From contig NW_020312061.1 of NCBI RefSeq assembly GCF_002999335.1, forward strand, positions 60,946 through 124,945: 64,000 nucleotides of DNA, written 5' to 3'. Position numbers and translations under genes: made by a program. This DNA comes from Cyclospora cayetanensis (lineage: Eukaryota > Apicomplexa > Conoidasida > Eucoccidiorida > Eimeriidae). The notes under the pieces were generated by a model, which saw only the letters and a list, made by a program, of their open reading frames with translations, had not been told where the DNA came from and did no database searches. Numbering within the stretch: the stretch's first letter is position 1; every line of letters begins with the position of its first letter. Below, piece after piece: positions 1 to 64,000 of the stretch.

Positions 1-627
1 GTTAGTGGCAAGCTAGCATCGTGGATACCCTTGTTGTTTGCGAAGAGCACGTGTGAGCGGCCGTCAGCAGTGAGAGACATGACGCGAACAACAGAACCCA
101 GGTGAAGTCGAGCTACACACAAGCAGTAGAGCCAGGGAACCATGTGTGGGCATAGGGCCATTCACTCAGAGGTCAACGGTAGTGGTTCCTGCGGCTTCAA
201 TGTGCCAGCTAAGGAATTCAAGGACTTCAGGAGGTTATACACGCTCTGACGGTCCACACCTAGGGTTGGGTTATGCATTTTCTTGGTTTTAAGGCTAGCC
301 AGGACTCGCAAACAGGGAAACCAAAATTGTCATGCCAAAGCTCACGGGGCTGCTTGCTGGTAGGTTTGATTGCATGTAAGACCAAATTCGAGGCCTCCTG
401 TACAACGCTATTTTCTGCAGAGGGAATGACGCAGATATCCAGACTAAGCAGCCATATGCGACATGGAAAGAGCAGCCACCTATCAAAAGATTTGTCCACA
501 TTTGAACGGGCACAGGTAGACAAGCAACAGGCATAGCCTAAGCGAATCACCAGAAACCTGTCCCTGTACGGATGCATCAGAGATATACCGCAGTGAGGAA
601 CCCAGATAGGACTAAGCAGATAATACT
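1..627. other. No gene recognised
   Basis: Short open frames overlap on both strands around 260-577, but none shows a recognisable domain or clean splice context. The minus-strand gene ending at 628 reads away from this region's far side, so this stretch would be its 3' flank. Confidence 0.4.
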
Positions 628-2618
628 TCAGGCCTTACCGGAGAGCAGCAGCCTAAGAAGCAGCATGACCTTTGGTCTTGTCTCATAGCTGCCAAACCTG
701 AATACTCCTCTTTCCTTTGCCCACAGGCCAACGCAGAGAAGCGCCATCGCCCTTACACTCACTGGTACAACGCGGGACAAAACTGCACTTTCTATTAGAG
801 CCGCATATTGCCTTATGTAATTGTCTACCTGGGCCATGAGCCTCATTGGGACAAATCCGCCCTCTATTTTGTCTAATAACAATCGCAACTTCTTCCATTG
901 AGCTGTCTCCTGTTCGGGGGGACCCGTAATTGAAAGTAATGTTATAACTGCACAAAGAGAAGCATACACGACTTTAAAGAATGGCTAACTTGTAGATCGC
1001 ATTAGAAAAACCTTGATACCGAGGTCTTAAGTTGTGAATTGCTGTGTGTTGCTGACCTAGTCGCGCAACGACGGTGCCAAGCACAGAGGACGTGTTTGAT
1101 AGACTAGACTGGATTCGTTTGCCAACTGTCCAAAGAGTGTTCTTTGCGTTCCCTTGGCTGAATCTTATCGCAAGATGCATGCTGTACTGCAGCATGTCTC
1201 CATAGTCCACTGGTAGTCCATTCACAACTTCTTCAAATGTCTGAAGTCGTTCCAGAATGTCAATTCCAGCATTTTTGTAGAAGCTACCACCCACTAGCAG
1301 ATGCCACGGAGGACAGACCTTATCCATACCGCGGTTTCTGTATGTTGATACTGTGGGAATGAATGCCAAATCCGGCGAATCGGTTTCCCGGACAGCCTTC
1401 TCGAAGCGAGGGACTATAGCCTCAAGTGCGGCACTCCGTTCAGCAGACCCGTCTGAACGCATACACTGCATCGAAAAATAAAAGTACTTGAAGAGCGGAC
1501 CCTGGGCGCAGCTATGAAGAATAGAGGCTACACCATTCCCACCTGCGAAGACTGAACTTACTTGCATCGCAACGGAGCTCAACGGGCACCGGTTCGTCTG
1601 CCAGCAATTTTGCAACCTACGGAACAGAGAAAATGTAGCGGGACAATCAGTAAGCCACCCATTGATATCACGCTAGCTCGCATGCAAGCAGCCCTGCCCG
1701 GTGCATACAAAGCCCAGAGCATGTTCCCGGCCTATTCCAACCCTTCTTAATATAGTCTGCTTGCAAAGTTTTGAGTTTAAGTGCACCTCAGGAAAGGGGA
1801 CGAAGAGGCTGGGCTCGAGGAGAGGCACATTGGGGTTCCAGGTGTTGCAATCAAAGGCCTCGCCTTCCTCCAGAGTTACGAAGGGCCGACAGAGGCCGAA
1901 AAGGCCAACAATGGCAGCATCAAGCACCATGTGTGCCAGCCTATCTAATTTGAGCATGCTTATCACAGTGGTCTTCTCCACGGCGTCACCTCCTGAATGC
2001 AAAAGCCAAACACCCTCAATATTCTTTCTTGTGCTTCCTTATTTGCAGGTGGTTTTTCTTGACTAATGAAACTCTGGTTACTGCTTTCATAGGGTGTGCT
2101 TGATGCACACCAGTCCTTAAGTCCTTCCACGCGTTCCACAGGTCTCGGGTTCCAAGCTTTCGCCATATTCGTATAAGCTGCCTCCCCATAAATGCCCTCA
2201 TCGCCTTCCAAGGTTGCCTTGTGCTCATCCTCATGCCGGGAGGAGATTCTGGGTTCCACCAAAAGCTAGTGCTCTGTGGCGAGGTGAGACCTTCCCTCAG
2301 CTGAAGAATGTATTGCTCTATCCGAGGGTGTGCCAACCGCAAAAGCCCTAGAGGAGCAGAACCGTCAGCACAGTAGGAGCAACATGCAAAAGTTTCGCGG
2401 AAATTTTGGAAGGGCGTTTTGCCGCTGCAACTAGCTAAACAGGGGCTGATATCTTTTTCTGACCTGCTTTCTCGAGTGCTCTAAGAAACTCCTTGGGATC
2501 TGTGCCCTGGACTGCCTCAGAGATGGCTGTGAACACAGTAGGAAGAAGGGATAAAATCAGAGGTGAACTTGGCAACGTATTAGCAGGAACCACAGCAACA
2601 CAACTAGGCGGGAAATTG

Positions 2619-2686
<68 letters not shown>

Positions 2687-3420
2687 CAGCTATCACTTGC
2701 CAGCACTTGCGCAGCGGTATACGTACTCCAGGGAAGAGGGCCCCCGCGGGTAAGCGCCTCAATTGTTTTGTGTATCCCTTTTGCTAGTTGTTCAGCGACG
2801 GGAGTGGGTAGCTCGTCCAGGCCCCTTTGGACGCTGAGGTGCTCTCGGAGGCGGCCTGCCAGCAGTAGCATCGAGATTCAAGAAGAGTTGCGACTCAGAT
2901 GGCCTAATTTATTTGCGTCTGTTTGCTGGCTTGGTTCACAAAGAAAACTTTAGGGGAGACTTGCTGGAGAATGCACACGAGTGCACATTAAAGGTGCCGT
3001 GAGAAAGGCGTCCATGAAGTGCGTGTACACTCTGCGGGGTAGCCTCACTGTGCAGGCTGTTAACTTCCTCTGAAGCAGGAAGATTAGGAGCTTGGAGGTC
3101 TACCAATTCCGTATCGAGCTCGTGTTCTAAAAGCGACATGGGAGTAGTCGCCATCTCCCCGGAGGGAGTTGAGTGCAAAGACTCCGAAGGATCATGTGCA
3201 CGGGTCGAACCCACACTAAACCAGCGACCAGAACCATGAACGCTGCCTCCGGGAGGTAAAGGAGGTCTCTGATCTGTATAATCGGCAAGTACGGATGGAT
3301 CCACCGCCCCAGGGGAATCCTCCACCCCGAGATCTGCACCTGTGCTCGCAGGTTGCACCGGGCTTGTCGCAACCGTTGCTGCACTCAGGAGGCACAATAC
3401 ATGCAAAATACGGGAAGATA
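628..3420 (-). CDS. Spliced hypothetical protein, hydrophobic segment near N-terminus
   Basis: I do not recognise the family. Several exons on the minus strand join in consistent phase: up to about 3420 down to 3049, 2855-2697, 2526-2464, 2347-2111, 1992 downward, about 1550-1012, and 947-628 with the stop at 628. The joins 3049/2855, 2697/2526, 2464/2347, 2111/1992 and 1012/947 all keep frame with GT donors and AG acceptors. The join from the exon starting at 1992 to the one ending at 1012 is not resolved. The first visible exon contains a hydrophobic stretch (LHVLCLLSAATVATS) that resembles a signal peptide, followed by an acidic, Pro/Ser-rich segment. No in-frame ATG precedes it, so a short upstream exon is probably missing. 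Later exons look globular and helical. An (AT)n microsatellite lies in the intron between 2526 and 2697. A secreted coccidian protein is possible but unproven. Confidence 0.5.
2623..2685. repeat. (AT)n microsatellite
   Basis: About 31 uninterrupted AT units. It falls inside the inferred intron between the exons at 2464-2526 and 2697-2855 of the minus-strand hypothetical gene. Confidence 0.97.
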
Positions 3421-3499
3421 GAGGCTGTAAGTTCTTGAGTCATGCTATAAGCGAAGGGAGGAGAGGGAACTGGAGGACACTTCTGGGGGCCCAAGCATG

Positions 3500-6126
3500 A
3501 GGGGGGTAAGCCACGCAGTCAACCAGATTCATGAGAAGACAATGTACACATGAAAGTCATTGTGCCTTTATTAAAGGATGCTTGAAAGTCTATGAACGCG
3601 CCTTACATGTGTCATTGCAGGTGAAGCCACAAAGTGCTGCACAGGCCAATAGTGCATCTCTCCGAAACCTGTGGGACCCCATTCTACTGGAATTTCATAA
3701 AGGAAGGACTCCCAGAGGTACTCACAACATGAACAGCCCCCCAAAACAAGGGCTGCTGCGTATTCTTCCTCGATTTGAGAGCGGATCCGCTATGTGTAGG
3801 GTACAGCTTACAAGGGGACAGGGGCAGGCCGAAGGGTGTCCTTTGTTGAGGGGGCTACCCAGGATTATCTTCTTACTCCATCAGTTCTCCCATTGATATT
3901 CGCAGCTCTCAAATCCACTACAAAGCTGTTCTTCAATCAGAATATTGATGGTGAGGAAGGCCAATGTTGAGCAGTCAGAGACCGGTGGTCCTGTCTGGTC
4001 TGGTGAATTGCCCTTTGGGCCCAGACACAGGGGCCCTTGCAGAATCGAGGCTCAAGATATCAAGCATAAACATGGAAGATAATAGATCATAGTAATATAT
4101 GAACGTGCGTTGCTCCTGATAGACCTAAAAGTCAATATTAGTTCAAGAGATCTGCAGTGCAAGCAGGTACAGCGAATGCAACGAAATTTGCTTCTCCCCT
4201 TGTCCCCGAGTTCTGCCTTTTAATAGTTGGCAGAACGCCCATATACAATGACAAATACGGTAAAGAGACCCATGGATCCTTCGTGGAATTGTTAGAAACC
4301 CATAAAGACGCTTGTGGCCACAGCTGGGGATTTTCCAGACCGCGGTGGAGACCGACGACGCGGCCACACGGGAGACAACTGCCCAGGACAAGCCTTTATT
4401 TGTTCTTGATTCTTGTTTTCTAGTTTTTCAGTTGAATTTTTTCTGCCTGATATGGGATTTGAAATAGGAACTTGCAGGGCTATTTGTCAGCTGGATTGCT
4501 TGGACCAGGTCTACTCACGCAATCAGCATAGCAGCTGCATATACGAATGCTTCAGGTTAGGTTACAAAACAGCGATATACAGATAAAACGTAAGCCACAG
4601 ACTTTTCATTATCAGACTGAGGCTGCACATATAATATACGCTTCTAGGGCCGCACGCAAGTGGCCCGTACATTGCCCTCCCCGTATTAGCTGTAGCGGGC
4701 TAACCTGCACTTCGGCACCTTTGCACAAATACTCATTCTGAACTCAAAACTGGCGAGGAACGTATCAATTAGGATCTGTGTTTTTATGTCTTGTTTCTTA
4801 TAGAGTGGTATTAGCTCGATACTAGAAGACGCGATGCGGTGTGTGTAACGGTCCCAGCATCTAAAGTCTTCGGAGGGATAAAGTTGCCACCACACACTGT
4901 GTACACAACTAAGATAGAGATACTCAATGTTTTGAAAAGGTAGTTTCTGGCTTGTTCTGCCTGGGCCTCTCATAGTTCTGGACATTAGGATGTGCGTAAC
5001 TACACCTCTCGGCATTCCAAGCTATAACGGCTAGTTGAACACAACATCTGGCACAAACCCGCACGATGTTGTATCAATAGAGCACTAAGGTTTTGCGAAA
5101 ACATGTACTAACAAAGAAAACAACGTAAATTCTATGCTACTTGTGAGTTTGATATGGCTACTTAGTAGAAATGGATGAAGTGTAGCATAGCACGCTACAT
5201 CTACGTTCCCTTATTTGAAGCCCACGCCTTCATGTTCGATGCTCTCGGGTTAAGACTAACTGCTTCATGTCCATCTCGCATCGAAGAGAGAAATCGATAG
5301 AGCAAGAAAGACCTCTGAACTGTGAAAGAATTGCACATGGTCATAGCCTCCCGGTCACAACCTCCTTCGTATGGTCACTTTAGTGCAGCCGTAAAGCCTG
5401 CTGCAGACTATTGCCTTCAGGCACGCAGAAACACGAGATTAGTACAAATTAGAAAGGCAGAGAAATGTGTTAAACGACTACGTGAAATAGACGAGGAAAC
5501 GGCACACACGCACTAACCAATAAATGACGAAGGACAAAACCAGCCCGCAGCACGAAGGCTCATTATCCTCGGAGCGCTGAAATGTGTTGCCAATTTTTTC
5601 CACAAGGCTAAGAAGCACATACAAAGAATCAAGAAACACACCACGTTTGGTACGGCCTCCGCGCCTCCTCCAGCGATTTTTGCATGCAAATATCGCTTGA
5701 GAAGTAGTTCGCTACCAAGGCTAAATGGGGAAAAGAAAAGAATGCGAAGATAATATACCTGAGCCTGCCTGCACATAAATCTGAGTCTAGAAAACACCTT
5801 AGTATTGATTACCGTATACATTCCCAGGAAGTGCCCATTTACAAGTTTGAGCTCTTCAGGCAGAACGTGAGCTGAAAAACTATTTTTTCACTGGAAAGAG
5901 GAGTTGGATCCGTAGCGACTAGCTATGTTGACGAAAAAGGAGCCCTAAACTCTTCTGCAGGCAAGCGTAACTCCCTTCCCTCTACTGCTCCTCCGCCAAC
6001 TACGAAGGCAGACCTTCCTCACCCCATTTTTTTCAGAGTCTCCTGTCTACTGCGCCCTTGACAGCCGCTAGTACTAGGATCTAGCACAACTAAAGCCGCC
6101 TGTGCATCCTCTGTTTCCACACGGGT
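3500..6126. other. Gene-poor stretch, nothing recognised
   Basis: Only short, mutually overlapping open frames occur here. I see no domain motif, tRNA or tandem repeat. It lies just beyond the 3' side of the decayed retroelement, so it may include older unrecognisable remnants, but I cannot show that. Confidence 0.4.
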
Positions 6127-8660
6127 CTACTGCCTAAACGGCAATTCTAACAATTCGGCGGGCTCTTTGTTTAGGAATCCAGTGTTGGCACTTTTGTGGC
6201 ACCTCCAGCTATTAGGGAAATCGATGGAGTGAGAAATACCGTTGATCACAAATGCTCTTAGCCACTTGGCCACACCCTTCCTCGTCTGGCCACCTAGTGC
6301 ATCCACAGAGCCTGCCAATCCACGAGGGCTAAGCATTCAGGCTCGAAACAAGCATTCTGCCTTCGCGTATTAGACTTCTGTGCCCTTCTTGTTCGTATAA
6401 CCAGGTGTTCTTTAACTTTCTCTATTTCCTTGGGTAAGTGCTGACTACGGATCACCAGGTCTAGGCCAAGATAGCACAACAAGGAGGCGGGGAGATCCTG
6501 ATAGACGAGTGTATCGTGTTTTTGCAACCCACTCAGAATAATAAGGAAGCTCAAAAAGCCAAGCTGCATTTGTTAAATCACATGGGTACAAATGATGCGA
6601 CAGAGTTTGGTTGGTGGGCCGTGACTGTCTATCTGCCTGAGGGTGGATCTCATCTGTCCCCATCCGGTTTATTATGCAGGCGGGTGACAAAAGAAGGCCA
6701 AAATGCACTAGCGAGTTTCAATGCCCTGTCCGTAATTACATTCCTGTGAGCTGCTTAAAGCTTCTATATATTAACTAGAAAAATATGAGCGACTTCCCAA
6801 GCCGTGATAGAGCTGGAACAAGAGTTATAGTGGGCCTATTTGCTGAGTCTCTCGACGACGACGTCAATGCTCTCCTGCCTTGCTGCATACGGAGATGTAG
6901 CATTTTAATCCATGAGCGTCGGCGCACAGAAAACAGGAAGTTTTTGCAAGGAACTGGTTTGGGGGGGAATTGCGCGACTTCACCTGCTGAAACCTGGGCA
7001 AGACAGTGCGTACCCCTTCGCCGCGGGATGCCCCCGAGGCCACCAAAAAGCGTGAGAGCTTTTCGTAATAGTGTGAACCCTTCTACGGCACCAGACAAAA
7101 TAGACACCTTTTTTCCCGAAGTGGCGCTGCGGGACAAAATGGAGGTGCAAGCGACGGAGGCGTTTGCTGGTTTTAAACCACATAAGGCCATTCTCAATGC
7201 AGCAGTGCTGCATCCTTTGCTATTCTAGATTTTAAACCTATTAGAGGAAGCATGGGTATAAAAAGCATAAGACGTACACACTTATAATGAAAACCCTAAA
7301 ATTATCACAGACAAGGCAGTTCGGCTTGACAATAGTAAACTGTCGGGGCGTCTCACGAGAGTGTCGGCGACCACGTTAGCCATGTTCTCAATACTCTTCA
7401 TTGTGAAATCGTATTTCAGGGTGCACCGAAGCGGGGGAACAGCTCAATGATTATCCAAGCCCTGAAACCCCTTGTAAATTGCAAGAATGCCTGATAGTTA
7501 CCGCTGGTCGGTTCCAGCGGGGCAAGTAGAGTAAAAAGCAGTAATTTGGAATTTGGAAGAGCCTGAAGCCTATTGGAAGGGAATAGAGTTTACCGATACG
7601 TCAGTAGCATTGGCTTTCAGGAAGATACGACGCTTATAATCGGGAGGTGCGAGTGAAACGGGAGTTGTGGGAGGACGATGAGCGTCCTTACTGCTCCATC
7701 AGCCTCATGTATCCACTACATAAAGTTTTCATTTTCTAAAGTAGGTCACTCAAAGAGAGCAATTCGAGCAAATTCAGAGCTTAAAATATGGTAAGACAAG
7801 ATGCAAGCTTACAGGCCCTCGCAGCATGCTTACGGGTGAGTTAAGGTAAACGCCCCGCCTTCATTCCTCTAAAGTTCACCGGATCTGATTTAATTCCTGC
7901 AACCGAAACATGGAATCCCACAAAGCGTGTTCTAACTAAAAACAAAGGCTCGGGTGCCCTCACATTCCGCCACTTGCCTCACAACAGGTGAAGGGGATGT
8001 CGAAGGCACTGTAGTTATGCTTGAATGGTCCGGCCAAATACTTACACAACATTCACGTGGACAGCCATCCACCCTTTCTTTGCGGGCTCGCAGGAATGCC
8101 GATCTTCATGCATTTTCCAGTTTAAAAAGCATACAGGTAGACTCGAATTTGCGAGTGCGAGCTGCCACGCGCCTTTTGTTCCTCTCATCTGCGAGGAAGG
8201 GGATTTGTGACGGGGTGTCTGTGAAGTTGAATGTCGAATAGGCCAATTTTTTCGATGTGGTTTGTTAAGCAACTGGCCAGCATGAGGTATTTGAAGCTTC
8301 TGGTTTACAGATACTTTTCAGGAGCTTAGAATTGACGCGCATGCACCGCAGTCCATCTTTTTGTGGCACCAACCCTGGGTAAGGTTCAACGGCACTGTTC
8401 GATTCCTTATTTTCGCATTTTCCAACAATCCTCCAACTGCCCACTATTCTCACATTCGTACTGTAAAGGTCTTGTGTCCTGCAGAATTTCAGTAGAGATT
8501 GACCATGGTATGGACTCAGCACGATGCGCAGGAAAAGGATCATGGGGCCAGCCTGCTGGCAGCTCGTCTTTGGATAGTACAGCCTCAAACTCATCCTCGA
8601 TGTTGCGGATTCTTGCTGTTCCTTTGCTCTTTGGAAGCCTTAATACAGCATTGCTTTAAA
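6127..8660 (-). mobile_element. Decayed Ty3/gypsy retrotransposon pol (RT, RNase H, integrase)
   Basis: Reading the minus strand from high to low coordinates, the pieces of a Ty3/gypsy pol appear in the right order but with stops and frameshifts. RT is at about 8.55-8.27 kb, with a segment like the 'LVPxKDGxxRxxVNxxxLxxI' core. RNase H is at about 7.7-7.5 kb, with a PPDYKRRxFLKAxATDVSV-like strand. The integrase zinc-binding region is at about 7.2-7.0 kb. The integrase core is near 6.9 kb, with VVVERLSK, and at 6.60-6.65 kb, with HPQADRQSRPTNQTL, matching the family signature HPQTDGQxERxNxxL. An integrase C-terminal segment follows at 6.5-6.3 kb (RAQKxNxxRQNxxFExExLALVD). No intact frame remains, so it cannot encode active protein. 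LTRs were not identified with confidence. Confidence 0.8.
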
Positions 8661-11600
8661 AGTCGTGAAGATCGCGTGCATGCTCAGAACCGTCTTTTCT
8701 CAGAGTGCCGCTGAGCTCTCCGTACGACGACCCAAACTCCCCTTGTTGAGGTACCAACTCTACCCTGTTCTCTATTAGTAAAATGAGCGCTGTCAAGAAT
8801 ATTGGGAGGCGCTTATTTGTGACGTATCCTTGCACACGCAGCTCCACAGCGCGGCGTGCCACCGTTTGGGTACACAAGGTGGACTTGGAACTCGTCATGA
8901 TGCACAGGCCCAGCTTGGAAGCCCCCAACCGTGCTAATATAACACGCTTCCAAATTAAAGTGACATCAGAATGCTGTGGCTTTGCCAATATATGTGTTAT
9001 GTGCCTTTCACCACAACAAAGTCTCAGAAACTGTGCGAACGCGTGAACTGGCAAACTGCACTTCTGCGCCGTTTTCTCGAGTTATATCCATTTCACACCC
9101 AGTGTCAAGTCACTAATGCAGTTCTTGGCCACTACCGCGAATTCGCATGGGCGCAGAATCGATGCGTGCTGGTTCTCCAGCTGCTAATATATCCTCTGAG
9201 GCCCCTTCACAGCACCGTAGAGTCCGTGAGGGAATTTCCGTTTCCCCTATTCGCCTCCTTGCTAATAAGAATGCTTGCTTCGCCGGATCTAGTCCCCTTG
9301 TTCAAGTTTTTCAGGGTGTTGAGTGCATTTGTAGTTTCGGATCTTACAAGCCACTTTCCCGCTATGGAAGCAAGCGTGTCGTTGGGAAACTGATTCGGGC
9401 TGCTTGAAAGAGCGGAAGCCCTCTGACACTTCTCTTCGTTCACCTTGGACTGTAGGCTAGGGCTGTTTGAAAGTCCCGACACGTGTAGGTTCTGAGCCCC
9501 AATGTGGCTCTTCCCCTTTCCAGCCGTTCAAAACACTCTTTCGCCACTTACGCCTAAAGTGGCCTAATATATTTGAGGAACTAACGCAACGGTCAATTGT
9601 TAACTCTCAAGTCGCTGCCGATCATGCGCCCCACTGACATGGCACTTCAGGTAGACCTCACGGAATCTACTAAGAAAGCAGCTGTTTGCCTATGTTGTGG
9701 CTTTCGTAGACTACAAGTTCATATTTTCGGATATACTACTTATTGTGCTGTTCGTCTAATTTACCTTTTGTAGTTATCCCAAAGTTTGCTGCTGAGCTGG
9801 GCTAGGCGTAAGCCGGTTAGTCATTGCATGCATGGCAACCGAAACTGTAGCATTTTCCTGTAGGCAGTCAACTCCTCTGTCTAAATAAAGCCACCACTGA
9901 AACGAGTTTTCCTTTAATAAGCATGCTGCGAAAAGCGGAATTTTCTCTTGGGGGATGCAACGCGATTTGCATGTTCAACCGGCTGGTGAAATCTGCGAGT
10001 ACTTGTCCGTCCTCAGGGCCTTCTTGCTTTTCTGGCCTTGATATTCCTCAGTCATGCGTTCATAAATATTTTGTTAGCTAACAAAGCAAGCCTTTCTACA
10101 AGCTGTGAGGCTGAGCCTTCGCATCAGTTTGCAGGCCAGCCTCTGTCCCTGTCAACTACTGTCGCCGAAGGGTTTTCAAATACCCCGCTGTTGCCAAGGT
10201 GAATGAGACTAACAAATTACTAAATTGTCTGCTCAGAGCTAAAGAGCGGCTGTAAGAAATCCAGTCACCCACTGCATCCACAGCTCGGCGATGAGCAGGG
10301 ACTGCATCAAACCATGCGAAGCACCGCATTGTAAAAGTCCATCTAAAATTTTTAAAGAAACAAAACTTTTCTTTGAGTTAACGCAGATTTGATAGAAACT
10401 ATCGGATTTTCCGGAAAATCCTCCTCGATTCACGTGGCTTGCCCCTCACAGTTCCAGCCTAGGGTGCGCATAGCTGTATCTTCAAGGCACTACGAGCATT
10501 CGTAGGTAGCTGTACATACCATCCACCACCCACGCGCACAACATTGCGTCTTGTATTGAACTTGCACTACTCTGCAGTAAAAACGCATGCGAACAGGTAA
10601 ACCAATTAGTCGATTTGTTACTATTTTTTGTTCAATATAGCTAGCATAGTAGAATATACCCGAATGCAGGTAGCGAAAAAAGCGCTGCTGCCTATTAAGT
10701 TTCAGTTGAGTCTGAAAGTGCATGCCTTGCTGTGTAGTCCTGTGATGGTGGGAACGTTACATTGTCAGGTATGTCGTTTCTAACTTCTTGCTCATGCCTT
10801 TTAGAAGACTTGCCAATCGACTATGCTGCATGAACCCCGCTATATCAGCATGCCAAAATTGTCTTGTGAAGCGTGAAGACACGGCTGGACTAGTCTCCGC
10901 ATTGAGCTGTGTCGATGTGCCTTGGTTTTCACTCTAGAGTCGCTGGAGGTCCATGTTTTGGGGTGGTGTGACGGCAGCGAGGCATCGTACCGCCGTGAAC
11001 GTTTTGTGGTGTTTATGTCTATGCCGTCTGGCCAGTTTGTGTAGCTCCTTTGGCTTCTTTTCGTTTAAAACTCGAATGTCTACTCTTTTCCCCCTCGCAG
11101 TGGATTTCTCCTCTCTACGAGCCTAGGAAGTGACTATAAGGCGGGAGGTTTTCTACTGTTCCGTGTGTAGCTGGTCTCAACTGCTTAACATAAAACAGAA
11201 ATTTATGTGCTCTGCAATGGGACACCATGACGCAGCGGGTCAAGCTGGACCTAAACACTCTCTGCTACACCAGTGTACTCTGATAGGAATTTATTAATAG
11301 ATGATTATTTGATAAAGATGTTCGTACACCGTACGGGCTTCAGAGTAGGGCAAACTCAGCATGCTGAGAATTTACTTCTTTTGTGTTTGGGTTTGATGCT
11401 TTGCGCAGCTATTTTGAATACCGAGAGGGATTAGTGAATAAAGAAACGTGCATCCTAGATATCCTTCGCCCCGTATTCCTAACCCCTGTAGGATGAGGGG
11501 AAGGGGGGAGGACTGCTTTTGAAAAGGCACCTAATGCTCCTTTATCTAGGTATGTATACAGCTTGGCGTGTTTGCCTGTGGAAATCCTAGGTGGAGCCCT

Positions 11601-12191
11601 ACAGCCAATCTCTAGTACTGCAATTTCGGGTGAGGCCTGAAATGCAGCGACTCGCCCAAAATGCTTCTCACTACATGATTCTAGTGGCGTCTAACCCCTT
11701 TTACTGGCCTTCAGTGATGGCTTACCTGGTCCTTCTTTAGACCTTTAAACGGGTACCACTGGGTCGTATCAATGTGATCCATAATCTCAAGTGCCAAGGA
11801 TGTGTATACTTCCGGCTCAAAGGCGCCTCGCGCGAGAGCGGAGAGAAAGAAGGACTGGAAACCACCATCAAGATGTTAAGTGACTTAGAACTTCCTCACA
11901 AAGGCTATAGGTAACATTTTTTCATGTATATGGGGCTGGTTCAGTGTTCCTTGGCCACATAGACCGACCTCTTTAGAGGGCCCCCCATACCAATACTACG
12001 CAAGACTGGAGGGGGCCCCCTGATCGACCCTAGCGGATATGTATCCACTCTCTAGGACAGCTCAGTGCCGTTTTATTTGTGATACAGCTGGTCTTTCTTG
12101 GATATGCAAGACCAGAGGCTATTTTTGTCTGGCTGGTGTGCTTGTCGTGTGTTTCTTTGTGGTTGAGCGGCAGCAGCCGCATCAAACAACC
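8661..12191. other. Retroelement-flanking and intergenic DNA, no intact gene
   Basis: No coding exon is recognised. The part at about 8.83-9.15 kb aligns by eye with 44.10-44.43 kb, at nearly the same distance from the RT remnants (about 780 bp from the shared RT point in both). It is therefore probably the 5' (gag/leader) part of the same element family. A short related block lies at about 10.53-10.59 kb. From about 10.6 to 12.19 kb I see only AT-rich, motif-free sequence leading to the DPM1 start. Confidence 0.5.
10530..10590. repeat. Dispersed repeat block, copy 1 of 3
   Basis: A block of about 60 bp containing GCGCACAACATTGCGTCTTG and ACTACTCTGCAGTAAA. Diverged copies lie at 30515-30572 and 44863-44922 in the same strand orientation. 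It could be an LTR or leader fragment of the Ty3/gypsy elements nearby, but its orientation relative to the plus-strand pol at 28 kb is opposite to that expected. Confidence 0.5.
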
Positions 12192-15550
<3,359 letters not shown>

Positions 15551-16172
15551 ACTCCTGGCGTTTCTGGGAATTGTCAGTTTCTTCGAGGGGAAACTGCAAA
15601 GAATAGGCCTACACTTCTTTTTTAGTAGCAGACACCTAAAGGGGAAGTTCGTAAAACTGCAAGGGAAGCTTATGTGTGCAGAGCTGCTGTTGCTGCTTGC
15701 TGCCTCTTGAGGGTAGCACACTGCGGGAGAAATCTAAGATGTACTGCTGGAACCCCAAGGTATCTGAGGCCCCCGGGGTGCCTACTCCGCTGGAGTGGCC
15801 CGCATGCACGGGCAGGTAGGAATTTTCGCGCTCCCAGTTTCCCAGCTTAAGGCATCAGACAGTCCTTTAAGTGCAAATGCAGCTCCTAGTATAGTTTACA
15901 GTCAGACAGAGACACTATGTACAACGGCACCTCCAGAGGCCGTTAGCTGCATACCCTGCAAAAGGAAGCTCTTTCGGCGCTCAGAACCCCTATTCTGTTA
16001 GCTACAGCACTGTGCTCGGAGTGCTGAGTCTGCCGAAGAAACAAGTCGTACCACCACGGATTCTCTATATTCATCCTTCCTATCCGTAGCGAGGCCCCAG
16101 GTTGCTAGCGAAGAATTTGGGTAACTAGTTTGCCAGGAGGAATAGTAGCTAGGCACAAAGTTGAGCTTATCG
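15551..16172. other. Convergent 3' intergenic region
   Basis: This lies between the stop of DPM1 (+) and the stop of the LC8-like gene (-). It holds the two 3' untranslated regions and no recognisable gene. Confidence 0.5.
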
Positions 16173-16499
16173 CTATCCGTGCCTAAACACAAGGACGTCT
16201 ACTTGTCCTACGTGCAGATATACCATGCATTTGACTTGGTGCGTAATAAATGCCCCAAAATGCCTCCCCACAACAACATGCCACGCCCCAGAGCACTTCT
16301 TCTCCATGGCTTCCTTTATAACCAGCGCAAGCTGTTGCCACAGTCTGATCTCATTCTTCAGAAGTGACCCGTACCCCCGTCGCGCCGCCTCAACTGCTGC
16401 CTCCAGCACATCCTCCGATGCATCCATGCCCATCACGTGCACGGCAGGTGTCCTATCCGGGGGCCCACTGTGCGGGTGACCGTGCAAATCCTCAGACAT
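16173..16499 (-). CDS. Divergent LC8-type dynein light chain
   Basis: A single-exon frame of 108 residues whose last 85 or so residues align with LC8 (DYNLL). After about 24 extra N-terminal residues come MDASEDVLEAAVEAA, the helical region with IRLWQQLALVIKEAMEKK, then AWHVVVGRHFGAFITH and the closing strand VYLHVGQVDVLVFRHG. LC8 dimers bind short linear motifs in dynein intermediate chain and many other partners. Canonical groove residues such as the His of WH, FG and TH are kept. Several are changed: Asn to His in GRNFG, Glu to Gln after TH, and the usual C-terminal KSG is RHG. The start ATG at 16499 is the first Met of the frame upstream of the homologous part. Apicomplexans carry several LC8 paralogues; this is a diverged one, possibly for axoneme or conoid/centrosome complexes. 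Confidence 0.85.
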   Translation of the reverse strand: MSEDLHGHPHSGPPDRTPAVHVMGMDASEDVLEAAVEAARRGYGSLLKNEIRLWQQLALVIKEAMEKKCSGAWHVVVGRHFGAFITHQVKCMVYLHVGQVDVLVFRHG

Positions 16500-17907
16500 T
16501 TGGGCTGCTCGTGGAGCTATACGCACGACTGAGGTTGACAGGACGGGGAAGGAGTCTGGAACAGGAAAGTCGGTATTACGCCAGACTCCTATGGACCTCC
16601 CTAGCCTCGTATCTATGGGGGGACCCTTTTGACACTGCAGAGCCCTGTACTATGCGTGCGCGAGTTTTACAGTACCGGCTGTAAAGTGGGGAGACAGCAG
16701 GGGCAGAAATGACTTTTGGGGGAGTAACGATAGCAGAAAATGCTTTAAATGGTGGGATACCTTCTTCGCTTCTGTTTCTGAAATGTCGGTGGTTCAAGAA
16801 GACTCTGTAGCAGCCTGTGAAGCTCGTCTGGTGTCACAGCTTAGATGCTTTCCCTTCCTCTGTCTCTACACCCCTTGCTATACATTTATTTCTTTGTATC
16901 CCCTTGCTGCCCCTCTCGAATTGCCGTTTCTCTGCTATCGTAGGCGCATTTGGCTGCGTCATTCAGATGCTGGGAAAGATAAACCAAGCGATCTGAGGCG
17001 CGTTCATGCCGCCTCACGTCACTTTTCTTCAGAGTCAGCCACTGGTCTCCCACTGACAAGGCAGCAACCCCTAACGCCCGAAACCGTCGCTCTGTACTCA
17101 GTGACCTGGTAACCGGTGAGACCGGAGAAGGACTCCCGCAAGAAATAACATCAAATTGGTCAAGCTGTAGCTAATATGAAACGCAATAATGGGATATTTG
17201 TCAATAAAGGGAGGCGAAGTGGGGAGAACCTACGCCCCTAAATCACCGTTGGCTCTTGCTGGGGTGTAGAGCCCATTTCACATCTGCAGCTAAAGCACCT
17301 AAGGGCATAGATACATGTATGTGAGGAGCGCGCGCTCGTCAGCCTTTTTATTTGAGACAAAACATGAGCACGTGCTGTCGGGGAAATATTACTGCTGCCT
17401 GTCTAGTGCGGCCCCACCTCGGGTAAACGTATACTGCAACAGGACAGGCTGCTGCTGCTGTTCTGGGGTGCAGCGGCGATGCATTTAGGCCCTTTACTTC
17501 TTCCTGCATGTTCTTTTACACACGTGTCCTTTCTCTTGTCTCCTTCTAACGCGTCGCCAGTACCTCCAGTCTGTTAGCCCCCGAACCGACTGTCGGCGCT
17601 GCGGCTGCCTACGCACCTCAAGTTGGCCACGCACCACAGCGCTACGAACAAACCGCCACGCCATCTTCGTACCCCGAATGCTTCACTGCTTATGCGGTGT
17701 CTGCACCAAGAACCTAACCACACCTAACTTCGGAGGATCAGGATCTGCTGCTGTGGCGACACTCGCAGCAGAGGGATTCGAGCCGTACGACTTCTCGAAG
17801 GATCTCCAGGGCGATTCTGGTAGCCTCCACCACGGCTCTGACTGCAGGACACATCCTGATCCCTGGTAGCAACATCAGCGGGGGGCCTTTGGGGAAGCCA
17901 ACAGAGA
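16500..17907. other. Shared upstream region of two divergent genes
   Basis: About 1.4 kb separate the LC8-like start (-) from the OTU gene start (+). Open frames of up to about 110 codons exist here but have no domain or splice support. It should hold both promoters. I do not see a recognisable core promoter element. Confidence 0.4.
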
Positions 17908-19068
17908 ATGGATTTGGCGATTCGTTTCAATGGGGAGCGGCACTTGCTGCGGCTGCCAGCCGGAGCAACTGTTGAGGAGCTGCAACACCATGTACAGCAA
18001 GCTACACAGCTGCATCCTCAGCAGCAGCTGCTGCGCTGGGGCTTCCCTCCAAAGTCGATCCCAACAGAGCAGGGTCAGCGGCCACTGTCTGACTTAGGCT
18101 GCAGTAACGGGCAGCTCATCTTAGTCGAAACAACAAAGCCCAACGCGATCGGTAGTCTGAACAATGGCAGGGTTGGCGGCAACTCCACTAGCAGTGGCTC
18201 CTGTGCATCTTCAAAGGCAGTCTCCCCAGAAGCACCCACATCGGCCCCCGCCGCCCCTACACTTCGAGACTTCGGGATTCAACAACAGCAGACGGAGCCG
18301 CCGTCCGCTTCGTGCGAGCTTCCTGCAGGCGTATCTGGTGCATTGCTTGAGTGCCTTGAGGCTTCGGCTGCTGCCGTCGCTTCGGCGCCTCGGCCTGCCG
18401 TCTCACCCTACCCTCCCGGGGGATACACATTTGTGCGGCTGCCCGTTCCAGCTGACGACAGTTGTCTCTTTGCCTCCATAGCAGTGGTTGCAGTGCCTTC
18501 AGTCTCTTCGCAGCAGCTGCGAGATGTGGCTGCCCTAGGAATCCTGAAGAACCCGGATACGTTCTCCGAGGTTGTTCTTGAGATGCAGCCTCAGGACTAT
18601 GTGTCTCGTCTGAGAAACAGCCGCACATGGGGAGGCTACGTGGAACTGGCGGTCCTAGCTGAACAGCTGCGGCAGCAGATTGCAGTCGTCGATGCAGAAA
18701 CGTGCAGACTCGATCTGTACGGAGAGAAGTACACGACTAGGAGGAGCTATCTTTTGTACGATGGTATCCACTACGATCCCCTAGTTGTTGTCGCTTCTCA
18801 GGGCAGAGATGGCACTTCAGGGGCGCTTCAGAGGCCTTCGCAGTCCTCCCCTGCCGACATGCTGACGGTATTTTCTCCAGAGGATGCAGCTGCAGCAGCC
18901 GCCGCCTCAGCCGTAGGACACGTGGTGCAGCAGCAACAGGGCTATGTTCGGGCAGGCGGGATGCTTGCGAGATGCCTCGTGTGCGGTGAACTATCAAAAG
19001 ACAACGAGGCTATGCGGGCGCATGCAAAGGCTACGGGACATCAAAACTTTGCCCACATTCAACAGTAG
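17908..19068 (+). CDS. OTU1/YOD1-type deubiquitinase
   Basis: An intronless gene of 386 residues. Residues 1-75 form a ubiquitin-fold UBX-like domain like that of YOD1/Otu1, the part that docks on Cdc48/p97. Residues 76-165 are a low-complexity linker. The OTU cysteine-protease domain begins near 172 with FVRLPVPADDSCLF. Asp183 and Cys186 fit the catalytic D-x-x-C, and YDGIHYDPL supplies His288. The last 35 residues form a C2H2 finger (Cys356, Cys359, His372, His378), which is also the Otu1 layout. The family trims ubiquitin chains on p97 clients in ER-associated degradation; in coccidia a related p97 system also serves the apicoplast. The start is the first ATG, directly at the first strand of the UBX-like fold. 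Absence of introns contrasts with its neighbours. Domain order is seen in sequence; pathway role is inferred. Confidence 0.9.
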   Translation: MDLAIRFNGERHLLRLPAGATVEELQHHVQQATQLHPQQQLLRWGFPPKSIPTEQGQRPLSDLGCSNGQLILVETTKPNAIGSLNNGRVGGNSTSSGSCASSKAVSPEAPTSAPAAPTLRDFGIQQQQTEPPSASCELPAGVSGALLECLEASAAAVASAPRPAVSPYPPGGYTFVRLPVPADDSCLFASIAVVAVPSVSSQQLRDVAALGILKNPDTFSEVVLEMQPQDYVSRLRNSRTWGGYVELAVLAEQLRQQIAVVDAETCRLDLYGEKYTTRRSYLLYDGIHYDPLVVVASQGRDGTSGALQRPSQSSPADMLTVFSPEDAAAAAAASAVGHVVQQQQGYVRAGGMLARCLVCGELSKDNEAMRAHAKATGHQNFAHIQQ

Positions 19069-19909
19069 CTAGCTCCCGACACCACTGTTGTTGCAGGTGC
19101 AGCCGTAACTGTGTTTGCACCTGCAGCGAGTGCGTGCTAGTACTGCTGTTGCCACCAGAAATGAAGGGTTTGGGATATCGGAGACATAAAGGCCTGCAAT
19201 GAAGCGTTGTGCTTCTTCGTGCGGGGGTAAATTTCACAACGCTCCACCTTGCTCGTGCTCCTGCGGTTGCTGCCGCAGACTGCTGCTGCTTCGGGGGATG
19301 CTGCTGGTGGGCGGGTGTGCTGCTTGTCTCTGGTAGCTACGAAACTGTGAGAGGGACGTAGAGCGTCACCATCCTCTTCTTAGGGCGGCTGGATTCGTAG
19401 GATCCAAATACCACATATTACAAGCAAAGCATGCGCCACCCAGACCAGAGTGAAGGAAATCAGTTTGCATTAGCCCGCTGCCTGAGGGACGGTCGCTACA
19501 TCTATAGAACATTGGGTGCTCTGTCCCTGTCTAGCCAAGTCTAGAGCTACATATTCGCAGGCAGTGGCCTTTGAGCCTGCAGCAGCAGGCTAGAGCCTGC
19601 TAGAGCCTTTGGCAGGGGCGCCAAGGCGCAGCCCACACAAAACAGTCCTCTCATTGCAAAGCTCAGGATATGTAGCTGCTGCTGTTCTAGAAGCAAGAGA
19701 CAGCTAGGAAGTGACGCCCTGGCTAGCCAGTTTTTGCAGTCATCTTCTCAGCACAACCCAGCGGTGGAAGGCCAGCTGCCTCTCACTCGCTCTGCATGGC
19801 CTCCTGTGTTCACGCAACTAGATCGCCTAAAGCCGGAGTCTCGACTGCAGCTTCGTGGCCCTTATGCTGCATGCAGTCTGCTAACTCACTAGCTAGCAAG
19901 GATGAATTG
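19069..19909. other. Convergent 3' intergenic region
   Basis: This lies between the stops of the OTU gene (+) and the LRR/coiled-coil gene (-). No coding exon is visible. Short near-repeats of a CTAGAGCCTGC type occur around 19.58-19.61 kb. Confidence 0.5.
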
Positions 19910-22900
19910 TCACGGTTCCTGGTCTCCGTAGTCTAAGTGAAGTTTTCTGAGCAGCGCGTTGACGCGTTTGGCTGTTTCAGCGGCATTCGCTTTCTTCTTT
20001 TCCCAGTGCTGCAGCAACACGCGAACCTCCAAGTCTCGCTCCCGGGCTTGCTGCTTACTGACACGCAGCTGCTCTGACACCGTAGCTAGCTTTTGCGCTT
20101 GCCGTTCTAGAACCTGCTTCTGCTGCCGCTTTTGCTTTTCGTGCTGCTCGCGTTCCTCCTCCAGCTGTTGCTGTAACTTGCGAAGCGCCTGCTGCTGCTC
20201 AGCCTGCTGCTGTTGGTGCTGCTGCTGCTCCTGCACGGCTTGCATCAGCTGCTGCAACTCGCGCTGTGCAAAATCCAAGGCCTCGTCCTTCTGCTGCAGT
20301 TGTATCTGCTGCTGCTGCTGCTGCTGCTGCCAGCGCTTCCTTTCTTCCTGCTGCTGCCGCTCTGCTGCCGCTGCGGCCTCCACGGCACCCTCAACCTCTT
20401 CACGGTACCGCTGCTGCCACTCGCGGGCTCTGACACACAATCAACCGACAAATTAATGGCAAACGCAAGCAATGAAGCGGAAAATTTCTTCTGAACACAC
20501 AGCCGGCAGCAGCAGCCGAAAATGCCCCTGCTCATTCCAGGGACCCTTTCTGCGGAATGTGCGAATTCTGTGTTTTACGGTCTAGACTTTGATGCTTAAG
20601 GTCTCTCTAGCGTTGCTTCGACGAACCGATCTGCATATTCTTGCAGCTTCCTGTCGAGTTCCTTCTCGCGGCGCCTGGCAGAGGCGTTGGCATCCTGCAA
20701 CAGCTCTTCCTTCTGCAGCAGCGCAAGCTGTTGTTGCTGCAACTTCTCCTCCTGCTGCTGCAGCACTCGCGCATGCACATCTGCTGTCTGCTGTGTTTCT
20801 TTGGCACGGGCTTCTGCTGCCTGTTGTGCTGCAGTTGCTGCTGCAACAGCAGCTTTCAGGGACTGGAGCTCAGCTGCGGGTGGCAGCACGTGCAATTGCT
20901 GCTGCTGCTGCTGCAGCTGCTGCAACTGTAGCTGCCGTTGTTGTAGCTGCTGCTGCAGCAGGTCACGTTCGCACCGCAGCTCGCGTAACTGTTCTCGTGG
21001 TGCCCATATACTTTGGACTTCATCGAGCTCTTGCTGAAGCCTGGCGATGCGTTGCAACAGGTGCTGCTGCTGCTGCTGCTGCTGCGTATGCGTGGCTTCC
21101 GCTGCCGCAACGGCCTCCTGAAGCTGCTGCTTGTCTTTCTGCAGCATTCGAGATTCCTCCAACGCGCGCTCCAGCTTGCAGCTGATCCGATGCACAGACG
21201 CCTTTAACTGCTTCTCCTGTTCTGCTGCAACATGCATAGCTCTCCTAAGCTCCTCGTTCTTGCGTTTGGCCTGCCGTAGTGCTTGCTGCTGCTGCTCTGC
21301 TTGCTGCTGTAAGTGTTGTTGCTGCTGCTGCATTTTCTGCTCGGCACGCTGCAGCTGCTGCTGCAGGCTTTCCTGCTGTCGCCTTGCTGCCTCTTTTATT
21401 TCTTCCATCGACTGACGAAATGCATCCTCTAGCTGCTGCAGCTGCTGCTGGTGTCTGCTGCGCTGCTGTTGCAGGTCCTGCTGCTGCTGCTGCTGCTGCT
21501 CCTTTGCTCTTCGGTCATGGCGCTCTCGCAACAGAAGCTGCTGCCGGTTTGCTGCAACGAGCTCATCCTGTTGCAGCACTGTTTCTTCCTGCAGCCGCTG
21601 CACACGGCTCCAAGCCTCATCCCTCTCTTCCTGCAGCTGCTGCAGCTGCTGCACGAGCTGTTCTTGGTGCTCCCTCAATGCTGCTGCTGCTGCTTGCTCC
21701 TCCTCTTGCTGTTGCCGCTGCTCGTGCTGCTGCCTCTGATGCCGCTGCAGCAACTGCCGCAGCTCCTCGACCTCATCCGTGTAGGCAGCCAGCTGGCGTT
21801 TAAGGTGCTGAAGGGCTTCTTGCTGCTGAGTCTCCTGCTGGCGCTGCTCTTGCGGCTGACTTTCCTGCTGGTGCTGCTCTCGCTGCTGACTCTCTTGGGG
21901 TCCTTCGTGCAAAAAATTGGCATCCAGCATTTTCACGTGTACCGGAGCAGCCGCTGACGATGCTGCTCCGAGCGCTGCTAATTCTGCAGCCGCATCCAGT
22001 TCCGACTTTCCCACACCCTCTTCAGCAGCAGTGCTACCAGCCGCCATGGGCTTCTGCTGCTGCTGCAGAGGCGGTTGCTGCTGGGGTGCCTGCTGCTGCA
22101 GTAGTTGCAACGCGAGTCGCGCAACTTCTAGAGCGTCTCCAGCAGTGCTACTCGAGCACATGCAGCTGTTGCCGCTGTTGCTCATAGTGTTCGCATTGCT
22201 GTCGCTGCAGTTTCGGCTGCAGCTACCGTTGAGTGTACTACACTTTTGAGGCCACGCGCAACTAGGCCCCGATTGAGCGGCTTCAGAGGGGACCCCAGAC
22301 TCTTTTCTCGCACTGACGCCGCCTGCTACCTCTGCAACTGCTGATGCTGCTGCTGCTCCGTGTGTCGATGCAGATGCAGTGCCCTCTTGCTTGCCAATTG
22401 AGTCAACGGTCGTGGAGGCTGCTGCTGAGCCTCCAGCCGCTGCTTCTGCGGGAGGACTGGCATCCGCAGAGGGTGCATGCGCAGGCGGTTGCACAGCAAG
22501 ACACTGGAGCAACTGAGCTCCTGTCAGCTGATGCAGCGCTGCATGCGATTCCCCAGAAAGCCGCTGCAGCATCAACTGCAGCAGCGTCTCTGTGCTCTCC
22601 AGAGCAGCTTCTCCTCCGGATGCAACAGCTTCGCCAACAGCAGAAGCAGCAGCCGTCGAGGAGACACGACGCCCCGTTACTTCCAATGTGGTGCTATGGC
22701 CAGGCAAAGACTCTCCTGAAGCTTCGCGTGCTGTGAGTGCTGCAGGTTTGGCCTTTGCGCTTGCTGTTCTCGCTGTTGCTGCTGCAACACCTGCTGCAAG
22801 CTTTGTCTCTTCAGCTAGCGCTCTTTCATGTGCCGGTCTTGTGGCTGTCGACCTTGCCTCTACGAAAATCGCTACATCACGGGTTGTCGCTGCTGTTGCC

Positions 22901-25058
22901 GTTGGTGCTGCTGCTGCCTTTGGTGCTGCTGTTGCTGTTAGTGTGGCTGCAGCCTTTGTCAATTTTGTTGTTGCTATTGCTTCCGCTGCTGCCTTTGGCG
23001 CTGCTGCTGCCTTTGTCAACGTTGTTGTTGCTGTTGCTTCAGCTGTTGCTGCTGTTGCCAGATCTGCTCCTCGTGCTCGCCTTGCTGCCGCACGCGGCCC
23101 GCAAGAGCTGACTGTAGGAATTCGCTGCATCAAGAAGAGCAACAGCGGCACAGGAAGCGATTACATGCAGGCAGCAACAGCAGCAGTACCACATAGAGCG
23201 GCAGCACCCGCAAAGGTTCTGGATGATCAGGGAGTGGCCCCTCTTCCTCAGTCCATGCAGGAAGGAGGCATGGAATGAGCCTTCAAAGGAGGGGTTGGAA
23301 GTGAAGTGCTGCATACCCGAACAGGTGGCGCTGGCTTTAGCTCTCGCCAAAGTAAGTCTAGTTCGTTCTGCTGCGCAAGAAGGCCGCCACTGGTGCTCCT
23401 GCCATAGGCAGAAGCTGCTGCTCGCTCTTCTGGAGTGACTGCGATGCCATCCAGCTCTTCCAACAGCGGTGCGCACAGCAGCACGCATTGGCGGTAGGCC
23501 TTTTCCTGGCATATGAGGTTGCCGTTGCTGTGGCTGTCAGTGCTTTTGCTGCTAATGGGCGGAGGTGAAAAGGCGAGTAGCGCGCCGTCCTCACTGAGCG
23601 CGTGATTCTGCTGCTCCTTCCGCAGTTCTTGTTGCTGGTGCAGTGCAGCTGCAGCAACACTCACGACGGGGCCGCAACAGAAGAGATAGGAGGCCTTTAA
23701 GGGAGATCCACCCCCGCTGACTTATAGAGGTCAAGACTTTAGGGAAAAGACATCTTGCCTTCTTTGTGTTGAAGCGCCAAGCTCTTTAGGCGCGCTAGCC
23801 CCCCCAAGAAGAGGAGCTGCCGGAAGTCTGTTAGACGGTTCTCTCTCAAGTCTAGCGTCTCCAGCTGGTATTCTGGACCCCACAGCTGCAAGCAAAGCGG
23901 AACGCCGCCTCTATTCGAAGTCAGAAGATGCATCGGAGGCGTCGTCTTCTGTGGTGAGTGCAGCAGCGCTTTTTTATGCCGGCTCGAGCCTGACAGAGAA
24001 AGGGGCCCTGAAACCCCCTGCTCACCTGCTGTAGACTGGCGAGGCAGGTGATTTGATTGAGCTCTGCGCGGAGGCAGCGGAGACTGCACAAGCCACTAAG
24101 CCCCTCGACGGACTGCAGCTGAGGCACATATGCGCGAAACGCAGCAAAAGTAGTGACTGTAAAGGCGCCGTTGCTGTTGCTGTTGCTGCGGCATTCGCGG
24201 GGGTGGCCGTGGGTGTGGACCGCTGTGCTGCCGAGCGACCCTTGCGACGGCTTCCCTGCTTGTGAGCTTTGCGTGGATTCGATGCAAACGCTTCACGCCA
24301 TACTCTGTTCGAAGCCACGTCAAGGAGTCGGAGCCTTCTCAAAGCTCGAAGATCTCCCAGACGCTGCAGCAAGTTGGAGGAGACGCGAAGCTCTTCAAGA
24401 TGCGGTAGGGCGCTCACTCCCTGCATCCAAGGCAGCAACACGCACTGCGAGCACATCACCGTAAGAGGCGTCCTGTGTGAATGCAACGGATGCAGCAACG
24501 CGTTTTGCCGCGGACCCGGCAGGTTGAGCTGCAGCAGTTGCGGCAGTGCTGCTGGCTGCAGCCCCTCTGCAGGTCTATCAAGACTTTTTTGCAGCGCAGC
24601 AACGGTCAAAAGAAAGGGGCGTTTAAGGCGCGAAGGGGTTTCTTGCAGCGGCGCACATCAAGGGAAACAAGCGAGTTCGCGTGGAGTGTTAAGGTTCGAA
24701 GACAACTCAGAGAGGCCCCCTGCGGAAGGCACAGGAGCGCGTCTGATAGAGAAGCCAAACCCTTGCCAATCAAGCGCAAGTGCTGCTGCGGATGTGACGA
24801 TGGGCGGATCTGCTGTGGTTCGGGAGCAGAAACAGCACGACTCTGTGATGCAGTCGCCTCCTTATCAGCAGCAATAACTCCTGCCGAAGTCGCTGGTGTT
24901 GCTGCGCTGCTGCTGCCGGTGTTGCTGCTCCCAGTATCCGCTTCGCGGTGCGGCAGCTGATTCTGCTGAGCGGGCAGCAGCAGCATCAGCAGGAAAGAAC
25001 CCTCTAAGCAGCTCCTAAGCACCAAGCTCGTAGCCAGCAGCAGAGCAGCACGCAGCAA
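19910..25058 (-). CDS. Leucine-rich repeat plus Gln-rich coiled-coil protein
   Basis: Exons on the minus strand join in consistent phase: 24420-24304, 24118-24026, 23885-23759, 23648-23317, 23124-20627 and 20429-19910 (stop). Further LRR-coding sequence lies between about 24.43 and 25.06 kb, but its exon limits and the start codon are unresolved; a first exon near 25.3 kb is possible. The N-terminal half carries several LRRs (LRTLTLHANSL, LEELRVSSNLLQRL, LRLLDVASNR, LETLDLRENRLTDF) closed by an LRR cap: AYRQCVLLCAPLLEELDGI then VTPEER. The C-terminal half, about 1,000 residues, begins Ala/Thr-rich and becomes a long Gln/Glu/Arg coiled coil with many CAG-encoded Gln runs. LRR-plus-coiled-coil order resembles LRRCC1/VFL1-type centriolar proteins, which would suit the flagellated microgametes. 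That is inference from architecture only. Two separate genes remain possible, split at the intron 23316-23125. Confidence 0.7.
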
Positions 25059-25349
25059 TCACCGTCCAACAAACTGGTGCCGACGTTGCTAGTGCTGATG
25101 CTGCCGCAACGAGGGCAGCAAAAAGACACTGCACAGCTATTGTGCACACTGTGTAGGAAAATATTGGCTCTTCTTGCTGCTGTGCGCCCTGTTTCCGCTG
25201 CCCTTGTTTCCTGAGGTGCTGATAGTCGTAGGCGTCTTGGAGACTTAGCCGTTGACAACACAGGATGGGCCGCTGTGGGGCCGCTGGAAGGACAGCTGGA
25301 CGGCGGCAAAGCAATTTGTTGCTCACGCGCCTAACGCGAAGCTCCACAG

Positions 25350-27400
25350 CAAAGCGCTTTCACAGGGAGTGCGGAGGGGTCTTCGGGGGGGAGGGGGAGG
25401 ACGCAGGATCTCTTGCAGGGCAGCAGTGGAAGCCGGTGAGGCTCTACAGCCCATGAACTTGACTATTGAACATTGGAACTAAACAAGAAGAGGCAATCGC
25501 TAAAGGGTTCGCAGAAAGGGATTCCCCCAGGGCCCCCGTTAGCCCGGGCAGGGGGGCCCCATGTACGACGGCACTGGCCCCTTAGTGGTGGGGTTGGTGG
25601 GATAGGCCCTTTTCAAGTAGGCACTCCTCCGCGATCATCATCCCCCCATCCCCTGCAAATCTCTATTATCAATGCGGAGCAGAGAATCCTTAAAGCCTCC
25701 CAAGGCGGCTTTAACCGCTGCTGCCGCTGCCGCTGCACAAAGCATCTAGAACTGCATGTATTTGCAAACCGCAATTACCTGCCCCTCTCTTTGCATTCCT
25801 CCCTGAATCTCCCTTATCCTCTATACCTGTCAGGCTCTGATTCATCAGGAGTCCCTTCTGCAATGCAGAAGGCATTTTTGTTTCTTCATCTAACTTCAAG
25901 AGCCCATTCTTTACTCCGTCTCCACCTTTCGGCAGCAGGCCAAACGCTACATGTAAGCACTTTCCACTAGACTATTCATATTTGATCCAGAACAGTCATG
26001 GACTGACTGCGTTTTCCTGCTCTTGTCTAGTTTTGGCCGCGGGGCAAATATGGCCCATGTACTGTGAGTATAAACGGTGTAGCGGGCCAAGCCACCTTTC
26101 AGAACTTTCGGCTAAACTTATTATGTTTATATGAAACAAGTGAAGGAATGACCAGTTGCCTTGGCGACTGGTATTTTCGATCCATTGCATAGTCATAATA
26201 GCTTGCTGCGGCAAGATTCAATGCTGTGTGCGTATGCGCGAGCTGCTATGTGCACCCGCTTTGAATGTCCGCTCTAAACGCGTAGACGCTTCAGATGCGC
26301 TGACCCTAGCCGCCCCTCTTCCCTCATGCCGATGCATCTTAGGGACACGAGCAGTGGAAGGCGTGAGTTTTTGAAAAGTTCTCTGTAACATTCTACTTGA
26401 TTTGTGTTGAGTGTATAGGCAATTACCCTTCCACCAGGACCTTGGATGGAACGTTATGGTGGTAGCACCACGTGGCTCCATGCAGCTATCCCCCTCTCAT
26501 CCACAGGCTGTATGCTCAGTGGGATGTCACGTTTCGCTACGGCAGTTTTGGTCTCCACCCAATTCTTTGGGAGTTCAATAATTTAGGTTTTTGCAGCTGT
26601 TGAGCTTTAAAACGCTTCTGGAGATGGAAGCTCACTCTGGCACCTCTGCTGGGCCGCAGAGGCCAGCCTGCAAATTGATATCCATGCGGTAACCCCGCAG
26701 CTTCTAGGAGGGCAAGATTTATCGGCATGTTAAAAGTTCATTCATGCGTACACGAGGTTGCACAAACCAGAATAGTACCGGGGCCATAGGAATGGGCAAA
26801 TCCTCCGGTTGGCGATGTGCCTCGCTTTGTGCCATAAGATATCGAACAAGGAGTGCTTCTTGCGACATGCGTATTAGAAAGCAACGCACTCCAATGGCGG
26901 CTCTATTCACGCCGAAGAGTTCGTCTGCCTGTAGGTATCACTTTAGCTCAGGCCTTCACGCGAGGCACGACTCATCAGCTTATAACGATTTCAGCTCAGC
27001 AGCAAACTTTGGAAAACACTAGGAAGGGACCATCAGGGCAAACTATAGACAGACTGGTATGCCAAGAAATACGAAACTATGATTCTTAGAGGCCATAAAG
27101 CAGAACATCTGTTTTTCCAGTTTATTTATCTAAGTTTAACTTGCACTGTCATGTCAGGTGAGGGCAGGAAGGGCAGTGATTCAGCAGTTACACTACAGAC
27201 CCAAGGATCTTCCATAAACGATTGGCTACACGAGTTCTAGGAGTGAATAAGCGCAATACCTCAGTGGTTGGATAGAAAGGTAGAGCAGCGTCGGAATTTA
27301 GAAATATCGATACTGTACCAAGCAGCCCCAGTCTCCACTCTCAGGTGAATTAGAAAAGAAGCCAGATAGAACTTGCGTATTTAAGCAGCCACAGACGGCC
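25350..27400. other. No gene recognised
   Basis: Only short overlapping open frames occur. The 5' flank of the LRR/coiled-coil gene probably lies at 25.3-25.7 kb. The remainder may be the 5' part of the plus-strand retroelement whose RT starts near 27.5 kb, but no gag-like motif is clear. Confidence 0.4.
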
Positions 27401-29765
27401 TTCCAGCAGCCCACCCATTCCTATTGCAAATAACAGAGTCATACTAGTCTGAAGTGCAAGCGCAGGCAAAGCACTAAAGCACTTGAACAACTGAACTGGG
27501 TTCAGCGGAAGCAGAGTATTCGGCGTTATTGGGGGAGACGGCACAGAAATGCAGTCTGCCTGCTCACATGCTAGTGAGATACTTGACAAATTACACTGGA
27601 CATTGGGCTTTACAGGCGCCTTCGCACAAATCCCCACTTGCGCCGATGCCAGGCACAAAAACCGCGCTTTACACTCGCACTCCAAGCTACCTCTGCCTGT
27701 ATTCCGCTTGGACTCGTTAATCTCAGCTAAACTGCAAAGGCTTGGTAATCGGGGTGTTCATAGACGTTCATGTGGCAGCGAATACCTTTCTACATTAAAG
27801 AAGTTTTTTGTATTTATCCGAATTGTTCAAGTGCAGTACAGCACCAATGGCATTTACTTCAGCTGCTGGGGGCTGAGCAATGATACGTAAAGGCACGCAA
27901 GTGTTAGGGTTTTTATGTGAGATCGCATGTAGTTTGGGCATTTTGTGATTTGACTGTCAGACTTTAGCCATAATCCGGCAACTTTTGAAGCATTGAAAGC
28001 GCAGTCGTCACCTTTACTCACCCCTAAGGACATTGAGGTTTAATGGGCTTGCTTCCTTTTATGAATATTCCTTTCCTGTTTTTCGGTTCTTTGCTCCGTG
28101 TGCCGATCTACATGAAAAAGCGCAATCAAATGACCTGGAGAGAGGAGGCTGTTGCAGCAGAGATGCTTATTGACCTTACAGCTCCTTCATTACTCGCAAC
28201 GCACAATCATAAGCATCATTTCCTTGCAATACCCAACGTCCATGACGTAGCAGTGCAGGCCATTCTCTACAAACAGGGCACAGCCTCTCTTATGCAACAA
28301 ATTATGGCCTACTACTCTCTTCGCTACGCCCAAACCGAGCACCGTTATCCAGTGCGGGAAACGAAAATACCATGTGATATGATGGGGAATTAAAAATATT
28401 GGCATCACTTATTTGGGGGTCATTTTACTGTCCAGAACGGCCACCAGCATTTAATGTACCTTACAAAGATTTTCCACGACGTGGATGGTCTTAGTGCTGT
28501 TCACCGGCGTGAGTGCCTCCTGCAGTACGACTTTGCAGTAAAGCACATATTAAAGGTGTGACCAGCGTGGTTGCCGACGCGTTCCTACAACGCCTCAGTG
28601 ACTCAATATTGTGCTGGGAAACCGCTTTTGTCCGTGATGATTCACTGTTTCTATCGAAAGTGTTTGAGTCATACACTTGTCCTCCGCAGATCGTATACTA
28701 TTGCCAAGATCCAGAATGGCTAAAAAGGTAGAGCACTACCACGGTGAGGATGGCCTGCTATGGTTGAAGACAAAGCGAGGAATCTTATGCTCAAACATCC
28801 CTTTCGCTCCGCTGTGTAGAAAGTCCTTTGAGGATTTCCACTACAGTGAAAGGGCTCTCACAGTCTTTTTGGTAGCCTGATATGTGTCCAGCAGCACAGG
28901 AGTACGCACTGTCATGGCCAGATCGTCAGCAGTTGAGGCCGTGTACTTCCCGCAGACCCTGCCTTCCCAAAGCCCTCGGTTACCAGAAACACTTGAGCAG
29001 ACCTGACTATGGAATTCACTGGTTAACTGTCGGTTAGGAGAGCACCTAGGTCGCTGTCCGGGCACTCAGCAAACGTGCCTATTTGATCCTTCGCTCCTGC
29101 TCTGTCACGGCTTACGAATTTGCTTAATTATTCATAAATCATGCTGAAAACCTTTAAAATATAGCCCAGTAGAATCGTTACGGACAGGGAATCCAAGGTG
29201 GCTAGTGCGTTTTGGCGTGCATTTTGACCCGCCTGCACACTAACGCGAATGTGGCCAATGCGAACCAATCTGGGGCAGATAGACAAACAACTACGCACCA
29301 ACCGCATTCATTTAAAGCATTTGTGACTCTATGCTCACACAATCCAATTTTTTGGCTTGACTTTTTGCCTTGTGCTTTCATGATTTTAGAACGTCAACCC
29401 GCTGCTCCCCACCAGCATAAGCCGTTTTATCCGGGCCTGGACCAGGTAATCCAGAATCAATCATCATTTTTCCCAATGGATGGATGGAGCAAGCAGCTGT
29501 CTAGTGAACGTGAATGTATGCCCAAAGCTTGAGAGACATATGCATAGAACTATGACGAGCTGCAGTCAGTTGTGTGTATCGAGTGTGCAGATTTGGTTCT
29601 GGTGGATCAGTAGACTTTACTGGGTGAACCAGAAATCGCCAGACGAAAAAGGTCATAAAAAGGTGGCTATGAGTATAGAAGAATTACTCAGAGATCTACT
29701 TTTTCTTACTCGACGGATTCCTCTAGAAGTTGGTGTCATAGAAATATCAGTACTGGCTTAAAATT
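27400..29765 (+). mobile_element. Decayed Ty3/gypsy retrotransposon pol, plus strand
   Basis: Pol pieces appear in order with frameshifts and stops. An RT segment at about 27.59-27.74 kb reads like FxGAFxQIPxxADARHKxAL, then a P(L/F)GLVN box. RNase H spans about 28.11-28.56 kb, with TWREE, LAIPNVHDVAVQAILYKQ, MAYYSLRYAQTEHRYPVRE, and YDFAVKHI, continued in another frame by KGVTSVVADA. The integrase zinc-binding part is near 28.75-28.9 kb, starting DGLLWLKTKRGILC. A weak HPQTDGQ-like core remnant, GADRQTTTHQ, lies near 29.27 kb, and an integrase C-terminal ADLVLVD lies near 29.6 kb. It is inactive as read. No LTR pair was found by eye. Confidence 0.78.
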
Positions 29766-31963
29766 TCAAAGCTCCCAGAATTGTTTGCAAACTTTGTCGT
29801 GAGGGCAAGTGATCCTTGTGGAGACAAAGAACGCACAGGGATGCTAGATATACTGGATTTCAGGACTATTGAGCGCTAACAATACATTAAACGGGAATTA
29901 TTGTTGAAGTGGAGTGGGGAGGGCCCACCTCGGTTGTCGACAGAAGAGCAGCTGTCGGATTCGTTGCCTGTTTGTGTGCTTTCTTATAGCAGAAAGCTCA
30001 CACACTTCAGCACTCCGACAACAGCGTGCCAGCATCGCAGTGGTTGTGCTGGTCTGGTCTTGCTTTCATTGTTGGCTAGTTTACATCTCTCTCTCTCCGT
30101 CTATTTCTCTCTACTGGTACGTGCACAACTTGCTGTCCTAGCTTCCCCTGATTTTGATTTAAGCCTGCCATGGAAGTAGTAATAAGAAGGGAACTCCTTT
30201 ATTGTCCTTTGTGCATTTCGTCCCGATGGACTAATACGGGACACGAGGGCAGGTACTTAGAAGTGAGGAAAGTGTTGAGGACTCGGCCACTTATGCAGTG
30301 CTCAGTGTAAGGTATCTTAAGGGACACAGTTTGCCTTCGACTCGATGCAAATCTTATCGAAGGCTACTGAGTGCTTCCAAAAGAACCCCTGCTTTTTTCT
30401 GCCCGCGCTCCTATGAGCTCCCGACTTCAGGGGACATACGCTAGTGGGGTGCTCACGTCGATACCGTCCAAGCACACCGATCATCCAGAGCTAGCTGCGT
30501 ATAGCATTCGGTTAACACGCACACAACATCGTGTCCTCATACATCGAGCTAAGACTACTCTGCAGTAAAGAAGACATACCACCCCACATCAATGAGCCAG
30601 TTCTTTACTTTGCTAGTCGAATATTGCTGTAGTAGACAGTGTGTATTGTTAACTTAGTCTTCTACATAATTATTATGCTTATCTATTCACATATCTACCC
30701 CTCCTTCTTTCCCCTCCCCAGCCTGTTCTGGTTGCTTATCCCTAATCTGTGGAGCGCCTGTCTCGTGGGCGAAACCCTGCACTCTAGTACTCATGCGCCC
30801 CTGTCTTGTTTGCACCACCCCACACAAGCACTACACCGAAATCCAGACTCTCCAGGGATATCACTTCACTGACACGGAAAGGCTTGGTGGGTTGGCCTCG
30901 GTGGCGAAAGCCTCCACCAGGCAGTTCACTTAGCACCGCAAGTACCAAGAACTTGCGGTGTCTGCGGTGCTGTGGAGGCAGAGGCTACTGTCTGGCGCAT
31001 ATTGTGACCCAGCTTTTGTGGCTATGCGCGGCTCACTCCCTTCAGGTAGTCCCTAGCTATTGTATGCGCATTGAGAATTGATACCCAGGTGTGTTAACCA
31101 TGCGGGGAGCCTCACCCCATAGGAACCCCGTGGATTAGCCGCCAAGAGAGTCCTTACAAAAATCTGCAGCTACATGCTCTTCAGGAATGCCCCTAAACGC
31201 ATCAGAAGGAGCTCTTGCAGGGGTAGCATTTTTTACCCGGGTCAGCGACTGCTCAGCAGTGGGTGCATATGCACCGCATGTCGACGCACGTGGCTCTGCT
31301 GAGACCCAAAAATATATGACTATCCCCATGAAGACTCCTCGGAAATTTTGCTACTCTTTAATCTGCCGAAGTATGAAGGGCGAGGAACGCATGCGCCGCT
31401 ACTGCGGACCTGCAGACACTTGGGGCCGTTCAGCAGCTGCAGCAGCGGCCGCTACGGCTGACTCTTGGAGCAATAGAACTTGTTCACCAAGTTAGACAGT
31501 ATTTTCTAGAACTTCATGCTTTTTCTGTGCTGTGTACTTGGCCGGAGACCTGCGTGCCTTGCCATTCACTACAACCTTTAGAGCCTTACCCACTTTAACC
31601 CCAGGGCCCCATCCGTAACCCCCAGGTGCCCTCCCAATTAGACTGTTTCTGCATGCAATCCTGAAGGCTCTGGCTGGAAGCTTGCGCACACTGTGCCGGG
31701 GGTGGCGCATGCGTGCTACACAGGGCCTTCTTTCCGCAGTAAGAGACCACTGGTATTTTCGCCAAATCTACGCACAGTGAGGCGCACAAAGAGCTCCTGG
31801 GGGTTGCGGCCCGGCTATGCCGGAGCTGCGAACACACCCCAATCGCCGCACACATGCATGTTTCTCTCCTGGTCCGAGCTCATGAGGGCGCTACACGTTT
31901 CGAACTGCTGTGTGTAGTGAGAGCCCCCCCAGCCACCCACCTGCAGCAGCAGCGCCTCCAGCG
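29766..31963. other. Repeat-flanking DNA and 5' flank of the M16-like gene
   Basis: No supported gene. A dispersed repeat block sits at 30515-30572. Open frames around 31.2-31.9 kb have alanine runs but no splice or domain support and probably belong to the promoter or 5' UTR of the gene starting at 31964. Confidence 0.45.
30515..30572. repeat. Dispersed repeat block, copy 2 of 3
   Basis: Aligns by eye with 10530-10590 and 44863-44922: a shared CGCACACAACAT start, a TGTCCTCATAC-like middle and ACTACTCTGCAGTAAA at the end. Confidence 0.5.
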
Positions 31964-33586
31964 ATGGTGATTTTGCTGGTTCTGCTGTTGCCTCTGGCAA
32001 TCCTTGCCTCCTCCTTTGGAGGGAGCCCTGGGAACGCGGCCCTTGGAGCTCCCAAAAGGAGAGTCAGCAGAAATGCCGTGCTACTAGCCGTTTGCTGCCT
32101 CGCTGCCATCATCGGACGCTACACAGGCGATGCCCTAGTAAGGCTCGCGGAGGCAGCTAGAGAGTCCACCTCGCCACCTTTAGCAACGCCCTTCAATGAA
32201 GAGCGAAGGCAGGAGCAGGGAAGGCAGCAACTCGGCGGACGTGGCGAAGCCAGTGCGCTTCCAGAGGACATCGAGCTCCTTGAACTTCTGAGCCCCTCCA
32301 TCGACGCGCGTAAAAAGCTCCTCGCGAGGTACTTGTCCATGTAGAGGGTAGACATATATATACAAATGTATGTATATGGGTGTATGCATGGAGTGGATGT
32401 GCTTGGATGCTCATTTCTTTCTTGCCGTCTCAAGTAGGGCGAAGAAGGGCCGAAAGTTGCACACGGATTCAACTGTGTGTCTTTCTAGGCCTCCCGCGAT
32501 TTCCCACTTGAGGTGATTGCGGAGACGGGTAAAAGTGTTCTTTTCGCACGTATGTATGCGTGAGCCTGTGCATTGTGCCTGTGTGCCACAGTGTTCATAT
32601 AAATGTTCATATGTGTGTGGCAGCAGTGGTAAGGTGCAGTCCGCAAGAACAGGCTCAAAAGAGGCCTTACACTGTAGCGCGATGTTGGGTAGCACCACCC
32701 TCGCGTTGAGGAGCCATGCGCACGCATGAATTCCTCGCTGTATTCTTTCCAAGCGGTCCTAGTCTATCCGTGCAATTGTCTCACGATCGCCAGCAAGAAC
32801 CGCTTTTGAGCTTTCGAAAACACTTTGCTATTCTGCCCAGGCGCAAGAGGGCAGGAGGCAGACCTTTCTTGCACGCGGCTACAGTGCGTGTGCGCGCTCA
32901 TGTTCCCTCTGCTGCCGATGGATGTCAGGTTGTCCAATGGGCTTGAGGTTCTAGCAATGCAAGACAGCTCGTCGCTCGAGGGGGGACTTGTGCAGGTTTC
33001 TGCATCCTTTATCGGCGGCTCCCGTAAAGAGCCCCTCCATCTGCCCGGCCTCGCTTTCCTTGTGGCGCAATGCACCTTTCGAGGAGAACGGATCGGAGGA
33101 ATTTTTGCCAAAGAGCAGCAGCAGGAGCAACAAGGGGGCTATGAATCCTTCGCGGCACTCATCAAGGCTCTTGGAAGCCCTCATCCACTGCATTTGTCTG
33201 TGAATGAGCTGGAGAGCTCCTTGGCATTTCAGGTATGCTAATATTTAGATCGAAATGTGTTGATTCACACGTCCGACTCCCTTTGGCACATATGCACAAA
33301 ATACGATTTTGCCGTTTGCAACCTTGCTGGCGCTGTGAAGGCTTGTGTGTGCCTGCACCTATGTATGGCTATGGCTGATGATGACTTTGTGGCTGGTACT
33401 ACTTCTTCCGTGTCCTAGGCGTAGCTGTGGTTGAGCCTTGTGTTTTTGATCCTTTGGCATTCAATCCCCTTTGCCGTGTAGGCTTGCTTCTGGACATCTT
33501 GGGCAGCGCGTGGATTTCTCTTGTGCCCTTGTGTATGTGTGTATGTATGTGAATGTATATGTGTATGTATGTGAGTGTATGTGCGA

Positions 33587-33656
<70 letters not shown>

Positions 33657-36600
33657 GAATGTATGTATATGAATGCATATGTGTACGTATATGTGTATGT
33701 GTGTGGGTGTGTATACATGTATATGAATGTATATGTATATATGTGTGTGTGTATGCATGTATATAAATGTATATGTGTATGTGTGTGTATGCATGTGTAT
33801 TTGCATGCATGTGTATGTGTGTGCTTGTACGTGCTTGTATGCTCCGAGTAGATTCCTGTTGAGCGGCTGGCCGCTGCCCTAGGAGGACTTCGCGAAGCGC
33901 TCTCCCCGCAGTCTCTTTGCTCAAATGATTTGGATGGGGCTCTCATGGAGTTAAAGCAGCTTCAAGGATCTCTTCAATTGAAGTGTGCAGCGGACCATTA
34001 CTGTCGACGGAATGCTGTTCTCAAGAGCCATGTGGTCAGTTGCCGCTATTGGTGCTGCTATCCATGTGGCGTGCAGCCGACTTCGTACGGGGGGTGTCCT
34101 GTATTACACTGCGTTCCGTCTGATTGTGTGCGCCTTTGGATGAGTGTGTGTGAAAGTGTATGTGTGTAAGTATGTGTGAAAGGTGTGTGTGAAAGTGTAT
34201 GTGTGTACGTAGGTGCATGTGTGCATCATGTGTGTAAGTGAAAATGTGTGTGTGTGTGTATGTGTTTTATGCGCAGTTGAATCCGAATCACCGCGCGAAC
34301 TGCTTTTATGCCATGGGATTGGAGCTGTTGCACGCGCTTCGCTCTGCGCAGTGGCGCTCTGGGGATTTGGAAGGGTGGCGAAGATGGCAGAGGCGGAAGC
34401 GGAGGCTGCAGAAGGACCAGCACCGTCAGCAGTCTACTGCTGGCAGCGCAGCTGGCGGATCTGTCGCTGCAGGAGTTGCTACGTTTGCCTCCACCTCTTT
34501 GCCGCTCCTACGCCAGGAGCAGCAGCAGCAGGACCAGAGTTCCACAGGCGTTGCCGGAGGGGCCCCTCACAAGGGGCCCTTTTGGCCCCGATCCCCTTCC
34601 CCATTGGGCGGGTTCAAAGCCCCCCGCCTTGTTTACGTTGAGGAGCTCGGAGTGGACGTCCTAGCGGCAGACGTCGATATTAGAGAAGCTGCTTTTCTCT
34701 GGAGGCGGCATTACTACGTTCCCAACGGGATTGCACTGGTCCTTGTGGGACCGCAAGATCCAGAGCAGCTCTTGCTGCTCGCGCACCAAGCTCTGGGCAG
34801 TTTAGAGCCCAATCTTAAGCTGCAGACTCGTTTTCGGTGCAGCGACAACAGGGCTTCGGAGATAGAGAGTCTGAATCCACAGCCCCCCGCCTTCGCGCCT
34901 CAGTGGCAACCCCACGCTGCAGATGCAGCATCTGCAGACGCAGGCACGAGCAGGGCAGGCAAGCAGAAGGGCCGCACCGGAGCAGACAGGGATTTTGGGA
35001 GGCCTTCAGCGTGTCCTAATCCTCTAGACTACGAGGAAGCGGGGGGGGGCCCTCATGTCTTCACGCGTGCAACCGTAGCGGCATCGGCGGGTGCAAGAGA
35101 AGCTGAGGGGCACCTGCAGCCTGTTGCACGCCCTAAGGACCTTGAAAAATTGCTCTTGATACAGCCCTCCAGTCGGTTTTCACACAGTGTGGAGTTCATC
35201 TTTGTTATGGAAACGGAGGGGCCCAGGAGGCCTCCGTGCAAGGATATAGAGTAGGCATGCGGCACTGCACGTCAATCCCGAAGCTTTTTCCCAGCGGACT
35301 TCCCTGGCGTTTGTGTGCTGCGACTATGTTTTCGCTCTTGGGGTGGGCCCAGCGCGCCTGTCTGTCGGCTTCTCAACTTGGCTGTTTACTGTTCTCTCCA
35401 AATTGCTGCTGGGTGTGTTCTCAGGGCCTGCCTGGCGTGCGTTGCTTGTGATGCTGCTGCGTCTTCCCTGCTGCGGGGGTGCTCCTGCCTCCTGTCGCGA
35501 GGGAACCCAAGGCTTCCCTGTATCATTGAATCCCTTCCTTCGTGAACGGTTGTTCCTCTTTCGTTCTGGTGTCTTTGCTGCTGCAGGCTAGCCGCGAATC
35601 TCTTCAGCATGGGGGGCCCCGGAAGCTGTCTGGGGGCCCTCCGGGCTGCCGGATTGGCTGAGGCTTTGGAGGTGTCTATGGAGTACACGGCTTGCAGTGC
35701 TGAGCTGCGGGTGTCTTTGAGCGTTTCTGGAGGCTCTCTCAAGCACCCGACTATTGAGCTCACAGGCAAACTACTCTTTACATTCATTCAGTACGTGGGG
35801 ACGATGGATGGAAGGGGAAGGGGAAGAAGGAAGGAGGAAAGGCCTTATGGGGGATTTAAAGGGTCCTCTTATCCCTTTGCGGAGTGGCTACTACTCCTCC
35901 GGCTCTACGAAGCGTGGATCATCTGCAAACCTCCGCTGTCTGCTGCGGCCTCCGGCTCGCCGAGTTTTGCACAGCTGCTGCTCGCAGCTGGCTTGGCTTT
36001 GGACTGTCTCTGTCTTTGGGGTGAGGGCTTCGTTTTTGCTTCAATGAGTGGCGCTGTGCGCTATGCGAGCTCCTTGCCCTCTGTCCATCTACCCTGATGT
36101 GCTCCGTGTTGCAGGCTGTGGAGGCATCTGGCTTCCTCAAAAGAACCTTGGGCGGCGGTGATGCGTCGTTTTGAGGCTGAGGAAATAGGCTTTCATCTGC
36201 ACAAGAGGCAGGTACACGCGACGGCTCCTTCCCTCTCTGGATTGTCTGCTGAAGCAGCGTACGGGGAAGCGCATGCTGCCGCCTTGCCGCTGACACCCCT
36301 TGCTTTAGACGGCTTGGGAAGGCGGCCGCAAATGCCGCATCTGACACCGCAGGAGGAAGCGATTTATTTGTCGGGGAACCTCCTAGGGAAAGCGGGCAGT
36401 CGTGTCTTTCTAGTGGACTGGCTTGTGCAAAAGGTTCCCAGGGAGGAGTTCGTGCAGTTCCTCTCCGCCTTAACTCCCAGCAATCTGATCCTCGTGGTAT
36501 GTCTGTGCGGATCTAGCGAGGGGGGGCAATCGCTAAACGCTTCTGCAGATGCCCGCGTAGAGCCCACATAGCCGGTCCAAGCATATATGTTACAAGATTT

Positions 36601-39600
36601 GCGACGCCACATTGAGTTTTTGCACTGCCTAGCTCTTGTTCAGCAGCGCATAGCAGTTTGCCCATCTTTGTCTGGAACGGGGTATGAATATGGGTGCATG
36701 TATGTCTGCATGCAAAGACGAGCATACCCAAAAAAATCCGCGACGTCTGACTGTGCCTGCCCCTAAACGCTTTCAGTTGGAGAGTCCTCTTATAGCGCCC
36801 CTCTGCACACGCTTGGCCCCATTCCTTCGTTTGCCATTTTCGGTGCTGCCGTTGGAAGAGCACTGGAAGAATCGGTGGAGTGCCCTCACAACCCTAGCGC
36901 CTGATGAAGTCTCGAGACTTGCAAGAAGCCTCGGCCTCTCGCTTCCAGGGGAGGACCCCTTTCTGCCCATGCGCAGCGGATCGTCGTCGCTTTGGCACCC
37001 ACGGAACCGTCCAGAAGAAGCGACAGCAGCGGCAGGAACGACAGATAGTGCAACGACATCCCAAGAAGAAGCGGCAAACCATCTTGTCAAAGCAGTCCCC
37101 TTACCTAAAGAAGGGGCGTGCAGCTCCGTATGCGAGGTTTTTATAGACTCCAGGAACCCCATAGGAGTTCCTAAGGCATATGCAACCTTCTGGCTCTTCC
37201 CAGGCTTGGCTTCCCGGCCTGCAACGTCGACGAGCAGCAGCAGCAGCAGGACGAGCAGCAGCAGCAGCAAGGGCAGCGGCACGAGCAAGAAAAACCGCAA
37301 GGCTCTGCGGCGGCGAAGTGAACGCATCAAGTCCCTAGTGGCCCTTTCCCTCTTTATACACACCGTTGTCGAGATGCTTTTTGACGTAAGTGCCAATCCG
37401 CAAACAGTGGAAAACCACCTGTGGAAACAGACTCCCCGCACTGTACCCGCGCACTGCGAGGCGCGGCCACACGGCGTCCTGTGGGCCTTGTGGGGGAAAT
37501 TTAAGGCTTGAAGGGGTCTTCTGGATATGTTTTAGCGGGTTTGAATAGTGTGACGGTCCTGGAAAAGCTGCTTGGGGTGTAGAGCTTGACGGGGGGTGGT
37601 GGAATGCTGTTTGGTGCAGCCCCTCGGTACTGCAGCTGTGAGCGGCGCATTTGTCTCTGTCTCTGTGGACGTCGAGTCTTCTGCGCTGAAGGTAAGGAAT
37701 TGGGCGCAAGGCTTCCTTTTCTCTCTCTTAGAGGAGTTGATGCTTGTTTGATGGCAATGGCGGAAAAAAGCCTGGGCAAAGCTGCTTCGCGCGAGTCGGC
37801 CTTCTCAGTACCGTAACGTGCTGTGTCGTAATAGCGGGAGCGCTCTAAATGACTGCGCAAGTATGGGAATACGCGGCATGCTCCATTTGTTGTTGGTGTT
37901 CTGCACTGCTTCCAGATTCGCCTGCAGTGCCCTTCGGGTGGCATGCGACTTCTGATCCAACTTCTCTTCTCCGCAATGTGGGCAGCGAGCAGCAATGGCC
38001 GAGAGGCCACGGGGGTGGTGCCTTTATGGGGCCCAGGGGCCCCCCCGGAGTTCAAGACATATTTCAACTGCGGCGAAGCAACACACGTCCAGACCCCCTT
38101 CTGCTTGGGAGAGCTGGATATACTCACGTTTTCATCTGTAAAGCAGAGGACTCTCCTGCGCATTGCGGCGGCCGAGGGAGGCAACTGGCTTGCCTGCATT
38201 GCTGGAGAAGTCAGGAACCAACTGATGGTGCGAAACAAGCCCCCAAGAGCCCTCGTTGCAGAAGTGCTCGCCACCATAACTGCGCCCGATGCAGAACGGG
38301 CAGGGGCCATCTTGACGCAGGAAGTCTTCTTTCAAGCTTTCTTCTCGGTACATTTAAGCCTAAATCCTGATCGCGATGACAGGGGGCCAAAGTGCAGGCT
38401 GTCACCAGCGCCTCCCGTTGCCACCTTCACAAGCGCACACCCCTAACCGCACATGCACAATGCTGGTTGCGCGGTAGGCATCTACACTGCTGCAGCTGCG
38501 ACTTCTGCTGGTGCGGCTTCAGGGCGATGTGTCTTCATCAGAGGCGGCCGAATGGGCAGAAGCAGCAGCCACGTCCTTAGGACTCAGTGCGGAGAATCGC
38601 ATGCCTGCCCTCCCTTCTCTGTCCGATATGCAGCCTATTCCCCTCTCCTTCCTAGCAAGCGCTACTCGCAGCAGGAACGCCACCGTAAGCAGCAGAGGGG
38701 ACGGTAAATCAAAGCCCCAGACTTCCGCTCATGCAGACGCAGTTGTCCCCCGAGTTCGCATACGAGTGAACGCCGACATCAACAGAGCTGCCGCTTGCAG
38801 CCCAAAGGGATGGAGCTTGGGGGGCTCCCGACCTCACAAGGATTACTTCTTAAATAAAGGAGGTGTCTTCGAGCTGTCTATCCAGGTCAGCTGAAGGAAT
38901 CGGTTTCATCGTGGGAGGGAGGGAAGGCGGGGGGCTTTTCTCGTTTTTTATGGATATGTAGCTGCTGGTGTGTGTGTGCAACGTGCTGCCGACTTAGAGG
39001 ACATGCATGCTTAACCGGCTTTCCTTGTGTGCATTCTCTTTGCCTTGATGTCGAATGATGATGTCGAATTACATTTAATCCCCGTTGACCATTCCATGAG
39101 CAAAAGAACGATAGGAGGAGGGCTTGCTGCTGCATAGCGCCAAAGTACACCGCAGTTGGTGCGGTTGCTCCCACTGTATTGTATTGGCTTGTGCGAACGC
39201 GTTGCGCAGCTGGGCTTGCTGAGCTCCCATCAATTAGCAGGAGCAAAGGTTATGGAATTAGTGCTAAAGGAGGCCCTCCATCTGCATTTTTGCGAGCGTC
39301 TACCTGCATGTGGATCCGTAGATGTTCAACTGATAACGGAAGTAAGCAACAGCGGTAGTACTCCTTAGGGGCGACGCATGAAACCCCTGCGAGCGCAGCA
39401 GCTTTACTGGCAGCAAGTGCAACACGAGTGGTCAGTCAGATGTAGCGTCTTTTTCTTTCTTCGCGCGGTTCTATGCCAGCGACACGTTCTTATGCCTCGC
39501 CTCTACACGTTCTTATGCCTCGCCTCTACACGTTCTCAGGGTGCCTTCTTTACGTCGCTGGCTGTGCGGATCCATGGAGCTGACGGAACCAGCCAATGGG

Positions 39601-41202
39601 CAGGTGGCGAGGCTCTTGAACGGTTTCTCTTTCAGCTGGCAGGAGCCCCTCGTGTTTTCCGCTCAACCCTGGCGACTCCTTGGCACCTCCGCCGTAGGCA
39701 ACAGGTCAAACGCGAACCGAAGAGGGCCGCTGCCCCTTCCTCGAACAGCAATGCAATGACTGGTTCCTTGCCCTCACGAATGCCGTCGTCAGGAAGGACT
39801 GCATCTCTCACGCTGAAGGGTCTTCTTTCAGATGAGTCTCTGAAGCGTCACAGGGACCGGCTCCTTAAGCACCTCCAGGGAGCTGATGGCGCAAAGGTAT
39901 CACTTGCTGGACTCTCCAGCTGCAACAATAGGCATCACGGCGACAGCAGCAATAGCGGAAAAAATAGTGAAGGTGTATGCGTGCGCGGCCGCACGGCAGC
40001 GGAGTGGCTTGGCCCTACCCGTCTCGTTTATGAAGAAGAAATCTGGAGGCGGCGTTACGATTTTAGCAGTATACATAAGTTGTTGCGCCATGCAGCGTAC
40101 GCTACAGTTGTCTGCCCCCGTCCTCTGGCTGAGACCGTTGTTCTTTTCAGAATTCCTGCTCCTTATCCCCCGGATGTCAGTGGCGGGTCCGCTTGCGGAT
40201 GGCTTTTGCGACGGCTGCGGCTGCTGTCTCCCAAAGCAGTGGCGTTGTGCGGTTCTTTGTGATTTTACTGCAGATCCCTCTCACCTTCAGATACCCGCGA
40301 CTTTTTCTTTTTGAACATCTTAGCGGGACCGTGGCTACTAGTAGAGGCAGTGCCTTATTTGCCCCCAACCACATCCGCGTCGCCTGAATTTCTCTTTTAT
40401 GAGCAAGCACATATGCACCGAACGTCGAAGGAACCCCGAACGGATGTAGGGAAGACGCGTACGGGCTCGAGGCGCCACAATTCATTTAGCCATGTAAGTT
40501 GTCTGCCTCATAAAAATCCCTTTATTTTTCTGCGTTTGGAGCCTATTTTGTATGTGGAGGTATTTAACGGCTGAGAATCACATGCGAACTTGGGCTAGTT
40601 GCAACTAAACACGAATGTGACACTGGTGGATTGTTCATCGCATGCACATTTGTCCCGCGTCTGTTTGTACATGTAATTTCTTCTTTTACATATGCATCGT
40701 TCAGTATTTTCAGTGGCCTCCACTCTAGAAAATATAGTGTTTTCTTCAACGTACTGCACGAACTATTTGGAGGCTTGTGCATGCAAGTGTGCCCGTTCTG
40801 TGGAAATCTGTGTTTTTTTCTATTCGCGGTATACAGCCTTTATACGATGTCGCATGGAGGGCAAATTTATTAATCAAAATATCTTATGAACACGTGGATA
40901 TTCGATGAGAAAGCTTTGCTTGGACTTCGTCGTGGTTACGTGTTGCTAATCTCTACAAAAGTCATTCACCTTTGCATTGCGGTTGACTGGTGTTGCAGGG
41001 AGGACGGCTCATCGAGTCTCACCCTATTTGGAGCCTGGAGGGCTCGTGGATATATGTAGACCCTCCTTCTGCTACAGAAGTAGCATTGGCCGCTGCAGAA
41101 GCAGCCAATGCCGCTCCCACAAAAGCTGGGTTGGCGAGTGGTCCCAAAGGGGGCCTTGGGCGAGAATCGCCGCACCTGTACAGGCATAGCAGCAAGCATT
41201 AG
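31964..41202 (+). CDS. M16A insulinase-like protein without an HxxEH site
   Basis: Exons joining in phase: 31964-32328, 32929-33232, 33852-34034, 34277-35250, 35587-35790, 36115-36496, 36777-37385, 37928-38347, 38496-38885, 39210-39341, an exon from 39540 to at least 40085, one ending at 40493, and 40999-41202. The joins between about 40.09 and 40.28 kb are unresolved, and the exon at 37.93 kb is tentative. The product is roughly 1,600 residues. A signal-like MVILLVLLLPLAILASS opens it, with a second hydrophobic stretch near residue 40. The alignment to insulysin/nardilysin runs along the whole length: RLSNGLEVLAMQD, PVERLAAALGGLREAL, LNPNH, WRRHYYVPNGIALVLVG, GGPGSCLGALRAAGL, HWKNRWSALTTLAPDEV then DPFLPM, LVRLQGDVSSSEAA. 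Where active members have HxxEH after GLA/S, this one reads GLAFLVAQ. It is thus probably a non-catalytic relative. Low-complexity inserts lengthen it. Confidence 0.8.
33540..33840. repeat. GT/AT microsatellite tract inside an intron
   Basis: A GTATGT/GTGTAT-type tract with a perfect (GT)30 core at 33589-33648. It fills much of the 33233-33851 intron of the M16-like gene. A second, shorter GTGTGT tract precedes the exon at 34277. Confidence 0.95.
39483..39539 (+). repeat. 23-bp tandem duplication at a splice acceptor
   Basis: Two identical 23-bp units (39483-39505, 39506-39528), starting CACGTTCTTATGCC, are followed by a third partial copy. In the third copy CACGTTCTTATG has become CACGTTCTCAGG, whose CAG is the acceptor used for the exon at 39540. 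Confidence 0.85.
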
Positions 41203-42580
41203 TTTAGCTGCAGCCACAACCGCGCATTTTCATCACTTAAGCATAGCCATCTATATCTTGTAGCTCCAATGCAGTGTCTTTTGTGCCACGCAAAGCCAAG
41301 AGAGGCTGCAGGCTTTAGCGAGATAGGGATGTGTATTGCAAGCGTGTGCACACCCGCCACGAGAGCTCTATATTTTTGTTGCAACGGGGGTAGAATAGAA
41401 AGCAAGAGAGCCTATAGCTCAGCAGGGGCGATGTTTTGCATGGAACGTGAAACCGAATGTCACGTGCGGCCGTGCTCATGCGGGTTTGCAGCCCCTCCAC
41501 GCACATCTCAGTGGCAAAGGTAGTGCTAAAAGTTAGAACACTGTTATCCGAGCTCTAAATTGAAAGGACCTGGCGATACGACATTACAAGACACAGCCAA
41601 TGATTTTTGAAGCAGGGACAGCACCACAGTCTGTCTTCCCGACTGTGCGGGCTAGGCACACCTGAACACCTTGTACTACACTAGATGCACTTACCTAGGA
41701 GTGGAGGCATGACTATTTAATTTGTCTACTTGTATACCTTATTGCTTCAGGGTACTATTAAGCGAGTCAGGACACCGTTGTGCTGTGTGTGCCCTAGATG
41801 CCGTGTGCAGCTAGCTGTGAAGTTCGGAGTGCCTAGAGAACACAGCTGCGCTCACCCCAGCTGCCCCCATCGCCCCATGTCGAGCACTTAGAGGGGTACA
41901 GGCAGGGAAAGACGGAAGAGTTTTTGAAGAAAACTCAAGCTTTATCAGATCTGTGTCTAGCCTGGAGTCAAGTATATGCCTAAGGACAACATTTATGAAG
42001 CGCTACACAGACTGCAGAGGAACTTTTGAAATTACCGAGAGGTGATACTAAATTTTCGTGTTTCAAGATAGCATTTTCGGAGACTCCGGTAAGCAAGTAG
42101 TAGTGCTTGCTAGTTTGCATGCATTCGCGCATCATGGGTCCCTCACATACATCACTCGACCAGGAAAACATACAAGCTTTTTCTATCACTAGGATTGCCT
42201 TGCGTTATGGCAAGCATGCGCCGGAAGGGCTAAACAGTATCCAACGGACTCTATCAGAATATTTTCGCCATCATACCAGTGTAGAAATAAAGCCTGGCAA
42301 TGCAATGCCAGTTCTGAGGCTGTACGGAAACTCGGAATCTGAACTCGGCTGCCTCATTTTTGTGACGTGAGCGTATGCCTATAGTCTGTTCTTCCTCTCT
42401 TTCCGTATTATCACACAGACTGGCTACAATCGAATGAGCAAGTAAATATCAGATTTACGGATTCCTGTGGGCCTGGCTATTCCACCCCTAATGGCCATCC
42501 CCCCAACTATCCGTACCACCATATACACCATTTAGAGTTGCTCCCTGCAATACAGCTAGATAAATCTGTCTTTATATGAG
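41203..42580. other. No gene recognised
   Basis: This follows the stop of the M16-like gene. Short open frames exist on both strands (for example around 42.1-42.4 kb) without motifs. The 3' part of the minus-strand retroelement may extend into it. Confidence 0.4.
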
Positions 42581-43900
42581 TTCTAGCATTTCCTTGTATC
42601 TGCAGCTAGTGATATCGCCAGGTCCTTGGGCCGCACTCTGAAGCTGCTATCTTGGCAAAATGAAACATAGTCAGGCAGTTCCATTAACATCGTCCTTACC
42701 AGTAGAATGTCCATATAAAGCTGACTGGTGGTCGATTTAGATTCAACCTCCCCGGTCATTTTGTTCGATGCTCTCTGCATTCTCACGTTTCAGGACCACG
42801 GAGGTATGTGGCACATGCAGGCATGGAGTGCATAATGCTCGTCCTGAAGTCTCCACAGGGAGGCCAGTCTTCAAAGAGGCCATGAAAGCTGAAGGAAAAA
42901 GTTGCTTGCCACTAGAAAGGAACTATCATCCTATCCTTCCTCATCCCCCAGGGTACCCGGCTAACAGGGCAATGCACAACCAGATGCAAGGCAGCTTCGA
43001 CCATAAACGCGCGCCAAATATTTCTACTGGGTAGAGGGCGCTCGCTGAAACACCATCGGCCTTCTCTTTCCACTTCAGAAATTGCGCGTTCTCAAATGGA
43101 TTAGTTGAAACAGGCGCCCACTACGCGCACTCAACGGTCTTGCGGGTGAGTAAAGGCGACCACGCACACACTGCTTCAAAGTTTGCTGGATACGGCTCAT
43201 TTTCTTCAGCCACGAGTGAACGCCCTGGAATACGGCTGGTGGCTAGAAAAAGAAACACTTCGGTGCCTTCACATACTACTGGTGCTGTAATGATCTTGAG
43301 CGCTTCGCCTGAATGCTAAGACTTCGTCCATGTAAAGAACCATCCGTTAACCCGTGATATGCTCATGATCATCCTCATAAACTTGCTTTTGCAGTTTGGC
43401 TGGGTCGTTTAAAAGTCCAAACGGTACACAGCTAAACTTAGGTTTGCGAGAGCGAGCGTGAATCGCCGTTCTTGTACTTCTCATCAGCGTAAATGACGAT
43501 CTGTAAGTAGGTGCCTGTTACGTTAAATGCCCAATAGGCTCTTTATCCGTGTAATTTGCGAAATAATCTACTAGCATGAGGCATCGGGAACATGTGTTTC
43601 GCAGTAATTTTGAACCGGAGCCTAAAGTTATCGCCTATGCGCCACCATCCGTCCTTTTCCGGCACCAACACAGGGTTAGGCCCGAAGGGACTGGTCGATT
43701 TCTGCACTTTGCACATTGCAACGATCATCTGCCTGTAGCTCAAATTCCTGTTTGTGCTGTAAAGGGATGTGACCCAGCAGAGCATCGCTTGAGGCTGAAG
43801 GGAGGATTAGCTCAATATGATGCTAAAGACGACGAGCGCGTGCGAGCCTGCTGGCAGCTAGTCATGTGTAATCAGTAAACTGTCTGTGGTATTTGCAGAC
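42581..43900 (-). mobile_element. Decayed Ty3/gypsy RT region, related to the 6-9 kb copy
   Basis: On the minus strand an RT core is readable: SPFGPNPVLVPEKDGWWRIG at about 43.69-43.64 kb, PMPHASRLFRKL at the end of the same frame near 43.56 kb, then VPFGLLNDPAKLQ near 43.42 kb and VLYMDEVLAF near 43.33 kb. The last is the catalytic box, where Ty3 elements have (V/I)YLDD(I/V)L. Stops and shifts interrupt it. Downstream RNase H/connection sequence at 43.3-43.1 kb (VCEGTEVFLF) matches the copy near 7.9 kb (ECEGTRAFVF). A possible later pol piece lies at 42.79-42.58 kb but is not identifiable. It cannot make active enzyme. Confidence 0.78.
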
Positions 43901-46648
43901 TCCTGCTGCGCCATGGCTACTACTTTAATTTATTTCTTTCATAAAGAAGTAGTTTCAGAGTCACTAGGAAGGGGTGCACGCGCAAAACCATCCTCCTTTA
44001 CTTTGCTGCTGAGCCCAAAGCATGAGGACTAAGACTCACCCTGTTGGGATGCCAGTCCTACTTGTTTTACATATGTGAAATAAAAGCTGTTGAGGAGATC
44101 GGTAGGTGCGTCTTCACAGAGCGCCCTGGCACACTCAGAGGCAGTGGCTGCAGGTGCGCTTGCCATTGGTGGCCCATGGCGGAGGATAATCAACTCTTGG
44201 TGCATTAGTTTAACATGGAAACTACGGACCAGGCTATTATGGCCCGGAATTCAATGTAAAGTGGTATTAACTGCCGTAGCTTCGCCAATCATTGCGTTCT
44301 CGGCCTGCCACTAGACCAGAATGTAAGGAAGTGCATTTACGAGTTAGCACGCAGGTTGCACTTCTAAGCCGTTTCCTCGGATAACAGATCCATTTCACAT
44401 CGATTGACAAGTCACTCTAGCAATGCGTGGCTACTGATGTGAGTATAAAAAGCGCAGACTCGGCTGCGGATGGCTCCTCAGCTGGGTTTTTCTCCTAAGC
44501 ACAACCCTTCAGAGCACCTCACCTCGGGGTGCGCAAGGAGCTTCTCTGTTTCCCTGTTGTAACTTATTTGCCCGCCAAACAGCCTACTTTCGCGAGGCCT
44601 TGTCTATTCGCTCAATGTCGTTGGAGTTTTGCTTGTGCTTGCGTTTTCAAATTATACGACCCAGTAATTTGCAGTAGCTCAACTTCATATATAAGACAAG
44701 CCTAATAGAATCTTACGAGGGGCCTTTTGGAAAAGCTCCTGCCTTCCACTGGCCGCATTCAAAAGCGCTACTGACAGGGAGGCAGGGAAGGCTAGGAAGC
44801 TCGAACTGGCAAACCCGAAGTCCTGTGAGACAGCATTCATAGCAAGGTGCACCTAGCGTCTCAAACGCACGCAACATTGCGTCTCATAGTATCGTGCTAA
44901 TACCGCTCAGCAATCAATACAAGACTCAAAGGAGAGCCCAATTCGTCAAGTGTTTGGAATACTTGTTTGATGGAAATTAGTCCAGTAGAAACTGTTGTGT
45001 AGTTTTGCAGGCTACGGGAAGCGTAATTAGCTAATTCTCTCACGCAAACCGAAAAAAAATACGAGCAGCCAAACAAACTGTTAATTTCTTACTAGATATT
45101 TATTGAATAATCCAATATGGTAGCTAGTGCCTGAGCAAATCTTCGCCCGCTACGGGGCGCCTGGGCCCTAGATGCTGGGCATCACAGCATCTGGATGCAT
45201 GGAGTGCAAAGAGTTGAGGTAGGCGTATCCTCGCTGTCTATCTCACCCATGCTGAAGTACTGAGAGCTGATGAAGGGAAAGAAACAGTTTCGGAGCGCCA
45301 ATCAACTGCTTTCGATAAGTTTTTGCTTAAGGTTTGAAGCAAAGTATTTCCCGTGGAGATCGTAAGTGGACCGTAACAGCTCCCAAGTCCAGCAGTTAGT
45401 GACAGCTGCTTGTAAACAAAGTACGGTTACGTACAGGAAAGCAAGATGGGTAACGGTCCACGCGTAGTTTAGTCGGAGGCTCCAGGCCATTCGAGAGCAT
45501 AGCCACCTGCGCATAGGATCTAGCGCACACGCTCACAGCATCGTTGCGTACTAATTCGAGGAAATACTACTCATCAAGACCTAGTTATCGAACAAACAAG
45601 CATAATTTGTAGTGTCTTATCAGTTCTCAATTGAAATAACTGGTGCACTGAGAGTGCGTGATAGAGTTTCGCCCCACACCCACAAGAATAATCCCTATAT
45701 TCAAAGCTAGCGGGCATGCCCCCTCAAAGGGTACACTACATATGACCCCTAATTGCATAGTTAGGTTTCATAAATCTTATTCAAACAGTTGCAACACTTT
45801 GAGTAAAAAACTGGTGAATAGGTGGTTGCGTCACGTACTATACTGGCGCCAATCATTAGAGGCTACCGAGAGACACTGGTTGGTGGAGCTTACAGCATCT
45901 CTTCTTTTGTGATATGGCATATATTGTTTCGGTAAATTTATTAGGCAAATAAAAATGGCTTCATCTGTCGAATGGATAATAGGATTCGAGGCGGGACACG
46001 ACGCATAGAGGACCTGAAAGCAACGGTGGCGCTGGAGCACCTCTCAATTCATTGCAGTCCGCCTCCAACTTTTACGTAGTGTATAGAGCTTTATATGTTC
46101 CGTTTAAAAATGAAGAAGCACCTCCGAAAGGCCCCTAGTGGGCCAAAGTCGTGCATGCTGAGTACCGGGGCTGCTCTGCAGCCGCCGCTGCCATAGTGGG
46201 AGGTCCTTCCCTCCAGCAGCTGCCCTGCTGACCGACCCCTGTGTGAGGGTTCCCCCTGAAAGACACGGTACAAGATTTGTTGTGTACAGTGTACAGAGCG
46301 AAAGTACACCCTTTTCACCTTTACACGGAGCGGGGTGTCGCCTGTGCTTGTTGCGGCCGCTTCAATGTGCATTCTCCGCGGGGTCACGGAGTTGCAGGAG
46401 CAAGCAGCAGCCAGTAGCGTCCAATGCGGCGGCCTTACACGCATCCATGAGACCTGTATCCATCCTCGCGCGTTGGAGTGCCAGGCGCCAGGAGGCTTCC
46501 TTGTGGATACTGCTTTAGCCGCTCAGGGATTTTGCCGCAGCGCTTGAAAAGGGTGCGAATGGCGAGGCCACTCCATCTGAAGCGCTGTTCCTTTTAGATC
46601 TTTTTCCAAGGAAAGGTATATACATATATCTCTTCGATCCTTACCATA
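43901..46648. other. Retroelement 5' flank and intergenic DNA
   Basis: 44.10-44.43 kb aligns by eye with 8.83-9.15 kb. The remainder, to the low-complexity open frame at 46649, has no supported exon. Confidence 0.45.
44863..44922. repeat. Dispersed repeat block, copy 3 of 3
   Basis: Shares ACGCACGCAACATTGCGTCT and a diverged CTACTCTGCAGTAAA-like tail with the copies at 10530 and 30515. Confidence 0.45.
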
Positions 46649-48643
46649 ATGTTTTATGTAGCTGAGCGCTTCTTTTCCGTTATTTGGCTGCTGAATGATG
46701 ACAACCCCGACATGTCTATGCTAGATCTGATATGTAATCGAGAGCCCGCGAAGGGTCAGCGGTCTTCTGCAGCCGGCCAGAATGAACAGCAGCAACAGTC
46801 AAAGCAGGGGCAGGGGGACCGATCCGTCCATAGAGAAAGCAGCAGCAGTAGCGATGGCTCTGACGTTTCAGCAACTCAGAGTAGCATCAGCAACAGCAGC
46901 AGCGTGGCAGCGTCCCCCAGAAGGTATGACAAGCAGGACTCACCAAAGGCTGCTGCCTCATGGATGCAAGTGCAGCAGCACAGGGAGGCACTGTTTTCAC
47001 GGCCTCCCCCAGACACCGAATCCCTCCCCGCAATGGACTTGGCGCCGGCAGCCGACGGTGTCGATGACGTCGCCGATGCTGCTCCTGCAGCCTTGAGGCA
47101 CAGCCGGTCGCATGAAGGAGCACTCGTGTCGGGGCCGCCCCCTCTGTCGTTGCCTCCGAGTGCAGTGTGTCGACGAGGGGAGATGCAAATGCACACGCCG
47201 CGCTCACAGCCGGATGCTGGAAGGCCCTCACGGCCTGCAGTGGCGGCGGCAGCTCTGGGTGCTCTGTATTTCGAGGAGGGCACTGAGAACGTCTTAGGAG
47301 GCAAGCCTAAGCCTTGCATGCAGCAGCAGCAGCAGCGGACTCAGGGCCCCGAATTTGCTGCACCGAGACGCAGGGTGAAGAGGCATACACTTCCGCCCCT
47401 TCAGGGTCATATGCAGTCGCAACACGAGCAGCGGCAGCCACTTGTCTGCCCTCAAACTCAAGGGGTGGTTGGTCCTGCTGGATCCACGGGGAGCCTGACA
47501 GCTGCTCCAGAGCTGTCAAGGCAGCATTGGCAGCTGCAGTTGCAGGGGCAGCTAGCAAACCCTTGCCAGCAGCAGCGGCAGCATCAGCAGCTTCAGCAGC
47601 TGCGATTGCGCAATGCCCTTCAGCGGCAGCACTCTTTCCCCTCAGGCAGGTCCACGCCAGCACTTCCGTCCTCATCCACTGCGACTCCGGTCCATAGTGT
47701 GTTCGTGCCTGACGCAGCCACCGCAGCAACGAGCCGCTGCTGTGCAGCTGCTGCTGCTGGAACGGGAGGCTCGGCTCCAAGTGGAGGCGATGGAGATCCC
47801 GTGAGCCTCAATCTCGGCTCCGTGCGGACGCAGCGTATGGCTTGCTGCATGCACGATATCGACAGGTGTTGGAGTAACCGGAGTCGCAGTAGTAATGCTT
47901 GCAGCTTCCCCAGAAGCAGCAGTCCAGGTGTGTGGGGTGGAAGCCGCCCGACCTCACATGTGCATCGCCGCAGGTACGCGACAGTGTGTTGGCCTATTGA
48001 CAAGGCAGCACAAGCTGCTGCTGCTGCCGCTGTTAGAGGCCCCCCCCCGCTTGATGTACACCCACCTGGCTGCTGCCGTGTTGCCGCTGCTTCCTGGTGG
48101 CAGCAGCACCACGAGGAAGCGGCTGCTGCCGTTGTTGCAAGCAGGGCTGCTGCTCGCGCCGCTTCCGATGTGCTGAGTCATTATAGTTTTGCTGCCCCTG
48201 GTAGCACAGCAGCAGCAGCAGCCGCCGCAGCAGCAACGGCTGCAGCATCCGCAGTAGCAGAAGTGGCTGAGGAGTCATCGAATCCCTCAGCAGTAGCAGC
48301 AGGGATGGCCTTACCGTGCCAACATTTAAGCTCGTATCGCACCTCTTCTGTGCTCGGCATGCAGCAGCAGCAGCAGCGACAGCAAAGAATACCGAGTAGG
48401 CCGCAAGGAGATGCCACATGGAGGGGTGCATCGGGAACAGAACCACCCTGCGTGTCACGGCAGGACCCTCCAACGACACCATGCACGATGGGGTCGTCGT
48501 CATCTTCGTGCAGCGGACTCCGCCCAGGTGCTCTCAGCTGTAGCTGCATGAGACAGTGCTGTTGCTGCAGCAGTAGCAGCGCCAACGGCATAGGGATGCC
48601 CGCATGCAGGGCGTCGCCTCTATCTCTGCAGCAGTTTCACTGA
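46649..48643 (+). CDS. Low-complexity Gln/Ala/Ser-rich hypothetical protein
   Basis: An uninterrupted frame of 664 codons from ATG 46649. I recognise no domain. The first 35 residues are ordinary (MFYVAERFFSVIWLLND). The rest is dominated by Gln runs (for example near codons 225-230 and 310-325), Ser runs, and an Ala-rich block near codons 520-545. It ends in a Cys/Ser-rich segment with CMRQCCCCSSSS. The AGC triplet recurs in all three frames along the gene. Codon runs of this kind are typical of coccidian proteins. Further exons on either side are possible. Because long AGC-rich DNA is open in several frames by chance, I am only moderately sure this is translated. Confidence 0.5.
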   Translation: MFYVAERFFSVIWLLNDDNPDMSMLDLICNREPAKGQRSSAAGQNEQQQQSKQGQGDRSVHRESSSSSDGSDVSATQSSISNSSSVAASPRRYDKQDSPKAAASWMQVQQHREALFSRPPPDTESLPAMDLAPAADGVDDVADAAPAALRHSRSHEGALVSGPPPLSLPPSAVCRRGEMQMHTPRSQPDAGRPSRPAVAAAALGALYFEEGTENVLGGKPKPCMQQQQQRTQGPEFAAPRRRVKRHTLPPLQGHMQSQHEQRQPLVCPQTQGVVGPAGSTGSLTAAPELSRQHWQLQLQGQLANPCQQQRQHQQLQQLRLRNALQRQHSFPSGRSTPALPSSSTATPVHSVFVPDAATAATSRCCAAAAAGTGGSAPSGGDGDPVSLNLGSVRTQRMACCMHDIDRCWSNRSRSSNACSFPRSSSPGVWGGSRPTSHVHRRRYATVCWPIDKAAQAAAAAAVRGPPPLDVHPPGCCRVAAASWWQQHHEEAAAAVVASRAAARAASDVLSHYSFAAPGSTAAAAAAAAATAAASAVAEVAEESSNPSAVAAGMALPCQHLSSYRTSSVLGMQQQQQRQQRIPSRPQGDATWRGASGTEPPCVSRQDPPTTPCTMGSSSSSCSGLRPGALSCSCMRQCCCCSSSSANGIGMPACRASPLSLQQFH

Positions 48644-51323
48644 ATGGCTATGTGAAGGTGTTTCCCTAGCAGTAGTTGGACGACGGGTGCATGCAGCAGG
48701 AATAAGGTTTAGGTAGGAGGGAGGCGTGTCACTGGCGGTGCGCGCATTTTCGGTAGTGTGCCTACTGTGCCGCGAAAAGGCCGCTCTCTTCATGGGCTGT
48801 GCGCAGCCGAGATGCTGCTGGAACTAAGTGCGCATCTTCTTCGCCTATCAGCACTCCAGCAGATTTGGTTTATCACTGAAATTGGGGTGCCCATGACGAG
48901 CCCTCGAGATGTGGCCAGCTCTTTTTGCGAATCACAGACTACTTGCTTCGTGTTGCTACACGATGTTGGCCCTCGGCTGTGTGTCCAGAGTCGAGCTGCC
49001 GTTTGAAGTGATCGAGGTTCTGTGCCACTATAGTTTGCGGGATGTTCCGTGTATGGGGCTGTTTCATCCTGCAGGGCTTCCCTGAGGTCCTCAGCCGCCA
49101 GTGTATGCGAGCAGAACAGAGGGATGGGGGGCATGCGGCTCTGCTTGCCGCCTCTGTGCCGCTTTAAACTCGATTAGTTGATTTCGCCGCCACGGTATCG
49201 TGCATCAGTGAGAAATGTATAGCATGGCGTCCAGCGGGCACGGGCTGTCCTGCGTGAGGCATGTGACTACCGTGGCAACAAAAAGCCGATATTGAATTGC
49301 GCCTTGACCTCTGCATTTCCTCTGGGATGTTTGTGAGATCCTTTTAGCCCCAAACTTAGTATTATCGCTTCGTGTTACGCCGTTAAAATCCCTTGATAAG
49401 GAGCTTTCTTCATCCTTTCCTTGCTCGCGTCGCACCAATTGGTTCCGGCATCAGGAAAGGGAGAGCCACAGCCAAGATGCGTTTTGCCTGCCTTCGGATA
49501 TCACCCAGCATTCGGTGCCAGCAGCCCAATAATTTCAGCTCCAATAATGTATATTAGAGCTGCAGTTCAAATGCTCGTGTTGGATTTCTGTCGCCGTCGA
49601 CCGCCCGCCCTCGTAGGGTGGGCGCCAGGGTAGCAGAGGCTTTCTCCCCGAAGCCTTCCGTGCACAGCTGCTCCGCGCACAGGTCAGAGCCTCCATGAGT
49701 ACAGCATTTAGCAAGGCCCAGTGTGCAAGAAGTCGCGCACCCTTAATTGTGTGGAACTGGTGTAAAAGAAAGCGCGTACTCGTAGGCTTGTCCCCTCTAC
49801 TGCATCCGTTGCAGCGGACTACCCCTCGGTACTGCCTAACCCCTCCAACTGGCTACAGTGTGACCAACCTTCCCCTGTTGCTTCTAGAGAAGTCTCAGTC
49901 TCTAGCTGTCTGCGTTCGCAAGGCCTTACCTCATGTAGCCATAGTAGCGACCGCTCAACCGGAGGAGGCATAGAGAACCGCAGTAGGGACAGCTCCACGC
50001 AGCACAAAGACGCAAGCCATATCTAGAAGTTGCGAGGTCGACCAATAGAGCAATAGCGAGACAGTCTTGATAGGAAGACACTGCAACACGATAGGGTATT
50101 CAAGCCAAATCTAAAAGTTGCGAGGTCGACCAATAGCGCAATAGCGAGACAGTCTCGATAGAAAGAAACTGCAACACGATAGGGTATACAAGCCATATCT
50201 GAAAGTTGCGAGGTCGACCAATAGAGCAATAGCGAGACAGTCTTGATAGAAAGACACTGCAACACGATGGGGTATACTGTCGCTTGACGCGAAAGCCTCT
50301 GCCTGAGGTTTCGGGGGAAGTCATGAAATAAAAAAATGACTGTATACTCTAAGAAAATGCCGTATAAGTGGGGCAAAGAGAGGCCAGGCATTGCTGCTCG
50401 GGTTAGTAGAAACCACATTTGTTACGAGGCATACTGTGCCGGTGGACGGACGAAGGGGCGCTCGGGGGCGCAATGAAGGTGTACATCCTTTGAAGTATCT
50501 TAGACGGAAATATCGAGAAAATGTATTATTAATGTATTATTTTTACAGCCTCCTCTAGGTGGCTCTTTTTTAAGGATCTTTCCATTGGATGCCTTTGGGG
50601 AGGGCCCCCGCCGACCACTGCGTTGTGGTCTGTCTGAGCGCTGCTAACATTGTCTTTGAAGGTTTCTCCTGTGAACCTAACAGTGTGCTTTTTAGGGTTC
50701 TTCTGTTCGTTTGCTTCTCATCCAGCTGTGCAAATGCCGGAGCTGAATTGACTAGACAGCTGGAAGCCCCCTTCCCTCCCCCCCTCTGGAAAGCCCTCAA
50801 CCCTCGGCTAGCCACGGGAAAAGATTACGTTTCAAGGTTACGTCGGTGTGGAAGTTAGTCTGACATGCATGTTTATTCCTGCATTACGGCTCCTTCAAAA
50901 GAGCCCCTTAGGACAAAGCAGCTACAGTAAAAGTATGCGCGGCTAAAAGCTGCGAGTGGAGTGGTTCCGTCCACTCATGTAGAAGACATTTTTTGAGTCC
51001 ACATATGCATGCAGAGACAGAATTCATGACTCAGAAGCCACCCCCCAGCTCTCAGTGGAACAAGAATTACTTTCAAAGAATGCGAGTGCAGCAGTCGTGA
51101 CACAACGCCTCCTTTGCTGGATACCGCATGCACAGGCGGCCACATCAGCTTAGAGCAGCTGACCCTCGTTTAGCGCGTGTGTTTCAAGGGCCCATGGAAG
51201 CCTCCTAGCTGCTGTAGCACATTCTGCAGCAGTTTCCTCCGGAAACCTCTGGGCTTGCATGGCATTCTGCAGACACAGAGCGCGGGGACTCCCTCCCTTG
51301 CCTCTCCCCGCAGCACAGGCACC
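48644..51323. other. Intergenic, contains 88-bp tandem repeats
   Basis: No supported exon. An open frame at 48758-49006 has no motif. The 88-bp tandem array is at 50014-50277. The stretch to 51323 is the probable promoter region of the nine-exon coiled-coil gene. Confidence 0.45.
50014..50277. repeat. Three tandem 88-bp units
   Basis: Units start at 50014, 50102 and 50190, each exactly 88 bp and beginning AAGCCATATCT or a close variant. The core GTTGCGAGGTCGACCAATAG is shared. A handful of substitutions and no indels separate the copies. Units 1 and 3 share variants (AGAGCAATAG, AGTCTTGATAG) that unit 2 lacks (GCGCAATAG, AGTCTCGATAG). The flanks do not continue the period. Confidence 0.97.
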
Positions 51324-54300
51324 ATGGATCAACAGCTATCCTTCATGCTCGCACTAGCGTCCGAGCTCATATATGCAGACTGGGGTGCTGGTAGGCCTCT
51401 CCGGCAGCACGGGGGGTGGATTGAGGAACTGCCCCTGGAAGAGGGCTCCACCCCCAGCGGTTCCTCGACGCCTCTCTCTGAGCCTTCCCAGGAAGAACTG
51501 GCTGTGTCTGTCTCTGCTAGCGCTTCGTTGAAAGCCTCTGCACATGCAGCACCAGAACGGAAGTTTGTTAGAGAAATGGCTCACCAGGCGCCTATTCACG
51601 ACAGTAGGCAGCGATTCCCCCTCCCCCAGACTCCCTGGGTTTCTTAGTGTTTGTCCAGTCGGCAAATGAGAGAGGATCCACCCGCCCTCCCCCATTTTTT
51701 TGATTTTCTAAGAGGAAGGGGTAGCTGCCTCCAAAGTGTATGCCTGGTGCAGACTTGAAACAAGTTGGGGCCTATTTGCCTCTTTTGCTTGAAAGCATGT
51801 GTGTGCACTCCTGTGGCTTCCCGCTTGGACTGGCTGCTGCTACAGCCGAATCTCTCTGTCTCTTGCTCTGCGATGCATATTGTATTTCTCCTTTTTTTGG
51901 CTTGCTTCAGTGCTGGCCCCCCAGCGAGAGTCCCGAGCCCTGGAGAGTGCCCGAACGCTTATAGAGCAGCAGAAAGAGAGGATCGAATCTCTAACAGAAA
52001 CAGTGATGCGACTACAGCATACCAAAGGAGATAGCCAGGTGAGGCTTCAAAAGGACCTGCAAGTGTACATCCACGAGAACCAAAGGCTCCGACTTCAGCT
52101 CGATTCCATGAAAGCTGAGATTGCTGCTCTTGAGCAAGTCAGACACAGGGAAGAAAAGGAAGTGCAGGAAGTCGTTGAGGCCCTTGCAGCAGCTGAAAAA
52201 GGCATCGCCGACAGAGACTCTCTCATAAAAAGACTGCAGGTATGCTGTGAATTCGGCTTACAGCTTTACGCTAGAGGGTGTGGCGCTTTGGTTTTCATGT
52301 TGGAGCTCGTATTTTGTTATTTCGTGCTCCACAGAGAGAAGATAAAACAGCGGAAAACGAGAAACTTAAAGAGGACCAGCAGCGACTGCTTACGCGCCTA
52401 AGCAAGCTGCAGAAGCTGACGGGCACAGCAGGAGATGAGTCGTATGAAGGACGCTCTCCAGAAGACGTAAGAGAGTCGCTATAGTTCATTCTAGAGACCC
52501 TTTAAGGGCGTTGCGGGCCATGCCTGGTTGTAGCTAGGCACCTTGCTGGCGTATTCGCAAGCATACAAGCTAGCCAGGCAGAGAGCACTGCCGAACAGGA
52601 TAGCTGGGAGGCTGGAGTTCCCATCTCCCAATGGACTGGGCAGTTGTTCTCTGAGGTCTTAGGCATCATTTTATGAGAGGGCAACTTTCTGCCGGCTCTA
52701 CGTTGCTGGTGCGTTTGGTTGAAACTTCAGCTGGCGGAGCAGCTCGTAAAAGTCCAGAGGGAAGTGGAGCTGCACAGAGGGACTACACGGCAACTAGGTC
52801 ACACTACGGAGGGTGCGTCTATCCCGAAGAATCGGGCAGTGCCTGCTTGTTTGTTGACTCTCGTGCATGTTACTCTGACTGCATGCGCACTGGAGGCCTC
52901 CCACCATTTGAAAGGCAGGAGGAACTCCTCCTCAAGGGGCCAAAGACGCAACAGCTGAGTCTATCTGTAATCTCCGGCTCCTTTTTGTGCCGTTCCTCCT
53001 TGAACACTTCTTTTGGTGCTCGTATGCACTTCTGCTCGGCCGTAGGCGTGTGCGGTGTCTGGACAGCTAAGCTCACGTGCATGCCTGCATGCAAGCCCTC
53101 TCTGATGGGCACATGCCTGCATGCAAGCTCTCTTCTTCATCGACCCCCGTACACAGTGCTGTTTGTAGAGGCGCATGCGTGCGCCCTGGCAACGAACATG
53201 CTACGTTCATTACACCTTTATCTCCTGTGCTGTCTTCGGTTGGGTTGCAGAGCTCCGGATCTCCAAGATGTGCCTCGTACAAGCAGAAGCGTAAAGCATC
53301 CCTGCAGTTTCATGCCGCTTGAAGCTACATAAAAATATGCCCTAAGCGTCCTTGCTTTAGAGCGTTGCGTTCGAAGTGGACTAGGCTATTTTCGTAGCGT
53401 GGAACGGCGCTTCAGTCCTTTAGCTTTGGGACATAAGAGTCGTTGTTTATTTCCTCTGGAGTACAAGAAGCAAGAGACATAGAGAAATCGATGCTTGGTT
53501 GAGAGGCTCTTGAACTGAGACCTCATGACATAGGGTCCTATGGGCGCTGTGTGCAGGAACCTGCTAGAGGGGCAGAAGCTCATTGAAGAGCAACGCGCAG
53601 AGATCCAAAGGCTCTACAAAATTGTAGGGCTGTTTTCTGCTTCTTCATGCTCCCTCCTTTCTTTTCCCTAGTGGCATGCTCTACAAAGTCTGGTGAGTCT
53701 GGTACAGGGTTCACGGCTTGTATCTGGACTGGTAGTGAGTTTGCTGTGTTTTATGTTAGGTAGAGGCCCTCAACAGAGAGAAGGCTTTAACGCCACCGGT
53801 GGTGCTGACGCTGCCAAAGCACTTACGGGGAGTTGGAATAGAGCAGCTCGAGGCTCTCTCTACCAAAATGGGCCAAATCTTGCAGGCCCTAGACAGGGAA
53901 CGGAAGAGTAAGGGTTTGGACGTGCAGCTGAGGGTGAACATTGTTGGGATAAGGCTGTAGGGGTCGTGGCAGCGAGGCGGAGAGGTGGAGCGGCGGCAAG
54001 AAGAGCTTTTAAGCGGAAGGCAGCATTAGAGGAGGAAGGGGAGCGACAGCGGCGTTTTTCTCTCTGTGCTGAGCAAGCAGAGTCTCTGAACCTGTTTTGA
54101 TCTTTGTTGCTCTTGTCGGTGCGCAGTGGCCGGAGCCGATGAGAGGGAAGAAAGGACCTCAATGGCTCTTTTACAGCAACGCATGATGGAAGAACAGCAA
54201 GCCCTTCTTAAGCGGCAAGTGTCTGATGTCTCCTGCACGAGTTCCCTCGCAAGTCCTTTCATGTGGACCCTACGGACCACCGTCTCGCGCTGCCTCTTGT

Positions 54301-54538
54301 TAATCCCAGCGTAGCTGCACTGCGCTCCCTCAACAATTTGCTGGGAAAGGCTCAGCAACTGCACTCCTCTAAAAGCCTTGAATGCCCATCTTCTACTGTG
54401 TTCTCTCTGCCGTTTTACTCAGCCTCTTGGAAAATGTAGATCGACTTGGAGAACGTGGCCCGGAAAGAGGAGAATCCGTCGGTGTTACCCTGCTCGCCAG
54501 TAGCTAGACAGCTAGCTAGCCAACCAGCCAGCGGCTAG
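51324..54538 (+). CDS. Nine-exon coiled-coil protein
   Basis: Exons 51324-51603, 51911-52239, 52335-52466, 52731-52797, 53251-53290, 53557-53623, 53760-53907, 54127-54218 and 54440-54538 join in phase throughout, with GT donors and AG acceptors, to give 417 residues. Residues 1-95 are Ser/Pro/Glu-rich. From about residue 95 nearly everything is predicted heptad coiled coil: LIEQQKERIESLTETVMRLQ, HENQRLRLQLDSMKAEIAAL, LAEQLVKVQREVELHR, LIEEQRAEIQRLYKIVEALN. A short break follows with LTPPVVLTLPKHLRGVG, then LEALSTKMGQILQALDRERK and LLQQRMMEEQQALLKRQ. I do not recognise the family. A structural role in centrosome, conoid or inner membrane complex is guesswork. It lies 541 bp upstream of the tandem PH gene on the same strand. 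Confidence 0.75.
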
Positions 54539-55079
54539 CCAATGGCCCGCACAGCTGTCTCAGGGTCTGGGATTTGCATGGATGTGCTGCTGTGTGTGAA
54601 CAGTGGAAGATTGATGGGGCTTTCTTCTACTCTGGTAGGTCCTCGGCTAGGCGCCGACTTGCATAAAGTGCTTGTAAAGCTGGTAAAGAAGCAAATATTG
54701 CTGGGGGGTATTTATATGCCTCTCAGTTGGGCACCTGCGCTCCTCTGCTGATTTCTGACGCCTAGAGCTGTTGACCTTGGGCCTGAAGAGGGAGAAGCAG
54801 AAGCCGTGGGAAGGCAGGGCTGTATGTAGCGCGTGCCAGAGAAAATTGGCTTGACACGTGCAATGTGTGTCAAATCATGCGCAGGGACTGTGTTGCACGC
54901 GTGCATGGGGTCGCTTGACGAGGATGCAGACTATAGAGAGAAGTGAAGCCCTGCCAGTTGAATTACCGCTCGCGCTGCTATCGTTCTGTCGTTGTGGTTG
55001 TTGCTGCCGCCCCGCCTGAGAAGAACATCGATAGTACTTCTTTCTTGCGTTTTTTTCTCGTCACCTGACCTGCAGAGTC

Positions 55080-58000
55080 ATGGCTGTCAATGAGGGCACA
55101 CTTCTTCTCTTCTACGATCCAAAGGTAAGCAAGAGAGCGACGCTCAGTGTTTGCAGGGGCGGCGATTTCCCGCAGACAGGTGCAAGTGCTTAGCGTTCGT
55201 ACAATTTTCGCACCGCTGCTGATGGCCGTTTTCCACGGGAGTATAGGCAGCAACACAACGCACGACACTGGGGTTGTCACAAGGATCGCCGGAACGGATT
55301 GATGAGCGGCTAACAAATAAGCATAAAAACAATTCTTTTTTGCTTTCTTTCTCCCAATCTCCCCCTTCAACAGGATGAAGAACCCACAGCCATTCTACGC
55401 CCTCACAAGATGGTGAGCCTTGCCGTCGATGCCTCCGCCCTCCTCATCACTCTGGTCTATGAGCCTTGCCCAGGGCGCTCGGAGACCCACTTGTTCAAGT
55501 TCAGGACTGATGATGAGCTGAACAGGTACGAATCAATTCCAAGAGCTAGCCACCCCAAGACTAGCCAACGACAAGTCGAAAGATCCAGCTACCCAAACCC
55601 TTTGAAGAAACATGACAATGACACAGACAGGACTTCAGCTCATGATCGACAGTCGCAGCCGCGCAGCCTCCGCTAGCGAGGATGCGTTGCGCATACTTAC
55701 CTTATGGCCAGGCAGTTCGCCACCAGAGGCCACATTCTGGGTCATACACATCCATCCAAATACTCACACACACACACACATACACATACACATACGCACA
55801 CACACACACACACACAAACACCCCTGCAGCTACGTTTGCATTGCCTGGCGCTGCCAATGGAGCGTTGCTGTCGGTCTCCAGAATAATTCAGTTTGTTTGC
55901 CTGAAGTCCTACGTTCCTACGTTTTATTCAGGTGGCACCACGCGCTGGCATACGGTGGTTTCATTAGGGCCGCTCCCCTGGTGCAGCATGCATTGCCTCC
56001 CTCGACAGTCCCACCATCCAGCGAGGCCCCTTCAACACCAAAGGAAGAAATGCTAGTATCTGTGAACATCCCAGATGGCATTGGCTTTGACGGTGCTCCA
56101 ACATTATCAGAAAGGCACAACGGGTCCGACAGAACAATGAAGCTGCTGCTGCTTCTACTGGCGGCGCCGCTATTCTTACTAACACTGCGGGTGGCGTGCA
56201 AGTGTTTGCTGATGCATGCTGATAATACAAGCCATTGCTGACTGAGTCAAGGGCAGGAAAACTGTTTTCTGTTACGAATGTGTGCTTACAGACGGGTGCA
56301 GTACAACAAGGCGCGAAATATGCTTATCATCACGTCACCTGAAGTAATTATGTGCCCTCGGCGCTCACTTGCATCCCTTTTGCCGTTTCCCTCACTGAAG
56401 GATAACTTCAGCTTGCAGAAAGAAACACTAGGGCTTTGGGAGTAGGGCACGGAGAGGGTCGGCGCACTATAGGGTGTCGACTATAATTGGGTGTCTAGCC
56501 CAATACAGTTCATATGCCTTAACACGTCTGTCTATGCCCGTTTGCATGCAAGCATGGCCACATACACCACAGCATTAGCCCATCCATGCAGGCATATATT
56601 CTGTGCTTCAATCTTTCTTTTGTATCCATATGCATAGACCAATATGTAGTGATGTGTATCCCTTCTCTGTACACGAATGACGCTGTATTCCTCTGGTTAA
56701 CTCAATGTAGGGTGCAATAAGGGCAACCTCCACGCGCACGCGTATGATTCATCCACTTGTTCCTTTTATGCAGCGTTGCGCCGCATATACCATATATGAA
56801 GGTACGACTGGCTACCCCTAGTCTTTGTTTTGTGCGTTCATAGGATCCTACGCCCCTGCTGATTCCCTGCGCACAAGTCAAGATGACTCCTGACACGCAG
56901 CAGCACTCCATCGTCTTCAAATCAATTGAGGCAAGAAACTGAAAGTCATGAGACCCTTTATGTTGCGGATGGATTGGCATTCTCTGAGTTTTGCACGAGC
57001 TCCAGCCTCCTTTGCCGTCGCATAGAGCGCGTAGCCATGCCGCTTCCAAAAGTCCGTGCTCATCTTTCGCTTTGGCTTATTGTATTTATAGGAGCCCGAT
57101 AAAATGATCACTGTAACCACTCAGGAGAAATTCTACTTGGAGTATGTCTTTCCCCTGCACCCAGCACACTGCAATTCTTTGTTAGGGGGGGCATAGCGAA
57201 ACAACTGGTGGATCTGAGCAGCATCTGGGCGTCTCGGCATCCCCTAATGTGCCACTTCTCAGACTCGTGGGGATCGCTGGGATGGGTACATACTATCAAC
57301 CTCCGGTGAAAAAGGAACCACCACCACCCCCCGTTGCAAAACCTAAGGAACCTCCTCCGCCGCCTCCTGAACCGGAAGCTCCGGAAGAGAACGAGTGCGT
57401 TAGCTATCGCATGTGCCTTGTGTGTGGCATAATGGCACAGTTCTGCCGGCCTGTCTCTCCAAATATACTGCCTTTCCTTATTGGAGGCTGCGTGCACTTT
57501 CCCCAATCAGTAGGAGGTAGCTGCACGTGGCAGCCGGGCCAGTGCTAGGCATGTGTTACGCCGTTTTTCAGGCTCTTTGTTATTCGGGATGGCAATTTGA
57601 TGCTTTTCGAAAAACAAGGGGATACTCAGCCAATCCTGAAGCTTCACCATGCGGACTGCGCAACGCATGCAGACCCAGTCAACCGGGAGTTCATTATTAC
57701 GCACAAGGTAAGAGCGTTCTTATAGCAATGCATTTACTGTTGCACCTGATGCAGTGGTTCATATTATATCTGGGAAGGGGCTTGCTTTCGGCCTAAGTGG
57801 TTAGGGCTCACGGTTTCAAAGTTCTGCTTGGCGAATGAGTGAGTGGCGCAATGGATAGCGCGTCGCCCTCCGGAGGCGGAGGTTGCGGGTTCGAGTCCCG
57901 TCTCGCTCTATCTCTTTCTATCTCCACTGATTGTAACTGATTTTTGCATTTCTTTATTTGCCATATAGATTCAATCATTACTATTTTGCAAATATTCCGT

Positions 58001-61000
58001 TTTGCGAAAGGCCTTGTACCCCACAACTCCACGTTAGTGTGCACTCGTCGTGCCTATGAGCTGCACCTGCAATGGGCAATGGGCGCTCTCTTTGTTGCAT
58101 TGGAATTTTTGTCTGGTTTATGAAGCGATATTTTATGTTATCATCTTTCTGCTACAATGGTAGAATGCTCTCAAATGGATAGATCAGGAGCATGTGGACG
58201 ACCCCTCTGAAATTCCCGACCTTGCAGTCCATCGATACATCTTGTGTGGCCTACGCGTTCTCTGCAGCCAGGGACCCCCGAAGAAGAAACCTACGTCTTT
58301 TCCTTCCCAACTGACGATGTCTACAAGGGGTTTGTTTTTCACTTCCAATCTTAATTGCATTTCAAGTTGCTGGTGCCAGATATGGGTTTATTTTATAGGC
58401 ATGTCCCTTCGAAGTGTGACCGAGTCATAAGGCACCTTCGAGCCTCGAGCCGGGTACCCCTTTAGAGGAGATTACTCTTATTCTTTACCTTTACCTCAAA
58501 TGCTGCCTCACATCGGGGGACTGTTTTTTCTGCAGCTGGTACAAGAAGCTTGAGGAAAATGGATTCCTCATGAGGAAGGGTGACCACAGGGGACGCACTT
58601 CAAATCAGTGAGTTGTACATGAATGTCCACTGAGTTGGAATCTCCGTGTAAAAACGGTCTTATATCATGGCTTTCTCATGTGTGGTATTGCCCGTGACAG
58701 CGATAGTAAGGGGTCGTTGAGTAGACTTTCGAAAGCGGCTGAAACGAGTAGCTTCCGATTAGTTCGTTCCTCGTTCGTTGGCGCAAGGCGTGCATCCACT
58801 CCAACTGGCTCAGATTAAGCGTTAGTGTGCGTTATTTAATTGGTAAACAAGCCTACCGTTTTTTCTGGCGGGTCCATGAGGCTATAGCCGTTTTGTCTCT
58901 GGACGTCTTTCAGGGTTGGTGTGGTATCTAAAGGCTGTCTCGATCTATATAAGGACTACGGAACCCCCGACGCCAAACCCGTCATAACACTTATGGCCAA
59001 CAGATGCAGCGCAACCGCCAGTAGGGAGCGAAGAGAAATACGCATCATCCATACGGTTAGGCTTCTATTCGCGCCTCCCCCCGTAGACCCCTGTACACCA
59101 GCGAACGGCCAAAAGCCCTCCAGTGTCCGAACACCTTCTCTGCTCCATGCTTCTTTCTCTTCCTGCGCGGACGTGTGCAGAGCCCTACTGGGAAGCGCGA
59201 ACGCATTACGTTGGATTGCGCAAGTGTGGCAGAGTTCGACAGGTAGGGCACCTCTCGGCCATTTCACAGCGTGGTGCCCATATTAAATCAACAAAAAATC
59301 TCATTTTCTTTGCAGCTGTATCTTCTTCGCCCCTCTTCCCAGCTGCAAGCTCTCCTTTATGCTGCAAGGAACTCGGAACGAAGGTTTGTGCAGCATCTGC
59401 GACCAATCCCTTGCCTCCCCCCTGTATGCGACTGTCTCGCTGCAGATGGAACGTAGCTCTGCATTTCGGTAACTTCCTCAAGGGCGATGACATTACAGGC
59501 ACGGGATCCCAGACTTACGCAAATCTATCTAAGTGCGTTCAAGCAGGTGCTATTGATTCCACGTTCCATACCTGCGCTTTGACCTTTCTATCCTTCTCTT
59601 TTGGGAGCTTCCCAAAAGGAAGCACTCATAGATGCACTGGACTGGACCGTCTCCTTCGGGGAAGTAGGGTCGCTCATGGAGCGCAAGAGGGCACTTCCAG
59701 TCTTCTTTTCCCTGAAGTGGGGACCTACTTAATCGAGACCCCCAGGTGTTCGTAGATATATCAACGAATCTACGTGCGTATGGCTATCCGTTTTCTCGTT
59801 TTGATTAGTCCGAGGAGTACTAATTGCATAAAAACGTCATTCTTGTTGACGAGTCTACTTGCTCTACTTCAGATACGTGTTCCCCATCAATCTATTCGAA
59901 GACGCCTCTGGAAGAAGGTCGGCCCTGCTCATCGAGAACCGGATGATTATGCTCTTCCCAGCCCCCGAAGTAAAACACCCTTCCCCTTCCCCTTATCAAG
60001 TAGTGCACCCTTTCGGCTGTTCCTTGGTTACCCTGAAATCTGCACCTGCTTTTGTCACCCGCTTTTGCTCTGATCCATGACTGAAGCTTCGACTCCCGCA
60101 ACGAAACCGGTGACATCCCAGTCTGTACACTTGAGTGCTTCTCTTCTCAGGCCACGGAGCCAGTCCTCTGCGCCTCCGCAGACGAGTGCGAAGTGCAGCC
60201 AGTAATTAGTCAACGCAAGCTCAGAGTTTATGTGAATGTAAGTCATTGGTGCTGGTGGCGGCAGTGGTGACGGTGGTGATAGCCGTTTGGAGAGAAATTA
60301 TCAAGGCGGGCTTCCAGAGCTTATGGGCAGTCTGTGAAACCGTAGAGGCACGACAGTCTAGGGAGGGAACAGGGATGGCTGCTTTTCTATACCCCATTCA
60401 GCTCGCCATAGAGAGTGTGTGTGGAGAGGAGAGGCTCAAGAGGTGGCTGTCTCTCTGTCTGGACTGGCTAGATCCCTAAAAGCACGAAGCCTTAACCGGT
60501 AAAAGTTACTCTCGCGTGATGGGCATTTATTTTGCAGCGCAACACCAGACGGGAGCAGCGTATTGACTTCATCCTTGCACTTGCTAAAGACTTTGACAGG
60601 TGCAGCCCGACGCTCAATTCGGGACTTGGGGTTTACCAGTTGGATTTTGGGGATTGTCGTCACATGCAAGTGTTAGTGACCGTTCCGCAGGGTCGTGTGC
60701 TTTCTGGTTTTCCGACCTTGCACAAGTACATGCTGCTGTCTCTGCATCCCGCGTTTGCTCCTGGTTTGCTTATGGTGGGGTTCCCTAAAGAAGAAGTGCC
60801 ACCTCCGAATGTTCGACGCTTCAGGATTTGGTGTGTCGCACAGGTATGTTGCAGCATGCCAGAGAGACTCCTTTCCAGAAGCTGTCGTTGGGAAGCCCAT
60901 GGAGAAGCTGGCAATCCCGTAAGGCCTTTCGCGTTCCCTTTCCTTCCGCTTCGATTCGCCCGTCCTTGCCACTGTCTCTTCTCGGCACGGTGCTCTTCTC

Positions 61001-62816
61001 GTTTTGTCGTGTTCGCCTTCACGACACTACCTTTGCTGCATAATCAGCGCAGAGAACGTGAAGAACACGTTAAAAGAACCACGGAGGGCGAGAGACGTTA
61101 TAGGTACCCCTCTAGCACGGGGTCTATCTTTGAAATGTAGTTTGGAGAAAGAAGTCTGTGGGTTTTGCTTCCTCACAGATTCGTTTTGTGTAGAAAAGGC
61201 TTGATGGCTGTCTACAAAAGCAAATTCGTGCGTTTCCTGTTGTCAATCTTCCTCTCGACTCCTCTGAGGCATCCCCGGCAGCGTCTCTCTGCCTTTTCTC
61301 CCCTTCCCCTCCTTGCCGTTCCTCGGGCTTCTGGTCCACCCGTCTACTGACACCTTCACCTGTGCGCGACGCAGCCTGGCCTGATGGGGTGTTTGTCGCT
61401 GCGTGCAGCATGCGCATGCGGAGCTGACTTTGGAGGTCCCAAAGTACACCTTGTCCGAGGAGGGCACCTCCTACGTCTTCGTATCCAATGAGGGAAAGGT
61501 GCGAAATTCTCAGCTAGCTCAAACTTTTTTCAAGTTTCCGCAGTAGCACATAATCAGCCTTTGTGTGCACTCACAGGGACATATCGCCATAATGAACAAC
61601 GCAGGTGTTCTTATGCTGTTCAGGATATAGCAAGAAGAGTGAACGTGATTTCTGCGGATTCACGAGAGAGGTATGCTGGATGAATGTCATTTTCTGCACT
61701 AAGCAGGGAAAGACTTAATGCAGCATACGGGGAATTTCACTAGCTGGACAATCGAGAGTCATGTCTGCTGCCGCTGCCTTCTTGCTGCCGCTGTTACTAT
61801 TGTTGCATTATGACTAGAAAACTAGCAGTCCTCTATAAATAGAGGTATTCAGGCATGCATCCGCCCTGTCATTACGAGATGGACGTGTAAATGGGATACT
61901 TCGTGTGTGCGAAAGTACGCCGGCGATCTGGTGCTTGTTTCTCCTTGAAAGAACTTTTTATGAGATCTGATACTTTGACGGGATTCGAAATGTGCCAAGC
62001 CTCAACAGTCATACTCTCTGTGCATTTGGAATTCTTCGCACCAGTTTGTTTCAATGCGTTTCGGAATAACTCTCTTGCTGGTGTGCCTGCACTTACACAT
62101 GACTAATGCATGCAGATGGGAGTTCGCCCTAAAGCTAGCAGGTTTTAAAGCCTTTTCCAAGTCTCAACTGCCCAGATTTTTCTTCCCTCAAATCATGTGA
62201 GCTGCAGAGTAACACATTACCACCTCCACTGTGATCCTTGCCCCATCATATCCTGCTATGCACACATATAGTGTTTGTTTTACATGAAGCGCGCATTGCT
62301 AAGGCTAAGGAAACGCCTAATGCACCGCGAACCAGTCCAACTGGCTTCTTTTCTTGCGCGTTGTGCATGCAGCTATGGATTTGTGGCGGAGGAAGCGGCG
62401 GAGCTGCGGAAGGACAGCTTCCTCGGTAGCGCCAGAGCTGCCCTCGGGCTTCTCCAGGCCAACAGAGAGGCCAGCAGGTCGGCCCAGCTCGACCAGAGCA
62501 TACAGCGCCCAGACGGGTAATGTGGCGATCCTAGTGCTCCATCCAGTCAAATGTACTCTGGGGCTCATTAGGGTTGCGGGCAGGTGGCAGGCTGTGGGAG
62601 CGCTTTCCCCTTTGGCAGTTCTTCCAAAACTCCTGGCACTTTACACTTGCCCATTCACAGTTTTCTTTTCCTCGCCTGCACAGCTACTTCAGCAACACCA
62701 CAACAGGTGCCTCTAAGGCCATTGGGTTAGATATTAAGTCAAATACGGAGCAGATGAGGACGGGGGGCCTCCAACTCGGTTTCTGGGTTATGTCGATGTG
62801 GTGGAACAGTATTTAA
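55080..62816 (+). CDS. Tandem PH-domain protein (about six PH-like domains)
   Basis: Twenty-four exons join in phase: 55080-55124, 55374-55525, 55932-56195, 56292-56343, 56844-56930, 57092-57141, 57263-57394, 57572-57707, 58268-58329, 58536-58607, 58914-59055, 59181-59225, 59316-59383, 59446-59532, 59873-59969, 60151-60237, 60538-60599, 60844-60918, 61179-61227, 61409-61498, 61624-61670, 62116-62160, 62373-62516 and 62684-62816, giving 740 residues. PH-like units lie at about 1-80, 154-232, 260-350, 350-445, 464-560 and 571-650. Recurring signs are a first strand (GTLLLFYDPK, GNLMLFEKQG, GCLDLYKDYG, GLMAVYKSKF) and a closing helix often led by Trp (RWHHALAYGGF, WYKKLEENGF, RRWNVALHF, RWEFALKLAGF). 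A Pro-rich linker sits at about 235-258. PH folds bind phosphoinositides or proteins, so a membrane-linked scaffold is likely. I know no name for it. Least certain are the ends of exons 3 and 12 and the true start. Confidence 0.78.
55765..55816. repeat. CA/TACACA microsatellite in intron
   Basis: Two short (CA)n runs separated by TACACATACACATACG lie in the intron between PH-gene exons 2 and 3. Confidence 0.9.
57837..57909 (+). tRNA. tRNA-Arg (anticodon CCG)
   Basis: A full cloverleaf can be drawn. The acceptor stem GAGTGAG (57837-57843) pairs with CTCGCTC (57902-57908) with one G-U. The D stem is GCGC/GCGC (57846-57849, 57858-57861) with loop AATGGATA. The anticodon stem TCGCC/GGCGG encloses loop CTCCGGA, so the anticodon is CCG at 57870-57872, reading CGG. 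The variable loop is AGGTT. The T arm is GCGGG-TTCGAGT-CCCGT, which contains the B-box GGTTCGAGTCC. The A-box is TGGCGCAATGG. There is no tRNA intron and CCA is not encoded. T-rich sequence follows (CTCTTTCT). The gene lies in the sense orientation inside the intron between PH-gene exons 57572-57707 and 58268-58329. Confidence 0.95.
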
Positions 62817-64000
62817 TAGAGTGAATGGAATAAGCTATAGAAAAAGCACCCAGAGCTGTCTTAGCAAAGGTCATTGTTCCATGCTTCTAGGTATGGTGTG
62901 CAGCTAAGAGGGATTGGCATGCCCCGCGTGTGGCTGTGCCCCCTGTAGAGTTTGTTCCATTGTAAACCTCTTTTAGGTTAGCCCCGAAGTCATCTGGATA
63001 GACGTTTTGCATGGGGTCTACTCTAGCCATCGCCGCAATATTAAACGGGACCTATGGCAGTGTAGGACACGCACGCACTTCGAGAAGGTAGGGAAGGCGC
63101 ATATGCTGTATACGCGACTGACGGTGGTATCTGGGCTGCAGTACACTCCGGAATTAATCGGACTACATATCCCAAAGTGAGCAAATGCATAGCGCTTTGG
63201 GTCACACAGGTGAAATTAGTGGCAAAGTGCAGTATTTGCAAAAGATCTATCGTTCACATTACCAGTATGAGCCGCTACCCATGATCGCCACGCATGACTG
63301 CTTTTGAGGCATTTACAGAATACACACTTAGACACTATCCAGGGAAAGAAAACACATTGTGCCCACCCTAAGCACTGTGTGCATCCTCCTAACGGGCCAT
63401 GTAACTCAAGCGGCTGGCAGCAGCGTGGAGTCGAGGCATGTCAGTCGCTCTGCTGCATTGTGCTATCTTACCAGTGGAATTGTATCTTGTCATGTCTAGA
63501 GAGCGTGCATCTGGGCTGACTGTATTTATATTGGAAGCTTCCTAACCCGCAACGATTGGTATCCTTCAGCACGCAGCTACTACCTACGTCTCGATAAATC
63601 CAAAGACCTGATACTCCATTGATACGCTGTATTATTGCATTTATTATTGTAATAATCAAGATATCCTTGACAATCACACATAAAGCATACATCGATAAGG
63701 CGAAAAACGCACTTACACGCAGCGCGACCTAGTCCAACTGGCTCGTTTTCTCCAGCGTCGGCCATGCATTCGCATGCACTAGCTGACTGCTCTCTCAATT
63801 ATTCCTCCGAAAAAGGTAGTAGCTGATCCTAGACCACTAAATCCAAGCCCGGATCAGAGAAGCGCTTCTCCATGTAGACCAAGGATGCGAAAGAACAGTG
63901 GAACACGAGTGTACTGCTTTTTACAGACCCACTCAGCACAAGGCAAAAGCTCAAGCGAAGCAATTAAACTTCTTAAAGCACAGAGTCGCAAGCACTACAT
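62817..64000. other. No gene recognised
   Basis: This is 3' flank of the tandem PH gene. Open frames of up to about 75 codons on both strands lack motifs or splice support. Confidence 0.45.

What the first reader, a model, noticed from the sequence alone, without database searches (positions are those of the whole stretch)
55080..62816. A protein built almost entirely of tandem PH-like domains
About six PH-like units with a Pro-rich linker and no enzyme or GEF domain are unusual. In apicomplexans known PH-fold proteins such as the ISPs carry one domain each. The reading comes from repeated first-strand and C-terminal-helix patterns, and all 24 exons keep phase. Such an array could read several phosphoinositide contacts or scaffold the apical/pellicular cytoskeleton.
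Basis: partly seen in the sequence, partly recalled or inferred. Interest (0 to 1): 0.75.

Follow-up and report, generated by a model that had tools for sequence, protein, structure and literature searches.

The report
Cyclospora ICAP16: a six-PH ring protein
This gene encodes the Cyclospora counterpart of ICAP16, a protein already known from a ring at the tip of the Toxoplasma invasion apparatus; it joins a predicted coiled coil to six predicted PH-like units, whose basic far end would likely touch the overlying membrane.

Summary
The tandem PH-like array is real, but the gene is larger than described and its family is known. My corrected model spans 51324-62520 (33 exons, 1106 aa); each of its 32 junctions is crossed without a gap by at least two homologues. 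The protein is Cyclospora cayetanensis cyc_02755/LOC34619563. It aligns over residues 80-1072 with Toxoplasma ICAP16 (PDB 9YA0, E 1.3e-242), a subunit of preconoidal ring P2 whose PH domains are reported as unresolved. Five of six units are related by profile comparison; PH2, PH3 and PH6 match PH-type folds in low-confidence models. Not in the passages I saw: the count of six, the conserved charge split (PH1-3 acidic, PH4 and PH6 basic) and an invariant basic cluster on PH4. Most likely: the coiled coil sits in the ring and the mobile array reaches the membrane with its basic end. Lipid binding is untested, and the classical lipid motif is absent from five of six units. Main rival: the array binds proteins, for example covering the PCR5 GAP domain.

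The parts
51324..62520 (+). complete gene model, 33 exons, 1106 aa, ICAP16 orthologue
   Evidence: phases, splice sites; 32 of 32 junctions crossed by 2 or more homologues; ICAP16, E 1.3e-242
51324..51603 (+). exon 1, N-terminal region (aa 1-93)
   Evidence: same start as P0001
51911..54477 (+). exons 2-9, predicted coiled-coil region (about aa 95-402)
   Evidence: AlphaFold helix 93-227 in the Eimeria homologue, pLDDT 66-75 over 101-220; helical hydrophobic period over aa 95-240, reached by 8 of 500 shuffles, but not over 245-320 (156 of 500)
54613..55968 (+). PH1 (about aa 411-516, exons 10-14)
   Evidence: Pfam PH E 0.0024, 18.8 bits, below cut-off; hhalign PH1-PH4 E 9.2e-7, above all shuffles
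56038..57305 (+). PH2 (about aa 540-645, exons 14-18)
57300..57394 (+). Pro-rich linker (about aa 644-674)
   Evidence: sequence itself
57387..58569 (+). PH3 (about aa 673-752, exons 18-21)
58555..59491 (+). PH4 (about aa 748-848, exons 21-24), the most conserved unit, with invariant R754 K755 R795 R802 R804 R805 K817 R818 R820
   Evidence: hhalign to PH1, PH3, PH5 and PH6 above all shuffles; 57 of 106 positions invariant
59519..60877 (+). PH5 (about aa 858-955, exons 24-28)
   Evidence: hhalign PH3-PH5 E 2.8e-6, above all shuffles; seven strands then a helix in the low-confidence model; no Pfam match
60896..62167 (+). PH6 (about aa 962-1048, exons 28-32)
62168..62520 (+). C-terminal tail with conserved FFPQIIYGFVAEE segment, stop TAA

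Best explanation
This gene encodes the Cyclospora orthologue of Toxoplasma ICAP16, in which a predicted coiled coil would likely lock the protein into the preconoidal ring while a flexible string of six predicted PH-like units projects from the ring and would touch the apical membrane through its basic far end. Steps: (1) relatedness to ICAP16 along the whole chain is shown by sequence. (2) In Toxoplasma, ICAP16 is a subunit of ring P2, four copies per repeat, and its PH domains are not resolved, which its authors read as flexibility; published. (3) That the Cyclospora protein sits in the same ring is inferred from orthology. (4) That the coiled coil is the part held in the ring is inferred. 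(5) The conserved charge split (PH1-PH3 acidic, PH4 and PH6 basic) and the invariant basic cluster on PH4 suggest that the near half avoids acidic lipid and the far half binds it; binding is untested. (6) About 46 repeats with four copies of six units would give about 1,100 PH units per ring, so weak contacts could add up to an adjustable tether between ring and membrane; this is arithmetic on Toxoplasma numbers.
For: Collinear match to ICAP16, query 80-1072 on 286-1284, E 1.3e-242. Nine homologues (two of them annotations of Cyclospora itself, five Eimeria species, one unnamed, Neospora), plus Besnoitia and a partial Toxoplasma entry. 32 of 32 junctions supported. ICAP16 in print: P2 subunit, 4 copies per asymmetric unit, hyperLOPIT class 'PM - peripheral 2', PH domains unresolved (PMC12819142; passages, section 10); canopy ring in Toxoplasma and apical ring of the P. 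berghei orthologue (PMC7951837, passages). Charge: PH1 pI 4.6-5.4 (7 rows), PH2 4.5-6.1 (7), PH3 4.4-4.7 (9), PH4 8.6-9.6 (10), PH6 9.1-9.7 (8); rows covering under 80% of a unit were dropped. PH4 has 57 of 106 positions invariant across 9 rows from Eimeriidae and Sarcocystidae, against 11 of 117, 8 of 108, 31 of 85, 35 of 101 and 23 of 111 for PH1, PH2, PH3, PH5, PH6.
Against: No lipid-binding data. The classical motif K-Xn-(K/R)-X-R is in 1 of 6 units (PH4), and by eye it is not kept in the relatives aligned. PH5 charge is not constant: pI 4.9 in Neospora and 5.4 in the incomplete P0002 row, 7.6-8.7 in the other nine. The PM-peripheral class is shared with CGP, so it may report the ring and not the PH units. 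ICAP16 loss is mild in print: growth 'Normal' and CRISPR score -2.1; 'mildly affect host invasion' and not required for conoid formation (PMC12663574, passages). I could not see which residues of ICAP16 are resolved in 9YA0. Models are low in confidence.
Confidence: 0.5

Rival explanations
1. The array is a protein-binding arm, not a lipid reader: its PH-like units would bind ring partners and shield the GTPase-activating domain of PCR5, so that ICAP16 gates a small-GTPase cycle at the apical ring.
For: [quoted passage not shown] PH1-PH3 are acidic in all rows. PH2 matches the PLCg2 split PH, also solved in complex with Rac2. The best Foldseek rows of the second model are tandem-PH proteins FARP1/2, centaurin alpha-1 and FACT subunits.
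Against: The paper says the PH domains are unresolved, so the part seen covering PCR5 is probably another part of ICAP16. PH4 and PH6 are strongly basic in all rows.
Confidence: 0.3
2. The protein is ring glue: the coiled coil and C-terminal tail hold neighbouring ring subunits together, and the PH-like units are spacers with no ligand of their own.
For: ICAP16 recruitment depends in part on CGP and the protein is not required for conoid formation. PH3 to PH6 follow each other with short or no linkers.
Against: PH3-PH5 are the best conserved units, 57-70% identical to Neospora and Besnoitia against 19-42% for PH1, PH2 and PH6, which spacers would not need. Unresolved PH domains argue against a packed role.
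Confidence: 0.15
3. The array is an artefact of joining exons of separate genes.
For: Published models of this locus disagree (P0001, P0002), and a Toxoplasma VAND entry is labelled 202120A and stops after PH1.
Against: 32 of 32 junctions are crossed by homologues, each by at least one from another genus; ICAP16 is one 1322-residue chain in 9YA0.
Confidence: 0.02

Closest known systems
ICAP16 (TGME49_202120), Toxoplasma preconoidal ring P2, PDB 9YA0
   Same: collinear over residues 80-1072, E 1.3e-242; coiled-coil-like N-terminal half and PH domains in the C-terminal half
   Different: Toxoplasma has about 206 more residues before the match; PH1, PH2 and PH6 are 19-42% identical to Neospora/Besnoitia rows, PH3-PH5 57-70%
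P. berghei PBANKA_1419000
   Same: listed as the ICAP16 orthologue; apical ring in ookinetes (PMC7951837, passages)
   Different: sequence not found by my searches, so its number of PH units is untested
APH (TgAPH, PfAPH) and the ISPs
   Same: PH fold at the apical end or pellicle; PfAPH and TgAPH appear among the fold matches
   Different: one PH domain each (recalled), acylated (recalled), no array
FARP1/2, centaurin alpha-1, FACT Pob3/SSRP1/Spt16
   Same: tandem PH folds, top Foldseek rows
   Different: two PH units or so in each; sequence identity 9-17% in those rows; other functions

Membership tests
ICAP16 family | full-length collinear sequence similarity | tested here: met
   E 1.3e-242 over 80-1072 of 1106
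ICAP16 family | N-terminal coiled coil followed by PH domains | tested here: met
   predicted helix 93-227 in the homologue; Pfam PH. Prediction only
ICAP16 family | single copy in the genome | tested here: met
   13 matches at E <= 1, all within C26:119207-123444, i.e. inside this gene; fast search, lower bound
ICAP16 family | reciprocal best match in Toxoplasma | not tested
   no Toxoplasma proteome on hand; only the PDB chain and a partial entry were seen
ICAP16 family | location in preconoidal ring P2 | not testable with these tools
   needs microscopy or cryo-EM in a coccidian
PH domain (PF00169) | score above Pfam cut-off for the protein | tested here: met
   54.3 bits against 25.1 on the 735-aa draft; 10 of 11 aligned homologues match at E <= 0.1
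PH domain (PF00169) | each of the six units is a PH domain | tested here: inconclusive
   alone, 1 of 6 units passes the cut-off (PH3), 2 match below it (PH1, PH4), 3 do not match (PH2, PH5, PH6); folds support PH2, PH3, PH6; PH5 by profile only
phosphoinositide-binding PH domains | K-Xn-(K/R)-X-R motif (recalled) at the start of the domain | tested here: not met
   found in 1 of 6 units, PH4, in Cyclospora only as far as seen (by eye)

The most novel reading that the evidence does not exclude
The preconoidal ring carries a brush of about 1,100 PH-like units whose acidic inner half repels and whose basic outer half grips acidic lipid, so that the ring measures the lipid state and distance of the membrane above it and uses this to time apical secretion or conoid extrusion.
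Probability: 0.2. Interest if true: 0.75.

Novelty: new member of a known kind. Interest (0 to 1): 0.42.

Why it matters
The preconoidal rings are where motility actin starts and where secretory organelles meet the membrane, and how the rings hold to that membrane is open. A corrected full-length gene for a ring subunit, with six mapped PH-like units, a conserved charge split and named invariant residues, makes the question testable by simple truncation and liposome assays. It also corrects two published gene models of the same locus.

Tried and rejected
Both were dropped: homologues end exon 14 at HNG, so the hydrophobic LLLLLLAAPLFLL stretch is not coding, and P0001 stops at the in-frame TAA. 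Possible extra coding pieces at 59317-59381 and 59620-59690 were left out because their phases do not fit and homologues lack them.

Homologue search aimed at Plasmodium returned 5 proteins at E <= 10 among 962 candidates, all coccidian; so the Plasmodium array is untested. AlphaFold models are low in confidence because only 11 and 10 sequences were available; they serve only for strand order and fold matching. Foldseek rows include many unrelated beta propellers; I rely on the VIA-align rows. PH1, PH4 and PH5 do not stand out in those lists, which tests them hardly at all. ICAP16 itself (9YA0) does not appear among the 50 rows shown.

Heptad test: clear only for 95-240 and 340-402 (8 and 14 of 500 shuffles reach it), not for 245-320 (156 of 500). 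Conservation of a lipid motif: rejected. PF00169 in the whole assembly gives 4 matches, none in this gene, since it is split into short exons.

Literature: ICAP16 is in 3 held papers, TGME49_202120 in 1. Of PMC12819142 I read section 10 and passages; of PMC7951837, PMC12663574 and PMC10543664, passages only. None of what I saw counts the PH domains; Extended Data Fig. 8 of PMC12819142 shows domains and is not held, so the count may be in print there. Searches behind this.

Full report
What is there. The region 55080-62816 does hold a tandem PH-like array, but it is the C-terminal part of a longer gene. I spliced the region by hand, found homologues and then rebuilt the gene as 33 exons, 51324-62520, 1106 residues, phases consistent throughout. 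Each of the 32 junctions lies in a 13-residue stretch that at least two homologues match without a gap and with at least 3 identities, and each has at least one such homologue from outside Cyclospora (the identity bar is low, and the support ranges from 2 of 6 to 10 of 10 rows). Thirty introns begin with GT and two with GC (after exons 8 and 16).

Corrections to the finding. The ATG at 55080 is residue 439, inside exon 12. The 438 residues before it are mostly predicted coiled coil. The last exon proposed at 62684-62816 is unsupported: the reading frame stops at TAA 62518-62520, as in P0001. The array fills about 58% of the protein.

Identity. P0002 (LOC34619563, partial) matches the model with no mismatch over 621 aligned columns, and its contig length, 124945, equals that of the window's contig C26. 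P0001 (cyc_02755, 1072 aa) is from a contig of 124859 bases. Both are Cyclospora cayetanensis. Both lack pieces: P0001 misses the PH2 core and exon 32; P0002 misses the first 12 exons and exons 24, 28 and 30 (compared by eye).

Family. Against all solved structures the full model has one match at E <= 1e-6: ICAP16, TGME49_202120, 1322 residues, 9YA0, E 1.3e-242, residues 80-1072 on 286-1284. In PMC12819142 ICAP16 is one of 20 proteins of preconoidal ring P2, in four copies per asymmetric unit, with hyperLOPIT class PM - peripheral 2, CRISPR score -2.1 and growth 'Normal'. The paper says that its pleckstrin homology domains are not resolved and that it appears to block the PCR5 GAP domain. PMC7951837 places it in a conoid-canopy ring, notes 'PH-like', and shows the P. 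berghei orthologue PBANKA_1419000 as an apical ring. PMC12663574 reports a mild effect on invasion, partial dependence on CGP, and no need for it in conoid formation.

Charge and conservation. PH1-PH3 are acidic in every row compared (pI 4.4-6.1), PH4 and PH6 basic in every row (8.6-9.7), PH5 mixed (4.9-8.7) (rows under 80% coverage dropped). PH4 is the most conserved unit: 57 of 106 positions are invariant over nine rows, including nine basic residues in its body. From the order of strands in the low-confidence model these fall near loops between strands, which is where PH domains hold lipid head groups (recalled); I have no coordinates to test it. The classical motif is present in one of six units.

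How it most likely works. Shown: family, gene structure, related units, charge split. Published for Toxoplasma: ring position, copy number, mobile PH domains. Inferred: same ring in Cyclospora; coil holds to the ring; basic outer half touches acidic membrane; multiplicity (46 repeats x 4 copies x 6 units, about 1,100) gives avidity. The main rival is protein binding, including control of the PCR5 GAP domain. The mild loss phenotype fits a tuning role better than an essential anchor.

Novelty. The protein is an orthologue of a known ring subunit, so this is a new member of a known kind. What I did not find in the passages seen is the six-unit map, the charge split and the PH4 cluster; a domain figure that I could not see may already show the units.

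Noticed in passing
57837-57909 (+): A tRNA-Arg (anticodon CCG) lies on the sense strand inside intron 19 of this gene (57708-58267); it is the only exact copy among 4 matches in the assembly, the others being 89%, 89% and 83% identical.
   Followed up: partly
50013-50277: Three tandem copies of an 88-base unit, 92% matches, about 1 kb upstream of the gene.
   Followed up: no
54215 and 56931: Two of the 32 introns begin with GC (GCAAGT, GCAAGA) instead of GT.
   Followed up: partly
51324-62520: Two public gene models of this locus (P0001, P0002) skip different exons and so hide PH2 or parts of PH4-PH6.
   Followed up: yes
55765-55821: A CA repeat of about 28 units lies in intron 13.
   Followed up: no
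L003, L004 and C361, C264: Four other places in the assembly match the Pfam PH family (E 3.7e-8 to 9.0e-4); not examined.
   Followed up: no
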